Assembly: GCA_015063985.1 (NCBI GenBank)
Contig: SVTC01000002.1
Span: forward strand, 62,001-126,000
DNA: 64,000 bases
Source: Oscillospiraceae bacterium
Lineage (GTDB): Bacteria > Bacillota > Clostridia > Oscillospirales > SIG627
Reading direction: 5' to 3'
Shown here: in pieces, positions 1-64,000 of the stretch
Position numbering within the stretch: position 1 is the first letter of the stretch
Layout: every line of letters starts with the position of its first letter
Notes under the pieces: model-generated
Told to the model about the DNA's origin: nothing
The model's input: only the letters and a program-made list of their open reading frames with translations
Databases searched by the model: none
Translations under genes and position numbers: made by a program

Positions 1-1
1 A

Positions 2-1159
2 AGCACCCTTGATTGGTTTGATTACAAGGCCTTCAGATACGTTGAGTTGATCCTTCCCGATGGAGTTGAGCTATCGGATATTCGTTTTAAGGTAAGACAT
101 TATCCCTTCAGCCTAAAAACCCCGATAAAAGAAGAATACTCCCAAAACGAGGACCTGAAAAGGATATGGGAGCTTTGCGTTCACACCCAAAAATACGGCG
201 TCCAGGAGGTGATCCAGGACTGTATGGAGAGGGAAAAAGGCTTTTATCTGGGCGACGGCTGCTACACCGCGCTGACAAATATGGTGCTTACGGGCGACGA
301 TTCGATGGTCAGAAAGCTTATAGACGATGCCTTCTCCACCGATTTTATCACCGACACTCTGGTGACCTGTATGTGCTGCTCCTTTATGCAGGAGATAGCG
401 GAATATCCTTTGATTTTGGTATTCCTTGTATTGTGGCATTATAATCTTGGCGGTGACAAAGAATACCTTAATCAAAACTACAAAAAGGTTAAAAAGCTCC
501 TTGACGCATATAAAAACAGCTATGAAAAGGACTTCCTTTTAAGAGATCTGGACAAGTGGTGCGTGGTAGAGTGGCCCCACAACTTCCGTCACGGCTATGA
601 CGTTGACATCCGCGAAGGAAAGGTATGCACCGAAGCCCACGTTTCCATAAACGCCTATTATCTTGCCGCGGTAAAGACCGCAAATACCATTGCAAAAATT
701 CTGGGAGAAGAACAGTACCGAGACGAAGCACCTCTGGAAAAAGCCTTTGAAAAAGCCTTTTACGACGACAAAAGCCATCTCTTCAAGGACGGCGAAAAAA
801 CAGAGCATTTAAGCCTTGTGGGAAACGTATTCGTCTACGCCTTCGGACTTTGCGAGAAAGAGGAATTCAACGAAAGCTTTTTAAAGCTGTACGGCGAAAA
901 CAAAATAAGCTCTCTTTCGATGTTCTGCACCTTCCCCGTTATGATGGGCTTTGTCAGAAACAAAAGATACGATCTTATAAAAGAAGCCCTTCTTGACGAG
1001 GGCGCGTGGAAGAGGATCTTAAGAGAGGACGGTACCACCACCTTTGAGGGCTGGGGAAAGGAAACCAAGACCAACGCCTCCCTTTTCCACCTCACAATGA
1101 GTTACGGTGCTTTGTTTATGGCTGATACGGATCTTGAAAAGCTTCTTTGGCTATACTGA
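2..1159 (+). CDS. alpha-L-rhamnosidase-like (GH78 family) protein, 5'-truncated by window edge
   Basis: Frame is open to the window start (STLDWFDYKAFRYVELILPDG...); (a/a)6-barrel-like motifs DCMEREKGFYLGDGCYTALTN and FEGWGKETKTNASLFHLTMSYGA resemble GH78 catalytic regions. Confidence 0.75.
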   Translation, partial: STLDWFDYKAFRYVELILPDGVELSDIRFKVRHYPFSLKTPIKEEYSQNEDLKRIWELCVHTQKYGVQEVIQDCMEREKGFYLGDGCYTALTNMVLTGDDSMVRKLIDDAFSTDFITDTLVTCMCCSFMQEIAEYPLILVFLVLWHYNLGGDKEYLNQNYKKVKKLLDAYKNSYEKDFLLRDLDKWCVVEWPHNFRHGYDVDIREGKVCTEAHVSINAYYLAAVKTANTIAKILGEEQYRDEAPLEKAFEKAFYDDKSHLFKDGEKTEHLSLVGNVFVYAFGLCEKEEFNESFLKLYGENKISSLSMFCTFPVMMGFVRNKRYDLIKEALLDEGAWKRILREDGTTTFEGWGKETKTNASLFHLTMSYGALFMADTDLEKLLWLY

Positions 1160-1282
1160 TCCTTTAAAGGTCCGAAACGGGATCACAAACGGACATCTTT
1201 TTGTCCCAAAATGCCATTTTATAAAAAATTTCTTTCTGTTATAATAGCGCTTGAAAACAACAAAAAAAGGAAGATCGATATT

Positions 1283-3472
1283 ATGAATTCCCCAAAAACA
1301 GCTTTTGCCGATGCAAAATATATAAAAGCCCAAGAAAAACCTTCCGATTTTTCTCTTTTTGATCCCGCGCCCTTGTTCAGAAAGGAATTTACGGCGGATC
1401 TTGCAAAGGAAGCCAAAATTTTTGTCCAAAGTCCGGGCTTTGCCCGTTACTTCATCAACGGAACGGATATCACAGAGGATCTTTTCATTTCCGCCATCAG
1501 TAACTACCAAAAGATACTTTGGTATAACGAATACGACGTTACCAAGCTGATAAAGCCGGGAGTGAACACCCTTTGTGTTATTGCGGGAAACGGCTTTCTC
1601 AACGAATCCTTTGAAAGCGCCTGGCATTACCCCAGGGCAGTTTGGCGCGATGCACCGCAATTTCTCCTGCACCTTGTTATCGACGGAAAGACTGCCCTTG
1701 TCAGCGACAAAAGCTGGAAATGCTCTCGCGACAGCCATATTATTTTCAACCACATAAGAAGCGGTGAATATTGGGATATGCGCCTGAAAAACGACGCTCC
1801 TTTCCTTTCGGGCTATGACGATTCCCATTGGCAGGAAGCTTTTGAAAAAGAAATTCCCGCCACTGCCCGACTACGCCCCACTCTTTGTCAGCCTGTCAGA
1901 GAGGTGGAGAGCTTTGCTCCCAAAAGCATCAAAAAAACCGAAAAGGGATATCTTTTTGACTTTGGTGTGACAATGTCGGGCTATCTGTCCGTAAACCTCA
2001 CCGAGCCTCGGGGCACTGAGATCATCTTTAAATATACGGAGGATCTTTATGAAGACAACACTCCGAAATACAATGAGATGAACAAGCCCTACTATTATCC
2101 CGAATCTCCCTTTCACTTGAACAAAATGATCGCCTCAGGCTCTCCCGACAGCTTCAAGCCTATGTTCAGTTACCACGGCTTTCGCTACGTTATCATTGAA
2201 GGCTTGACAAAAGAACCCAAGCCCGAGGACGTAAAGGCTCATTTTATACATCAGGATATTTCGCGCCGTTCAAGCTTTGAGTCGGGAAGCGAAATACTTA
2301 ATTTCATATACGATGCAGGAATCCGATCCACCTATTCCAATCTTTTCTGGTGTCTTACCGACTGTCCCACCCGCGAAAAGCTGGGCTGGGCAAACGATGC
2401 TCAAAACTCCGTTGAGCAAACACTCATAAATTTTGACATTCTCCCTCTCTACGAAAAATGGTTTGAGGACTTAAAATCCGAAATGAGAGAGGACGGATCA
2501 ATTCCCGGTGTCATTCCTTCACCCAACTGGGGATATAATTGGGGACCCGTATGCGATAATCTGCTTTACGATCTGCCTTATACGGTATACCTGTATACCG
2601 GCAAAAGCGATATGCTCACAGGTTCAATTGAATATTTTGAACGCTATCTTGATTATCTTTTGAAAAAGGTAAACGAGGATCACGAGTTTATTCTGGGAGA
2701 CTGGATGGGCTATAAAAGCAACGAAGCCGTCCCCAAGGAATTCGTGCGCGATTTTTATTTGCTGAAGTCTCTTAAAACCACCTGTTTTGCCTACTCTTTA
2801 TCTGGAAAGGAGAACGGTCAATGGGAAGAGGAATATGAAAAAAGAAAAGCGGCGTTTATGGAAAAATACATCGACCAAGAGGGAAAATGCACCGCAAATG
2901 CTCAGACCTCGGTGTCAATGCTGATTGTTGCCGGGCTTTATCTGAACAAAAAGCCCTTGGAGGATCAACTTGTGGAGCTTACCGAAAAGGCAATGGGACA
3001 ATGTCTGCAATGCGGAATGGTCGGCATACAGTACCTCTACGACGCCCTCTGTTTGTGCGGCAGAGCGGATCTTGCCTTCAAAAGCCTCACCCAATCCGAT
3101 CCCGGCTACAAAAGCTGGTACGAGCTTGGCTCCACGACCCTTTGGGAAAGATGGGACGGCTTTACCTACGGCTCACGCAATCACCATATGTATTCAGGCG
3201 TCATTTCGCGTTTTTACAAATATTTTCTGGGTATAGCTCCAACCAAAGCCGCCCCCGCTTTTAAAAAGCTCGAGCTCAAGCCCTGCTTTGTTAAGGATAT
3301 AGGCTTTATAAAGGGCGAGATGCAGACCGTAAAAGGAAAAATCAAGGCAGGCTGGGAATATAAAAACGGCGGCTTTGAATATACCGTTACCCTTCCCGAA
3401 AAAATTAAGGCGAGCTTTATGGGAAAAGAGCTGTCCGTCGGCGAAAACCGTTTTTTTGTAAAAGAGGTGTAA
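1283..3472 (+). CDS. alpha-L-rhamnosidase-like (GH78 family) protein
   Basis: N-terminal FINGTDITEDLF..YNEYDVTKLIKPGVNTLCVIAGNGF (Bac_rhamnosid_N-like); CLTDCPTREKLGWANDAQ; TTLWERWDGFTYGSRNHHMYSG. ATG 1283 preferred over ATG 1211 because of the AAAAAAGGAAG upstream. Confidence 0.85.
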   Translation: MNSPKTAFADAKYIKAQEKPSDFSLFDPAPLFRKEFTADLAKEAKIFVQSPGFARYFINGTDITEDLFISAISNYQKILWYNEYDVTKLIKPGVNTLCVIAGNGFLNESFESAWHYPRAVWRDAPQFLLHLVIDGKTALVSDKSWKCSRDSHIIFNHIRSGEYWDMRLKNDAPFLSGYDDSHWQEAFEKEIPATARLRPTLCQPVREVESFAPKSIKKTEKGYLFDFGVTMSGYLSVNLTEPRGTEIIFKYTEDLYEDNTPKYNEMNKPYYYPESPFHLNKMIASGSPDSFKPMFSYHGFRYVIIEGLTKEPKPEDVKAHFIHQDISRRSSFESGSEILNFIYDAGIRSTYSNLFWCLTDCPTREKLGWANDAQNSVEQTLINFDILPLYEKWFEDLKSEMREDGSIPGVIPSPNWGYNWGPVCDNLLYDLPYTVYLYTGKSDMLTGSIEYFERYLDYLLKKVNEDHEFILGDWMGYKSNEAVPKEFVRDFYLLKSLKTTCFAYSLSGKENGQWEEEYEKRKAAFMEKYIDQEGKCTANAQTSVSMLIVAGLYLNKKPLEDQLVELTEKAMGQCLQCGMVGIQYLYDALCLCGRADLAFKSLTQSDPGYKSWYELGSTTLWERWDGFTYGSRNHHMYSGVISRFYKYFLGIAPTKAAPAFKKLELKPCFVKDIGFIKGEMQTVKGKIKAGWEYKNGGFEYTVTLPEKIKASFMGKELSVGENRFFVKEV

Positions 3473-3475
3473 TAT

Positions 3476-4201
3476 ATGAAAACAGTTGAAAAAATGAAAG
3501 GAAAAGCCCAAAATCTCTCCACGGCGGAGGGTGTAAGCATCGCATTTTTGGGTGACAGCGTAACTCAGGGCTGCTTTGAGATATACAAAAAGGAAAATAA
3601 CGCCATTGAAACGGTGTTTGATCAAAGGTATTCCTACCACCGCGCCTTTGGAGATATACTCTCAATGCTTTTCCCTTCGGTTCCGATAAACATTATCAAC
3701 GCGGGCATCAGCGGCGACACCAGCTCCAACGGCTTAAAAAGAGTGGAAAAGGACGTTTTGCGCCACGAGCCTGATCTTACCGTGGTCTGCTACGGTCTTA
3801 ACGACTGCAGCAGAAACGAGGAAAAAAGAGAAAAATACTTAAATAATCTCAGAAAAATATTCACATTGGTTCTGGAAAGCGGCAGTGAGCTTATTTTTAT
3901 GACTCCCAATATGATGAATACCAAAATAAGCTGTCATATCACAGATCCCGACTTTATAAAGATAGCCGAGGATACTATGGACAAGCAAAACGGCGGCTAT
4001 TTTGACAGCTTTATGGACGGCGCAAGAGAGCTTTGCAGGGAAATGAACGTTCCCCTTTGCGACTGCTATAAAATATGGAAGACTCTTTCTTTTTCCGGCG
4101 TGGATACCACCGAGCTTTTATCAAACAAGATCAACCATCCCACAAGAGAAATGAACAAGGTTTTTGCATACGAGCTTGTTAGAACACTGTTTTCAAACTG
4201 A
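3476..4201 (+). CDS. SGNH/GDSL-type hydrolase
   Basis: IAFLGDSVTQG block I, GDTSSNG, VVCYGLNDC block III-like, INHPTREMNKVFA. Confidence 0.8.
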   Translation: MKTVEKMKGKAQNLSTAEGVSIAFLGDSVTQGCFEIYKKENNAIETVFDQRYSYHRAFGDILSMLFPSVPINIINAGISGDTSSNGLKRVEKDVLRHEPDLTVVCYGLNDCSRNEEKREKYLNNLRKIFTLVLESGSELIFMTPNMMNTKISCHITDPDFIKIAEDTMDKQNGGYFDSFMDGARELCREMNVPLCDCYKIWKTLSFSGVDTTELLSNKINHPTREMNKVFAYELVRTLFSN

Positions 4202-4223
4202 TTAAAAACGAAATTTTAAAAAT

Positions 4224-5744
4224 ATGAAGATAGTAAACGTAATGAATTTCGTCCGCTGTATAGACGAAAGAGAGGAAAACTCAACCGAAAGACTTTTTGA
4301 TTTTACCTCCCAACAGCTTAGTCTGGTCAATGAATACGGTGTGGAAAACACCTTCCTCCTCCAATACGATACGGTGTGCAATCGGGATTTTACAGATCTT
4401 TTTAAAAATCAAGCAAGCGAAAAAACAGAGCTCGGCCTTTGGTATGAGATAGTAGAGCCTCTCACGAGCGCTTGCGGTATGCCCTACAGAAGTGAAATGG
4501 GCTGGAAATGGGATTGGCACATCATTCCCGGGTATTCTATGGCATACAGCCCCAAGGAACGTGAGCTATTGATAGATGAAGCCATGAGAAAATTCAAGGA
4601 GGTCTTAGGGTACTATCCCAAGACCGTGGCAGGCTGGGTAATAGATACCCACACGCTGAACTATCTAAACTTGCACTACAGTATCAGCGCCGTTGCCATT
4701 TGCCGCGATCAGGCAAACACCGATGCATATACCCTTTTGGGAGGATATTTCAACCAAGCCTATTACCCCTCCAAAAACAACATATTCACTCCCGCGCAAA
4801 CCAAGGCTATGCAGACCTCTGTCCCGGTATTTCGCTTGTTGGGTCCCTGCCCGATACACAACTATGACAATAACAAATACAGCTCCGACCGGCTGAAGGC
4901 GCAGGGCAGAAGATCCGCCTGCTTTACTCTGGAGCCATATTGGTATATGGGAAGCACCGAAAAATCCGTAAAATGGATGTTCGACTCCTATTTTTCCCAA
5001 GAGTCTCTTGGATTTGCATATGCACAGATAGGTCAGGAAAACAGCTTTTTGAAAAGAAAAGAGCTGGTTTTGAGCGGCTTGAGAATGCAGATAGAAATGC
5101 TTCTTAAAAGAGGCGACGTGGAATTTAAGAAAATGGGCGAAACAGGCGAGCTTTTCAAAAACCGCTACCCCGAAGCAACACCGCCAACCTCCGTTACGGC
5201 TTTAAACAACTTTGACCTTACAGACGTACAATCGGTCTATTACGATTGCAAAAACTACACCGCAAACCTTTTCAGATTTGAGGATAAGGTTTTCTTGAGG
5301 AGTCTGTTCTTATTTGATGAAAGAATAGAAGATCTTTACTTAAAAAACACCTGCACGACCTTTGATGCGATCTATGAAAACCTGCCCATTGTGGACACGA
5401 TGAACTGTCCCGAAAAAGACAAAAAAGCCTGCGGACTGCTTATTGACGGCAACGCAACACCCTTTGATGCAAAAGAGACCGAAAAGGGTGTTCTTACTTC
5501 CTGCTTCAAAGACAAAAAAATAAGCTTCTTCGAAGACAGAATCGAAATCATAAACGATAAGCTCATTCTTTATAGAAATTCATTTCCCGAAAAAGCAAAA
5601 TGTCTTTCGGACAGGATTCTGTTTGAATATAAAGATCACAGCTACAGCCTTATCGTAGAGGGTGCAAAAATCACCCCCGGAGAAAAAGAGATAATCCTTA
5701 CCAAAACGGAAGATAAGATAGTTCTCTACCCCAAAAAGGGATAA
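4224..5744 (+). CDS. conserved protein of unknown function in glycoside cluster (possible polysaccharide-deacetylase/glycosidase-like fold)
   Basis: Complete 506-aa ORF immediately downstream of the SGNH gene; region GYYPKTVAGWVIDTHTLNYL..YSISAVAICRDQ reminiscent of deacetylase-like barrels. Confidence 0.55.
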   Translation: MKIVNVMNFVRCIDEREENSTERLFDFTSQQLSLVNEYGVENTFLLQYDTVCNRDFTDLFKNQASEKTELGLWYEIVEPLTSACGMPYRSEMGWKWDWHIIPGYSMAYSPKERELLIDEAMRKFKEVLGYYPKTVAGWVIDTHTLNYLNLHYSISAVAICRDQANTDAYTLLGGYFNQAYYPSKNNIFTPAQTKAMQTSVPVFRLLGPCPIHNYDNNKYSSDRLKAQGRRSACFTLEPYWYMGSTEKSVKWMFDSYFSQESLGFAYAQIGQENSFLKRKELVLSGLRMQIEMLLKRGDVEFKKMGETGELFKNRYPEATPPTSVTALNNFDLTDVQSVYYDCKNYTANLFRFEDKVFLRSLFLFDERIEDLYLKNTCTTFDAIYENLPIVDTMNCPEKDKKACGLLIDGNATPFDAKETEKGVLTSCFKDKKISFFEDRIEIINDKLILYRNSFPEKAKCLSDRILFEYKDHSYSLIVEGAKITPGEKEIILTKTEDKIVLYPKKG

Positions 5745-5749
5745 AAGCT

Positions 5750-5780
5750 TCACCGCTGATTTCTCAGCGGTGATTTTTCT
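5750..5780. terminator. bidirectional intrinsic terminator
   Basis: TCACCGCTGA-TTTC-TCAGCGGTGA followed by TTTTTCTTTT; lies between convergent genes and contains the araC-type gene stop codon. Confidence 0.85.
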
Positions 5781-6501
5781 TTTCGATAAGGGAAATATAT
5801 TGCTTCGGAGAATAACCGAACTGCTTTTTGAATGCTTTGCTAAAGGAATAAGGCGAGGAAAATTCCAGCTGATGAGAAACACTTCCGATCTTTTCGCCGT
5901 CTCTGAGCTTTTCCAAAGCCAAGCCAAATCTTTTCATTTCGGAATATTGCTTTGGTGTAACCCGAAACGCAGCCTTGAATACTCTTGTGATGTGCTCTCT
6001 GGTATATCCGAGATCACGGCTGATTTCTTTCATATCGAGGCTTTTTTCCCTAAGATCAAGATAAGCCTTTATTCTATAGGCAAGAGAACTGTCGGAGGTG
6101 ATCTCATCAGATATCAAAGAAAGCAAAAACCCGATCACTTTTGAAAGTAACTCTCTATCCTCGCTTCTGATATATTTTCTCCAAAGCAAAACCGCATCCG
6201 CCAAGAGGCTGTTTTCAGGCACCTCTATTTTTGTAAAAGCGCTGACCTCGGGGACGGTGGTAACGTGGGAATAGGTATGAAGAAGCTTATTATCCGGGTT
6301 TTCATAAAGATCAAAGCTTTTTCTGACGGGAGTGAGATATATGCAATTTTTCTCAAATCTCACTGCTTTGCCGTTCTCCTTATAATAGGCTTCGCCGTCA
6401 AGGATATAATAGAGTCTTGAAAATCCCACGTTTACGTTTTTGAATACCCAATTGGGCGTGGTATAGGATTCGTCGGAAAGAAGAATTTGTTTTAATATCA
6501 T
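5764..6501 (-). CDS. AraC family transcriptional regulator
   Basis: C-terminal double HTH ...EISRDLGYTREHITRVFKAAFRVTPKQYSEMKR...FSSPYSFSKAFKKQFGYSPKQYI; internal ATG at 6501 chosen, the upstream ORF extension is not plausible coding. Confidence 0.85.
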   Translation of the reverse strand: MILKQILLSDESYTTPNWVFKNVNVGFSRLYYILDGEAYYKENGKAVRFEKNCIYLTPVRKSFDLYENPDNKLLHTYSHVTTVPEVSAFTKIEVPENSLLADAVLLWRKYIRSEDRELLSKVIGFLLSLISDEITSDSSLAYRIKAYLDLREKSLDMKEISRDLGYTREHITRVFKAAFRVTPKQYSEMKRFGLALEKLRDGEKIGSVSHQLEFSSPYSFSKAFKKQFGYSPKQYISLIEKKNHR

Positions 6502-6593
6502 AACTACACTATACACCAATCCCCGAACTTTGTCAATAAAATCAATCCATTTAAACCGTCGTTTTTCCGACGGCGCTCCTTTGTAGTACGCTA

Positions 6594-6622
6594 TTGACTT
6601 TTTTGAATAATTTTGATAAAAT
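6594..6622 (+). promoter_or_regulatory. sigma-A-type promoter for the IMPase gene
   Basis: TTGACT-17 bp-TAAAAT. Confidence 0.55.
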
Positions 6623-6672
6623 TTAAGTATCTTAAAATTAGAAACCGATAAATTCAAAAAAGGAAAATTCTG

Positions 6673-7434
6673 ATGAATTACGATGAAATAATCGAGCTTG
6701 TTAAAAGCACAAAGAGCATTATAGAAAACGAAAGCCTGAAAGCAGACGTTCACATGAAGGGCAGTGCGGACTTTGTTACCGCAGTGGATATTTCCATAAG
6801 CAATTATCTTAAAGAAAAGCTCCACGAGCTTTATCCCGACGTCGGCTTTTTCTCCGAGGAGGAGGCAGGAAGGCTTCACGAAAAATGCTGGATCCTGGAT
6901 CCCATAGACGGCACCACAAATCTTGTATACGGCTACAATATGAGCTCTGTGTCGCTGGCGCTTTACATGGAGGATAAGGTGGTATTCGGTGTGGTATACA
7001 ACCCCTTTTCCGAGGAGTGCTACACTGCAAAGCACGGTGAGGGTGCATACCTTAACGGTAAGGCGATCTCGGTCTCAAAAAGAACTCTTTCGGAGAGCAT
7101 AATCGAATTCGGAGCGGGAAGCACCAGAAAGCAGGAGGCGGAAAAAAGCTTTAAATTGGGCTGTGAGATCTTCAAGCGCTGTGTGGATATCCGCAGGATC
7201 TGCTCCTCCGCCTTGGATCTTTGCTTTATTGCCGCAGGAAGGATCGACGGCTATTTCGAATCCAAGCTAAAGCCCTGGGACTATGCGGCGGGAAGCCTGA
7301 TCTTAAGCGAGGCGGGCGGAAAAACGACCGACTACGACGGCAATCCCATCCCCATGGACGTCCCCTCCTCGATAATCTGTACCAATGGAATAATTCACGA
7401 CGAGCTTTGTCTGATAATTAAGGAAAACAGGTAA
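6673..7434 (+). CDS. inositol monophosphatase family protein
   Basis: VTAVDISISNYL, SEEEA, WILDPIDGTTNLVYG, and WDYAAGSLILSEAGG motifs. Confidence 0.9.
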   Translation: MNYDEIIELVKSTKSIIENESLKADVHMKGSADFVTAVDISISNYLKEKLHELYPDVGFFSEEEAGRLHEKCWILDPIDGTTNLVYGYNMSSVSLALYMEDKVVFGVVYNPFSEECYTAKHGEGAYLNGKAISVSKRTLSESIIEFGAGSTRKQEAEKSFKLGCEIFKRCVDIRRICSSALDLCFIAAGRIDGYFESKLKPWDYAAGSLILSEAGGKTTDYDGNPIPMDVPSSIICTNGIIHDELCLIIKENR

Positions 7435-7442
7435 AAGACATC

Positions 7443-8699
7443 ATGGGAAGTATAAAAAAAGGGGAAAAGCCCGACCATAAAAAAATAATAACCGGTCTTG
7501 CGATCGGCGCCGTGCTCACCATGGTGGAGGTATATCTGAGCAACATCTCCGGAGGAAAGAGTGCTCTGTTATGGCTGGCAGACCTTATTTTCGGCAGCAT
7601 TCGGGATGAGGGTGTAATAAACCTTATTCTCACTGTTGAAGAGATCGCTTTTTTGGGTCTGTCATACGGAGTAATATACTATCTGATATATTTTCCGTAT
7701 AAGCTTATCTGGAAGCTGAAAAACAAGGAGCACTACCTTAAGGGAGCCTGGCTTCATATCCATGACAAGGAAGATCCGAAGATTGGTGTGGTGGATATAG
7801 ATCAAGAGTTTTACGATCTTTCCGTCAGCGCCAAAAACATTCGTCCCGGCTCAAGAAATCACACGGAAAATCAGACGACCTGGTATTACATTGCCGCAGA
7901 TTTCGAGCCCGAGGGCTCTATGGAAGATAAGCTTGTGGGGTGCTATCTTGCTCATAGAGACGGCGAAAGAAATAAGTACGGCGTGCATCTTTTCAAGGAC
8001 GTAAAGAAAAACGAAAAGGGCTACGTCAACCACCTTGAAGGAAACTTCGGAGACACCTTCCGAAACGAGGATATCCGAAACGCCAACGGTATAGACAGAA
8101 CCGGAAAGCTTTACCTTTTCAAGATGCCCGATTGTATTAAAAAATATATAGAATACAAAAATTCGGATTCCTTTAACAAGGTCAAGCTTTCCTGCATTAT
8201 TGACGATGTAAACTCTCTTGATGATACCGCAAAAGCAGAAGAGATTAAAAATACCGATTTTTATAAAACGCTCAAAAAGGTGATCCAAAAAAACAATTGC
8301 CGAAAAAAACACAGACTTTTGACAGAAAATCTGGATCGGCTCGATAACCGCGAGGTAAACACACAAACGGTTGACCGTTGTCTTGCAATGATACTCTGCA
8401 AGGTCAGCCTTTGCGACGAAAGCCTGCACAAAAACGAGCTTGACAATTTAAACCACATTTTGGGAACCTATTGGAACGAGGATTACATAAGAGAGGTGTC
8501 CCGAAGCGTAAGATATCCATCCTGCGACGAGCTGGGAGTTGAAGAATTCCTCTCCTCCTTCAAGAGCTTTAACACTGCCCTTTGGGAGGATCTCAAAGAG
8601 CTTGTCATTTGCGCCACAAAATGTATTATTCAATCCGATGACCGAAGAAGCACCGAGGAAACAAAGTGCCAGCAAATGATCGAGAATTTGTTTAAGTGA
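7443..8699 (+). CDS. 2TM protein with beta-rich middle domain and TerB-like C-terminal domain; unknown function
   Basis: Two N-terminal hydrophobic segments, then GAWLHIHDKEDPKIGVVDI...KLVGCYLAHRDGERNKYGVHLF beta-rich region, then a LAMILCKVSLCDESLHKNELDNLNHIL...LVICATKCIIQSDDRRSTEETKCQQMI helical repeat resembling TerB. Confidence 0.6.
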   Translation: MGSIKKGEKPDHKKIITGLAIGAVLTMVEVYLSNISGGKSALLWLADLIFGSIRDEGVINLILTVEEIAFLGLSYGVIYYLIYFPYKLIWKLKNKEHYLKGAWLHIHDKEDPKIGVVDIDQEFYDLSVSAKNIRPGSRNHTENQTTWYYIAADFEPEGSMEDKLVGCYLAHRDGERNKYGVHLFKDVKKNEKGYVNHLEGNFGDTFRNEDIRNANGIDRTGKLYLFKMPDCIKKYIEYKNSDSFNKVKLSCIIDDVNSLDDTAKAEEIKNTDFYKTLKKVIQKNNCRKKHRLLTENLDRLDNREVNTQTVDRCLAMILCKVSLCDESLHKNELDNLNHILGTYWNEDYIREVSRSVRYPSCDELGVEEFLSSFKSFNTALWEDLKELVICATKCIIQSDDRRSTEETKCQQMIENLFK

Positions 8700-8707
8700 A
8701 TATAGCT

Positions 8708-8738
8708 AAGGGGGTGACCGAAGTCAGCCCCTTTTTGT
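8708..8738 (+). terminator. intrinsic terminator
   Basis: AAGGGGGTGAC CGAA GTCAGCCCCTTTTTG. Confidence 0.8.
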
Positions 8739-8756
8739 TTTTATATTGAGCCCTGT

Positions 8757-8852
8757 CCACCTTTTTGAAAAAAGGTGGAGCCAACTTACTTTTTTGAAAA
8801 AAAGTAAGCAAAAAATTTTTAATGTCGATTGGGTCAAGATATAACATCGTGC
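8757..8852 (+). repeat. dispersed hairpin+tail repeat, unit A (two hairpins)
   Basis: CCACCTTTTTGAAAAAAGGTGG + ACTTACTTTTTTGAAAAAAAGTAAG + CAAAAAATTTTTAATGTCGAT...ACATCGTG. Confidence 0.8.
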
Positions 8853-8959
8853 TCGAAAGGTGTGTTTTTGCAAAAATTGTAGAGATCGGCGTCCACGACG
8901 GTCCGAGATACGTTAAAATTTTGAGTTGGTGCGTAAGTTCCAAAGGAAGTGCAAAACCT

Positions 8960-9060
8960 CACTCTCGCAGGCTCCTTCCACCACCGCGTGAACGCGGCGG
9001 TCCCCCTCCCTCTCGGATGGAGGCATAGGGGGAAGCGCGAACAAAGCGGGAAAGGGAGAA
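8960..9060. repeat. GC-rich palindromic intergenic repeat, GGCTCCTTCC family (divergent copy)
   Basis: CGCAGGCTCCTTCCACCACCGCGTGAACGCGGCGGTCC...; compare 46805-46990 and 54598-54855. Confidence 0.55.
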
Positions 9061-9362
9061 GAATAAATTCGGGAGGGCACAATGCCCTCCCATACGGATT
9101 GGTTTAATTTTAAAGTTTGTGCGCAAATTTGGAAAAAGGTTGGATTTTAATCTTTTCAAAAGGACCGTCGGGGACGTCCCTACAAATTTAATTGAGATAA
9201 ACCCATATTTTTCGAAAGGTTACGAGTGTAAATTTACAAAGTAACCGATCGAACGTTATGTTCGTATTAAAAACCGCCGAGATTGAAAGTTGATGTTTGG
9301 AGTTATTTTGAGTTGGTAAAAGCTCTTGAAGAAGATAATTATAGCACGCATTGAACATACAA

Positions 9363-9412
9363 AGAGGCTCCACCTCTGGGGGAGCTGTCGCGTTAGCGAC
9401 TGAGAGGGCAAA
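9363..9412. repeat. GC-rich palindromic intergenic repeat (short copy)
   Basis: GAGGCTCCACCTCTGGGGGAGCTGTCGCGTTAGCGACTGAGAGGG, same layout as GGCTCC..GGAGCT[hairpin]TGAGGGAG at 46805 and 54600. Confidence 0.6.
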
Positions 9413-9440
9413 TTTAAACAACAAATTTTTACAAAATACC

Positions 9441-9514
9441 CATCGAGCGCTGTGTTCGCACTACACGGCATCGAATTAAAAGTTTTTGGGCCTACCTTTT
9501 TTCAAAAAGGTAGG
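9441..9514 (-). repeat. dispersed hairpin+tail repeat, unit E
   Basis: On minus: CCTACCTTTTTGAAAAAAGGTAGGCCCAAAAACTTTTAATTCGATGCCGTGTAGTGCGAACACAGCGCTCGATGG. Confidence 0.75.
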
Positions 9515-10168
9515 TTAAAAATTCTTCAGCTCATCCTTAAGAACGCCCTTCAGATATTCACCGTAAATATCATAGCCGTCCTGACTAAAGTGAACTCCGT
9601 CCTTGATAAATATGTCCTTTCTCATAAGGGGCTCGCACTCAAAGGGATCGAAGAAGGTACAGTTGGGAGTCTTTTCGCAGAATTTTTTCATTTCGGCGTT
9701 TTGCCACTCTCTGTCCCTGAGGTACTCCTCATTCATATCCCTTTTGGGGTTAAATCCGCTTAAATAAATACGGCAATCGGGAAAATCGGTAAGAGTGTAG
9801 ATAATAACTCTCTGAGCAAGCTCCCAGGATTCCTTGGCGGAGTAACCGAAAGCCTCGTAATTACCAGGGCAATAGTATACCAACACCTTGGGCTCCAAGG
9901 GCTTTACCATTCTGTGATAATAATAGAGCTGATGCTCCGAGCAGCTCGAGCCAAATCCGCGGTTTACCGCACAAGGCTTTCCGCTTGCACCCAAAATACA
10001 TTCACGCAGCGGCTTCATACCGTATTTCGGATCCCAACGGGTGAAGTTGGAGGGTCCGTAGAACACTATCTGTCCCTTTTCAAGAGGCTGTGCCTCATAT
10101 GCTTGCACCGCGTTTTCCATGGAGTCCTTCCAGATCTCAATAAACCTTAATCCAACTTTTACAGGCAT
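9515..10168 (-). CDS. SGNH/GDSL-type hydrolase
   Basis: IVFYGPSNFTRW block I-like start, VYYCPGNYEAFGYS, KDGVHFSQDGYDIYGEYL C-terminal DxxH. Confidence 0.75.
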   Translation of the reverse strand: MPVKVGLRFIEIWKDSMENAVQAYEAQPLEKGQIVFYGPSNFTRWDPKYGMKPLRECILGASGKPCAVNRGFGSSCSEHQLYYYHRMVKPLEPKVLVYYCPGNYEAFGYSAKESWELAQRVIIYTLTDFPDCRIYLSGFNPKRDMNEEYLRDREWQNAEMKKFCEKTPNCTFFDPFECEPLMRKDIFIKDGVHFSQDGYDIYGEYLKGVLKDELKNF

Positions 10169-10303
10169 GGTTTTTTCTCCTTAGAAGAATTTCTTTTTTA
10201 TATCTTAGCACAGTAAAGGGTATTTTTCAATATAATTATTGAAAAAAGGAAAAAAATGTGCTATACTTTCCTATACAGATCCTCAAAGAAAAAGGAGAAA
10301 AAA

Positions 10304-10924
10304 ATGAAAACGCTCAAGCTTTTAGGCAAAAGGGTTGAGCTCGACCAATGCCCTGTTTTAATGGAATACAGTCCCGAGGAAAACTTCCTTGACAAATGGC
10401 AGGTAATGCTGGGAAATTGGGAATATTCCGACGGCTGGCTGATCGGCACCGAGCCCGGCAATCAAGGCGGAATACTCTTCTCAAGGGAAAGCTACGACGA
10501 AGACATAATCTTCAGCTTCACCGCCAAGACCGTACTTCCCGCAACAAGGGACGTCAACGCCCTTTTCTGCGCCCATTGGGATAAGGATATAGATTATCTG
10601 GGCAATGCATACATAATCGGCCTCAACGGCTGGTACGATCACAAAAGCGGCATAGAGCGCAGCCCCGAAACAGGTCTTCGCTGCCTTAACGATGCCTACC
10701 GATATACCCCCGGCTCCGAGGTAAGGATCACAACGGGCATTATCAAGGATCATCTTTTCCTTTATGCCGACGACACTCTTGTTACAGAGCTTATCGACCC
10801 CCATTATATCTCGGGCGGTCACGTAGGCTTTTCTCCCTATTGCACAAAGCTTGCAATAAAGGATATAAAGGTACAAAAGGCAGTCTATACTCCCATCCGA
10901 CAAAGCTACAATCCGGAATTTTAA
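10304..10924 (+). CDS. concanavalin-like / LamG-like domain protein, possibly carbohydrate-related
   Basis: Complete 206-aa frame from ATG 10304 with AAAGGAG RBS; GNWEYSDGWLIG..GGILFSRESYDEDIIFSFTAKT, TTGIIKDHLFLYADDTLVTELIDPHYISGGHVGF typical of beta-sandwich sugar-binding folds. Confidence 0.6.
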   Translation: MKTLKLLGKRVELDQCPVLMEYSPEENFLDKWQVMLGNWEYSDGWLIGTEPGNQGGILFSRESYDEDIIFSFTAKTVLPATRDVNALFCAHWDKDIDYLGNAYIIGLNGWYDHKSGIERSPETGLRCLNDAYRYTPGSEVRITTGIIKDHLFLYADDTLVTELIDPHYISGGHVGFSPYCTKLAIKDIKVQKAVYTPIRQSYNPEF

Positions 10925-10947
10925 ATATTATTTAAGGAGAATATAAA

Positions 10948-11172
10948 ATGGACATCAAACAAAAGATCACAGAGCTTACCGACAAGATCAAATCCGACCC
11001 CAAGCTTCTTGAGAGCTTCAAATCAGAGCCTATAAAGACAGTGGAATCCCTTATCGGCATCGACCTTCCCGACGATCAGATCAAGGGCCTTGTGGACGGA
11101 ATAAAGGCAAAGATCTCCCTCGGCGGCATCTCCGATGCACTGGGCGGTCTTGGCGGTCTTTTTAAGAAATAA
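10948..11172 (+). CDS. small protein with NHLP-like leader sequence and Gly-rich C-terminus
   Basis: 74 aa: MDIKQKITELTDKIKSDPKLLESFKSEPIKTVESLIGIDLPDDQIKGLVDGIKAKISLGGISDALGGLGGLFKK; good RBS AAGGAG. Confidence 0.7.
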   Translation: MDIKQKITELTDKIKSDPKLLESFKSEPIKTVESLIGIDLPDDQIKGLVDGIKAKISLGGISDALGGLGGLFKK

Positions 11173-11184
11173 GACCAAATAAAA

Positions 11185-11230
11185 AAGGATGGTTCATTGG
11201 CTCAACGCCTTTGATCCATCCTTATTTTTT
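11185..11230. terminator. bidirectional intrinsic terminator
   Basis: AAGGATGG...CCATCCTT followed by ATTTTTTATT, preceded by AAAAAA. Confidence 0.7.
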
Positions 11231-12905
11231 ATTCTCTGCCGTCTAAAAGCTCTATGGCGTTTTGCCTTGCGGTCTCGGTAACGTTTATGCCTCCCAGTAT
11301 CCTGCTCAGCTCCTCGATGCGCTCTGCTCTGCCCAGCTTTCTTGCGCTGCTGACGGTATTTTCACCGTCAAAGGCCTTTTCAAGCTTATAATGCTCCGAG
11401 GCAAGGGATGCTATCTGCGCCGAATGGGTAACGGCTATTATCTGGTTCGTCTTTGCCATTTCCGAAAGCAAAATGCCTATTTTTCTGGAGGTCTTTCCCG
11501 AAATACCGGTGTCGATCTCATCAAAGATCAGGGTCGCGCTTTCTTTTTTTGTGGCAAGAGCGCTTTTCAGCGCCAGCATTACTCTTCCGAGCTCACCGCC
11601 GGAGGCAATATTACCCAGCGGACAAGCATCCTCGCCCTCATTGGTACGGATATAAAAGCTGACCCTGCTCCTTCCCTGAGGACAAAGCTCTTCCTCGGGA
11701 ATAAATTTCACAAGGAACAAAGCCTTTTCCATATCAAGGAACTCAAGCCTTGCTTTTACCTCTCTTTCAAGAATTCCTCCAAGAGCCATTCTTGACGCCT
11801 CCAGCTTTCCGGCAACAGTAAGGGCAAGCTTTTTCTGCTCCTCCAGCTGCTTTTCAAGCCTTCCGATGGCATTTGCACTGTCGTTTATAAGCTCAAATTC
11901 CTCCTTTGAGCTTTCAAGAAGCTCTATAAGCTCCTTTTCATTGCAGGAATACTTCTTTTTCAAGCGCCTGATGAGATTGATCCTATCGCTGATCTTTTCC
12001 ATCAGCTTCTCATTGCTGTCACCGTCATCGGGACATATTCCGTCAAGCTCCTCCATAAGAGCCTCAAGCTCAAAGCCAAGCTGCTCAAATCTTTGGGAAA
12101 GCCTGCTTATACTCTCGCCAACGTCTCCCAATGCCGCAAGCTTTGCACTTGCAAGCATGATCCTTTCTCTTGCACCCTTTTGCTTTTCGCTTCCGTTTAC
12201 CGCAGTGCGAACGTACTGTGCGGCGGCACTCAGCTTACCCGAGTTTTCCAGGAGGCGATACTTTTCCCAAAGTCTGTCCTCCTCGTCGTGCTTGACGTTA
12301 GCAGCGCTCAGCTCCTTTACAAGGGTACGCAGATAATCCTTTTTCATTCTGCCTTCGGTAACCGTACGGCGGGTATCCTCCAGCTTTTTCTTAAGCTCGC
12401 AGTACCTCTCGTATTCCTTTTCGTAGTTCTCCAAAAGCAAAAGATGATCGCCGTCTCCCAAGCCGTCCACGTATCCGCAGTGATTCTGACTGTCGGCAAG
12501 AGAGTGAGTTTTGTGCTGACTGTGCATATGCAAAAGCTCCGCACCCACAGATCTGAGCACTGCAAGGCTGACCGCCTCGGAATTGACAAAGCATCTGGAT
12601 CTGCCGTCTGAGCTTATCCTTCTGCCAAGAGAAACACAGCTTTCCCCGTCTCCCAAGCCCATTTCCTCAAGCTTTTTGGAAAGCTCCGGGGATATACCGT
12701 CAAAAAGAGCCGTGACCTTACATTCATTTTCTCCCTTGCTTACAAAGCCCGCCGGAGTTTTTTCTCCGCAAAGAAGCCCCAAAGCGGTTACGAAAACACT
12801 CTTTCCCGCTCCCGTTTCACCTGTCACCGCACAAAATCCGCCGTCGAAGGCAAGCTTTGCAGATCTGAGCAAAGCCGCATTAACAACGTTTATTTCGCAG
12901 ATCAT
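11229..12905 (-). CDS. recN: DNA repair protein RecN
   Basis: GETGAGKSVFVTALGLLCGEK, NIASGGELGRVMLALKSALA, TLIFDEIDTGISGKTSRKIG. Confidence 0.95.
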   Translation of the reverse strand: MICEINVVNAALLRSAKLAFDGGFCAVTGETGAGKSVFVTALGLLCGEKTPAGFVSKGENECKVTALFDGISPELSKKLEEMGLGDGESCVSLGRRISSDGRSRCFVNSEAVSLAVLRSVGAELLHMHSQHKTHSLADSQNHCGYVDGLGDGDHLLLLENYEKEYERYCELKKKLEDTRRTVTEGRMKKDYLRTLVKELSAANVKHDEEDRLWEKYRLLENSGKLSAAAQYVRTAVNGSEKQKGARERIMLASAKLAALGDVGESISRLSQRFEQLGFELEALMEELDGICPDDGDSNEKLMEKISDRINLIRRLKKKYSCNEKELIELLESSKEEFELINDSANAIGRLEKQLEEQKKLALTVAGKLEASRMALGGILEREVKARLEFLDMEKALFLVKFIPEEELCPQGRSRVSFYIRTNEGEDACPLGNIASGGELGRVMLALKSALATKKESATLIFDEIDTGISGKTSRKIGILLSEMAKTNQIIAVTHSAQIASLASEHYKLEKAFDGENTVSSARKLGRAERIEELSRILGGINVTETARQNAIELLDGRE

Positions 12906-13378
12906 TTCCTTATTGCTCCCATACCGATAAGCTCCTGAAGCTTTCTGATAACGTTATCGACCTCAGTAATGTCACTTACTGCCAGAAACACGGTGTCGTC
13001 GCCCGCAATGGAGCCCGCTATCTGCTTATAGCCCTGAGAATCTATTGCGGCACAAGCCGCCTGAGCCGCACCGGGAATGGTCTTAACTATTACAAGATTT
13101 CCCGCACCCGCCACGCTGAGAGCCACTTGCCCAAGCACCGTGCGGAATTTTCCCTTCTCCTGATATTCTATGCCCGTTTCGGCAACTGTGGCATATTTAT
13201 ACCTTCCGTCCGACAAGGCAACCTTGGTAAGTCTGAGCTTTTTTATGTCTCTGGATACCGTCGCCTGAGTTACGTCGTAGCCGTCCTCCTTCAAAAGAGC
13301 CTGAAGCTCCTCCTGAGTCTCTATCTCTCTTTCCTTGACAAGCTCAACTATTCTTGTCTGTCTGGGATTCTTTGACAT
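12902..13378 (-). CDS. argR: arginine repressor ArgR
   Basis: RQTRIVELVKEREIETQEELQALLKEDGYDVTQATVSRDIKKLRL; C-terminal GTIAGDDT-like IAGSIAGDDTVFLAV. Confidence 0.95.
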   Translation of the reverse strand: MSKNPRQTRIVELVKEREIETQEELQALLKEDGYDVTQATVSRDIKKLRLTKVALSDGRYKYATVAETGIEYQEKGKFRTVLGQVALSVAGAGNLVIVKTIPGAAQAACAAIDSQGYKQIAGSIAGDDTVFLAVSDITEVDNVIRKLQELIGMGAIRK

Positions 13379-13398
13379 TTCTCTTTACCCTTCCTTTT

Positions 13399-14229
13399 TT
13401 ACATAGAAAAATAATTCTTAACCGCAGAATAAAACTGTCTGTCATGCAAAACCACAAGCTTGGCACAGGTATTGGATGCCCTGATCGTAAGCTTGCTTCG
13501 AGAGTCAAAATTCGAAAAATATTTTCCGTCGACGTATACGCTTGCCACTGCATCCGTTTCGTCAATGCAAAGCTCGCTGTCCCTGCCGAATACTATAGGT
13601 CTTGCACCCAAGGAGTGGGCGCAGATGGGTACCGACAAAATAAGCTCCAGCCCCGGATCCATAACTGGACCGCCCGCCGACAGAGAGTAGGCAGTGGAGC
13701 CTGTGGGTGTGGATATGATTATACCGTCGGCTCTGAAGGTTCCCAGACTTCTTCCGTTTTCGCTCAGAGAAAGGCTCAACATCTTCTTTTGTATCTGATG
13801 ACAGACAACAACGTCGTTAAGCGCCGTCTCCGCCAAGCCGCCGTTTATGCTGACGTCAAGCATCATTCGCTTTTCACAGCTGTAGTCACCCTCAAAAAGC
13901 TTTTTTAAAAGCTCCAGCTCTCCAAGCTCAACACCGCTCATATATCCTACCTTGCCCATATTTACTCCAAGGATCGGAATGTCCCTTTTACTGCAGGGCT
14001 TTGCGGCTGAAAGTATGGTGCCGTCCCCGCCGATCACCACGGTCAGCTCGGTTCCCTCAAGAAGCTCATCCAAGGTCTCGCACTGCCTTACGTATTGGGG
14101 AGCCTTTGGCATATCGCTTGACCTCACCTTTAGCTCGGCTCCGTATTGATGTAAGATCTCAGCCACCCTAATGCTGACCGCAAAATCATGATCCTTTTTC
14201 TGATTGGGCCACAGGGCAATGTTTTTCAT
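13399..14229 (-). CDS. nadK: NAD kinase
   Basis: VVIGGDGTILSAAK, LGVNMGKVGYM, ADGIIISTPTGSTAYSLSAGGP. Confidence 0.95.
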   Translation of the reverse strand: MKNIALWPNQKKDHDFAVSIRVAEILHQYGAELKVRSSDMPKAPQYVRQCETLDELLEGTELTVVIGGDGTILSAAKPCSKRDIPILGVNMGKVGYMSGVELGELELLKKLFEGDYSCEKRMMLDVSINGGLAETALNDVVVCHQIQKKMLSLSLSENGRSLGTFRADGIIISTPTGSTAYSLSAGGPVMDPGLELILSVPICAHSLGARPIVFGRDSELCIDETDAVASVYVDGKYFSNFDSRSKLTIRASNTCAKLVVLHDRQFYSAVKNYFSM

Positions 14230-14235
14230 TATTGT

Positions 14236-14976
14236 TCACGTCTCCTTTTTTCTTTTGACGCTGTACTGCAAAAATTCCTTGTTACCGTCTCCGCCCTCTA
14301 TGGGGGATTCTATAATTCCCTTTATTTCAAAGCCCCTTTCCTCAAGCTTAAGCTTAAGACCGTGGCAAGCGCTTTGAATAGCCGCAGGCTTTTTCACAAT
14401 GCCGTTTTTCCCCAGATTCTCTCTTCCCACCTCAAATTGGGGCTTTATCAGGGAAACGAACTCTCCGCCCTCGGGCAGAATATCAAATACCGCATCGTAA
14501 AGAAGAGCCTGGCTGATAAAGCTTACGTCCATAACTACCATCTGCACAGCCTCGGGAAAGCTATCCCGACCAAGCTCTCTGGCATTGGTATTTTCCATTA
14601 CCGCCACTCTTTTATCAAATCTAAGCTTGGGGTGGAGCTGAGCGGTTCCAACGTCCACGCAATATGCCTTTTTTGCTCCTCTTTGAAGCATACAGTGGGA
14701 AAAGCCTCCGGTGCTTGCTCCTATATCGCAAAATACCTTACCCTCAACGTCGATACCAAAGGCATCCAGAGCCGCCTCCAGCTTAAGACCGCCTCGGCTG
14801 ACGTATCTTGTAAGGGGCGAATCCTTAACCTCTATAAGACAAAAGGTCTCCAGCTCCTCGGAGGGCTTTTTAACCTTGATCCCGTTGGCAAAGACCCTTC
14901 CCTCGCGAATAAGCTTTCCCGCAAGAGTCCTGCTTTCACAGTGCCCGTAAAGGTGCAAAAGAACGTCCGCCCTCAT
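14236..14976 (-). CDS. tlyA: TlyA family RNA methyltransferase / hemolysin-like
   Basis: S4 N-terminus; YVSRGGLKLEAALDAFGIDVEGKVFCDIGASTGGFSHCMLQRGAKK. Confidence 0.92.
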   Translation of the reverse strand: MRADVLLHLYGHCESRTLAGKLIREGRVFANGIKVKKPSEELETFCLIEVKDSPLTRYVSRGGLKLEAALDAFGIDVEGKVFCDIGASTGGFSHCMLQRGAKKAYCVDVGTAQLHPKLRFDKRVAVMENTNARELGRDSFPEAVQMVVMDVSFISQALLYDAVFDILPEGGEFVSLIKPQFEVGRENLGKNGIVKKPAAIQSACHGLKLKLEERGFEIKGIIESPIEGGDGNKEFLQYSVKRKKET

Positions 14977-16817
14977 TTCAAAAGCTCCTTTGCTCTTTCA
15001 TATAGGCTTTGCTTATCCAGCCCGCAAAGGCTGTAAAGAGTGTCCACCTTGCCGTGGCACACCTTTGAGTCTATGGCGCATATATCCATTTTATCGGCAT
15101 CGCATACTATTTTTCCCGTGGCTATCTGAGTGACTGCCCACTGAGAAAAGCCGCCGATCTTAACGCCCTCTTCGCAGAACAAAAGCCTTTTTGCTCCCCT
15201 TATCGCCTTCTCAAAGCAGGCTATATCCAAGGGCTTTATACGGTTTATTTTAACCACTCTTGATAAGATCCCTTCCGCCTCAAGAAGCTCTTTAGCTTCG
15301 AGGCATCTCTCGGTCTGTCTGCCGTAGCAGATCATCGCCAGCTCTCCCTCACCGAAGCTTTCAACGTCCTCAGTGCAGTCAAAGCATTGAAGAGCTCTTT
15401 GACTTTGTCCGCCCTTGGGGATCCTGACAATGGCGGGAGAGGAGAGCCTCGATTCCTTTTTAAGAAGCTTCTCAAGGGAGCTTACCGCCTCCTTGAAGGT
15501 AGCGGGAGAATAAATATACACCCCCGGCATACTCATGGTCATAGCCACGTCGTATATTCCGTGATGGGTGGGACCGTCCTCGCCCACCAAGCCTGCTCGG
15601 TCAAGCACGGTAACCGTCCCCAGCTCCTGAAGAACACAGTCGTGCCAGAACTGATCGTAGGCTCTTTGAAAGAAGGTTGAATACACGCAAAATACGGGCA
15701 AAAGCCCTCCTGCCGCCATTGCCGCGGCACTGGTCTGAGCATGCTCCTCGGCAATTCCCACGTCGAAAAATCTATCGGGAAACCTTTGCGCAAAGTCGCT
15801 GAGACCGACACCGTCCGTCATTGCCGCAGTGATTGCCACCAGGTCGGGATTCTCCTCTGCCATTCTGCAAAGAGTCTCACCCACGACCGATGAAAAGTCT
15901 TGCTTATCAGAGCTTTGCTTCTTTTTTGCCGATCCGACACTGTGAAAGCGCGAGGGATCGTTTTCCGCAGGCTCATAGCCCTTTCCCTTAACGGTATACA
16001 GATGAACGATACAAGGTCCCTGATGACGCTTTGCCGCCCTCAAAAGCCTCTCCACGGTTTTAAGATCGTTTCCGTCGCTTGGGCCGAAATATCTTATGCC
16101 GTACATTTCAAAAAGATTGCTTTGCGCCAGCATCATTCTTTTAAGCCTTGTTTTCAGCCTGATTATCGCCCTTGCAAGGGGCTTTCCCAGAAGAGGTATC
16201 CTCATCATTGCTCTTCTGCTCTTATCCATAAGCTCGTAATAGCCGTCACCGGAGCGGATCTTGTTAAGATAGCCGGACAGTGCTCCCACCGAGGGTGATA
16301 TGCTCATCTCATTATCATTGAGGATGATTATAAGCCTATCATCCCTTTTTACGTTATTAAGAGCCTCGAATACCATTCCGCCGGTAAAGGCGCCGTCGCC
16401 TATTACGGCAACCGAATACGCCCCCGTATTTTTAAGCTTCGCACTTTGTGCATATCCCAATGCCGCGCTGATGCCCGTAGAGCTGTGGCCCACACCGAAG
16501 GCATCAAACTCACTTTCCTCCATTTTCGGAAAGCCGCTTATCCCGCCGAGCTGCCTGAGATCTCCGAATTTCTCCGCTCTGTCAGTCAGAGTCTTATGTA
16601 CGTAGCTTTGGTGACCCGTATCGTAAATGATCTTATCCGTAGGCAGATCAAAGCATCTTGACAGAGCAAGGGATATTTCAACTATCCCCAGATTGCTGGC
16701 AAGATGACCGCCCGTCTTACTGACGTTTTCTATTAAATGGCGCCTTATTTCTTCACAAAGCTCCGCGGCTTGACTATCGTTTAAGGCCTTTAGTTCCTGC
16801 TGAGTATATTGCTTCAT
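14973..16817 (-). CDS. dxs: 1-deoxy-D-xylulose-5-phosphate synthase
   Basis: GGHLASNLGIVEISLAL, YDTGHQSYVHK, GDGAFTGGMVFEALN, DRAGLVGEDGPTHHG; start MKQYTQQEL at 16817 preferred. Confidence 0.95.
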   Translation of the reverse strand: MKQYTQQELKALNDSQAAELCEEIRRHLIENVSKTGGHLASNLGIVEISLALSRCFDLPTDKIIYDTGHQSYVHKTLTDRAEKFGDLRQLGGISGFPKMEESEFDAFGVGHSSTGISAALGYAQSAKLKNTGAYSVAVIGDGAFTGGMVFEALNNVKRDDRLIIILNDNEMSISPSVGALSGYLNKIRSGDGYYELMDKSRRAMMRIPLLGKPLARAIIRLKTRLKRMMLAQSNLFEMYGIRYFGPSDGNDLKTVERLLRAAKRHQGPCIVHLYTVKGKGYEPAENDPSRFHSVGSAKKKQSSDKQDFSSVVGETLCRMAEENPDLVAITAAMTDGVGLSDFAQRFPDRFFDVGIAEEHAQTSAAAMAAGGLLPVFCVYSTFFQRAYDQFWHDCVLQELGTVTVLDRAGLVGEDGPTHHGIYDVAMTMSMPGVYIYSPATFKEAVSSLEKLLKKESRLSSPAIVRIPKGGQSQRALQCFDCTEDVESFGEGELAMICYGRQTERCLEAKELLEAEGILSRVVKINRIKPLDIACFEKAIRGAKRLLFCEEGVKIGGFSQWAVTQIATGKIVCDADKMDICAIDSKVCHGKVDTLYSLCGLDKQSLYERAKELLK

Positions 16818-17054
16818 TATCTCTCCGTGCCCCCTTTCGGGAGCATAGTGTTTTATATTAAGCTCTCCGATCCAAAACGACCGTAAAAAGTATAACAATG
16901 CTTAGTTTTTCGATTTGAACAAAAACCGTGCAAGTTTATTTTATCATATAAATTATAAAAATACAACACTATTTTGATTTTATTAAATAAAAATACAAAA
17001 TATCAAAGCAAAGAAAAATCTTTAAATAAAAACAGGTAAATATAATGAAAATAA

Positions 17055-17084
17055 GTTGCAAAAAAATGAATATTATGCTATACT
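17055..17084 (+). promoter_or_regulatory. sigma-A-type promoter for nagA
   Basis: TTGCAA-18 bp-TATACT. Confidence 0.45.
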
Positions 17085-17112
17085 GATAAGAGTCAAAAAG
17101 GAGGCGATCGAA

Positions 17113-18255
17113 ATGAAAGCCGTAAAAGCAATAATAAACGCTAAAATAGTTTTTCCAAACAAGATAAAGGAAGGCTGTTTGGTATTCAATGACAAGATTA
17201 TCGGCGCCTACGACTTCCTTCCTCAAGGCTTTGAGGGTGAGGTCATCGATGCCGACGGAGGGTATCTCTGCCCCGGTCTTATAGACGTTCATACCCACGG
17301 ATATATGGGTATAGAATACACCGATGCCGATATGGAAAAGAACCTGAAAATATTAAGATCACTGCCTCAGCACGGCGTAACCGGGCTTCTTCCCACGGTT
17401 ATGACAGTGAAGAAAGAGCTTATGGAAAGCTCCTTTGCCGCTCTGGAGCCTCTGATAAAAAAAGAAGGCACGGGTGCTGTGGTTTTAGGCATAAACAGTG
17501 AAGGACCCTTTATAAATCCCGAAAAAAAGGGCGCACAGGATGAGAACGGAATACAAAGCTTCGATGCGGATTGGATACTCTCCCACAAAAACAGCATTCG
17601 CATTATAACCGTAGCTCCCGAAATGCCCGGATTTGAAGCCTTTGCCGAAAGGATCTGCCAAAATTCATCTATCATCCTCAGCGCGGGCCATACCAACGCC
17701 ACCGCCGAAGACATAATCCGCAGTGCCGATCTGGGACTTAAAAACGTAACTCATCTTTTCAACGCCATGAGCCCTCTGGGTCACAGAGCTCCCGGTACGG
17801 CGGGAGCCGCGCTTACCGATTCCAGGCTCTATTGCGAGCTGATTTGCGACGGATTCCACGTTAACAGCCTGCTTTTCGATACAGTCCGCAGACTCAAGGG
17901 TGACAAGCTTTGTCTTATCACCGACAGTGTCCGTCCCGCAGGTCTTCCCGACGGAAGGTACGATAACGGCTTTTCCTATATCACAAAAACCGGAATTCAG
18001 TGTCTGCTTCCAAACGGTACCATTGCAGGAAGCGTGCTGACAATGAATCTTGCTGTCAAAAACTTCTACGAAAGCACCGGCTGCCCCCTTTGGGAAGCGG
18101 TCAACGCCGCCTCACTCAACCCCGCAAGACTTCTGGGCGAGGATGGAAGCATAGGCTCTATCGAGGCAGGAAAGGACAGCGACCTTGTTATCTTTGACAA
18201 GGATTTCAACACAGTAAAAACATTTATAAAAGGAGATACAGTATATGAACATTAA
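17113..18255 (+). CDS. nagA: N-acetylglucosamine-6-phosphate deacetylase
   Basis: CPGLIDVHTHGYMGIEYTDA, SEGPFINPEKKGAQ, HLFNAMSPLGHRAPG, LICDGFHV. Confidence 0.95.
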   Translation: MKAVKAIINAKIVFPNKIKEGCLVFNDKIIGAYDFLPQGFEGEVIDADGGYLCPGLIDVHTHGYMGIEYTDADMEKNLKILRSLPQHGVTGLLPTVMTVKKELMESSFAALEPLIKKEGTGAVVLGINSEGPFINPEKKGAQDENGIQSFDADWILSHKNSIRIITVAPEMPGFEAFAERICQNSSIILSAGHTNATAEDIIRSADLGLKNVTHLFNAMSPLGHRAPGTAGAALTDSRLYCELICDGFHVNSLLFDTVRRLKGDKLCLITDSVRPAGLPDGRYDNGFSYITKTGIQCLLPNGTIAGSVLTMNLAVKNFYESTGCPLWEAVNAASLNPARLLGEDGSIGSIEAGKDSDLVIFDKDFNTVKTFIKGDTVYEH

Positions 18256-19027
18256 GCTTCTCACTCACCCCACAATGAAAAACGTCCGTGTTTTCGTTTG
18301 CGAAAACTACGATGAGCTCAGCGAAAAGGCAGCTGCCATTGTCGGCGGTGCAATGCAGCAAAAGGACGGCTTCATCCTCGGACTTGCAACAGGCTCCTCT
18401 CCCGTAGGACTCTATCAGGGTCTTATCAAGCAGTACGAGGAGGGCGTTTTGGACTTTTCTAAGGTTAAAAGCTACAATCTTGACGAGTACTATCCCATCG
18501 CTCCCGAGAACGATCAGAGCTACGTTTACTTTATGAACAAAAACCTTTTCGACCACGTTAACATCGACAAGGCAAACGTTCATCTTCCCGACGGCAACGC
18601 CGCAGACGTTGAAAAGGCTTGCAGTGACTACGAAAAGGAGATCAGCGACCTCGGCGGAGTTGACCTTCAGGTTCTTGGAATCGGCTCCAACGGTCATATC
18701 GGCTTTAACGAGCCCTGCGACGAGTTTGTAGGTCCCACACACGTGGTTACTCTTACCGAAAACACCATAAAGGACAACTCCCGTTTCTTTGCAAGTGCCG
18801 ACCTTGTTCCCCGCAAGGCTGTCAGCATGGGTATCGGAACCATTATGAACGCAAAGCAGATCGTTCTTGTTGCCAACGGAAAGAACAAGGCAGATGCCAT
18901 CAAGGCCGCTCTTGAGGGCCCCGTTGTTCCCGGCGTTCCCGCTTCCGTTTTGCAGTTCCACAAGAACGTTACCTTCGTTCTTGACAAGGATGCCGCATCA
19001 AAGCTGGAAATATTCAAGGAGAACTGA
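18245..19027 (+). CDS. nagB: glucosamine-6-phosphate deaminase
   Basis: LGLATGSSPVGLYQGL, YNLDEYYPI, GIGSNGHIGFNEP. Confidence 0.95.
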   Translation: MNIKLLTHPTMKNVRVFVCENYDELSEKAAAIVGGAMQQKDGFILGLATGSSPVGLYQGLIKQYEEGVLDFSKVKSYNLDEYYPIAPENDQSYVYFMNKNLFDHVNIDKANVHLPDGNAADVEKACSDYEKEISDLGGVDLQVLGIGSNGHIGFNEPCDEFVGPTHVVTLTENTIKDNSRFFASADLVPRKAVSMGIGTIMNAKQIVLVANGKNKADAIKAALEGPVVPGVPASVLQFHKNVTFVLDKDAASKLEIFKEN

Positions 19028-19030
19028 TTT

Positions 19031-19057
19031 GAAGCGGGGCTTTCGCCCCGCTTTTTT
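19031..19057 (+). terminator. intrinsic terminator
   Basis: AAGCGGGGC TTTC GCCCCGCTTTTTT. Confidence 0.9.
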
Positions 19058-19063
19058 AAAGCT

Positions 19064-20179
19064 ATGATCTATTTTGACAACAGTGCCACCACCTGCCCCT
19101 CTAAAGGCTGTATAGATGCCGTCACAGGCGAGCTTTTGCTCTTTGCCAACCCCTCCAGTGTTCACACCGCAGGCTGGGAGGCAAGGAAAAGGCTGGAAGC
19201 CAACCGTGCCGTTATTGCTAAGACCCTATCGGCAAGTGCGGATCAGCTTATCTTCACCGCCAGCGCCACGGAGGCCGACAATATGGCTCTTATCGGCGCC
19301 GCAAACGCAAAAAAACGCAGGGGAAAAACGGTAATAATAACAGACAGCGAGCACCCCGCCGTAAGCCAAAGCGCTCTCAAGCTGGAAAGCGACGGCTTCA
19401 AGGTAGTACGCATCCCCACTAAGGGAGGAGCTCTCGATCTTTCTGCCATTGAAAGCGTCTGCTCATCGGGAGACGTTATTCTTTCAAGCCTTATGCACGT
19501 CAACAACGAGACGGGCGCGGTATATGATGTTAAAGCTGCCAACACCCTTATAAAAAGGCTTTGCCCCGAGGCTCTTTGCCACTGCGACTGTGTGCAGAGC
19601 TACTTAAAATATCCCGTCTCTCTTCAAGGCCTCTGTGCCGATATGATAAGCATAAGCGCCCACAAGGTCTGCGGACCCAAGGGGATTGCCGCTCTTGTTT
19701 TAAAAAAGGGTGTCAGAATACTCCCGATAATCCACGGCGGCGGTCAGGAAAGCACCTTAAGAAGCGGAACAGAAAACAGCCCGGGAATTGCCGGCTTTGC
19801 CGCGGCGGCAACCGAAGGCTTTGAGAATATGGAAAAAAACAAGGCTATTGTTTTGAACCTGAAGGCAATTATTGAAGATTCCTTTAAGGAAAACAAGCTT
19901 ATTTCCTTCAACCGTCCTCCCGTCCAAAGTCCGTGGATCATAAGCATGCAGGTCAAGGGCTTTAAAAGCGAGGTACTTTTAAGAATGCTTTCAGACAAGG
20001 GTATTTTTGTCAGTGCGGGCAGCGCCTGCTCCTCAAAAAACAAGAAAAGCCCTATTTTAAAGGCCTTCGGCTTAAGCGATGCCGAGGCTGACTGCACCGT
20101 AAGGATAAGCTTCTCTCACACCAACACTGCCGATGAGTGCAGAGAATTTACCCGAAAGCTTAACGAAATTATAAAATAA
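19064..20179 (+). CDS. cysteine desulfurase (NifS/IscS-like), probably the thiI partner
   Basis: YFDNSATTCPS, HVNNETGAVYDV, ISAHKVCGPKGIAALVLKKG, SAGSACSS. Confidence 0.93.
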   Translation: MIYFDNSATTCPSKGCIDAVTGELLLFANPSSVHTAGWEARKRLEANRAVIAKTLSASADQLIFTASATEADNMALIGAANAKKRRGKTVIITDSEHPAVSQSALKLESDGFKVVRIPTKGGALDLSAIESVCSSGDVILSSLMHVNNETGAVYDVKAANTLIKRLCPEALCHCDCVQSYLKYPVSLQGLCADMISISAHKVCGPKGIAALVLKKGVRILPIIHGGGQESTLRSGTENSPGIAGFAAAATEGFENMEKNKAIVLNLKAIIEDSFKENKLISFNRPPVQSPWIISMQVKGFKSEVLLRMLSDKGIFVSAGSACSSKNKKSPILKAFGLSDAEADCTVRISFSHTNTADECREFTRKLNEIIK

Positions 20180-20193
20180 AAAAGGAATTTGTT

Positions 20194-21378
20194 ATGACAC
20201 AAAAAAGATGTATTCTTCTGAAATACGGCGAGCTGATCCTCAAGGGTCTCAACAAAAGATTTTTCGAAGACAAGCTTCTTGAAAGCGTAAGAGAAAAGCT
20301 TAGCGGCTTGGGAGACTTCAAGGTCAGTGTGCTCCAATCTACCGTGACAGTCTTCTGCGAGGACGACAGCCTTTACGACCTCGCCCTGGAAAGAATGCAA
20401 AGGGTCTTCGGAATAGTCAGCGTTTGCATTGCTTATATAGCCGAAAAGGATCCCGAGGACATTTGCAGAGTAGTCAGAGAATACGTCGCTCCCTCCCTGA
20501 GAGGCTATCAAAGCTTCAAATGCGATGCCAGACGCTCCGATAAAAAATTCCCAATGACCTCTCCCGAAATAGCGAGAATGTGCGGAGCGGTCTGTCTTGA
20601 GGTCAATCCCCGACTGAAGGTGGACGTAAGAGATCCTCAGATCACCGTTATGACCGAGATAAGGGATAATTTTGCCTTTATCCACGCAGGCAGTCTCAAG
20701 GGCGCGGGCGGTATGCCCGTTGCAACCTCGGGAAAGGTAATGCTTTTATTATCCGGAGGTATCGACAGTCCCGTTGCGGGACATCTTCTTGCCAAAAGAG
20801 GTGCCCAGCTCGAGGCGGTTCATTTCGAAAGCTATCCCTACACCTCCATGCAGGCAAAGGAAAAGGTTCTGGATCTTGCAAGAATAATGGCAAACTACAC
20901 CGGTACGATCAAGGTACACGTGGTCAACGTGACAAACATTCAGCTGGCAATAAAGGAAAAATGCCGCGAGGAATACTTCACACTCATTTTGCGCAGATTT
21001 ATGATGCGAATTGCCGATCATCTTGCAAAATTCTACGGCTGCGGCGCTCTTGTCACAGGTGAAAGCCTGGGTCAGGTGGCAAGTCAGACTCTAAGCGCTC
21101 TTCACTCCACCAACGCCGTTGCTTCTATCCCCGTTTTCAGACCCCTTATCGGCACCGACAAGGAGGAGATAGTCACTATCGCCAGAAGAATCGGCACATT
21201 TGATACCTCAGTTCTCCCCTTCGAGGATTGCTGCACCGTATTCACACCCAGGCACCCCAAGCTCAACGTAGAGCTTTCAAAGCTCATAGAGCAGGAGGAA
21301 AAGCTGGATATAGATGCTCTTATCAAGGAGTCACTTGACAGCCGCGACACCGCGGTCTGCAAGCCAATGGATCAATGA
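20194..21378 (+). CDS. thiI: tRNA 4-thiouridine synthase ThiI
   Basis: LLKYGELILKGLNK, LLSGGIDSPVAGHLLAKRGA, VTGESLGQVASQTL. Confidence 0.95.
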   Translation: MTQKRCILLKYGELILKGLNKRFFEDKLLESVREKLSGLGDFKVSVLQSTVTVFCEDDSLYDLALERMQRVFGIVSVCIAYIAEKDPEDICRVVREYVAPSLRGYQSFKCDARRSDKKFPMTSPEIARMCGAVCLEVNPRLKVDVRDPQITVMTEIRDNFAFIHAGSLKGAGGMPVATSGKVMLLLSGGIDSPVAGHLLAKRGAQLEAVHFESYPYTSMQAKEKVLDLARIMANYTGTIKVHVVNVTNIQLAIKEKCREEYFTLILRRFMMRIADHLAKFYGCGALVTGESLGQVASQTLSALHSTNAVASIPVFRPLIGTDKEEIVTIARRIGTFDTSVLPFEDCCTVFTPRHPKLNVELSKLIEQEEKLDIDALIKESLDSRDTAVCKPMDQ

Positions 21379-22232
21379 ATGCTCTCACCGCAAGGCTAAA
21401 AGGCCTTCTCTTCGCTCTTATCTACACCATAACCTTCGTTTCGGGACAGTTATTTGCAGACCTGCTCCTGATGATACCCTACGCCATTGCGCAGTATTCA
21501 TCCCTGGACGACGTACAAAACTTCTCCAACAAGCTTACCGAGCTTTTTAAAACCGATTTTCTTCCCCGATACAGCTGGCTGGTCTCTATATTAAGCGCCG
21601 CGATCTCAATTCTGCTCCTGCTTATCATAACTAAATTCACATCGAGATCCTTCAAAGCCCGGACTGCTATCAGAAAATGCCCCGTATCCCCCTTTCTCTA
21701 TATAGTCACACTCTCTATCGGTCTGCAGATATTGATTACCCTGGCTATAGATTCTCTTGGCAGTATATCTGTTTTTGAGGAGCTTATAAAACAGCAAAAC
21801 GACTATTCTCAAGCCATAACCGGAAATACCAACAAGCTTTTGGAGCTTCTGGCCGTTGCAGTTGCCGCTCCACTCTGCGAGGAGCTATTCTTCCGCGGCG
21901 CCGTACTCTCCTCACTTAGAGAAAACAGCTTCGGAAAAGTATCCTCCGTGCTTATTCAGGCCCTTATGTTCGCTATAGTTCACGGTGTTCCCATCGCTAT
22001 GCTCTATGCCTTTATTATGGGTACCGTTATGGGATGGCTGAGAATAAAATTCGACAGTATATGGCCCGGCATCTGTCTCCACAGCGTTTTCAACTGTGTT
22101 GCCTACTGGTCCTATATGGGCGGAGACGAGCTTCACCCCATCAGCTACGTACTGCTTTGGCTCTCTTCTGCCGCTATAAGCATTTCAAGCTTTATTTTAT
22201 TATCAAGAAAGAAGACGGAAAATGAACGTTGA
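21375..22232 (+). CDS. CPBP family intramembrane metalloprotease
   Basis: APLCEELFFRGAVLSSLR (EExxxR), FAIVHGV, SIWPGICLHSVFN (HxxxN); multiple TM segments. Confidence 0.9.
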   Translation: MNALTARLKGLLFALIYTITFVSGQLFADLLLMIPYAIAQYSSLDDVQNFSNKLTELFKTDFLPRYSWLVSILSAAISILLLLIITKFTSRSFKARTAIRKCPVSPFLYIVTLSIGLQILITLAIDSLGSISVFEELIKQQNDYSQAITGNTNKLLELLAVAVAAPLCEELFFRGAVLSSLRENSFGKVSSVLIQALMFAIVHGVPIAMLYAFIMGTVMGWLRIKFDSIWPGICLHSVFNCVAYWSYMGGDELHPISYVLLWLSSAAISISSFILLSRKKTENER

Positions 22233-22788
22233 ATATATTGTCGCAGGGCTGGGCAACCCCGGAAGCGAATACCAAAGGACCCGTCACAATGCGGGTTTTC
22301 TTGCCCTTGACGTTATCAGTCAAAAACACTCATTTAATATAAAAACTCTTAAATTCCACTCTCTTTGCGCAAGAGAGCTGATCAATTCAAAGTCCGTTCT
22401 TTTCCTCAAGCCCCAAACCTATATGAACAATTCGGGCGAGGCTATAAAAGCCGCCGCCGACTTTTACAAGATCCCACCCGAAAGAATAATCGTTATCTAC
22501 GATGACATCAACTTCCAACCCGGTACTATCCGTATCCGCAAAAAGGGGTCCGCAGGCGGTCACAACGGTATAAAATCCATTATAAGCAATCTTTCCTCCG
22601 ATAATTTTCCCAGAATAAAGATCGGTGTCGGCAACAAGCCGCCTCATTTTGAGCTCTACGACTGGGTCCTGGGCAAGATCCCCAAGGAGGACCAAGAGCC
22701 TCTATTCTCAGCTCTTACCACCGCCTCAGATGCTCTCTCACTGATCCTTGATGGAAACATCGACAAGGCTTTGTGCACCTACAACTAA
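22222..22788 (+). CDS. pth: peptidyl-tRNA hydrolase
   Basis: VAGLGNPGSEYQRTRHNAGF, LKPQTYMNNSGEA, GSAGGHNGIKSI. Confidence 0.97.
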   Translation: MNVEYIVAGLGNPGSEYQRTRHNAGFLALDVISQKHSFNIKTLKFHSLCARELINSKSVLFLKPQTYMNNSGEAIKAAADFYKIPPERIIVIYDDINFQPGTIRIRKKGSAGGHNGIKSIISNLSSDNFPRIKIGVGNKPPHFELYDWVLGKIPKEDQEPLFSALTTASDALSLILDGNIDKALCTYN

Positions 22789-22988
22789 CTTACTTTTTTG
22801 AAAAAAAGTAAGCAAAAAACTTTTAATGTCGACCAAGTCTGTGCTAACACATACCACGATGGTTTACTTTACACTTATTTTAACGTGCCTTTTTGGAAAA
22901 ACAATTAAGAACTTCCACCTTTTTAAAAAAAGGTGGAACCAAAAACTTTTAATGTCGATCAAGTCTGTGCTAACACACACCGCGATGC
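22787..22988 (+). repeat. dispersed hairpin+tail repeat, units B1 (22787-22862) and B2 (22914-22988)
   Basis: ACTTACTTTTTTGAAAAAAAGTAAGC / CCACCTTTTTAAAAAAAGGTGG, each followed by CAAAAAACTTTTAATGTCGA[CT]CAAGTCTGTGCTAACACA[TC]ACC[AG]CGATG. Confidence 0.9.
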
Positions 22989-23138
22989 CTTACTTTTCAC
23001 ATAATTAAACATACCATACGATAGGACAGCTTTTTACGTTCAGTGTCCTTTTTATTAGTTTACATAATTCGTGTTTTTGCGTGTTATGTTGATATATTAT
23101 CATTTTTCAAATTTTTTAGAAAGATAAAGAGATTTAGC

Positions 23139-26100
23139 ATGGATCACATCAGTCTGCAGATCAGAATGCAAAATGAATACAACGCAGTGGTTAAAGCAAT
23201 GAAGGAGGGCTCCGAGCCCATCAGCCTTACAGGTATATGCGACTGTGCAAGGCATATCTTCCTTTCCTGTATAGCTCAGGACACCGGGCGCCTGATGACA
23301 GTCATCACCCCGGATGAAAAAAGCAGCGAGGAGCTTTACAAAAGTCTCTCGGGCATAGAAGGAGTATACCGCTTTCCCTCCAGAGATTTTTCCTTCCTCT
23401 CTGTAGATGCAAGCAGCCGAGAATTTTCCAACGCCAGACTTGAGGTCCTCTGCGCCATCTTCACCGGCAAAGCAAAAATGGTAATAAGCTCCATCGAAAG
23501 CGCTTGCCAAAGTACAGCCACAAGAGCAGAGCTTAAGGATAACGTAAAAAGCTTTTCCCTCTACGATGACTATCCCATTGAAGAGCTGAATGAATACCTT
23601 GTCCAACACGGTTACTCTCACAGTGAAAAGGTTGAAGGTGTTGGTCAATTCTGTCTCAGAGGCGGCATTTTAGACTTCTTCCCTCCCGTTGAAAAAGAGC
23701 CTTTAAGATTGGAGTTCTTCGGCGACACCATCGACAGGATCAGCTCCTTTGACCTCATCAGCCAAAGAAGCACCTCTCAAAGGGAAGGCTTTATCCTCTG
23801 CCCCGCAGATGAATTCTACGCCGATCCCAAAAAGCTGGAAAAAGTCAGATCCGCACTTAAGGAAAGCCTCAGATCATCCCCCGACAGAGAAAGCACAAAA
23901 AAAGCTCTTGAGGACGTCGAGATAGGCAGAATATCATCCTACGATTGCTTTAACAACATCTTAGGCTTCGGCGAATGTCTTCTCGACCACTGCACCGAAG
24001 GAATATTTGCAATAAACGACGGCGATCTGTGCGCCGAGCGCCACAAAATCGCTATGGAGCTCCTTAAAGAGACCGTGAAAAGCCTTACCGAGCAGGAAAG
24101 ACTCCCCATAGACGGAGCCCTTTCTCTCCCAATGGTGGAAATGGATCTTTTCCTTGACATTATGAAAAGCTCTCCCTGCGCCCTCTTTGAAAGCTTTGCA
24201 GGAAAAAATCTCATTCCTCCCAAAGGAATATTCCGCTTCGAAAGCAGAGTTGCTCCGGATCACGGCGCAGACTTAAAGGTCCTCTGTGACATAATCAAAG
24301 GCTATCTCGGCGAGGAAAGAAGGATCTTCTACGCCGCCGCAAACTCCATCGCAAGAGATAATCTCAAAAGCTTTCTTGACAACAGCTCCATACCCTGCAG
24401 CGTCTTTGAGGCAGGCAGTGATATGGAAGGCTCCTTGCACGGTATGGTGCATATATATACTCAATCACAGAATATTTATACTTATTCACAAGGCTTTGAA
24501 TTACCAAAAACAAAGACGGTCTTCTTATGTGACACCAAGTCCGCAAAGGCTTCTCCCAAAAAGCAATACGCGGTAAAGAAAAGTGCCAGAGAAACCATAG
24601 TAAGCTATGCGGATCTGGAAAAGGGAGATTACGTGGTTCACGCCAATCACGGCATAGGAATTTACGACGGAATAGAGAAGATCGAAAAGGACGGCGCGCT
24701 GAGAGATTTTATCAAGATAAAATACGCAGGCAGTGACGTTTTATACGTCCCATGCTCAAACCTTGAAAACGTGTCCAAATATATCGGTGCAGGCAGCGAC
24801 AGTCCCGGCTTGAAGCTCAATAAAATGGGCACGGATACCTGGACTAAAACAAAATCCAGGGCAAAGAGCGCCGTAAAGGATATTGCCAAGGATCTTATAA
24901 AGCTGTACGCCGCAAGAAACAGCAGAAAGGGTCACGCCTTCAGCACCGACAGTCCCTGGCAAAAGGAGTTCGAGGATGCCTTCGAATACGATCCAACCGC
25001 AGACCAGATAAGAAGCAGCGACGAAATAAAAATGGATATGGAAAAAAGCATCCCCATGGACAGGCTTCTCTGCGGAGACGTGGGCTTCGGAAAGACAGAA
25101 ATCGCTCTGCGAGCCGTTTTTAAGTGTATAATGGACGGTATGCAGGCGGCAATACTTGTTCCAACCACCATACTTGCGTGGCAGCACTATCAGACGGTTC
25201 TTTCAAGATTCAGATCCTACCCCGTAAAGGTCGGTCTTTTAAACAGATTCTGCACACCAAAGGAAGTAAAAAAGACTCTGAGCGACTTAAAAAACGGTGC
25301 TCTCGATATTGTGGTAGGAACTCACCGTCTCCTTCAGAAGGACGTTGAATTCTATTCTCTCGGACTTTTGGTGGTTGACGAGGAGCAGCGCTTCGGTGTA
25401 GCCCACAAGGAAAAGATCAAGGAGCAGGCGCAAACGGTGGACGTTCTCACTCTAACCGCAACTCCCATCCCCAGAACTCTCAATATGGCTCTGGGAGGAA
25501 TAAGGGATATGAGCGTTCTTGAGGAAGCACCCGGAGACCGATTCCCGGTCCAGACCTACGTTACCGAATACGATCGTGAGCTTTTGTTGGAAGCAATAAG
25601 AAAGGAGCTCAGAAGATCCGGTCAGGTATTCTGGCTTCACAACAACACCGAGGAGCTCTATTCCAGAGCGGCATTTATCAAGGAAGCCTTCCCCGATGCA
25701 AACGTAGCCGTTGCTCACGGAAAAATGGATAAAAATGCATTGAACAACATTTGGAAGGATATGATGGATCAAAAGGTTGACGTTCTGGTGTGCACCACAA
25801 TAATAGAAACGGGTGTTGACGTTGCCAATGCAAATACTCTTATAGTTGAGGATGCTGATCACTTCGGTCTGAGTCAGCTCCACCAGATCCGAGGAAGAGT
25901 CGGAAGAAGCGACAGAAAGGCATACGCCTTTTTCTGTTACAGAAAGGGCAAGGAGCTTTCGGAGATATCAAGAAAAAGACTAAATGCCATAAAGGAATAC
26001 ACAAAATTCGGAAGCGGCTTCAAGCTTGCCTTAAGAGACCTGGAGCTGAGAGGTGCCGGTAACCTTCTGGGAAGTCAGCAGCACGGTCACATTGAAAGCG

Positions 26101-26627
26101 TAGGCTACGATCTTTTTATGCAGCTTCTTGATTCGGCAGTAAAAGAGGAAAAGGGAGAAAAGCTTTCCGAAAAGAAGGATTGCTTTATAGACGTTGCCGC
26201 AGATGCTTATATTCCCTCAAGCTATCTTGACAGCTCGAAAATGAGAATAGACGTATATAAGGAGATATCCTGCGCCGATACTCCCGAGGAGCTTGAAAAA
26301 ACAAAGGAAAGCCTTCTGGACCGCTTCGGTACTCTTCCTAAGGCAGTGGAAAACCTTTTCCTTATAGCTCTCTTAAAGCAGAAGGCACAAAAGCTTGATA
26401 TAACAAAGATCAGCCAACAGGATAAAAAGCTTATTTTCTTCACCGAAAATCCCCGCTTAAAGGAGCTGGGAGCAGTAAACGACGTATACGGTGCGCGCTT
26501 TACACTGCTCTTCACCGGAAAGACCCGTTTCACGTTAGAGCTGACAAGTAACGACGTTATCGGTCAAGCCCTGGAAATACTTCATCATTATGCATCTTTC
26601 AGCGAAAAACTTGATGAAAAAGCATAG
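23139..26627 (+). CDS. mfd: transcription-repair coupling factor Mfd
   Basis: LCGDVGFGKTEIALRA, LLVVDEEQRFGVAHKEKIK, TATPIPRTLNMALGGIRDMS, GRVGRSDRKAYAFF; ATG 23139 preferred. Confidence 0.95.
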   Translation: MDHISLQIRMQNEYNAVVKAMKEGSEPISLTGICDCARHIFLSCIAQDTGRLMTVITPDEKSSEELYKSLSGIEGVYRFPSRDFSFLSVDASSREFSNARLEVLCAIFTGKAKMVISSIESACQSTATRAELKDNVKSFSLYDDYPIEELNEYLVQHGYSHSEKVEGVGQFCLRGGILDFFPPVEKEPLRLEFFGDTIDRISSFDLISQRSTSQREGFILCPADEFYADPKKLEKVRSALKESLRSSPDRESTKKALEDVEIGRISSYDCFNNILGFGECLLDHCTEGIFAINDGDLCAERHKIAMELLKETVKSLTEQERLPIDGALSLPMVEMDLFLDIMKSSPCALFESFAGKNLIPPKGIFRFESRVAPDHGADLKVLCDIIKGYLGEERRIFYAAANSIARDNLKSFLDNSSIPCSVFEAGSDMEGSLHGMVHIYTQSQNIYTYSQGFELPKTKTVFLCDTKSAKASPKKQYAVKKSARETIVSYADLEKGDYVVHANHGIGIYDGIEKIEKDGALRDFIKIKYAGSDVLYVPCSNLENVSKYIGAGSDSPGLKLNKMGTDTWTKTKSRAKSAVKDIAKDLIKLYAARNSRKGHAFSTDSPWQKEFEDAFEYDPTADQIRSSDEIKMDMEKSIPMDRLLCGDVGFGKTEIALRAVFKCIMDGMQAAILVPTTILAWQHYQTVLSRFRSYPVKVGLLNRFCTPKEVKKTLSDLKNGALDIVVGTHRLLQKDVEFYSLGLLVVDEEQRFGVAHKEKIKEQAQTVDVLTLTATPIPRTLNMALGGIRDMSVLEEAPGDRFPVQTYVTEYDRELLLEAIRKELRRSGQVFWLHNNTEELYSRAAFIKEAFPDANVAVAHGKMDKNALNNIWKDMMDQKVDVLVCTTIIETGVDVANANTLIVEDADHFGLSQLHQIRGRVGRSDRKAYAFFCYRKGKELSEISRKRLNAIKEYTKFGSGFKLALRDLELRGAGNLLGSQQHGHIESVGYDLFMQLLDSAVKEEKGEKLSEKKDCFIDVAADAYIPSSYLDSSKMRIDVYKEISCADTPEELEKTKESLLDRFGTLPKAVENLFLIALLKQKAQKLDITKISQQDKKLIFFTENPRLKELGAVNDVYGARFTLLFTGKTRFTLELTSNDVIGQALEILHHYASFSEKLDEKA

Positions 26628-26707
26628 ACTTTTTTATTATTTTATGATATAATAATAGGTAGACTGATACAATAGGTCTTACGGTAAAAAACAAAAAGGA
26701 AAATGCA

Positions 26708-27724
26708 ATGAAAAAAATAATTTGTGCGCTTTTTATTTTATCCACACTGCTTTCTCTGGTGTCCTGCTCGGCAGGCGGAGCGGTCGTTATAAGCTATAAA
26801 GATCAAAGACTTACCGAAAGAGATTTTATCTATGAGCTTGCCATGGAAAAATCATCCATTCTCTCTGAAAACGATCTGAGTCAGGACGATGCTTCCCTTT
26901 GGGCGGCAAAGGACTCCGAAGGTAAGACTATGGACAAGATCTATATGGAAAACTTAAAAAAGACACTTGTATTAAGACTCTACTTTGCTCAGTATGCCAT
27001 AGACAAGGGTTACGGTCTTACCGACAACGATCTTTCCTTAGTCAAGGACAGCATGAATAAATACGCGCAAAATTTTTCAAGTCTTGAAGAATTTAACGGC
27101 TATATGTCAAATTTCGACTCCGATTACGACAGTATCCACGAGCTTATGAAGACCCAATATCTTTCTCAAAAGGGTCAGTATCTGCTCTTCGGTTCCGGTG
27201 GAGAAAAGGAAATAACCGAGGAAAATGCAAGAGAATTCTTTGTAAAGAACTACGCCACCTCGGAGCATATCTTTATAAACAACGTTTCAAAGGTCTATCC
27301 CAATCAAAAGGTCGTACCCTTAAACGATGAGGAAAAGGCTGAAAAGAACGCCTATATCGAAGATCTTAAATCAAAGATAACGGCAGAGAATTTCAAGGAA
27401 TATCTTTCAGTCAGCGAGGAAAAAACCTCTGAATATACCATTTGCCAAGGAATGACCGACAACAGGGAATATGAAGAAAAGCTTTTTCAATCATCCGTGG
27501 GAGAGATCAGCTATCTTCAGACAGAGCAGGGCTTCTACTTCATTTTACGCAAGGAGCTCAACGCCGATTATATAACCGATGACGAAACCAAGGCTATTAT
27601 GTCGCTTCTTACAGAAAAAGCTATGGATGAGATCTACCTCACTGTAGTATCATCGGCTGAATTTAACGATGAAATACTTAATAAATTCAGCTTTTCTTCA
27701 GCGAAATACTTTACATCTTATTGA
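26708..27724 (+). CDS. lipoprotein, SurA/PrsA-like (PpiC-type) foldase candidate
   Basis: Signal peptide with lipobox LVSC|S; SurA_N-like ERDFIYELA...; C-terminal VGEISYLQTEQGFYFILRKE. Confidence 0.7.
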   Translation: MKKIICALFILSTLLSLVSCSAGGAVVISYKDQRLTERDFIYELAMEKSSILSENDLSQDDASLWAAKDSEGKTMDKIYMENLKKTLVLRLYFAQYAIDKGYGLTDNDLSLVKDSMNKYAQNFSSLEEFNGYMSNFDSDYDSIHELMKTQYLSQKGQYLLFGSGGEKEITEENAREFFVKNYATSEHIFINNVSKVYPNQKVVPLNDEEKAEKNAYIEDLKSKITAENFKEYLSVSEEKTSEYTICQGMTDNREYEEKLFQSSVGEISYLQTEQGFYFILRKELNADYITDDETKAIMSLLTEKAMDEIYLTVVSSAEFNDEILNKFSFSSAKYFTSY

Positions 27725-27738
27725 TACGGGAGAAATAA

Positions 27739-29298
27739 ATGAATTCATTTGAGGAGCTTTGGGCTCTAATACTTAACACATTAGAGGAGAAGAAGACCTT
27801 TTCCGATTCAAGCTTTAATCTCTGGCTTAGAGATATGGAGCTTATAGAAATGACCGAGGATACCGTATACATAAAGGTTGAAACGGATTTCAAAATGAAC
27901 TTTATAAAATCAAGATATATGGATTTTATAAGCAGTGTTCTTTGTGATATCTTAGGTTTTTCCTCTAAAATAGTTCTCATCAGTGAGGAAAGCGCGGATC
28001 CCGACGTTAGAGCAGTCTTCGAGGACTACGAAAAAACAAAAATACAAAAGGACTGTCTTTTCCTTTACGTTCCGAAGGAGCTTAGAGAAACCGAGCCTCA
28101 GATCACCAGGGAAGAGCCGAAAAAGGCTCTTGACAAGGAATACGAAAAGGATGATTTTGTTCCCGAAAATGCAAGAAAGCCTACCCAATGGATAAAGGAA
28201 GATCCCAAGCTTGACAGAAAGGAACAAGGCTCGGATATTGAAGAGATACCTACCCCCGGAGTAGGTACCTACTTAGGCTACAGCGAAAAATATACCTTTG
28301 AAAACTTTATAGTAGGTAATACTAACCGTTTTGCCTACAATGCCTGCAAGGCAGTAGCCGACGATCCCAGCAACCTCTATAACCCTCTCTTCATTCACGG
28401 TCCCTCGGGCCTGGGAAAAACTCACCTTCTTTACGCTATAACAAATCAGCTTATAATCTCCAATCCCGACAGCCACGTTCTTTACGTTAAGGGCGAGGAT
28501 TTCACCAATCAGCTTGTGGACTTCATAACACAAAAGGAGCCCATGCACTTTTTCAGAGATAAATACAGAAACGTCGACGTACTTTTGGTGGACGATATTC
28601 AATTTATCGCAGGTAAGACAGCCACACAGGAGGAATTCTTTCATACCTTTAACGCTCTCCATCAGGAGAATAAGCAGATAATCGTCACCTCCGACCGCCC
28701 TCCAAGAGATATGACAACCCTGGAGGAAAGATTAAAGAGCCGTTTTGAGTGGGGTCTTATAGTGGATATGCAGCCTCCGGACGTTGAATTAAGGACCGCT
28801 ATCTTAAAGAAAAAATGCGATGAGGTCAATCTTCCAAACGTACCCATTCAGATCCTTGAGTATATGGCGGAGCACATCAAGGATAATGTCCGTCAGCTGG
28901 AGGGAGCGATCAAAAAGCTCAGTGCATATTCCTTTATAGATCAGCTGCCCATTGATATGGCATTGGCAAGACGTTGTATTAAGGACGTTTCATCCTCCGA
29001 CAGCGAGGGAGGAAGCCAGGATACAATCAACAGGATCTTTAACGCAGTATGCAAAAAGACCTCGGTATCCATTGAGGATATCAAGAGTAAAAAGAGAATA
29101 AGAGAAATAGTAAAGGCCCGTCATCTTGCTATATTCCTTCTCTCAAAAACAGTTGAGCTGCCGTCAACGGCTATAGCAAAGATATTTGACCAGGATCATA
29201 CAAGTATACTCTATGCCATCAACACTCTTGAAAAAAAAGCCGAGACCGATCCGGTATTTATGGATGAGGTAAAGGAGATCGAGGATAAGGTAAGGTGA
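27739..29298 (+). CDS. dnaA: chromosomal replication initiator DnaA
   Basis: YTFENFIVGNTNRFAYNAC, FIHGPSGLGKTHLLYAI, LLVDDIQFIAGK, FDQDHTSILYAI. Confidence 0.98.
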   Translation: MNSFEELWALILNTLEEKKTFSDSSFNLWLRDMELIEMTEDTVYIKVETDFKMNFIKSRYMDFISSVLCDILGFSSKIVLISEESADPDVRAVFEDYEKTKIQKDCLFLYVPKELRETEPQITREEPKKALDKEYEKDDFVPENARKPTQWIKEDPKLDRKEQGSDIEEIPTPGVGTYLGYSEKYTFENFIVGNTNRFAYNACKAVADDPSNLYNPLFIHGPSGLGKTHLLYAITNQLIISNPDSHVLYVKGEDFTNQLVDFITQKEPMHFFRDKYRNVDVLLVDDIQFIAGKTATQEEFFHTFNALHQENKQIIVTSDRPPRDMTTLEERLKSRFEWGLIVDMQPPDVELRTAILKKKCDEVNLPNVPIQILEYMAEHIKDNVRQLEGAIKKLSAYSFIDQLPIDMALARRCIKDVSSSDSEGGSQDTINRIFNAVCKKTSVSIEDIKSKKRIREIVKARHLAIFLLSKTVELPSTAIAKIFDQDHTSILYAINTLEKKAETDPVFMDEVKEIEDKVR

Positions 29299-29620
29299 AT
29301 AATCTGTGGAAAAGAAGCTTAAAAGCTGTTGAAAATAAAATTTTTTCTATTTAAAGTTTTCCACTTTTCCCCGTGAAAAATATGTGAAAACAAAAAACGA
29401 CTGAAAACGACTGATTTTTTCACTTTTATTTCAAGGCTTTTCCTTTAAGTATATTCTTAGAGTATCAACGGAAATTTCGGGTTTTCCACTTTTTCCGGCC
29501 CTCTACTGCTACTACTTCTGTTATTTAATAATAATTATTCAATAATAATAAATAATAACAATAAAGGCAAAATTTGATTTTTTTAAAAAAATACTCACAC
29601 CCCGTAAAACAAAGGAGATT
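29299..29620. other. oriC: oriC region (dnaA-dnaN intergenic) with DnaA-box-like sites, GC cluster, DnaA-trio-like triplets and AT-rich DUE
   Basis: CTGTGGAAA at ~29304, GTTTTCCACT at 29356 and 29481, CCGGCCCT at 29495-29502, CTA-CTG-CTA-CTA-CTT-CTG at 29503-29520, then TTATTTAATAATAATTATTCAATAATAATAAATAATAAC. Confidence 0.85.
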
Positions 29621-30802
29621 GTGAAAATGTATATTCGAGTTAACAGTAAAATTCTTACGGAAGCGGTTCTTCCCGCTCTTTGCGCAGTAACACCCAGAGC
29701 GCTCCTGGCAAGTGCATCGGGCTTAAGGCTTGAGGCAAACAAGGAGGAAAGTAGTCTTACCATTACAGGCTACGATATCCAAAAGGGCTTGACCACCACT
29801 ATTTCCTGCGAGGTAATAAACGAAGGAAGTATGCTCCTTGACGGATACAGACTTGCGACTATTTGCAGAAACATTCCGGAGGGAGAGATAACTCTTTCCA
29901 GCGATGAAAAATATCTTACCACCATATCCAGCCAAAAATGTAAGTTTGAGATATCCGGCTCATCCAGCCAGAACTATCCCACACTCCCCATACTTTCCGG
30001 AGAGAGATATTTTTCCATCAGCCAAAAGGTATTGAAAAAGATGCTCAATCAGGTAATGTTCAGCTACTCCGTAACAGACAGCAAGCCTGTTTTGACCGGT
30101 ATTTATTTTGACGTGGATCAGGATATGTTCCAGATCTGTACCTGCGACGGCTACAGAATAAGCCTTACAAAGAAAAAGATCGACAACGAGCCCAATTACG
30201 ATGAAAAGGGTAAAGCTAAGGAAAAGGATTTTATCTGCAATTTCTCCGATCACTTCCTTGTTCCCGGAAAGAACGTAGTGGAGCTTTCAAAGCTTCTTGA
30301 GGACAGTGATGCTCCTATCAGAATAGAGCTTGCAAGAAAGCACGTTATATTCTGCTTTGATGACAAGACCTTCTTTTCCAGACTTTTGGACGGAGACTAC
30401 ATAAATTACGAAAGCTCCTTGCCCGACGATTACAAAACCAAGATCATAGTGGATCTTGCTCAGATCAGCTCTGCAATTGAAAGAGTAGGTCTTCTTAACG
30501 ATGAAAAGACAAAGTCGGCTCTGCACTTCTGTGTCAGAGAGGATCACATAATTTTAAGATGCCAGACCTCTCAGGGAAGGACAGAAGAGCTTGTCGACTG
30601 TGTTATAGAGGGAGATCAGAATACTCTCGGCTTTAATCACCGTTATCTTGTGGATGCCTTCCGTGCCGCTCTTTTAAGCGGTGAGGAAAAGGTAGAGGTA
30701 AGGCTTAACAGTCACCTTAACGGGCTTATGATAGAGTCCGTGGGAGATAACAGAGCCGAAAAGAGATTCTTCTATCTTGTTTTACCGGTGAAGCTTAACT
30801 GA
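29621..30802 (+). CDS. dnaN: DNA polymerase III beta sliding clamp (start GTG 29621 or ATG 29627)
   Basis: Three-fold clamp sequence, C-terminal FFYLVLPVKL; between oriC and recF. Confidence 0.97.
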   Translation: MKMYIRVNSKILTEAVLPALCAVTPRALLASASGLRLEANKEESSLTITGYDIQKGLTTTISCEVINEGSMLLDGYRLATICRNIPEGEITLSSDEKYLTTISSQKCKFEISGSSSQNYPTLPILSGERYFSISQKVLKKMLNQVMFSYSVTDSKPVLTGIYFDVDQDMFQICTCDGYRISLTKKKIDNEPNYDEKGKAKEKDFICNFSDHFLVPGKNVVELSKLLEDSDAPIRIELARKHVIFCFDDKTFFSRLLDGDYINYESSLPDDYKTKIIVDLAQISSAIERVGLLNDEKTKSALHFCVREDHIILRCQTSQGRTEELVDCVIEGDQNTLGFNHRYLVDAFRAALLSGEEKVEVRLNSHLNGLMIESVGDNRAEKRFFYLVLPVKLN

Positions 30803-30804
30803 AA

Positions 30805-31895
30805 ATGAAAATAGATTCCATTACACTGGAAAACTTCAGAAACGTTGAAAAGGCTTCAATAGAGTTTACCGACGGTGTAAATCTGCTTTACGGTAAAAAC
30901 GCCCAGGGAAAGACAAATGCCTTGGAGGCCATATATTATCTTGCGGGGCTTAAAAGCTTTCGTTGTCCGAAATACAGAGAAATGATCTCCTACGATGCTC
31001 CCGAGGCAAAGATAGAGGGAGTTATTTCTCAAAACGGCAGGCAAGTGGTATTAAGTGCCCTTTTACCAAAGAACGGAAAAAGAAACGTATTGAAAAACGG
31101 CGTAAAGCTGCAAAAGCTCAGCGAATATATGGGGATATTTCGAGCAGTGCTCTTTTGCCCGGAGCATCTTGAGCTTATAAAGGGCGGTCCTGCCGAAAGG
31201 CGAAGCTTTATAGATGGAGCAATATGCCAGCTCAAGCCCGCCTATGCCTCTTTATTAAACGAGTTCAACAGAATATATGGTCAAAGGCAGGCGCTTTTCA
31301 GATCGATGAAGGATAAAAGCATTAGTGAAGAGCTTTTGGAGATCTGGGATGAAAGCTATGCGAGCCTGAGTATAAAAATATCAAAAACAAGAAAGACCTA
31401 CGTTGAAAATATATCGGGTCTTGCTTCGGAGTTTTACAGAGGAATAACAAAGGATCATGAAGAGCTTTCCTTAAGCTACAAATGCGACGTAGATCCTTTT
31501 TCGGAAAAGGCAAAGGAAGAATTTCTTAAGCTTTTAAAGCAAAACAGAGAGCTTGAGAAAAGAAATCTGTTCTGCCCGAAGGGAGCTCACAAGGATGATC
31601 TTATTTGTAAGATAAATTCCAAAAACTCCCGATTTTATGCATCTCAGGGTCAGCAAAGATCCTGCGTATTAAGTCTGAAGCTTGCCGAGGGAGAATACAG
31701 CAAGAAGCTCAGCGGTCAGTCGCCGGTATTTTTACTGGATGACGTTTTAAGCGAGCTGGACAGTGAAAGACGGGAGTATATTCTTTCAAACGTTCAATCC
31801 GGACAGGTAATAATAACGTCCTGCGATCCCGACGGCTTTGAATCAGTGGAAAATATAAGAAAAATTCTTGTTAAAAAAGGAAGCTATATTATCTG

Positions 31896-31896
<1 letters not shown>
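30805..31896 (+). CDS. recF: DNA replication and repair protein RecF
   Basis: LENFRNVEKASIEFTDGVNLLYGKNAQGKTNALEAIYYL; SQGQQRSCVLSLKLAE; FLLDDVLSELD. Confidence 0.97.
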
Positions 31897-34165
<2,269 letters not shown>

Positions 34166-34319
34166 TCAAATTTAATGCAGTAAAGTTTTCCCCACCTGTG
34201 AAAAAACCTTGTGGAAAAGATTACTGTAAACCATCTTTTCCAAGAAAGCTTGATTTCAAGCCATATTCTGAAATCAGATAAAGCAAAATGTAAACGAAAA
34301 ACCTTTAAAGGAGACTGAA

Positions 34320-36863
34320 ATGGAACTCAATCTTGAGGGTCAGAATATACAAAATATTGAAATTGAAAAAGAGATAAAGCGTTCCTACATAGACTATGCA
34401 ATGAGTGTAATTGTGGGAAGAGCTCTGCCTGACGTAAGGGACGGAATGAAGCCCGTTCACAGACGTGTTCTTTACAGTATGTACAAGGACAATCTTACTC
34501 ACGACAAGCCCTTCAGAAAATCGGCCACCACAGTAGGAAACGTTTTGGGTCACTACCATCCTCACGGAGATGCCGCGGTATACGATACCTTGGTCAGAAT
34601 GGCCCAGCCCTTCTCCTTAAGATATCCACTTGTTGACGGTCACGGTAACTTCGGTAACGTGGACGGAGACGGAGCTGCTGCATACCGTTACACCGAGGCA
34701 AGAATGTCAAGAATAGCCTCGGAGCTTATGAGTGATATTGAAAAGAACGTTGTTGACTTTGTTCCGAACTTCGACAACAAGCTGACCGAGCCCACAGTTC
34801 TCCCCAGTCGTTTTCCGAATCTTCTTGTTAACGGCTCTGTAGGTATTGCCGTCGGTATGGCTACAAATATCCCCGCTCACAATATGAGCGAGGTCATCGA
34901 CGGTACCGTTTACCTTATCGATCATCCCGATTGCGATATTCCCGCCCTTATGGAATTTATCAAGGGACCCGATTTTCCCACCGGTGCGGTTATTTACGGC
35001 ACCTCCGGTATTTATCAGACCTATATGACAGGTCACGGAAAAATACTTGTCCGTGCAAAGTATCACATTGAAACACATAATAACCGCAGCTCCATAGTCT
35101 ATACCGAGATCCCTTATCAGGTCAACAAGTCTTCTCTTGTAAAAAGCATAGTTGATCTTGTTAAGGAAAAGCGTGTCGAGGGTATAGCAGACCTCAGAGA
35201 CGAAAGTGATATGGACAAGGGTATGCGTATCGTCGTGGACGTAAAGCGAGATGCAAATCCCGAAATAGTTGTTAATCAGCTCTTCAAGCACACCCAGCTT
35301 CAAGACACCTGCGCGGCAAATATGCTTGCATTGGTTGATAACGAGCCCAAGGTACTCAATCTTAAGCAGATCCTTTGGCACTACGTTCGCCATCAGGAGG
35401 ACGTGGTAACGAGAAAATTTAAATACGAGCTGGAAAAGGCTCTGGCAAGACTCCATATTCTCGAGGGCTACAAGATAGCTATCGACAATATCGAGGAGGT
35501 CATTCGTATTATCCGTGCCAACAAGACCGTTCCCGAGGCAAAGGCTGCCTTGATAGAGCGCTTTGAGCTCTCCGATGCTCAGGGTCAGGCAATAGTGGAA
35601 ATGCCCTTGGGTAAGCTTGCCGGTCTTGAGGTAAACAAAATTCTTGAGGAAATGGCTGAAAAGCAGGCTTTGGTTGAAAAGATCAGAGATATCCTTTCCG
35701 ATGAAAAGAAGGTCCTGGGAGTTGTGAAGGAGGATCTTCTGGAAATTAAGGCACGCTACGGTGACGAAAGAAAGACTGCGATCGAGCAGGCAGTGGACGA
35801 TATCCTTATTGAAGACCTTATTGAAAAGCACAAGTGCGTTGTTACCGTTTCAAAATCCGGTTACATCAAGCGTATTCCCGCCGATCAGTATCAGGCTCAG
35901 AACAGAGGCGGCAAGGGTATAAACGCCATGACCACCAAGGAAGAGGATTTTGTAAGCAATATTATCGTTGCTCACAGTCACAGCTGGCTCTTTATGTTTA
36001 CAAACCTCGGCAGGCTCTATGCAAAAAAGTGCTATGAGCTTCCCGAGGCAGGAAGAACGGCAAAGGGTACGAATATTGTCAATATTCTTCCTCTTAAGCC
36101 CGATGAGAAGATCACTGCCTTTATTTCAGTAAGCAAGGTGGATACGGACGAGCTTCTCACTATGATAACTCGCTCCGGCTACATTAAGCGCACTCCCTTG
36201 AAGGTGTTCAAGCATTTGAGAAGAAACGGTATCAATGCTATTACCCTTACCGAGGGCGATGAGCTTATGTTTGTTGAAAAGACAGACTCCGACAAGGATA
36301 TCTTTGTTGCTACAAATGACGGAAGATGCATTCGCTTTGATGAAAAAGAAGTCAGTGTTATGGGAAGAAATGCCCGCGGTGTAAGAGCTATCCGTCTTAG
36401 CGGTTCTCAGGTCGTTGCAGGCGCTCTCAGCCTTGACAAGGATTCCGATAAGCTTATTCTTACCGTTACTCAAAACGGATTCGGAAAGCGCTCCGATCCT
36501 GCCGCTTATACCTCACATCACCGCGGAGGAAGCGGTATGACCTGCCACAAGCTTTCGGAAAAGACAGGTCTCTTGTCAGGCATCGCCGCAGTTGATGACA
36601 GTGACGATATTATGATGATCACCGACAGCGGTATGCTTATCAGGATCCCGGTTAACCAGATCTCCGTTATCGGAAGAGCTGCATCCGGTGTTATCATTAT
36701 GAGGACCTCCGATAATGCCGTTATATCCGGATTCCAGGTTATCCAAAAGGATGACAACGTTGAAGAGACTGTTATAGACGAGGAAGTTGAGGAGATTTCT
36801 TTTGCTGACTCCGACTCCGATTCGGATACAGATCTTGACTCTGATACCTTGCCTGAGGCTTAA
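34320..36863 (+). CDS. gyrA: DNA gyrase subunit A, with acidic C-terminal tail
   Basis: SYIDYAMSVIVGRALPDVRDGMKPVHRRVLYSM; QNRGGKG GyrA-box; tail DEEVEEISFADSDSDSDTDLDSDTLPEA. Confidence 0.97.
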   Translation: MELNLEGQNIQNIEIEKEIKRSYIDYAMSVIVGRALPDVRDGMKPVHRRVLYSMYKDNLTHDKPFRKSATTVGNVLGHYHPHGDAAVYDTLVRMAQPFSLRYPLVDGHGNFGNVDGDGAAAYRYTEARMSRIASELMSDIEKNVVDFVPNFDNKLTEPTVLPSRFPNLLVNGSVGIAVGMATNIPAHNMSEVIDGTVYLIDHPDCDIPALMEFIKGPDFPTGAVIYGTSGIYQTYMTGHGKILVRAKYHIETHNNRSSIVYTEIPYQVNKSSLVKSIVDLVKEKRVEGIADLRDESDMDKGMRIVVDVKRDANPEIVVNQLFKHTQLQDTCAANMLALVDNEPKVLNLKQILWHYVRHQEDVVTRKFKYELEKALARLHILEGYKIAIDNIEEVIRIIRANKTVPEAKAALIERFELSDAQGQAIVEMPLGKLAGLEVNKILEEMAEKQALVEKIRDILSDEKKVLGVVKEDLLEIKARYGDERKTAIEQAVDDILIEDLIEKHKCVVTVSKSGYIKRIPADQYQAQNRGGKGINAMTTKEEDFVSNIIVAHSHSWLFMFTNLGRLYAKKCYELPEAGRTAKGTNIVNILPLKPDEKITAFISVSKVDTDELLTMITRSGYIKRTPLKVFKHLRRNGINAITLTEGDELMFVEKTDSDKDIFVATNDGRCIRFDEKEVSVMGRNARGVRAIRLSGSQVVAGALSLDKDSDKLILTVTQNGFGKRSDPAAYTSHHRGGSGMTCHKLSEKTGLLSGIAAVDDSDDIMMITDSGMLIRIPVNQISVIGRAASGVIIMRTSDNAVISGFQVIQKDDNVEETVIDEEVEEISFADSDSDSDTDLDSDTLPEA

Positions 36864-36875
36864 AGTTTTTAAGGA

Positions 36876-36950
36876 GGCACACCTTTTTGAAAAAAGGTGT
36901 GCCAAAAACTTTTAATTTCGATTAAGTATTTATTAACAAAAACCACGATG
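36876..36950 (+). repeat. dispersed hairpin+tail repeat, unit C
   Basis: GGCACACCTTTTTGAAAAAAGGTGTGCC AAAAACTTTTAATTTCGATTAAGTATTTATTAACAAAAACCACGATG. Confidence 0.85.
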
Positions 36951-37060
36951 GTTGTTTTGTAATAAATAAACCTTATTTTTCGGGAAAACACTTTTTATTC
37001 TTATCCTGCTTGTAGTCCGATAAAAATAGGTCTGAACCTAAGATAATAAAGGAAAAAGCA

Positions 37061-37618
37061 ATGAAGAAAGTTAAAGTTGTTCTTTTTAAAGCTTATAAAA
37101 GAATAGACAGAGATCTTTCGAGAAGGTTATTTTTAAAGGCTGTTGAGCTTTGCTTTTCTGAAGAGGAAAGACCTAAGAAGAGAGCTTGCCGAGAGGACGG
37201 AAAGCCTGTTTTTATTGATAGGAGCGAGGTTAAGTTTTCTGTAAGTCACAGTGAAAACTGGTACCTTGCAGCCTTTTGCATTGACAGTGAGGTAGGAATT
37301 GACGTTGAAGTATTGCGGCAGGTAAACGTAAAGCAGGAGAGGATAGCCAAAAGATTTTTCGATCCCTCCGAGCAGGAGATACTGAAAAGAGAGCCTGCGG
37401 ATTTTTTAAAGATCTGGACAAAAAAGGAAGCAACGGTAAAGCTTAACGGAAAAGGTATCGGCGGCTTGAAAAGCACCGATGAGGACTCAAAAAAGCTTTA
37501 TTTTACGGATATAAGCGAAAGGCTTGGAGAGCTTTGTAATGAAAATATAGCAGGCACGCTTTGTTGCGAAGAGGAGTTTTACTGCGATATTATTCGCGGG
37601 GAGGATTTTAATGGCTAA
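37061..37618 (+). CDS. 4'-phosphopantetheinyl transferase superfamily protein (Sfp-like)
   Basis: FSVSHSENWYLAAFCIDSEVGIDVEVLR; ..FLKIWTKKEATVKLNGKGI. Confidence 0.9.
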   Translation: MKKVKVVLFKAYKRIDRDLSRRLFLKAVELCFSEEERPKKRACREDGKPVFIDRSEVKFSVSHSENWYLAAFCIDSEVGIDVEVLRQVNVKQERIAKRFFDPSEQEILKREPADFLKIWTKKEATVKLNGKGIGGLKSTDEDSKKLYFTDISERLGELCNENIAGTLCCEEEFYCDIIRGEDFNG

Positions 37619-37934
37619 AAGATTTACAAAAAACGACAGCGGATTTATTTGTGCCAATTGCGGAGCCGAGGTGGAGCCGCTGGAATATTCATCAAGAGAT
37701 CACTGCCCCTTTTGCCTATGGTCTTTGCACGTGGATATAATGCCGGGAGACAGATCAAATCCCTGCAAGGCAAAGCTTGAGCCGATATCCGCGGAGCCTG
37801 ATGCAAAAAAGGGCTTTATAATAAATTACAGATGCACAAAATGCGGAGCAAAAACAAGGTGCAAGGCTGCTCTTGGAAAGGGGCAGACCGACAGCACCGA
37901 TCTATTGATAAAATTAACAGTAAACAGAGATTGA
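37611..37934 (+). CDS. RNHCP-domain zinc-binding protein
   Basis: FICANCGAEVEPLEYSSRDHCPFCLWSLHVDIMPGDRSNPCKAKLEPI..YRCTKCGAKTRCKAA. Confidence 0.85.
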   Translation: MAKRFTKNDSGFICANCGAEVEPLEYSSRDHCPFCLWSLHVDIMPGDRSNPCKAKLEPISAEPDAKKGFIINYRCTKCGAKTRCKAALGKGQTDSTDLLIKLTVNRD

Positions 37935-37943
37935 GGTGTAAGG

Positions 37944-38363
37944 ATGAAGGTGATCTTTGTTTGTACGGGTAACACCTGCAGAAGTCCCATGGCGCAGATG
38001 ATAGCCCAAGAAAAAATAAAAAATCACAGCTTTTCCTCGGCAGGTATCTATGCCGCAAACGGTGAGGAGGCATCATACGGTGCCCAAAATGCAATGGAGA
38101 TAATGTTTTCAAAGCCTCTTATACATAAAAGCACTTTGATAACAAAGGATATTTTTGATTCCAATGATCTTGTTATAGCTATAAGCGGGCGTCACAAGGC
38201 TCTTCTTGAAGCCTTGTACGGAAAAAGCGATAAGATAATTGCAATGCCCGAGGATATTGCCGATCCCTTTGGCGGCGACGTTGACGATTATCTTGCCTCG
38301 GCAAGAGATATAGAAAGAGGAATAGATATTCTTCAAAGCAGAGGTTATTTTGATGATAAGTGA
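37944..38363 (+). CDS. low-molecular-weight protein-tyrosine phosphatase
   Basis: VIFVCTGNTCRSPMAQMIA (CX5R); EDIADPFGGDVDDYLA. Confidence 0.93.
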   Translation: MKVIFVCTGNTCRSPMAQMIAQEKIKNHSFSSAGIYAANGEEASYGAQNAMEIMFSKPLIHKSTLITKDIFDSNDLVIAISGRHKALLEALYGKSDKIIAMPEDIADPFGGDVDDYLASARDIERGIDILQSRGYFDDK

Positions 38364-38790
38364 TGCAAGCCTGAAGGATTCAGTGGCTATTGCGGATATT
38401 GAAAAAGAATGCTTTTCATTGCCTTGGAGCAAAAATGCCATTGAAAAGGCAATTAAAGATCCCTCCTATACGGTGCTTTGTAAATACTGCGACGGCGAGG
38501 TCTGTGCTTATATAACTGCCTTGAATACTCCCGACAGTGTGGATATTTGTAATATAGCTGTAAGGGAAGAATTCAGACGCCGCGGATTTGCCTCGGAGCT
38601 TTTAAGAGAGCTGATACGTCGCTTTGAGAATAAAAAAGTTTTTTTAGAGGTGCGATCTAAGAATACCGCTGCCATAAGCCTTTATGAAAAAATGGGATTT
38701 TGTTTTGCGGGAAAAAGAAAGAGCTTTTATTCAAATCCCACAGACGATGCCTTTATATTGACCTTGGATGCCAAGGTCGGTACTAATTGA
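38350..38790 (+). CDS. rimI: ribosomal-protein-alanine N-acetyltransferase
   Basis: GNAT fold; NIAVREEFRRRGFASELL, LEVRSKNTAAISLYEKMGF; upstream of tsaD. Confidence 0.9.
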   Translation: MMISDASLKDSVAIADIEKECFSLPWSKNAIEKAIKDPSYTVLCKYCDGEVCAYITALNTPDSVDICNIAVREEFRRRGFASELLRELIRRFENKKVFLEVRSKNTAAISLYEKMGFCFAGKRKSFYSNPTDDAFILTLDAKVGTN

Positions 38791-38817
38791 AAAAGGTGTA
38801 AAATAAGGAGACAGAGT

Positions 38818-39819
38818 GTGAAAATATTAAGCATAGAAAGCAGTTGTGACGAGACGGCGGCTGCTGTAGTTGAGGACGGAAGAAGGGTACTGTCGGGAAT
38901 AGTAAACAGTCAGATAGAGACCCATAAAAAATATGGCGGAGTAGTACCCGAGATAGCCAGCAGAGCCCATACGGAGGCTATTAGTTACGTAGTAAAGGAG
39001 GCGCTGGAGAAGGCAGGGACGGGAATTGACGGTATAGATGCCATAGCGGTGACCTATACCCCCGGTCTTGTGGGAGCGCTTTTGGCGGGAGTCAGCTTTG
39101 CAAAGGGATTGAGCCTTGCTACGGGTAAGCCTCTCATCGGAGTGAACCATATGAGGGGACATATAGCGGCAGCGTATCCCGAGAATCCCGATCTTGAGGG
39201 AGATTTCTACGCCCTTGTGCTTTCCGGCGGTCATACCTCCATTATCAGAGCAAAAAGCTACACTGAGTTTGAGCTTGTGGGTATGACCAGAGACGATGCC
39301 GCAGGCGAGGCATTTGATAAGGTTGCCAGAGTAATGGGAATAGGATATCCCGGCGGCAAGGAGCTGGATATACTCAGTAAGAGCGGCGATTGGAAAAATT
39401 GCCCTTTGCCGATGCCGATAATAAAGGGAAGCGATTTTGACTTTTCCTTTTCGGGATTGAAGACAGCGGTGATCAATAAGGTGCATACAGCCGGGCAGAA
39501 GGGTGAAGAAATAAACAGAGCAGATCTTGCCGCAGGCTTTACAAAGGCAGTCTGCGACGGAATAAGGGACAGACTTGAGAATCTTTTCAGTGCCCGAGAG
39601 GTAAAAAAGCTGGTGCTTTGCGGAGGAGTTGCGGCAAACAGCGCGGTAAGAGCGGCAGTAAGCGAGCTTTGTGAGAAAAAAGGCGTGAAGCTTTATATAC
39701 CCTGCCTTGAATACTGCGGAGATAATGCGGTAATGATAGGTGCGCAGGCATATTATGAATATTTGGCGGGAAATCTTGCCGGAAGCGATTTGAATGCGGA
39801 GCCGGTGAGCCAGATCTGA
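38818..39819 (+). CDS. tsaD: tRNA N6-threonylcarbamoyladenosine synthase subunit TsaD (GTG start)
   Basis: ILSIESSCDETAAAVVEDGR; GVNHMRGHIAAAY; SGGHTSIIRA; LCGGVAANSAVR. Confidence 0.97.
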   Translation: MKILSIESSCDETAAAVVEDGRRVLSGIVNSQIETHKKYGGVVPEIASRAHTEAISYVVKEALEKAGTGIDGIDAIAVTYTPGLVGALLAGVSFAKGLSLATGKPLIGVNHMRGHIAAAYPENPDLEGDFYALVLSGGHTSIIRAKSYTEFELVGMTRDDAAGEAFDKVARVMGIGYPGGKELDILSKSGDWKNCPLPMPIIKGSDFDFSFSGLKTAVINKVHTAGQKGEEINRADLAAGFTKAVCDGIRDRLENLFSAREVKKLVLCGGVAANSAVRAAVSELCEKKGVKLYIPCLEYCGDNAVMIGAQAYYEYLAGNLAGSDLNAEPVSQI

Positions 39820-39828
39820 GGAGAAAAA

Positions 39829-42645
39829 ATGGCTGAAAAATATATAACCATAAACGGTGCAAGGGTGCATAATTTAAAGAACGTTGACTTGCAGATACCA
39901 AGGGATAAGCTTGTGGTATTTACGGGATTGTCGGGCTCGGGAAAAACCAGCCTTGCCTTTGATACCATATATGCGGAGGGCTACAGAAGATTTGTGGAGA
40001 GCCTTTCCAGCTATGCAAGAATGTTTCTCGGTCAGTTGGATAAGCCCGACGTGGATAAAATAGAGGGACTCAGTCCTTCTATTAGTATAGATCAGAAGAC
40101 CACCAGCCGAAATCCCAGATCTACCGTTGGAACGGTTACGGAGATACACGATTATCTGAGATTGATGTATGCGAGGATAGGAATACCACACTGTCCCGTA
40201 TGCTTCAAGCCAATAAAGGGCCAGAGCATTGACCAGATGGTGGATAGGGTGCTGGAGCTTGATGACGGGACAAGATTTATGATACTTGCGCCCGTTGTAA
40301 GGGAGAAGAAGGGCAGACACGAGAAGGTGATCGAAGCCACGGTAAAGAACGGCTTTTCCCGAATGAAGGTGGACGGCGAGATAATGGAGCTTGACGGCGA
40401 AATAGAGCTGGACAAGAATAAAAAGCATACTCTTGAGATAGTAGTTGACAGGCTTGTTAAAAAGGAAGGAATAAGATCGAGGCTTGCAAATTCATTGGAA
40501 ACGGCACTTGGAATGAGTGACGGAATAGTGACCTTGGAGCTTGTTGACAGAGAGGGTGAAGACAGATACTTTACCATGAGCAGGAATTTTGCCTGCGAGG
40601 AGCACGATTTTCAGCTTGGAGAGCTGAGTCCGAGAATGTTTTCCTTTAATAATCCTTACGGCGCCTGTAGCGCGTGCTCGGGCTTGGGAGTAAAGAGGGA
40701 AATATCACCGGAGAAGATAATACCCGATATGAGTCTTTCACTTGCGGAGGGCGCGGTAATTTGTAACGGCTTTAAGAGTATAGACGAAAAGAGCTGGACG
40801 GGAAAGGTCATAAATGCAGTGGGAGCAAGCTACGGCTTTGATATCCATAAGAAGCTTTGTGATTACTCTCCGGAGCAGATGGACGTGCTTTTATACGGCA
40901 ACGGAGTGAAGAGAAGACGTGGAGGACTGTTCAGACCAAAGCTCAGAGTGGGAGATTTTATGGGCATAGTCAGTATGATCCAGGAACGCTTTGAGATGGG
41001 AAATAATGAGTATTACGATCAGTTTCTTGAGGAGGTTCCCTGCCCGCAGTGTCAAGGAAAGAGATTAAAGGATGAGATACTTGCGGTAACCGTGGGTGGA
41101 AAGAGCATTGCCGATTTTTGCGATATGTCGGTAAAGGATGCATTGTCCTTTATAAAGGAGCTGAAGCTTAGTCCCAGGGAGAATATCATTGCCGCAGAGC
41201 TTATTAAGGAGATCAGATCAAGGCTTGAGTTTTTGCAGAGAGTGGGACTTGATTATCTTACCCTTTCCAGAGCAAGTGCGGGCTTAAGCGGCGGCGAGGC
41301 ACAGAGAATAAGGCTTGCAACGCAGATAGGCTCGGGACTTATGGGAGTGCTTTATATTCTGGATGAGCCAAGTATAGGCTTGCACCAGAGGGATAATTCC
41401 AAGCTTATAGATACTCTTAAGAGGCTCAGGGATAGCGGAAATACCGTTATCGTGGTGGAGCACGATGAAGAGACTATGGAAAGCAGCGACTTTATCGTGG
41501 ACGTTGGACCCGGAGCCGGAATAAACGGCGGAAGGATAGTTGTTGCGGGAACTCCCGATGAGGTAAAAAGCTGCGAGGAGTCGGTCACGGGCGACTTTTT
41601 AAGTGGCAGAAAAAAAATAGCAGTTCCCAAAATCAGAAAAGAACCCACGGGATATTTGAAGATATTCGGAGCAAGGGAGAATAATTTAAAGAATATTGAC
41701 GTGGATGTGCCCTTGGGATGCTTCGTAGCGGTTACGGGCGTGTCGGGAAGCGGAAAATCCAGCTTGATAAATAAGATACTTTTAAGCGAGCTGGCAAGAA
41801 AGCTGAACCGAGCCTTTACAACAAGGGGAGATTTTGACAGCATTGAGGGCATTGAGCAGCTTGATAAGGTGATTGCTATAGATCAAAGCCCTATAGGAAG
41901 AACACCCAGAAGCAATCCGGCTACTTATACGGGAATGTTTACCGATATAAGGCAGATATTTTCTAAGTGCCCTGAAGCGAAAATGAGGGGATTCGGTCAA
42001 GATAGATTTTCATTTAACGTTAAGGGCGGAAGATGTGAAGCCTGTCAAGGAGACGGAACCGTTAAGATCGAGATGAATTTCTTGTCCGACGTTTTTGTTA
42101 AATGCGACGTGTGCGGCGGAAAAAGATATAACCGCGAGACTCTTGAGGTAAAATACAAGGGCAAGACGATTTATGACGTTCTGGAAATGACTGTGGATGA
42201 AGCGTTGGCCTTCTTTGAGAATCATCCTTCGGTGGTGAGAAAATTAAGGACCTTGAAGGACGTTGGATTGGGATACATCAAGCTGGGACAGTCGTCTACC
42301 ACTCTTTCCGGAGGTGAGGCGCAGAGAGTAAAGCTTTCCTGCGAGCTTTCAAAGAGGAATACGGGAAAGACCTGCTATATACTTGATGAGCCTACAACGG
42401 GACTTCACTCTGCGGACGTGGAGATGCTTTTGAAGATATTAACAAAGTTTTCGGACGGCGGAAATTCGGTTATTGTTATTGAGCATAATCTTGACGTTAT
42501 AAAATGTGCAGACCAAATTATTGATATGGGTCCTGAAGGCGGAGACGGAGGAGGAACCGTTATATTCAGCGGTACTCCCGAGGAAGCGGTTAAATGCCGT
42601 GAGAGCTATACGGGCAGATATCTTGAAGCAAAGCTGAAGGGATAA
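39829..42645 (+). CDS. uvrA: excinuclease ABC subunit A
   Basis: GLSGSGKTSLAFDTIYAEGYRRFVESLSSYARMF; GLSGGEAQRIRLATQIGSGLMGVLYILDEPSIGLH; TTGLHSADV. Confidence 0.98.
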   Translation: MAEKYITINGARVHNLKNVDLQIPRDKLVVFTGLSGSGKTSLAFDTIYAEGYRRFVESLSSYARMFLGQLDKPDVDKIEGLSPSISIDQKTTSRNPRSTVGTVTEIHDYLRLMYARIGIPHCPVCFKPIKGQSIDQMVDRVLELDDGTRFMILAPVVREKKGRHEKVIEATVKNGFSRMKVDGEIMELDGEIELDKNKKHTLEIVVDRLVKKEGIRSRLANSLETALGMSDGIVTLELVDREGEDRYFTMSRNFACEEHDFQLGELSPRMFSFNNPYGACSACSGLGVKREISPEKIIPDMSLSLAEGAVICNGFKSIDEKSWTGKVINAVGASYGFDIHKKLCDYSPEQMDVLLYGNGVKRRRGGLFRPKLRVGDFMGIVSMIQERFEMGNNEYYDQFLEEVPCPQCQGKRLKDEILAVTVGGKSIADFCDMSVKDALSFIKELKLSPRENIIAAELIKEIRSRLEFLQRVGLDYLTLSRASAGLSGGEAQRIRLATQIGSGLMGVLYILDEPSIGLHQRDNSKLIDTLKRLRDSGNTVIVVEHDEETMESSDFIVDVGPGAGINGGRIVVAGTPDEVKSCEESVTGDFLSGRKKIAVPKIRKEPTGYLKIFGARENNLKNIDVDVPLGCFVAVTGVSGSGKSSLINKILLSELARKLNRAFTTRGDFDSIEGIEQLDKVIAIDQSPIGRTPRSNPATYTGMFTDIRQIFSKCPEAKMRGFGQDRFSFNVKGGRCEACQGDGTVKIEMNFLSDVFVKCDVCGGKRYNRETLEVKYKGKTIYDVLEMTVDEALAFFENHPSVVRKLRTLKDVGLGYIKLGQSSTTLSGGEAQRVKLSCELSKRNTGKTCYILDEPTTGLHSADVEMLLKILTKFSDGGNSVIVIEHNLDVIKCADQIIDMGPEGGDGGGTVIFSGTPEEAVKCRESYTGRYLEAKLKG

Positions 42646-42708
42646 AAAAAGGAATGGCATATAGCCCTTCCTTAATTTGTTATAATTTTAATCCGGCATA
42701 AAGTTAAG

Positions 42709-42934
42709 CATTGTGGTATGTGTTAGCACAGATTTGATCGACATTAAAAGTTTTTTGCTTACTTTTTTTCAAAAAAGTAAGTTGGCTCCACCTTTTTTCA
42801 AAAAGGTAAGTGTAAATAAGAGTAGAGTAGACCGTCGTGGTATGTGTTAGCATAGACTTGATCGACATTAAAAGTTTTTTGCTTACTTTTTTTCAAAAAA
42901 GTAAGTTGGCTCCACCTTTTTTCAAAAAGGTGGA
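42709..42934 (-). repeat. dispersed hairpin+tail repeat, units D1 (42834-42934) and D2 (42709-42808)
   Basis: Two near-identical copies in reverse orientation: CCACCTTTTTGAAAAAAGGTGGAGCCAACTTACTTTTTTGAAAAAAAGTAAGCAAAAAACTTTTAATGTCGATCAA[GA]TCT[AG]TGCTAACACATACCAC. Confidence 0.9.
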
Positions 42935-44734
42935 AGGGAGCCAGACGGACATCTCTCCAACGGAGCGGTTGGCAAAGGCGAAGTAGGGTATGAGAGTGAG
43001 GTCAATAGGCTTTGGCTCTGTGGGGGAGAAATCAAAGTAGAGCTCGGAAGCTTCAAAGTCAAGATCAAAGCCCTTTGCCTTAATGGTAAAGGCATTGAAT
43101 TGGTGAGAAAAATCACCTAAAGCGGGTGAATAGGGATCTATAGCGATGCAGTCCAGAGAGTAGGGGTTGTCGTGCTGCTCGAGACAGTAGATCATGGGGC
43201 CGTAGCTAACGGCTACCTTTGAGCAGTTGGATCTTACCTTGGGGTTGGAGGAAATGACTCTGACTCTCATTTGAAAGTCAAGATCTATAACGTCGCCGTT
43301 TTTAACGGGGATATATAGATAACCGTCGGAGGATTTTTCATTGGCATAGGCATTGCTCCAGGAGGGAACGCGGATGGCAAGAGTATCGTCCGCTCCGGAA
43401 TAGGAAATGGAAATTATGCCGTTTTTTGGGTATTCGGTGCTTTGCTTTATTGATACTTCCGTACCGTTTCGTGAAAAGCTTGATACGGAAGATGAGAATT
43501 GGTTAACGTAGATAGCTTTGTCGTTAAAGGAGTAGAAGTAGTTACCAAGGCTTGCGAAGAAGCGGTTAACGTTGGGCGGACAGCAGCTGCAGGAAAAGAC
43601 CTTGACTCTTTGGGGAATGGGGTAGTGCATATTGCCGAGAGAATTGAGCTCGGGGCGGAGCTCCAGAGGGTTTTCATAGAAGAAGTGGTCACCGATTAAG
43701 TCAACTCCCGAGAGAACGCCGTTGTAGAGGAGCCTTTCGATAACGTCGGCATATAATGAATTTGTGAATAGCCTTTGGAGTCTGTGGGCGAAAAAAGCCA
43801 AAGCTATGCCTGCACAGGTTTCGGCATAAGCGTTGAGATTGGGAAGATAGTAGGGATGAGCGAAGGATTCACCTCTGGAATTGGATCCAACACCGCCGGT
43901 TATGAACATCTTGTTTGCGACAATGTCGTCAAAGACCGTTTTTACCTGCTTGCGAAGGGCTTGGTCGTTGGTTTCAAGGGCGAGGTCGGCAATTGCGGAG
44001 AACATATACAACGCTCTTACGCTGTGACCCTCGGCGACTGTTTGTTCGGTTGCTTTTTTGTGGCTTTGAAAGTTTACGGGATTTACCTTGGGAATAAAAT
44101 CATTTTCGCTGCAGCCTCTGTTGAAAATGAAAAACTTTGCCATTTCAAGATAATCGGGATCATTGGTGTAGCGATATAGCTTTATAAGAGCGAGCTCGAT
44201 CTCCTGGTGACCGGGAGTGGTGAAGGCAGAGCTTTTTTCTTCCATAAAGATCTTTTTGACAAGAGAGGTGTATTTTTTCACACAGTTGAGCATTTTGCTT
44301 TTGCCGGTGGCATCGTCATAGGCAATAGCGGCTTCGATGAGGTGACCGAGACAGTACAGCTCGTGATTGTTTCTGTTGGTGAAGCGCTTGTCCTTTTCCA
44401 AGGTGAGATAGTAGCAGTTGTAGTAGCCGTCTTCAGCCATACTGTTTGCCATATCATCGATTATCAGATCTGCTTTTTCTTCAAGCTCGGGTACTGTTTC
44501 GCCGTTTTTAATAAGATATGCAACACTTTCTATCCATTTGGCAACGTCTGAATCCCAAAATACGTGGGGACGAATGCCGTTTTCCCCGTCGTATTCGCAC
44601 TTGAAGGCATCGATTCTGCCCGTTTCCTTAAACCGTGCATATACTGCGGGAATGCTTACGTTTTTGTTGCGATCGTATACCTGCTTTAAAAAGCCATCGG
44701 TAAGCTTTACGTTGGAAAAATTAATAATACCCAT
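42893..44734 (-). CDS. GH127-like (DUF1680) glycoside hydrolase, beta-L-arabinofuranosidase-like
   Basis: VKLTDGFL..NKNVSIPAVYARFKETGRIDAF, FWDSDVAKWIESVAY, HSVRALYMFSAIADLA, TGGVGSNSRGESF, ETCAGIA, CSCCPPNVNRFFASLGNY. Start MGIINFSNV at 44734. Confidence 0.88.
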   Translation of the reverse strand: MGIINFSNVKLTDGFLKQVYDRNKNVSIPAVYARFKETGRIDAFKCEYDGENGIRPHVFWDSDVAKWIESVAYLIKNGETVPELEEKADLIIDDMANSMAEDGYYNCYYLTLEKDKRFTNRNNHELYCLGHLIEAAIAYDDATGKSKMLNCVKKYTSLVKKIFMEEKSSAFTTPGHQEIELALIKLYRYTNDPDYLEMAKFFIFNRGCSENDFIPKVNPVNFQSHKKATEQTVAEGHSVRALYMFSAIADLALETNDQALRKQVKTVFDDIVANKMFITGGVGSNSRGESFAHPYYLPNLNAYAETCAGIALAFFAHRLQRLFTNSLYADVIERLLYNGVLSGVDLIGDHFFYENPLELRPELNSLGNMHYPIPQRVKVFSCSCCPPNVNRFFASLGNYFYSFNDKAIYVNQFSSSVSSFSRNGTEVSIKQSTEYPKNGIISISYSGADDTLAIRVPSWSNAYANEKSSDGYLYIPVKNGDVIDLDFQMRVRVISSNPKVRSNCSKVAVSYGPMIYCLEQHDNPYSLDCIAIDPYSPALGDFSHQFNAFTIKAKGFDLDFEASELYFDFSPTEPKPIDLTLIPYFAFANRSVGEMSVWLPSTFLKKGGANLLF

Positions 44735-44813
44735 TTTTTTCTCCGTTATTAATAGAGTTGACGGAAGATACCGTTGGGTATACGATAACATAATAATAGT
44801 CTTTTGTCAAGTG

Positions 44814-44841
44814 TTGACTTTTTTATTGTCAGCGGTAAAAT
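44814..44841 (+). promoter_or_regulatory. sigma-A-type promoter for DMT transporter
   Basis: TTGACT-16 bp-TAAAAT. Confidence 0.45.
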
Positions 44842-44865
44842 AACTTTGTTTTTTCTGAGGTGTTT

Positions 44866-45750
44866 ATGAATAGATTAAAAGCTAACGTAATGCTGCTTCT
44901 TGCGGCATTTATATGGGGTACGGCTTTCGTTGCCCAGAGCGTGGGAATGGATAGCATTGGCCCGGTTTCCTTTAACTGTGTGAGAATGTTTATAGGAAGC
45001 CTTACCTTGATCCCGGTAATTTACTTCCGCAGATTTATGGAAAAAAGAAAAAGCGGGAAAGTAGAGAAAATTGATCTTAAAAAGCATATTATAGGCGGCG
45101 CGGCTTGCGGTGCGTTTCTTTTTCTTGCATCGGTGTCTCAGCAGATGGGCCTTGTTTTCACTACACCTGCAAAAAGCGGATTTATAACTGCTCTTTACGT
45201 TGTTCTTGTTCCTATAGTGGGTTTGTTTTTTAAGAAAAAGGTTCGTTGGAATATGTGGGTAGCGGTAGTGCTTGCCGCCGCGGGACTGTATTTTCTTTGT
45301 ATTCAAGGAAGCTTTGTTCTGCAGCTTGGCGATCTTCTTACTCTTATCTGCGCCTTTATGTATACGTTCCACGTTCTTACGGTGGATCATTTTTCCCCTG
45401 AGACTGATCCTGTTATACTGAGCTGTCTGCAGTTTTTCTTTTGCTCGCTGTTTTCCTTTTGTCTTATGTTCTTTATTGAGGAGCCCTCGGTATTGCAGAT
45501 ATACAATGCGGCTATACCGATTCTTTATACCGGCGTTCTTTCCAGCGGAGTTGCTTTTACCTTTCAGGTATGTGCACAAAAGCACACTTCGCCCACTGTC
45601 GCTTCCCTTCTGATGTGTCTGGAATCCGTTTTTGCGGTGCTGGCGGGTATGGTTATTCTTTCTCAAATACCCTCTCCTGCGGAGGCCTTCGGGTGCGTTC
45701 TGATGTTTGTGGCAATAGTTTTGGGGCAGATATTCCCCGAAAAGGAATAA
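44866..45750 (+). CDS. DMT superfamily (EamA) transporter
   Basis: ~10 hydrophobic segments; ANVMLLLAAFIWGTAFVAQSVGMDSIGPVSF; VCAQKHTSPTVASLLMCLESVFAVLAG. Confidence 0.9.
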   Translation: MNRLKANVMLLLAAFIWGTAFVAQSVGMDSIGPVSFNCVRMFIGSLTLIPVIYFRRFMEKRKSGKVEKIDLKKHIIGGAACGAFLFLASVSQQMGLVFTTPAKSGFITALYVVLVPIVGLFFKKKVRWNMWVAVVLAAAGLYFLCIQGSFVLQLGDLLTLICAFMYTFHVLTVDHFSPETDPVILSCLQFFFCSLFSFCLMFFIEEPSVLQIYNAAIPILYTGVLSSGVAFTFQVCAQKHTSPTVASLLMCLESVFAVLAGMVILSQIPSPAEAFGCVLMFVAIVLGQIFPEKE

Positions 45751-45793
45751 AAAATAAAAGGAAGGGCTTGCGGTACCTACCGTAAGGCAGGAA

Positions 45794-45826
45794 AACGCAT
45801 CATCTATATTGGTGATGCGTTTTTGC
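45794..45826 (+). terminator. intrinsic terminator
   Basis: ACGCATCA TCTATATTGG TGATGCGTTTTTG. Confidence 0.7.
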
Positions 45827-45865
45827 TTTTCAACCTACAGTTGAAAAATCTCGTTTATGCAGTTA

Positions 45866-45894
45866 TTGTCAAAAAAAGATTGCCGTGATATAAT
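45866..45894 (+). promoter_or_regulatory. sigma-A-type promoter for HTH regulator
   Basis: TTGTCA-17 bp-TATAAT. Confidence 0.55.
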
Positions 45895-45938
45895 AAAAGC
45901 ACAGGACAGGCGCCGTCTTGAAATTCGGAGGTAAATTT

Positions 45939-46730
45939 ATGAATATTGGAAACAAAATTAAAGAATTGAGAAAGCAACGCGGCATTACTCAAGAACAACT
46001 TGCAGATAGCATAGGTGTTTCCTTTCAAGCGGTTAGCAAATGGGAGAATAATATAGCTTTGCCTGATATCACGCTTGCTCCTGCTTTGGCAAGTTATTTC
46101 GGTGTATCTATGGACGTTCTTTTCGATTTCAATTTGCAGGAAATTGAAGATAAAGCATTTGCTATCGCAAAAGAAAGCTGGAAATATCGTAGCTCCGATT
46201 GGGAAAAAGCACGAAACATTATTGATGAAGGGCTGAAGACATATCCTGATAACGTTATTCTTTTGATTAACAGACTTTATGTTATGAACAGCGAGGAAAC
46301 TCCCGACGAGGTTATCACTATCGCGTTGAAAATTATTGATCTTTCCAAAGACGAAGCGATAAAATATGATGCCTGTCAATTCTTGGCGTATGCGTACAAA
46401 GCAAAAGGAGATTATGAAAGTGCGCGAAAAGCAATCGATATCATTCCCGATATTCGTTTCTCGAATCAGAGATTGAAAGCGTCCATTTTGGAAGGAAAAG
46501 AGAAATGGGATGCGGCATGTCAAGAATTTAATGAATCTTTATATGCATTTATGTTTATCACTTATAGCATGGCAGAATGTTGCAATGAAAGAGGCGAATA
46601 TAAAGAAGCTTTGGAATATTATGAGAAAGCTTTACGTGTACTTGACATCTATAAAGTGAAAGAAAGCTGGTATGGTTTTCGTGAAGGGTTTAATGAAGAA
46701 ATTGCAAAGATAAAAGAAAAAGCGAAATAA
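45939..46730 (+). CDS. XRE-family HTH regulator with TPR-like C-terminal region
   Basis: IGNKIKELRKQRGITQEQLADSIGVSFQAVSKWENNIALPDITLAPALASYFGVSMDVLF; C-terminal helical repeats GEYKEALEYYEKALRV. Confidence 0.9.
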   Translation: MNIGNKIKELRKQRGITQEQLADSIGVSFQAVSKWENNIALPDITLAPALASYFGVSMDVLFDFNLQEIEDKAFAIAKESWKYRSSDWEKARNIIDEGLKTYPDNVILLINRLYVMNSEETPDEVITIALKIIDLSKDEAIKYDACQFLAYAYKAKGDYESARKAIDIIPDIRFSNQRLKASILEGKEKWDAACQEFNESLYAFMFITYSMAECCNERGEYKEALEYYEKALRVLDIYKVKESWYGFREGFNEEIAKIKEKAK

Positions 46731-46742
46731 GATATTGCATTT

Positions 46743-46990
46743 GTGTCCGCAAAAGCAGTGCTTGTCAGGAAAAACAGACAGACTTTCAGAGCGCACAAAC
46801 AAAAGGCTCCCTCCGGGAGGGAGCTCCCGACGAAGTCGGGTGAGGGAGAGCGCGTTACAATAAAAATTGTGCTTATTTGACAGTCACGCGGGCTCCTTCC
46901 GTCACGCTACGCAGCGAACCCCCAAAGCTCATTTCATTCGCTTCGGGGAACCCCTGCCGCGTGCCACCTTCCTCCCGGAGGAAGGCTATT
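46743..46990 (+). repeat. GC-rich palindromic intergenic repeat, copy 1
   Basis: GCAGTGCTTGTCAGGAAAA..AAAGGCTCCCTCCGGGAGGGAGCTCCCGACGAAGTCGGGTGAGGGAGAGCGCGTTACAATA...CGTCACGCTACGCAGCGAACCCCCAAAGCTCATTTCATTCGCTTCGGGGAACCCCTGCCG; matches 54543-54855. Confidence 0.9.
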
Positions 46991-47051
46991 TTGCCGCCTG
47001 GCAGTATACCTAAGAGGTGTAACACACTATACCTTGCGTGGCAGGCATGTG

Positions 47052-47096
47052 AAAAGGAGTACGAACAAATCGTCCGTACTCCTTTTGTTATTTTTT
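47052..47096. terminator. hairpin plus U-tract, terminator-like
   Basis: AAAAGGAGTACG AACAAATCGTC CGTACTCCTTTT GTTATTTTTT. Confidence 0.6.
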
Positions 47097-47116
47097 CGGA
47101 AGGTGTTGCCCCCTGC

Positions 47117-47280
47117 GTGTCATCTTGAGCGGAGTCCGCCCGAGATTCCACCTTCGCTTTGCTCGGTGCTGCTTCGCAGTTCGACTACGCTACGCTTCGC
47201 TCAGAATGACACGGCGGACGCAGTCGAAACCCGAAGGGCGAACGGCAATGCCGTTCGGATCTCGCAGGGAGATTAAAACC
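47117..47280. repeat. GC-rich dispersed palindromic repeat with GTGTCAT-YTGAGCG ends
   Basis: GTGTCATCTTGAGCG ... CGCTCAGAATGACAC inverted ends, followed by CGAACGGCAATGCCGTTCG palindrome. Confidence 0.65.
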
Positions 47281-47322
47281 TGCTTTATGGAAGGCACCCC
47301 TTGTCCCTTCCTTTTTTACGGT

Positions 47323-48186
47323 TTATTTTACCATAAGTGCGGAATATATCTCGCTTTTCGGAAGCTTGCGATCCTTGGCGACTGCTTTTACAGCATCCAT
47401 TTTGGAAAGTCCCTGATCCAGATAGATCTGCAGGTGCTCGTCTAAGCTGATAGAGGAATAATCGTCCTTCAGTTCATCTAAAGCTGCTCCCTCAACGACC
47501 AGAACGAACTCTCCCTTGGGCTCTCTTTGGGAAAAGAGCTCTGCGGCTTCCTTTAATGAAAGGCGGATAACCTCCTCGTTGAGCTTTGTCAGCTCTCGGC
47601 AAAGTGATATTTTTCTGTCCTCGCCGAAGCTTTGCAGTAAGGAGTCAAGGGTCTTTCGCAGCCTGTGGGGCGCCTCGTAAAAGATCATTGTGCGATCCTC
47701 TGTCTTTAAAGCGTCCAAACGTTTTTTGCGCCCGGAATTATCCGTAGGCAGAAAGCCTTCAAAGCAGAATCTTGCAGTGGCAAGAGCGGACAGACTTAAG
47801 GCACACACTGCGGCGCAGGCGCCGGGAACGGCAACGACATCTATTCCCTCCATGGCGCACTTTTTAACAACGTCCTCACCGGGATCACTGATGGCGGGGG
47901 TGCCTGCATCGGTGACCAAGGCAACGCTACGCATTACTTTAAGCTCGTTTATGATCTTTTCTCCTGCCATCTTGCAGTTATGCTCGTGATAACTGATAAG
48001 AGGCTTTTTTATTTCGAAGCGATTTAATAGCTTTAAGGTTACTCGGGTATCCTCCGCGGCGATAAGATCTACGTTGGATAAAAGGCTTATCGCTCTTTGG
48101 CTGAGGTCTCCGAGATTGCCGATGGGGGTGGCGACCAGATACAGTACGCCACCCTTGGGCTCATTTGTCAGAACTGTGCTTCCCAT
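47323..48186 (-). CDS. rsmI: 16S rRNA (cytidine(1402)-2'-O)-methyltransferase
   Basis: LYLVATPIGNLGDLSQRAISLL, DLIAAEDTRVTLKLLN, YHEHN, VTDAGTPAISDPGEDVV, FYEAPHRL. Confidence 0.97.
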   Translation of the reverse strand: MGSTVLTNEPKGGVLYLVATPIGNLGDLSQRAISLLSNVDLIAAEDTRVTLKLLNRFEIKKPLISYHEHNCKMAGEKIINELKVMRSVALVTDAGTPAISDPGEDVVKKCAMEGIDVVAVPGACAAVCALSLSALATARFCFEGFLPTDNSGRKKRLDALKTEDRTMIFYEAPHRLRKTLDSLLQSFGEDRKISLCRELTKLNEEVIRLSLKEAAELFSQREPKGEFVLVVEGAALDELKDDYSSISLDEHLQIYLDQGLSKMDAVKAVAKDRKLPKSEIYSALMVK

Positions 48187-49874
48187 GTGAATTCGCCGGG
48201 ATCGTCGGAGGTAAAGGGCATTTGGATCTTAACGGTCTTGTAGGAGCCATACCAAGCGCTTGAGCTGTCGATGAGTATTTTGTTTACGCTGTTGTTAACT
48301 CTGCTGTTGCAGCCGTCTTCGGTGTTTTCGGGAAGCAGGGAGATCTTGGGCTTTAACATATTGAAGAAGGTCATATCAACGTTGTAGCCGTGGTGGGGAA
48401 GCTGGAAGATATCGCACTTGAGGACGCTTTCGTCGTAGGCATCGTTGCAGTAGTTAAATTCACCAACGGACATATCACCGCTTACCAGAAGGATCTGGCC
48501 GTCGATATAGAACTTCATAAGAAGGCTGGAATCGTTAAAATCGTTGAAGTTGTTGGGGATAACGTCTTCCTGGCTGCAGAGGAACTCGACCTTGATGTCG
48601 CCAAGATACATCGTGTCGCCTGTGTGGGGCTTTATGACCTCGGAGGACTCGTAGAAGCCCTTGATGGTGTTTCTCACGTTCTTGGTCTGACCGATGCAAT
48701 CGGGCTCGAACTGCTCGTAAATGGAATCGCTGGGGAAGTTGAAAATGAAGCGGTCAACGGTGATGGCGCTTGTTTTGCCGATGGATGAGAGTCCGTACAG
48801 AGCATAGCTGTGGTCGGGGTGAGCATGGGTCATTATCCAAGCGGCAACGTGGGGCTTTTGTCCCTCGGGAGTAAGGCTCTGGAGGAATTTTACTAAGTTT
48901 GCACTTTCGCTTGTCTGCGCGCCGTCGATGATTATAAAGCTGCCGTCCTTAAGCTGGATCACCATGGAAAGACCGAAGTTCTTGGTCTCCAGCATATAAA
49001 CGTCATTGGTCTTGGTAGTGTCTACCACTTGAGGCTCTTGGGGAAGCAGTGAGGTATATTCACCGAAGACGATCTTTGTCTGACCCCAATCGCTGTGGTG
49101 GGTAATGTGTATCTCAACGTTGTCCTTGATGTACTTTGCAAAGGAGTTGTTTCCGATGGTGTTGGAGCTGTGCAGGGTGTAGCCTTGGGAGGTAAGCTTC
49201 TGGGCATATGCATCCACGTCTGCTTTCTCGGTGTGGAGATAGCTCATAAGATAATAGCCGTCGCCGCAGTCGGTAACTCTGGGATCCTCATCTGTGGGAG
49301 TTTCGAAGGCGGGAATGTCGATGATCGCCATTTCGGCATCGGCAATGTATTCAAGCTCGCCGGGGACCGCCAAGGTCCCTGATTTTACGGAGGTCATATA
49401 GTTCTTTCTGAACCAGTTGCAGGCAATGGGAAGGTTCTCTTCAATTCCTGCGCCTATAGCTATACATCCGTCCTTGATGATAACGCCTACCTGAAACATA
49501 TCAAGCTTGCTGTAAAGCTCCTTGGAAAGCTCTCTTGAGGTGTTACCGATGATGATCTCGGTCTTACCCGGCGTTTTATTCATAACATCAAACTTAAGGC
49601 TGAGTCTTGTGCCCTTGACCTTTTTTGCAAGAGCGCTCATAAATTCGTTTGCTGCCTTTTCCTCTTGCCACTGAACCTTTGTGTTCACGATGATGTCGGT
49701 AGTGCATTCGCCGTCCTTAAACAGATAAATATCCGGAACCTTGGGCGCAGAGGAGCTCTGATCCTGAGTGCCGTTGTTGTTCTGAGGCGGTGTTGCGGTT
49801 CCTGTGGGATCGGCGGCAGTGCAAGAGCAAAGCACAGCCATAACACACAGTATAAGTGCGATGAATTTTTTCAT
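48168..49874 (-). CDS. lipoprotein with C-terminal metallo-beta-lactamase-fold domain
   Basis: Lipobox VLCSC; MBL motif AAWIMTHAHPDHSYAL; ILLVSGDMS; LPHHGYN (ComEC/Rec2-like MBL signature). Confidence 0.85.
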   Translation of the reverse strand: MKKFIALILCVMAVLCSCTAADPTGTATPPQNNNGTQDQSSSAPKVPDIYLFKDGECTTDIIVNTKVQWQEEKAANEFMSALAKKVKGTRLSLKFDVMNKTPGKTEIIIGNTSRELSKELYSKLDMFQVGVIIKDGCIAIGAGIEENLPIACNWFRKNYMTSVKSGTLAVPGELEYIADAEMAIIDIPAFETPTDEDPRVTDCGDGYYLMSYLHTEKADVDAYAQKLTSQGYTLHSSNTIGNNSFAKYIKDNVEIHITHHSDWGQTKIVFGEYTSLLPQEPQVVDTTKTNDVYMLETKNFGLSMVIQLKDGSFIIIDGAQTSESANLVKFLQSLTPEGQKPHVAAWIMTHAHPDHSYALYGLSSIGKTSAITVDRFIFNFPSDSIYEQFEPDCIGQTKNVRNTIKGFYESSEVIKPHTGDTMYLGDIKVEFLCSQEDVIPNNFNDFNDSSLLMKFYIDGQILLVSGDMSVGEFNYCNDAYDESVLKCDIFQLPHHGYNVDMTFFNMLKPKISLLPENTEDGCNSRVNNSVNKILIDSSSAWYGSYKTVKIQMPFTSDDPGEFTWEAQF

Positions 49875-49889
49875 TATTCTCTCTCCTTT

Positions 49890-51782
49890 TTAACTTTTAT
49901 AAATGTACGAAAGCGGATTAACTGCAGTACCGTTGGGCTTTCGTAATTCAAAATGGAAGTGCGGACCGGTGGTATAACCGGTATTGCCCGAATAGCCGAT
50001 AAGCTGACCCTGCTTAACTCGATCGCCCTTCTTTACGCAAAACTCGTCCAGATGGGCGTAATAGGTCTCGTAGCCGTTATCGTGCTTTATTCGGATAAGA
50101 TTTCCGAAGGTGGAGTAGCTTTCCGCAAATACTACCTCACCGGAAAGCGAGGCGTATATTTTTGAACGCATCGGAGCTTCGATGTCAAGTCCGTTATGGA
50201 AATCGTCGTTCTTTCCGTCTCCGTTCATATCTCTCCAGCCAAAATAAGAATTAATGGAGCTTTGTCTGGGCAGAATGAATACCTTCAGGCTGTTATTAAC
50301 GTTTTCCTCCGGCAGAGGCTTGGTTCCCACCTTTACTATCTGCGCGGTGGGAGAAGCGAATATCTGAGAGCTTACCGTTGATTTGGAGATCTGCTCTCCG
50401 TTGACGTAGGTATATCTTGTGGTCATGACCGCTTTTCCGTTTTTGCCCTTGACCGATATCTCCTCGCCGCCTACGTAGATATCAGGATCGTTTTCTCTGA
50501 CGGTTTCAAAGGGAAGATCGCCAACGGTGGTTATATCAACGTAGTAGCTGAAGGTAATGACCGTTCCGTCCATTTTATCGGGTATGGTGTTTGGACTGTC
50601 GTCGTAATAAAAATGAGTATTGGTAAAATCGGTATTGTACGCCGCGATCTTAGCCTTGTCATAGGCTTTTTTTCCGAGACTCGTGCAGAATCCCGCGCCA
50701 AGCCTACTGCAGGTGCCGTATATTGGAGTGTTTATTCTGTTTAGCACGTTAAGAAGGGAATATTCCGAGGAACCGTAAAGCAAAAACTCTGTCAGACCCT
50801 CGGTGTTAAGAAGCTTTTGCGTGGGGAAGGTTCCGGTTACTGTTCTTATAGAGCTGAAAACCTCCACTGTAAATCTGTCGTTTTTGCTTTGCTCAAGAGT
50901 CAATGCATCCTCTATTGCTTTCGTTATCTCATTTTCCGTCTTTGTTGCCGCCACAAGCTTATCGTCAACGTAGAGGCCGTATCCCGGGCGGATATACTCA
51001 CCCAAGGTGTCCATTAAGGAGTTATAAAGCTGACTTTTTGTAAGGAATTTATCCTTTTCGGAAAAATAATAGCTTATGTTATATGGGTACTTGAAGCTTC
51101 GTCCCAGAACACTGCTGGTTTTTTCCTCCACCTCTTTGACAGTGTCGTCAATAACGTCTATGGACTCAATAAGTCCAAGCTCTATCCCGTTTACCTGGGC
51201 GCCCAGAACAATGGGGGTATTGGCAACGCTGACCATATAAGAGAATATCACTATTGCAAAGATCGAAGGTATTATCACACCCAGATGTCTTCTTAAAAAG
51301 GCAAGATTATCCTTGGTGCTCTTAAGAAGGTTATCCCTTGCATAATTGAAGGAGAAAAAGCGCTTCATAGCACTGAATGGACGGACTAAGCGCTCGGGCG
51401 CATAGCTCAAAAGGTCAAAAAGAAGCTTCCAGCCTACGTGGTACACGGTTTTTTCCGCTGCCTCTCCCCAACCCTGAGGATGCTTGGGGATATCCCCGAG
51501 ATCTACCTTTACCCTTCGGATGCTTTCGTGATATCTGCAGCATACGCTGATGTAAAAGGCGGCAAAATATCTGTTAAAGACTCCGACCTGCTCTTTATCA
51601 AGGCTATCTGCCAATTGAGAAAAGCTTTTTTCACCGTCTCCGCGCTTTAGGGCTTTTACAAAACGAAGGGGCAACAGGGCACAATATTTTAAGGTATTAT
51701 AAAAACCGATGAAGATCTGTGTTACTCTTTCTACCGTATTTATACTGCCACCCCCTATGATAAACTCATATAATTTTATCAT
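49890..51782 (-). CDS. membrane-anchored M23 family peptidase (LytM domain) with G5-like region
   Basis: SYFGWRDMNGDGKNDDFHNGLDIEAPMRSKIYASLSGEVVFAESYSTFGNLIRIKHDNGYETYYAHLDEFCVKKGDRVKQGQLIGYSGNTGYTTGPHFHFELRKPNG; one TM near residue 170. The exact start is uncertain. Confidence 0.92.
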   Translation of the reverse strand: MIKLYEFIIGGGSINTVERVTQIFIGFYNTLKYCALLPLRFVKALKRGDGEKSFSQLADSLDKEQVGVFNRYFAAFYISVCCRYHESIRRVKVDLGDIPKHPQGWGEAAEKTVYHVGWKLLFDLLSYAPERLVRPFSAMKRFFSFNYARDNLLKSTKDNLAFLRRHLGVIIPSIFAIVIFSYMVSVANTPIVLGAQVNGIELGLIESIDVIDDTVKEVEEKTSSVLGRSFKYPYNISYYFSEKDKFLTKSQLYNSLMDTLGEYIRPGYGLYVDDKLVAATKTENEITKAIEDALTLEQSKNDRFTVEVFSSIRTVTGTFPTQKLLNTEGLTEFLLYGSSEYSLLNVLNRINTPIYGTCSRLGAGFCTSLGKKAYDKAKIAAYNTDFTNTHFYYDDSPNTIPDKMDGTVITFSYYVDITTVGDLPFETVRENDPDIYVGGEEISVKGKNGKAVMTTRYTYVNGEQISKSTVSSQIFASPTAQIVKVGTKPLPEENVNNSLKVFILPRQSSINSYFGWRDMNGDGKNDDFHNGLDIEAPMRSKIYASLSGEVVFAESYSTFGNLIRIKHDNGYETYYAHLDEFCVKKGDRVKQGQLIGYSGNTGYTTGPHFHFELRKPNGTAVNPLSYIYKS

Positions 51783-51804
51783 ATTTTGCTCATTTTGTCA
51801 ACCT

Positions 51805-52000
51805 GAGAAGTTTTCCCCATCTTGTGAAAAAGACTGTGGAAAAAGTATGAGTTGGTGGAAAAACTTTTTGTAAAAATATGGCCGTTTTTGGGTTTTTCAC
51901 AGCTTTGAAATCCTCGAAAAGTCCTTGAAACGTGGGTTTTTCACCGATGTTTTCCACAGTTTGGGGAAAAGTGTTTTCTTAAATGAGTAAAAGTGGAAAA
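51805..52000. promoter_or_regulatory. cluster of DnaA-box-like (TTTTCCACA/TGTGGAAAA) sites
   Basis: TGTGGAAAA 51835, GGTGGAAAA 51854, TTTTTCACA 51893, TTTTTCAC 51937, TTTTCCACA 51950, AGTGGAAAA 51992, plus TTTTCCCCA near 51811. Confidence 0.55.
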
Positions 52001-52084
52001 GGGAGTTTTCCCCCAAGAGAGCTCGGATTTTCACTGTATTTTGGCTTTGGCATATAATGATAAAAAATCCAAAAGGAGTAAAAT

Positions 52085-54442
52085 ATGAGCGCAGATCTTA
52101 GAGTTGCTCTTTCGGCGGCAGACGAGGCTTTTCCCGTAACGGGAAGCACGGTTACCGTTCTGAGCCTTGACGGCAGAGAGCTTTACAGCGAAATCGTTTC
52201 AAGTGAAAGCGAAGGAAGATCGGGTCCCTTCAGGCTTTTTACACCCGATATTTCCTCAGATGAGCCCGATGATGGCGGTCCCAAGCCCTACTCAAAATAC
52301 ACGGTTACAATAAAAAGCAAAAGATATTACAACATTCGTATTGAGGGCGTTCAAATGTTTGACGGCTTCGATTCGACCCTGCCCGTGTGGATGATCCCTC
52401 TGCCCGAGGAGGGAGTGGACCCGGATGCTTACCCCGAAAAGCTCTACGTCATCGGTGACAACGTGCTGAATTCGTCTTCTCCCCGTCCAGATTCCCAAAC
52501 TCAGCCCGACTCCTACCTTCCCGCTATTCTGGAAAGCGTATACGTCCCCTCCCGAATAAGGGTCCACCTGGGTGCGCCGGATTCCGATGCCCAAAACGTC
52601 AGTGTAAGCTTTCCCGACTACATCAAAAACGTTGCCTCAAGCGAGATCTATCCCACCTGGCCGGAGGAATCTCTTCGCGCCAATATCATTGCACAGATAT
52701 CTCTTGCTCTTAACAGGATCTTCACAGAGTGGTATCCATCCCGCGGCTATAATTTTGATATTACTAACTCCACTGCCTACGATCAGTATTTTGTGTACGG
52801 CAGAAATATTTTCGACAGTGTAAGCCGTATAGTGGACGAGATATTCTCCACTTACCTTCGCCGCCCCGGCAGAATTGAACCCTTTTTTGCCGAATACTGC
52901 AACGGTACCAGCGTTTCCTGCGCGGGTATGAGCCAATGGGGCACGGTCTCCCTCGCTCAGCAGGGGCTTGATGCCGAAAGTATTCTCCAATTCTACTACG
53001 GTGACGTTGAAACAGTGGTAACGGATGACGTGCGTCAAATAGAGGAAAGCTATCCCGGCTTCCCTCTCAGAGTAGGCTCCTCCGGTGATGACGTTCGTAC
53101 TCTCCAGGAGCAGCTCAACAGAGTTGCCATAAACTACCCGTCTGTCGGCCTTACTCCCTCTGACGGTATCTTCGGCGAAGACACAAGGCGCTCGGTTATT
53201 AATTTCCAGCGGCTTTTCGTGCTCTCTCCCGACGGTGTTGTGGGCAGAGCTACCTGGTACAGACTGAGTTATATTTATGCCGCCATTAAAAAGCTTGCCG
53301 AGCTTACCAGCGAGGGACAGAGGGAGGAATACAATACCACCCAATACCCCGGCTTTATTCTCAGGCGCGGCTCCCGCGGCAGTGAGGTACAGCAGATACA
53401 GTTTTATCTCTCCCGCATAGCACTGTTCAATCCCGCTATTGCCGAGGTGAAGATCGACGGCATCTACGGACTTACCACTCAAAATGCAGTTCTTGCCTTC
53501 CAGCGATATTACGGCTTGGAGGTTGACGGAGTTGTGGGTAAAAGCACCTGGGATAAGATCGCGTCTGTATATTTGGGGACTGAGGATTCTCCCGAAGCGC
53601 CTGCCCGTGTCCGTCCGTATCCGGGTACTCCCGTTTCCTCTGGCTCACGCGGTGAAAACGCAAAATACGTTCAGATACTTTTAAACTACGTTACCTCAGC
53701 CTTTCCGGGATTGAAAAAGGTCGTGGCAGACGGAGTTTTCGGGCGGCTCAGCGTGGATGCTCTCAAGGATTTTCAATCCCTTTTCGGACTCAGCGCAGAC
53801 GGCGTTGCCGGCAGGCTTACCTGGGACGTTCTTAACAGAGTTTATCTCGCCGTTTCCAAAAACTGCATAGAGTCCGCTCCCAACGCCTCTGATATCAAGC
53901 CTTATCCCGGCTACGTTATCTACGTTGGCTCCGCAGGAAGCAACGTGCGATATATTCAGAATATTCTTAGGACCATCAGTAATATTTTCGTTCCCCTTGG
54001 ACCGATATCCGTGGACGGTGTTTTCGGCAGGTCCACTCAGAATAAAATAAAGACCTTCCAATCCCTTTTCGGTCTTTCCTCCGACGGAAGCGTGGGCAAA
54101 ATTACTTGGGACAAGCTGAATCGCATTTACAGCGCCGTTCTTGCAGGCTGCTTTGCACCCGCAAGGCTTGATGCTTCGGCTCTGACTACTCTCTCTCCCG
54201 TTGATTCTTTGCCGCCGCTTCCTCTCTTCAGAGGCTCGCCTATTTGTGTCGGAGCCTTCGGTGAGTCAGTTCTTGAATTCAAGCGCTTATTCCTGTTTAA
54301 GACGGGCATTTCCTTAGGGGATTCCGCTTTATTTGGCTTGAAAAGCGCCGCAATATTGAGAAAATTTCAGCTCGACCATTCCTTAGAGCCTACTGCTATC
54401 CTTGATGAAGCTACTTTTTCATATCTCTATGAAGAAGTATAA
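52085..54442 (+). CDS. SpoIID/LytB-like domain protein with four PG_binding_1 repeats and a degenerate fifth
   Basis: YPTWPEESLRANIIAQISLALNR..FDITNSTAYDQYFVYGRNIFDSVSRIVDEIFSTYL..CAGMSQWGTVSLAQQGLDAESILQFYYG; repeated YPG..(L/V)..GS.G..V...Q..L....DG(I/V)(F/Y)G..T...(V/K)..FQ...L..DG.VG..TW. Confidence 0.9.
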   Translation: MSADLRVALSAADEAFPVTGSTVTVLSLDGRELYSEIVSSESEGRSGPFRLFTPDISSDEPDDGGPKPYSKYTVTIKSKRYYNIRIEGVQMFDGFDSTLPVWMIPLPEEGVDPDAYPEKLYVIGDNVLNSSSPRPDSQTQPDSYLPAILESVYVPSRIRVHLGAPDSDAQNVSVSFPDYIKNVASSEIYPTWPEESLRANIIAQISLALNRIFTEWYPSRGYNFDITNSTAYDQYFVYGRNIFDSVSRIVDEIFSTYLRRPGRIEPFFAEYCNGTSVSCAGMSQWGTVSLAQQGLDAESILQFYYGDVETVVTDDVRQIEESYPGFPLRVGSSGDDVRTLQEQLNRVAINYPSVGLTPSDGIFGEDTRRSVINFQRLFVLSPDGVVGRATWYRLSYIYAAIKKLAELTSEGQREEYNTTQYPGFILRRGSRGSEVQQIQFYLSRIALFNPAIAEVKIDGIYGLTTQNAVLAFQRYYGLEVDGVVGKSTWDKIASVYLGTEDSPEAPARVRPYPGTPVSSGSRGENAKYVQILLNYVTSAFPGLKKVVADGVFGRLSVDALKDFQSLFGLSADGVAGRLTWDVLNRVYLAVSKNCIESAPNASDIKPYPGYVIYVGSAGSNVRYIQNILRTISNIFVPLGPISVDGVFGRSTQNKIKTFQSLFGLSSDGSVGKITWDKLNRIYSAVLAGCFAPARLDASALTTLSPVDSLPPLPLFRGSPICVGAFGESVLEFKRLFLFKTGISLGDSALFGLKSAAILRKFQLDHSLEPTAILDEATFSYLYEEV

Positions 54443-54542
54443 GTAAGAAAAAAGAAAAAGCCGACTTTTAGAGCGTCACGCTAAAGGACAGTTTGGGGAA
54501 ATACGGCATATCTCGAAAGAGGTATGCCGTGTTTTGCGTTTG

Positions 54543-54855
54543 TGGACACAAATGCAGTGCTTGTCAGGAAAATTGACAAGTTATAGGTGAACATAAAAAG
54601 GCTCCCTCCGGGAGGGAGCTCCCGACGGAGTCGGGTGAGGGAGAGCGCGTTACAATAAGGTTTATCTAAATTTAAGTCACGCAGGCTCCTTCCGTCACGC
54701 TACGCAGCGAACCCCCAAAGCTCATTTCATTCGCTTCGGGGAACCCCTGCCGTGTGCCACCGTCTCGCTACGGCTCGGTCACGCTCGGGCTCTGACACCA
54801 CACCGTGGTGTCATTCACTACCCTCGCGCCGCTTCGCTACCTCCCGGAGGAAGGC
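54543..54855 (+). repeat. GC-rich palindromic intergenic repeat, copy 2 (with extra internal segment)
   Basis: Same order of segments as 46743-46990, with extra CGTCTCGCTACGGCTCGG...CCGCTTCGCTA before CTCCCGGAGGAAGGCT. Confidence 0.9.
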
Positions 54856-54900
54856 TTTTTTACCTCCCGGAAGGTAATGGAATAAACTTCTCGAAATATG

Positions 54901-54929
54901 TTTACAAATCGCAAAAAATGTGATATAAT
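54901..54929 (+). promoter_or_regulatory. sigma-A-type promoter
   Basis: TTTACA-17 bp-TATAAT, ending 6 nt before the inverted-repeat element. Confidence 0.7.
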
Positions 54930-54935
54930 AGTTAT

Positions 54936-55091
54936 GCCAAACAAATTTAATAGTAGAATTAGCGGTATCTTTTTCTTTATGGGATAATTATACCCTTTTT
55001 TCGCCATAATCATTTTTAGAATTTGGTAAAAGCGCAAATTCCGAGTAGTGATTATGGTAGAGATACTCTAATTCTATTAAATTTGTTTGGC
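54936..55091 (+). ncRNA. candidate structured RNA (or palindromic MITE-like element)
   Basis: Outer arms GCCAAACAAATTTAATAG..AATTAG..GTATCT / AGATACTCTAATTCTATTAAATTTGTTTGGC, inner CCATAATCA/TGATTATGG (55004/55049), innermost GAATTTG/CAAATTC (55019/55035). Confidence 0.5.
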
Positions 55092-55117
55092 GACAATCGG
55101 AGTTGGCGTTTTTCGGA

Positions 55118-55151
55118 GCGTTGACTACGGTTGACGCTCTTTTTATTTTAT
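55118..55151 (+). terminator. terminator-like hairpin after the structured element
   Basis: GAGCG TTGACTACGGTTGA CGCTC TTTTTATTTTA. Confidence 0.5.
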
Positions 55152-55177
55152 ATTTATCTTTTGAAGGGAAAAATGAG

Positions 55178-55645
55178 ATGAAAAAAATTGTATCACTTGC
55201 ACTTGTTCTTAGCACGTTACTGTGTGCATTCACTTTGACTTCTTGCGGTTCGAATAAAAAAGAAGAAGTATTTTATAATCTTGTGGACGAAACAAAGGAA
55301 TTACTTGATATTGTAGCAGATGATATTTATTCATACTGGTATGATTGTATTTATGAAGATAAGTATCTTGATAACATTTCTTATGCTGTTGCCTGTGCAA
55401 AAAGCGATAACGAAGAAAACATTAATACCATTGAGGAAAACACTACAAAAATCAAGGATCTCTACAAGGAAATAAAAGATGGAAAATTACGCTCTGAAGC
55501 AAAAGCTGTAATGCAAGCATATAATGATTACTATACTTTAATTGTTGAAGTTAGTGGCTCATTCAATTCGTATTCCGCAAGTAAAGAAACTTATAAAAAA
55601 GAACTTGCCAGCGCAATAGACGATTTTTATTTTGAGCTTAATTGA
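55178..55645 (+). CDS. small lipoprotein of unknown function
   Basis: MKKIVSLALVLSTLLCAFTLTSC|GSNKK lipobox; start at 55178 with GAAGGG RBS-like. Confidence 0.7.
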   Translation: MKKIVSLALVLSTLLCAFTLTSCGSNKKEEVFYNLVDETKELLDIVADDIYSYWYDCIYEDKYLDNISYAVACAKSDNEENINTIEENTTKIKDLYKEIKDGKLRSEAKAVMQAYNDYYTLIVEVSGSFNSYSASKETYKKELASAIDDFYFELN

Positions 55646-55704
55646 TTATAGATTGCAAAATCGATAAGAACACTTTCTTATCCGCTTTTGATTTTGCGTC
55701 AAAA

Positions 55705-55748
55705 CAAAAAAAGGACGAGGAATTTCAATAATTCTTCGTCCTTTTCCT
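55705..55748. terminator. bidirectional intrinsic terminator
   Basis: AAAAAAAGGACGAGGAATT TCAAT AATTCTTCGTCCTTTTCC. Confidence 0.75.
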
Positions 55749-55824
55749 GTCGGTAGGTAACATATTCTATTAATTTTCAAAAACCGTCCTTAAGAGTACG
55801 TCCCATTTTAGTCGGCTTTTATTA

Positions 55825-56403
55825 TTATACGTTCTTTAAGTAAGGCACAAGAGCTGAGTAGCAGACCTTGAAGACGTGCACGCGAGTGTCCTCGTTGTTT
55901 TCAACGTCTCCGTTGAAAACCTTGACTGCGAAATCCAAAACTGTATTAAGTACGTGATTTATAAGCATCCACACGTTTGCCTTGGGCTTGAATAAGGGAG
56001 TGAGCTTCTCCACTACTCCGCCAAATCTGTGGGCATGCTCTTCAAAGGAATGCTTCTTGAAGTAGGGAGAATAATAATAGCGGATAAAAGCAAGACATTT
56101 ATTCTGATTTCCCAATACAAAGCTCCATAGCTTGCAGAAGCTCAAATAGAATGCCTCCTCGGAATGCTCCTTATCCGCTACAAGGTTGATGCTATCTTCG
56201 ATGCATTTAAGAAGCTCATCATCAAGAAAGGAAAACGTATTCTTAAACAGATCCTCTTTGTCCAGAAAAACTCTATAAATATACGCCTCATTGATCTTTG
56301 CACCGCCTGCAACTACCTTTGTGGTAGTTTTGTCTATACCGAGAGTTCCTATTGCATTTACTGTACTGTCTAACAATGCAACTCTCATTTCGTCCAGTGT
56401 CAT
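55825..56403 (-). CDS. TetR/AcrR-type transcriptional regulator
   Basis: LLDSTVNAIGTLGIDKTTTKVVAGGAKINEAYIYRVFLDKEDLFKNTF N-terminal HTH. Confidence 0.8.
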   Translation of the reverse strand: MTLDEMRVALLDSTVNAIGTLGIDKTTTKVVAGGAKINEAYIYRVFLDKEDLFKNTFSFLDDELLKCIEDSINLVADKEHSEEAFYLSFCKLWSFVLGNQNKCLAFIRYYYSPYFKKHSFEEHAHRFGGVVEKLTPLFKPKANVWMLINHVLNTVLDFAVKVFNGDVENNEDTRVHVFKVCYSALVPYLKNV

Positions 56404-56776
56404 AATTGATCCTCCGTTTGTTTCTTCTCTCTCATATAATATATTCTAACATATTATATATACTTAATCAAGTGTTATTTTAGAAAAAATTCGTTATAAA
56501 TGCATATTTTTTTCGTGTTTTTGCCCCTTTTTATGTAGTGTTTATTATACAAATTGCTGAAAATTATTAAAATTAAAGAAATCAAAAGAGATTGCATATT
56601 GAAAAGCGGAAGGCCGTAATTCCTTCCGCTTGCCGAAGATTATTAAGACGTTTATGAGTTGGGGCACAATGTGTGCCGAAATCTTGTCAACGACAAGTTT
56701 TTTGGTCCCGGTATTTTAACCGTTAAAAATGTAGTGAATGAATATGCGGTATATTTTCCTTTTATATAGCGGATAT

Positions 56777-57343
56777 AAGTGGGTGCAGAGTAAAGGAGCG
56801 TGGTATGTGTTGGTGCTGACTTGATCGACAATGAAAGTTTTTTGCCTACTTTTTTTCAAAAAGAGATGTATAAGTCGATGCAGAGTAAAGCATCGTGGTA
56901 TGTGTTGGTGCTGATTCGATCGACAATGAAAGTTTTTTGCCTGCTTTTTTTCAAAAAGAAATGTTTAAGTCGATGCAGAGTAAAGCATCGTGGTATGTGT
57001 TGGTGCTGATTTGATCGACAATGAAAGCTTTTTGCCTACTTTTTTTCAAAAAGAAACGTTTAAGTCGATGCAGAGTAAAGCATCGTGATGTGTGTTGGTG
57101 CTGACTTGATCGACAATGAAAGCTTTTTGCCTACTTTTTTTCAAAAAGAAACGTTTAAGTCGATGCAGAGTAAAGCATCGTGATGTGTGTTGGTGCTGAC
57201 TTGATCGACAATGAAAGTTTTTTGCCTACTTTTTTTCAAAAAGAGATGTTTAAGTCGATGCAGAGTAAAGCATCGTGGTATGTGTTGGTGCTGACTTGAT
57301 CGACAATGAAAGTTTTTTGCCTACTTTTTTTCAAAAAAGTAGG
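56777..57343 (-). repeat. tandem array, six ~95-bp units of the dispersed hairpin+tail repeat
   Basis: TG(G)TATGTGTTGGTGCTGAYTYGATCGACAATGAAAG.TTTTTGCCT begins at 56801, 56896, 56991, 57086, 57181, 57276 (95-bp spacing). Confidence 0.95.
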
Positions 57344-58048
57344 TCAGATGTCGAAAGAGGTATCAAGGGAATAAATGTTGGTTGCTTGCTTGTAGACGTC
57401 GGAGCCGAAAACCTTTATATTGGCGTAAGCAGCATCGCCGGGCTTTGAGTTTTGAGGAAGGAGCTGGAGTCGAACGCTGGGCACGTCGGAGAGATCCACG
57501 TTGGAGAAGGCCACTCTTATGAAGGTGTATCCCCATCTCACGTCGGAGACGGAGTAGGTGCTTTCGGTATAGCTAACGTTGCCGTGTTCGTCGATAAGCT
57601 TGAGGCGCAGATCGTAACCCAAGCCGTTGTTTTTGCCATAATAGCGGGTATTGAGACGGATAGTCATTTGAAGATTGTCAGCGCTGTCGAGATAATAGAC
57701 GTTTCTGATTTGGAGTCTGCCGTCTGCATCCATAGTTGTGGCGGGATGAACACTGTAGCAGTTGAACTTCAAGCCGTCCTCCGGGAAGAAGAATGAGTGA
57801 GGATCGTCTTCCTGTGGGAGCTTTACGTCCAGAGCGCAGTAGGAATAAGCCTTATGCGCATGGTCGTCCATAATGATCCTGTCGGAGATCTCGGAGTCTC
57901 TGGCTTGGTATATTCTTAAAAATATCACCGCAAAGATAGCTACGCTGATCATAATAACAAGAATGCTCAGAGCGTTGCCGAAGCGGCTTTTTTCCTCTAT
58001 ATTACCGTATTCGTCGTATTTAAGCTTCTTTTTTTTCATATCAGTCAT
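57344..58048 (-). CDS. single-pass membrane protein with beta-rich extracytoplasmic domain, unknown function
   Basis: Lys-rich N-terminus, TM ALSILVIMISVAIFAVIFLRIY, then ~180-aa soluble region; complete ORF. Confidence 0.7.
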   Translation of the reverse strand: MTDMKKKKLKYDEYGNIEEKSRFGNALSILVIMISVAIFAVIFLRIYQARDSEISDRIIMDDHAHKAYSYCALDVKLPQEDDPHSFFFPEDGLKFNCYSVHPATTMDADGRLQIRNVYYLDSADNLQMTIRLNTRYYGKNNGLGYDLRLKLIDEHGNVSYTESTYSVSDVRWGYTFIRVAFSNVDLSDVPSVRLQLLPQNSKPGDAAYANIKVFGSDVYKQATNIYSLDTSFDI

Positions 58049-58062
58049 CCCGAAAAAAATAA

Positions 58063-58091
58063 ATAGACAGAGGTAAAAAACCTCTGTCTAT
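58063..58091 (-). terminator. intrinsic terminator downstream of rarA
   Basis: ATAGACAGAGG TAAAAAA CCTCTGTCTAT; on minus followed by TTATTTTTTT. Confidence 0.75.
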
Positions 58092-58149
58092 ATTATAACT
58101 TTTAAAAGGCAACAAATAATCAATCAACTTTTAATTATTTGTAACATTT

Positions 58150-59391
58150 TCAGCCTTTGATCTTTTTCCAATACTCTTTTGCTGCATTTTCCTGCTTGTT
58201 TTCACCGAAGTGGTAGTAGACTCTGTCCTTAATATCGTCGGGGAGATATTGCTGCTTTACGAAGTGATTGGGGTAATCGTGGGGATAGAGATAGGAATTC
58301 TTTTTGTCGCCCTCGCCGAAAAAATGGTTGTTCTTCAGCTGAGATGGCATATCCGATCCTTTTCCCGCCTTGACGTCGTCCAAGGCCATATGATAAGCAA
58401 GGTAGGATGAGTTGCTTTTGGGAGAGGTCGCAAGAAGAACTGCGGCTTGAGCCAGGGGAATGCCCGCTTCGGGCATTCCAAGCTGCAGTGCGCAGTCAAC
58501 GCAGGACTTTGTGACTACCACTCCGTTGGGATATGCCAGTCCCACGTCCTCTGCCGCAATGACCATAAGCCTTCTGCAGGCGCTGATAATGTCACCGCTG
58601 TCAAGGAGCTTTGCGAGATAGAATACCGCCGCATCGGGATCGGAGCCGCGGATAGACTTTTGCAAAGCGCTCATAAGCTCGAATTTGTCGTCGCCCTCGC
58701 GGTCATAGCCGGAAAGGCTGCGGCTGATAAGAGCCTGAGCATCGGAGAGCGTGAGGGTATCTTGGCAGGAAAGGTATAAAAGCTCAAGGGTGTTTATTGC
58801 TTTGCGTACGTCTCCGCCGCAGCAGGATGCGACGTGCCAAAGAGCATCCTTTTCCGCTGATTTTTCGGCCTTGTTTTCAAGGTTTAAGAAATCGAGGGCG
58901 CGTTGGAGGCTTAGGAGAACGTCGGAGGCTTGTACCTCCTTGAATTCAAATACGGCGCAACGGGAAAGGATAGCCTTGTAGATATAGAAATAAGGATTTT
59001 CCGTTGTTGAGGCGATGAGAGTGACTCTGCCGTCTTCGATGTATTCAAGAAGGATCTGCTGCTGCTTTCTGTTGAGATATTGGAGCTCGTCCAAATATAA
59101 CAGCACGCCGTCGGAGCCAAAAATACCCGAGGATTCCTCCAGAACGGCTTTTATATCTGCACCGGAGGCGGTGGTTCCGTTGAGCTTGTGAAAGGTCATT
59201 TGGCAATTTTGAGCAATTATCTGGGCAACAGTGGTCTTTCCCGTTCCCGAGGGACCGTAGAAGATCATATTGCCCACCTTGTTGGAATCAAGATAGCGGC
59301 GCAGAATACCGTTTTCACCCAGAAGGTGCTTTTGTCCGCAGACCTGATCCAGGCTCTTTGGCCTGAGCCTTTGGGCGAGCGGTACGTTCAT
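58150..59391 (-). CDS. rarA: replication-associated recombination protein A (AAA+ ATPase)
   Basis: LAQRLRPKSLDQVCGQKHLLG, FYGPSGTGKTTVAQII, LYLDELQYLNRKQQQILLEYIEDGRVTLIASTTENP. Confidence 0.95.
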   Translation of the reverse strand: MNVPLAQRLRPKSLDQVCGQKHLLGENGILRRYLDSNKVGNMIFYGPSGTGKTTVAQIIAQNCQMTFHKLNGTTASGADIKAVLEESSGIFGSDGVLLYLDELQYLNRKQQQILLEYIEDGRVTLIASTTENPYFYIYKAILSRCAVFEFKEVQASDVLLSLQRALDFLNLENKAEKSAEKDALWHVASCCGGDVRKAINTLELLYLSCQDTLTLSDAQALISRSLSGYDREGDDKFELMSALQKSIRGSDPDAAVFYLAKLLDSGDIISACRRLMVIAAEDVGLAYPNGVVVTKSCVDCALQLGMPEAGIPLAQAAVLLATSPKSNSSYLAYHMALDDVKAGKGSDMPSQLKNNHFFGEGDKKNSYLYPHDYPNHFVKQQYLPDDIKDRVYYHFGENKQENAAKEYWKKIKG

Positions 59392-60635
59392 CAGTTATAG
59401 AGGGGGAAGCTTTCGCAAAGATCGCTAACGGCTTTTCTGGTCATTTCGCAGGTTCCTTCAAAGTCTTTTGCGGTGTCTGCAATGAATTTGGCAATGAGCT
59501 TCATCTGATCGGGGCCGAAGCCTCTGGAGGTGACTGCGGGAGTACCTATTCTTAAGCCGCTGGTAACAAAGTGACTTTGGGGATCGAAGGGAATGGAATT
59601 TTTGTTGGCGGTGATGTATACCTGATCCAGCTTTTTCTCCAGATCCTTGCCGGTAAGGTTCATACTTCTCAGATCAAGGAGCATAAGATGATTGTCGGTG
59701 CCGCCGCTGACAAGGTCGAAGCCCTCTGCCATAAGAGCTTCTGATAAAACCTTAGCGTTGTCAACTACCTTCTTTGCGTAGTTTGCGAACTTGGGCTTTA
59801 GAGCCTCGCCGAAGCAAACTGCCTTTGCGGCGATGATGTGCATAAGAGGACCACCCTGGATTCCGGGGAAGATAGCCTTGTCAATCTGCTTGGCAAGCTC
59901 TTCACTGCAAAGGATAAGACCGCCTCTGGGACCTCTGAGGGTCTTGTGAGTGGTGGTGGTAACTACGTCGGCAATGCCGACGGGAGAGGGATGAAGACCT
60001 GTTGCTACAAGGCCCGCGATATGTGCCATATCTACCATAAGATATGCGCCGACCTTGTCTGCGATCTCCCTGAAACGCTTAAAATCGATTATACGGGGAT
60101 ATGCGCTGGCACCGGCAACGATGAGCTTGGGCTTGGATTCCATAGCAATCTTTTCAACCTGATCGTAATCTATGCGGTGCGTCTTTTCGTCAACGCCGTA
60201 GCTGACGAAATTATAATAAAGACCGGAGATGTTAACGGGGCTTCCGTGGGTAAGGTGTCCGCCGTCATTAAGGTTCATACCCATAACGGTGTCGCCAGCC
60301 TTGAGAAGAGCGACGTATACTGCAGTGTTTGCCTGAGATCCGGAGTGAGGCTGAACGTTTGCGTGCTCGGCGCCGAAAAGCTTGCAGGCTCTTTCGCGGG
60401 CGATGTTTTCAACAACGTCTACCTCTTCGCAGCCGCCGTAATATCTTTTTGCGGGATATCCCTCGGCGTACTTGTTTGTGAGAACGCTTCCTGCAGCGGC
60501 AAGAACTGCACTGCTTACCACGTTTTCGCTGGCGATAAGCTCGATGTTTCTGTTCTGTCTTTTAAACTCTGCCTCGATTGCCTGAGCTACTTCAGAGTCC
60601 TGAGTCTTAAGAAAGTCCATGTTTTTCTTAACCAT
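59391..60635 (-). CDS. glyA: serine hydroxymethyltransferase
   Basis: [62 protein letters not shown]. Confidence 0.98.
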
Positions 60636-60656
60636 TTTTTATCTCCTTAAAAATTT

Positions 60657-61319
60657 TTACTTTATTACAATTTCGCTGAGCTCTTCCAGCCTTGCTCTGT
60701 CGCTGACGGAGCGGGTGAAGAATTCTCGGCTTTTTTTACATTTGGGGCATGTGAACACTATGCTTTCGCTTTTAACGGCTATGTCGGGGTTTTTATCTCC
60801 GCAGATGCAGCTGAGCTTTCCGTCGTAAGCCATATCCTTTATGATAAAGAGCATATCAGAGCTGATCTCGGGATTGAAGAACTCGACCTCTTCCATTCCA
60901 TTGGTGTCTATAGCCATATCGGAGGAAAGACCGAGGCTGTCTTCAACGGTGCCGTCCTGGAATTTTTCCTCCAGGGCGAGAAGACGGGCGATCTCACTGT
61001 CGGATTCCTCGATTGCTTGGCGTACCTTTTCATCATCGCCGCAGAAGAAGCAATCTATGCCCGAATATGCACACTGGAGGCTGAGAAGCTCCTTTTCCAG
61101 CAATGCCTTGGTAAGGGTGAAGCGGTGAGGTGTTGGGCAGGCAACGCAGGGTACCGTGACCTTGAATTTGCCTTGCTCTGTTTTTTCTATAATAATGGCA
61201 CAGTGGCCGCAGGATGCGCTTTGGGAAAAGCCGTTGGTTTCCAGATCACCGAGATCTATCTTTACAAAGTGATTCTGTGCGCAGTGGTTGCATCTGTAGG
61301 CTACGGTTATCGTTTTCAT
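60657..61319 (-). CDS. multi-zinc-ribbon protein of unknown function
   Basis: CNHCAQNH, CGHC, CVACPTPH, CFFCG, CICG..CPKC cysteine pairs; overlaps the start of the ogg-like gene. Confidence 0.7.
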   Translation of the reverse strand: MKTITVAYRCNHCAQNHFVKIDLGDLETNGFSQSASCGHCAIIIEKTEQGKFKVTVPCVACPTPHRFTLTKALLEKELLSLQCAYSGIDCFFCGDDEKVRQAIEESDSEIARLLALEEKFQDGTVEDSLGLSSDMAIDTNGMEEVEFFNPEISSDMLFIIKDMAYDGKLSCICGDKNPDIAVKSESIVFTCPKCKKSREFFTRSVSDRARLEELSEIVIK

Positions 61320-62158
61320 TGGGCAAGATACCTTTCGTAATAGAACAAATATTGTTGGGCAAGACCCGCGTTCAAGCCGAAGTCGGGAACGGTCCTGTTA
61401 AGGCGGGTGTCAATGACCTTTCTCATCCACACGTCAACGGGAAAGGCTTCACGCTTGGAATATCCAAACAGGAGTGCGCAGTTTGCAACCTTTTCGCCGA
61501 TCCCCTTAACTGTACAAAGCATTTCCTTTGCCTTATGGTAATCCGCTTCTTTAATGGCGGAGGCATCAAGGCTTCCGCTGTGGAAGGCTTGAGCGCAGTT
61601 GATAAGATAAGGCGCTCTGAACCCGAAGGATAATTCTCTCAGCCTTTCCTCTCCCAGCTCAAGCACCGCCTCGGGCTCGGGAAATGAGTAGCAGTCCCCT
61701 CCCAGATCCTTTCCCGCCTCGCGGCAAAGGCTGCGGATGAGCTTTTTTATTCTTTGAATGTTGTTGTTCTGACTTATAACGAAGCTGAGAGTTGTCTCCC
61801 AGGGATCCTGATTAAGGATCCTTATTCCGTTTCCCTTTTCTATGCAGAGCTTAAGATGATCCTTTGATGCTCCCGAGGCTTCTATTATTTCCTTTTGTGC
61901 CAGAGAATAGTCTCTTTCAAGATCGAAGAAATCCTTCCAGACTATTTCAAAGTCTTCCTCTGTGACTCCTTCCAGAAACAGACCCGAATCATTGCGGAGC
62001 TTTACAGAAAGGGTCTTGCCCCCGGCTATGCCGAAAAAACCGTTTTGGCTTTTATCGAATCTGAAGCACTGACCGCAATCAAAGGTCTTTTCCGGATCCA
62101 GACCGTCGGGCACGTAAAGCAGACAGCCCTTTTTATCAAAGCTTACACTGTAAGACAT
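61316..62158 (-). CDS. ogg: 8-oxoguanine DNA glycosylase / HhH-GPD family
   Basis: FDCGQCFRFDKSQNGFFGI; FVISQNNNIQRIKKLIRSLC; KGIGEKVANCALLFGYSKREAFPVDVWMRKVI (HhH-GPD). Confidence 0.92.
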   Translation of the reverse strand: MSYSVSFDKKGCLLYVPDGLDPEKTFDCGQCFRFDKSQNGFFGIAGGKTLSVKLRNDSGLFLEGVTEEDFEIVWKDFFDLERDYSLAQKEIIEASGASKDHLKLCIEKGNGIRILNQDPWETTLSFVISQNNNIQRIKKLIRSLCREAGKDLGGDCYSFPEPEAVLELGEERLRELSFGFRAPYLINCAQAFHSGSLDASAIKEADYHKAKEMLCTVKGIGEKVANCALLFGYSKREAFPVDVWMRKVIDTRLNRTVPDFGLNAGLAQQYLFYYERYLAQ

Positions 62159-62182
62159 ATTTCGTCCTTTTTTCCGTTATTG

Positions 62183-62211
62183 TTGACTTTTTTTACAAAT
62201 GACATTATAAT
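62183..62211 (+). promoter_or_regulatory. sigma-A-type promoter
   Basis: TTGACT-17 bp-TATAAT upstream of the 62244 gene. Confidence 0.65.
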
Positions 62212-62243
62212 TAATATATTAAGTACCTTCTAAGGAGCGAGCT

Positions 62244-62927
62244 ATGGAATCGATCTATACAATACCCGTAAACGAGGCATTTGAGCAAAATCATCAGTGC
62301 CCGTTTTGCACACTTTTCGACAAGCTGGAGGAAAACGAGCTTGATCTGATTCTGGGCGCCAGCATGATGGAGCCCGATATTCGCATAAAGACCAATAAAA
62401 TGGGCTTCTGCCAAACTCATTACAAGCTTATGTATGAGGGGAAAAACCGTCTCAGCCTTGCCCTGATGCTTGAAAGCCATCTGGACAGTGTTAAGAAGGA
62501 GTTAAAGGCGGGCTTTACTCTTTTCGGAACCAAGGCCGCAAAGTCTGCGGGAAACGTGGGCGAGATCAACGAGAGCTGCTACGTTTGCGACAAGATCTCA
62601 ATGCATTTAAGCAAAATGATAGAGACCGCGTGCATTCTTTATAATTCCGAGGAGGAATTCAGGAAGAAATACTCATCTCAACCTTACTTCTGCCTTAAGC
62701 ACTACGAAAAGCTGATGCGCGTTGCACCCGTTTTCATCGATAAAAAGAAGCTTAAGGAGTTTTACGAGCTTACCGAGGCTATTCAGCTTAAATACATCTC
62801 CTCGCTGAGAGATGACGTGAGCTTTTTCTGCAAAAAGTTCGATTACCGCTATAAGGATGAGCCTTGGGGCACCGCAAAGGATGCAGTGGAGCGCACGATC
62901 GCGTATCTCAACGGCAGAATGATATAA
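62244..62927 (+). CDS. conserved Clostridia protein (DUF6062-like), Cys-rich
   Basis: IYTIPVNEAFEQNHQCPFCTLFDKLEENELDLILGASMMEPDIRIKTNKMGFCQTHY..CYVCDKI..PYFCLKHY. Confidence 0.75.
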   Translation: MESIYTIPVNEAFEQNHQCPFCTLFDKLEENELDLILGASMMEPDIRIKTNKMGFCQTHYKLMYEGKNRLSLALMLESHLDSVKKELKAGFTLFGTKAAKSAGNVGEINESCYVCDKISMHLSKMIETACILYNSEEEFRKKYSSQPYFCLKHYEKLMRVAPVFIDKKKLKEFYELTEAIQLKYISSLRDDVSFFCKKFDYRYKDEPWGTAKDAVERTIAYLNGRMI

Positions 62928-62937
62928 ATCCCACCCA

Positions 62938-62965
62938 AAGCAACGGCTGAGCCGTTGCTTTTTTA
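62938..62965. terminator. bidirectional intrinsic terminator
   Basis: AAGCAACGGC TGA GCCGTTGCTTTTTT. Confidence 0.85.
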
Positions 62966-64000
62966 TTGTATGGGAGGCTCGCTTGAGTCGCTCTTTTGAT
63001 TCATCCACTCCATATATCTGTTCATATCCCACAGTACCTCACGGGGCTTGGAGCCGTTGAAGGGACCTATGACTCCCATATTTCCCATTATGTCCGTGAT
63101 ACGTCCCGCTCTGGAGTAGCCAAGCTGGAGCTTTCTCTGGATAAATGACGTGGAGATCTTTCCGTTTTCTATGGAGAGCTTTATTGCCTGAGCCAGCATA
63201 GGATCGTCATCCTGGGCACCCGAGGCATCGGGATCGGCATCGAAGCCCGCAGAATGCTTCTTTTCTCCGCAGCGTGCGGCTTCCTTTTCGATCTGTTCCT
63301 GGATCTCGCGGGAGTACTCTGCGACCTTGTGCTCTCTTAAAAAGTCGGTTATTTCCTCGACCTCTGCTTCGCTGACGAAGCTTCCTTGAACTCTGGTGGG
63401 CTTGGTGCTGCCTACGGGAGCGTAGAGCATATCACCCCTACCCATAAGCTTTTCCGCACCTGCGATGTCGATTATGGTCCTTGAATCTACCTGGCTGGAT
63501 ACCGTAAAGGCGATTCGGCTGGGGAAGTTTGCCTTGATAAGACCTGTGATAACGTCAACAGAGGGTCTTTGCGTACCGATGATAAGGTGTATTCCCGCCG
63601 CTCTTGCCTTCTGCGCCAGACGGCAAATGGAGCTTTCAACGTCGTCTCGGGCGGTCATCATTAGATCGGCAAGCTCGTCGATGACTATTACTATGTAGGG
63701 CTCCTTTTGTCTTTCGGGATCTCCCGCAATGGCTTTATTGTAGTTTGCGATATTTCTTACGCCCTCCTCCTCAATCAGAGCAAAGCGTCTTTCCATTTCG
63801 CTTACCGCCCATGCCAAGGCGCCTGCCGCCTTCTTGGGCTCGCTGACAACGGGGACTATAAGATGGGGAATGCCGTTGTATATGCTCATTTCAACCTTTT
63901 TGGGGTCGATAAGTATCAGCTTGACCTCGTCGGGAGTGGCCTTGTAGAGGATGGAGGTGATTACCGAGTTCATACATACGGATTTACCCATATTGGTAGC
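62963..64000 (-). CDS. ftsK: DNA translocase FtsK/SpoIIIE, C-terminal part (5' end beyond window)
   Basis: Frame open to 64000 (ATNMGKSVCMNSVITSILYK); LILIDPKKVEMSIYNGIPHLIVPVV; gamma domain SFIQRKLQLGYSRAGRITDIM. Confidence 0.95.
   Translation of the reverse strand, partial: ATNMGKSVCMNSVITSILYKATPDEVKLILIDPKKVEMSIYNGIPHLIVPVVSEPKKAAGALAWAVSEMERRFALIEEEGVRNIANYNKAIAGDPERQKEPYIVIVIDELADLMMTARDDVESSICRLAQKARAAGIHLIIGTQRPSVDVITGLIKANFPSRIAFTVSSQVDSRTIIDIAGAEKLMGRGDMLYAPVGSTKPTRVQGSFVSEAEVEEITDFLREHKVAEYSREIQEQIEKEAARCGEKKHSAGFDADPDASGAQDDDPMLAQAIKLSIENGKISTSFIQRKLQLGYSRAGRITDIMGNMGVIGPFNGSKPREVLWDMNRYMEWMNQKSDSSEPPIQ

Follow-up and report, generated by a model that had tools for sequence, protein, structure and literature searches.

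An apparently undescribed family of clostridial leader RNAs with the anatomy of a transcription-attenuation switch

Riboswitches of the preQ1 and fluoride type terminate transcription and work with a strand that is sequestered in a pseudoknot, while the c-di-GMP riboswitches (GEMM) are a single leader family found before many genes for surface and secreted proteins, with several copies per genome. The element described here, from a 64,000-nt stretch of an Oscillospiraceae genome (the window), resembles the first type in that a 3' strand is shared by the sensor pseudoknot and the antiterminator and an intrinsic terminator lies just 5' of the gene, but its putative sensor is much larger and closed by a stem, its genes have no shared pathway, and it has no Rfam match. 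Like the c-di-GMP riboswitches, its family precedes varied surface and secreted genes with several copies per genome, but its architecture is a different one, and the Rfam scan gave no match to them in sequence or structure. Comparative genomics has yielded candidate orphan riboswitches and attenuators (PMC11109978, PMC8040213, PMC2864571) that are likewise structured leaders with a terminator and an antiterminator. Text searches of two of these papers (PMC11109978 and PMC8040213) turned up no motif of such description, and an unnamed entry may stand in their supplementary motif lists.

The window element and its parts

The earlier note on this DNA had placed a promoter, a closing inverted repeat, two inner stems, a terminator and a lipoprotein start in this region, and each of these was found where it had been placed. 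The features, all on the plus strand of the window, are as follows.

54901 to 54929, plus strand: sigma-A-type promoter, TTTACA (54901-54906), 17 bp, TATAAT (54924-54929), read from the sequence
54936 to 55091, plus strand: putative sensor domain with closing stem P1 (GCCAAAC...GTTTGGC), inner stem P2 and an apical hairpin, from the fold and from covariation of outer P1
54981 to 55003, plus strand: conserved 5' bubble with a small hairpin, GGGATAATTATACCC-TTTTTTCG, from the alignment
55019 to 55025, plus strand: S1, 5' arm of the apical hairpin, GAATTTG, from S1:S2 covariation, in the short subtype too
55028 to 55043, plus strand: S2 (AAAAGCGCAAATTCCG), apical loop and 3' arm, predicted to pair with S1 or, as a pseudoknot, with S3, from pairing energies
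55094 to 55100, plus strand: linker CAATCGG, putative 5' strand of the antiterminator, covarying with the terminator loop and 3' arm
55099 to 55113, plus strand: S3 (GGAGTTGGCGTTTTT), just past the closing stem, predicted to pair with S2 or within the antiterminator, from pairing energies
55094 to 55133, plus strand: predicted antiterminator hairpin (CAATCG.AGTTGGCGTTT against the terminator 5' arm plus CGGTTG), from folding energy
55116 to 55144, plus strand: intrinsic terminator, 10-bp stem then T5, from sequence and folding
55163 to 55168, plus strand: Shine-Dalgarno (SD) site GAAGGG of the controlled gene, from the sequence
55178 to 55645, plus strand: controlled gene, encoding a 155-aa orphan lipoprotein, ATG at 55178, lipobox LTSC, from the sequence

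The 5' end of P1, GCCAAAC, begins at 54936, 6 nt past the TATAAT, and its 3' end, GTTTGGC, lies at 55091; enclosed by it are two further stems, CCATAATCA/TGATTATGG and GAATTTG/CAAATTC. The terminator stem-loop, GAGCGTTGAC-TACG-GTTGACGCTC at 55116-55139 followed by TTTTTATTTTA, sits between the promoter and the start codon. The fold, which the earlier note had described as deeply nested, is far from chance: positions 54930-55178 fold at -82.4 kcal/mol compared to -49.0 +/- 4.0 kcal/mol in 200 dinucleotide shuffles, none of which was as good (z = -8.3). The bubble at 54981-55003 is the most conserved unpaired stretch in the alignment, which makes it the candidate sensing site. For the lipoprotein no confident protein family was found, and its predicted model, all-helical and of low confidence, was too poor for use.

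Two further observations concern the DNA upstream of the promoter. A box resembling CTCGGAAGGTAATTT lies just 5' of the -35 (window 54860-54900) and is common to L045, L070 and L015; it may be an operator or an upstream promoter element. Further upstream, at 54596-54764, is a GC-rich palindromic repeat (CTCCCTCCGGGAGGG...) with a second copy at 46801-46971 (92% identity), resembling a REP-type intergenic repeat.

Relatives of the element in the Clostridia

Rfam 15 contains no family reaching its gathering score over the element; searches in E-value mode to E = 10 gave unrelated low scores only (at best 19.3 bits, where the cut-off is 211), and no match was found in a plasmid collection. By plain DNA comparison, relatives turned up in several further families of this order, none of them adjoining the window lipoprotein. 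In 15 relatives the architecture is the same, with a sigma-A promoter, a long P1, the 5' bubble (here carrying GGGAUAnUUAUACCC-UUUUUUCG), an inner stem, an apical hairpin and a tail, both conserved, and a terminator. An SD and a start codon come next, and no two of these relatives have the same gene there. The outer bases of P1 compensate among relatives (GCCAAAC/GTTTGGC, GCTACAC/GTGTAGC, GTCACAC/GTGTGAC), with an observed pairing energy of -16.0 kcal/mol compared to -9.9 (sd 0.34) when permuted. Of 130 relatives, 114 have a -10 with 5 of its 6 positions matched, versus 13% of random places, and in 84 of the 130 its end lies exactly 6 nt upstream of the stem; the promoter-to-stem spacing is a feature of the family. 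Two subtypes can be distinguished. The long form, which includes the window element, has about 170-195 nt to the tail, and the short form, of about 120-160 nt, is without the extra apical hairpin and holds the whole of S2 in its S1:S2 hairpin. The readable short matches (about 20, not every one) have the same promoter, tail and terminator logic.

A covariance model (R1) matched 87 of 299 genomes of the order and 60 of 389 of the class; among 398 genomes of the phylum, it matched two only, both of the element's own order, and none outside the class. These broad searches scored 6 to 8 candidates per genome and so undercount copies: in four genomes scored in full, the model found 7, 12, 12 and 15 matches (E <= 0.01), and in one of the two with 12 (G302) a few are minus-strand echoes of the palindrome. 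The tail pattern matched at least 119 stretches in species genomes, and those listed come from metagenome-assembled genomes (MAGs) labelled Clostridia, Clostridiales, Oscillospiraceae, Ruminococcaceae, Ruminococcus, Christensenella or Bacillota, many of them from animal guts. It also matched three viral contigs, which are identical to each other at the element. Relatives with the shared architecture occur in many families of the class. The window element is one copy of a large and apparently undescribed clostridial family of putative RNA switches, whose existence and breadth, together with the strand exchange and the antiterminator described below, were absent from the earlier note.

Several side observations came from the same searches. 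Two human faecal phage records, GenBank MT835503 (468-532) and MT835845 (2170-2231), match the tail-plus-terminator half of a composite query, and a viral contig with the element (L156) also carries a Twister-sister ribozyme and a RAGATH-5 RNA. At L027:3331-3356 (G055:C1), the conserved bubble recurs as a near-copy of 26 nt (GGGATAAGTATACCCTTTTTTCGCC) set in another structural context, which may be chance or a second RNA sharing the motif.

The earlier note had named as the main alternative a MITE, a mobile inverted repeat with the P1 arms as terminal repeats, and the long inverted arms, the multiple copies in some genomes, the tandem copies and the few copies in phage contigs are what such an element could show. 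Against it, the genome-wide search returned one full copy in the element's own genome; copies within one genome (G302) differ greatly in sequence and length with the pairings kept by compensating changes; and promoter, terminator, SD and ATG stand in fixed register before genes. No recurring target duplication was seen, and in an empty-site comparison the flanking gene order was not kept in relatives. Copy number, divergence and register lead us to reject a MITE, which is largely refuted and has hardly any probability left.

Three other candidates were rejected. Like 6S RNA, the element is long and for the most part double-stranded, and it has a bubble and a promoter to itself, but it gave no RF00013 match at the element or in its own genome, and three genomes (G012, G031, G039) carry 6S at loci separate from the element. 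The cores of integron attC sites have the form RYYYAAC/GTTRRRY, which GCCAAAC/GTTTGGC resembles; the match fails at the fourth base of the core, however, and the arms change in compensating fashion between a promoter and a terminator whose register is fixed. A leader-peptide attenuator was rejected because inspection of 14-15 aligned leaders showed no conserved frame; a candidate ATG at the base of the stem in the window element lacks conservation among them, and its frame ends early in relatives.

Strand exchange and the antiterminator

S2, which can pair with S1, is also complementary to the tail strand S3 (GGAGUUUGCGUUUUU). The mean S2:S3 energy in 131 elements is -17.9 kcal/mol, compared to -16.7 (sd 0.09) with tails exchanged among elements and -8.4 with shuffled upstream sequence, where the variation of S3 in the long subtype is limited by the tail pattern used for collection. 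For S1:S2, the corresponding values are -4.56 observed and -3.83 (sd 0.10) permuted. The short subtype was collected without the tail pattern, and in 20 of its copies, picked by eye, S1:S2 has -15.8 (permuted -10.4) and S2:S3 -14.9 (permuted -12.4) kcal/mol, with none of 2000 permutations as good for either pairing. The permutation tests given here, for the long and the short copies alike, leave the shared ancestry of the copies in place. The closeness of the two energies in the short subtype is as expected of a bistable switch. Covariation of both alternative pairings, S1:S2 and S2:S3, is well supported by these comparisons, and in the sequences a conserved putative sensor is joined to the expression platform through strand exchange, as in a riboswitch. 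The earlier proposal that GTTGGC at 55103 competes for the 5' GCCAAAC strand did not hold up, as this sequence is private to the window; relatives have GTTTGCG at this place, and the conserved partner is S2 instead of the closing stem.

Immediately 3' of P1 lies the linker, in most cases CAAUCGG or CUAUCGG. Together with the AGU that comes next and a portion of S3, it forms the 5' side of the predicted antiterminator, and this side pairs with the 5' arm, loop and 3' arm of the terminator. Linker:terminator pairing has an observed energy of -5.17 kcal/mol compared to -3.84 (sd 0.17) when permuted, and the pattern used for collecting had left this relation free on the terminator side. Where the linker has A, the terminator has U, and where the linker has U, the terminator has A or G, with two exceptions (L061 and L090); rarer compensations are CGACUGG/UCGGUCG, CUAUCGG/UCGAUAG, CAAUCGG/UUGAUUG and CAAACGG/UUCGUUUG. 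In a count over 44 distinct rows, two of them placed by hand, 94.1% of the linker-terminator cells were paired, compared to 89.2% when shuffled and at most 53% when slid, and changes on both sides occurred in 21 cells versus 6.2 expected from shuffling. The antiterminator is the more stable fold in the family means (-16.9 versus -14.0 kcal/mol, a difference of 2.9) and in the window (-17.9 versus -12.4 kcal/mol for the terminator alone). Less favourably, in constrained folds of the 131 elements only 88 had five or more bases of the linker paired to the loop or 3' arm of the terminator. As in a transcription attenuator, the leaders have a conserved alternative pairing that would exclude the terminator. 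Since the antiterminator and S2:S3 compete for S3, only one of them can form at a time, and the choice among S1, S2 and S3 would set termination. The two-state anatomy is strongly supported: promoter, four strands, both pairings, terminator, antiterminator and position of the gene are read directly from sequence and covariation.

Downstream genes and the proposed switch

Of the 125 copies that could be scored, 119 have an SD and a start codon downstream of the terminator, the median distance being 33 nt (131 copies in total; 6 of the 12 without a called start were too short in sequence for judgement). Together with the conserved, covarying antiterminator, this bears out the leader or attenuator option of the earlier note. 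A scan of 113 downstream proteins gave 67 families in all, including LRR_5 of the BspA type (12), zinc ribbons (6), AMP-binding enzymes (3), WG repeats (3), glycosyltransferases (2), MazE-like proteins (2) and many singletons, with no common pathway visible among them, and a loose pattern found a lipobox-like start in 49 of 119. Cys-rich "CLGNGEQG" proteins are downstream in L016, L058, L060, L070, L146 and others, and AMP ligases in L173 and L207, so that the leader has been kept before one gene family in different genomes. A small Cys-rich family (PGEP.VCLGNGEQGFECCCDECDY) was also noted as a recurrent controlled gene (L016, L045, L058, L060, L070, L146).

A few copies have no gene. At L202:366-1309 four tandem units of the short type, each with promoter, RNA and terminator, precede a gene for a PIN-like protein and a TrmH-like methyltransferase (both assigned by eye), and two tandem units each occur in L045, L060, L129 and L201. 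As the upstream units of these arrays have no gene of their own, an extra role in trans or a multi-promoter logic is possible. At L129:2667-3250 both tandem copies have an additional, degenerate tail-plus-terminator unit (GGCAAATCGAAGCTATGTGTTTTTCGG...) behind them, the expression platform itself seemingly having been duplicated.

These arrays bear on the other reading put forward earlier, in which a free-standing sRNA of about 210 nt is the main product and downstream genes use leftover read-through. Its own promoter and strong terminator, and the gene-less tandem copies (L045, L129 and the four units of L202), suit an sRNA, and for those copies the suggestion keeps some force. As a main role it is improbable, since nearly all scorable copies are linked to a gene, the exceptions lie in tandem arrays, and a covarying antiterminator would be superfluous for an sRNA gene.

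We consider it likely that the element is a 5'-leader transcription-attenuation switch and one member of a clostridial RNA family, and we infer that the exchange occurs in cells, set by a signal, with the following direction of control. RNA polymerase would start at the base of P1 and make the long P1/P2 stem topped by the S1:S2 hairpin, followed by S3. In one state, S2:S3, about 14-16 bp forming a pseudoknot across P1, would keep S3 out of the antiterminator, so that the terminator could form and transcription would stop after about 210 nt, leaving the gene OFF. In the other, S1:S2 would form and S3 with the linker would fold onto the 5' arm, loop and 3' arm of the terminator; this antiterminator, being more stable than the terminator, would allow read-through into the gene, turning it ON. 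The energies suggest that OFF is the ground state in the long subtype and that the short subtype is near balance.

The likeliest signal would be a small ligand or an ion that binds close to the conserved bubble and the apical loop, because the very scattered copies seem independent of a linked partner gene. A second version of the attenuator, in which a factor acting in trans (an antitermination protein, an RNA chaperone or a further RNA) runs the leader with no directly bound ligand, is a real possibility, though at less than even odds. Stems that are long and vary in sequence, with U-rich bubbles and loops that are conserved, would suit protein binding, and up to 15 copies per genome before a diverse gene set fit one regulator and its regulon; yet copies (1 to 15 per genome) are scattered through genomes of many families with no adjoining partner gene in the loci read, which a self-sufficient switch fits better. 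Counting against any attenuator are the genes without a shared pathway, which is unusual for a metabolite riboswitch, the two loci that break the linker rule (L061 and L090) and the gene-less copies. On the sequence evidence, the best reading is an orphan riboswitch-like attenuator family, apparently undescribed. Its kind, the transcription attenuator, is known, and what is unusual here is the breadth of targets and the formation of arrays.

More tentatively, this may be a new class of ligand-sensing RNA through which Clostridia of the gut adjust their secreted, surface and orphan accessory genes to one widespread signal, with long and short architectures built on one strand-exchange core and stackable in up to four promoter-switch-terminator units; we hold this to be a real possibility, if short of an even chance. 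With well over a hundred loci read or matched and about 30% of the order's sampled genomes carrying it, this is a widespread regulatory RNA of animal-gut bacteria, mostly uncultured, and the family has no entry in Rfam 15. The strand-level mechanism is concrete and testable by in vitro mutation. The leader marks which orphan genes are co-regulated, and since these genes have no shared pathway and are often secreted or orphan, the signal of the switch, once found, would reveal a cue for surface and accessory functions in the bacteria that carry it.
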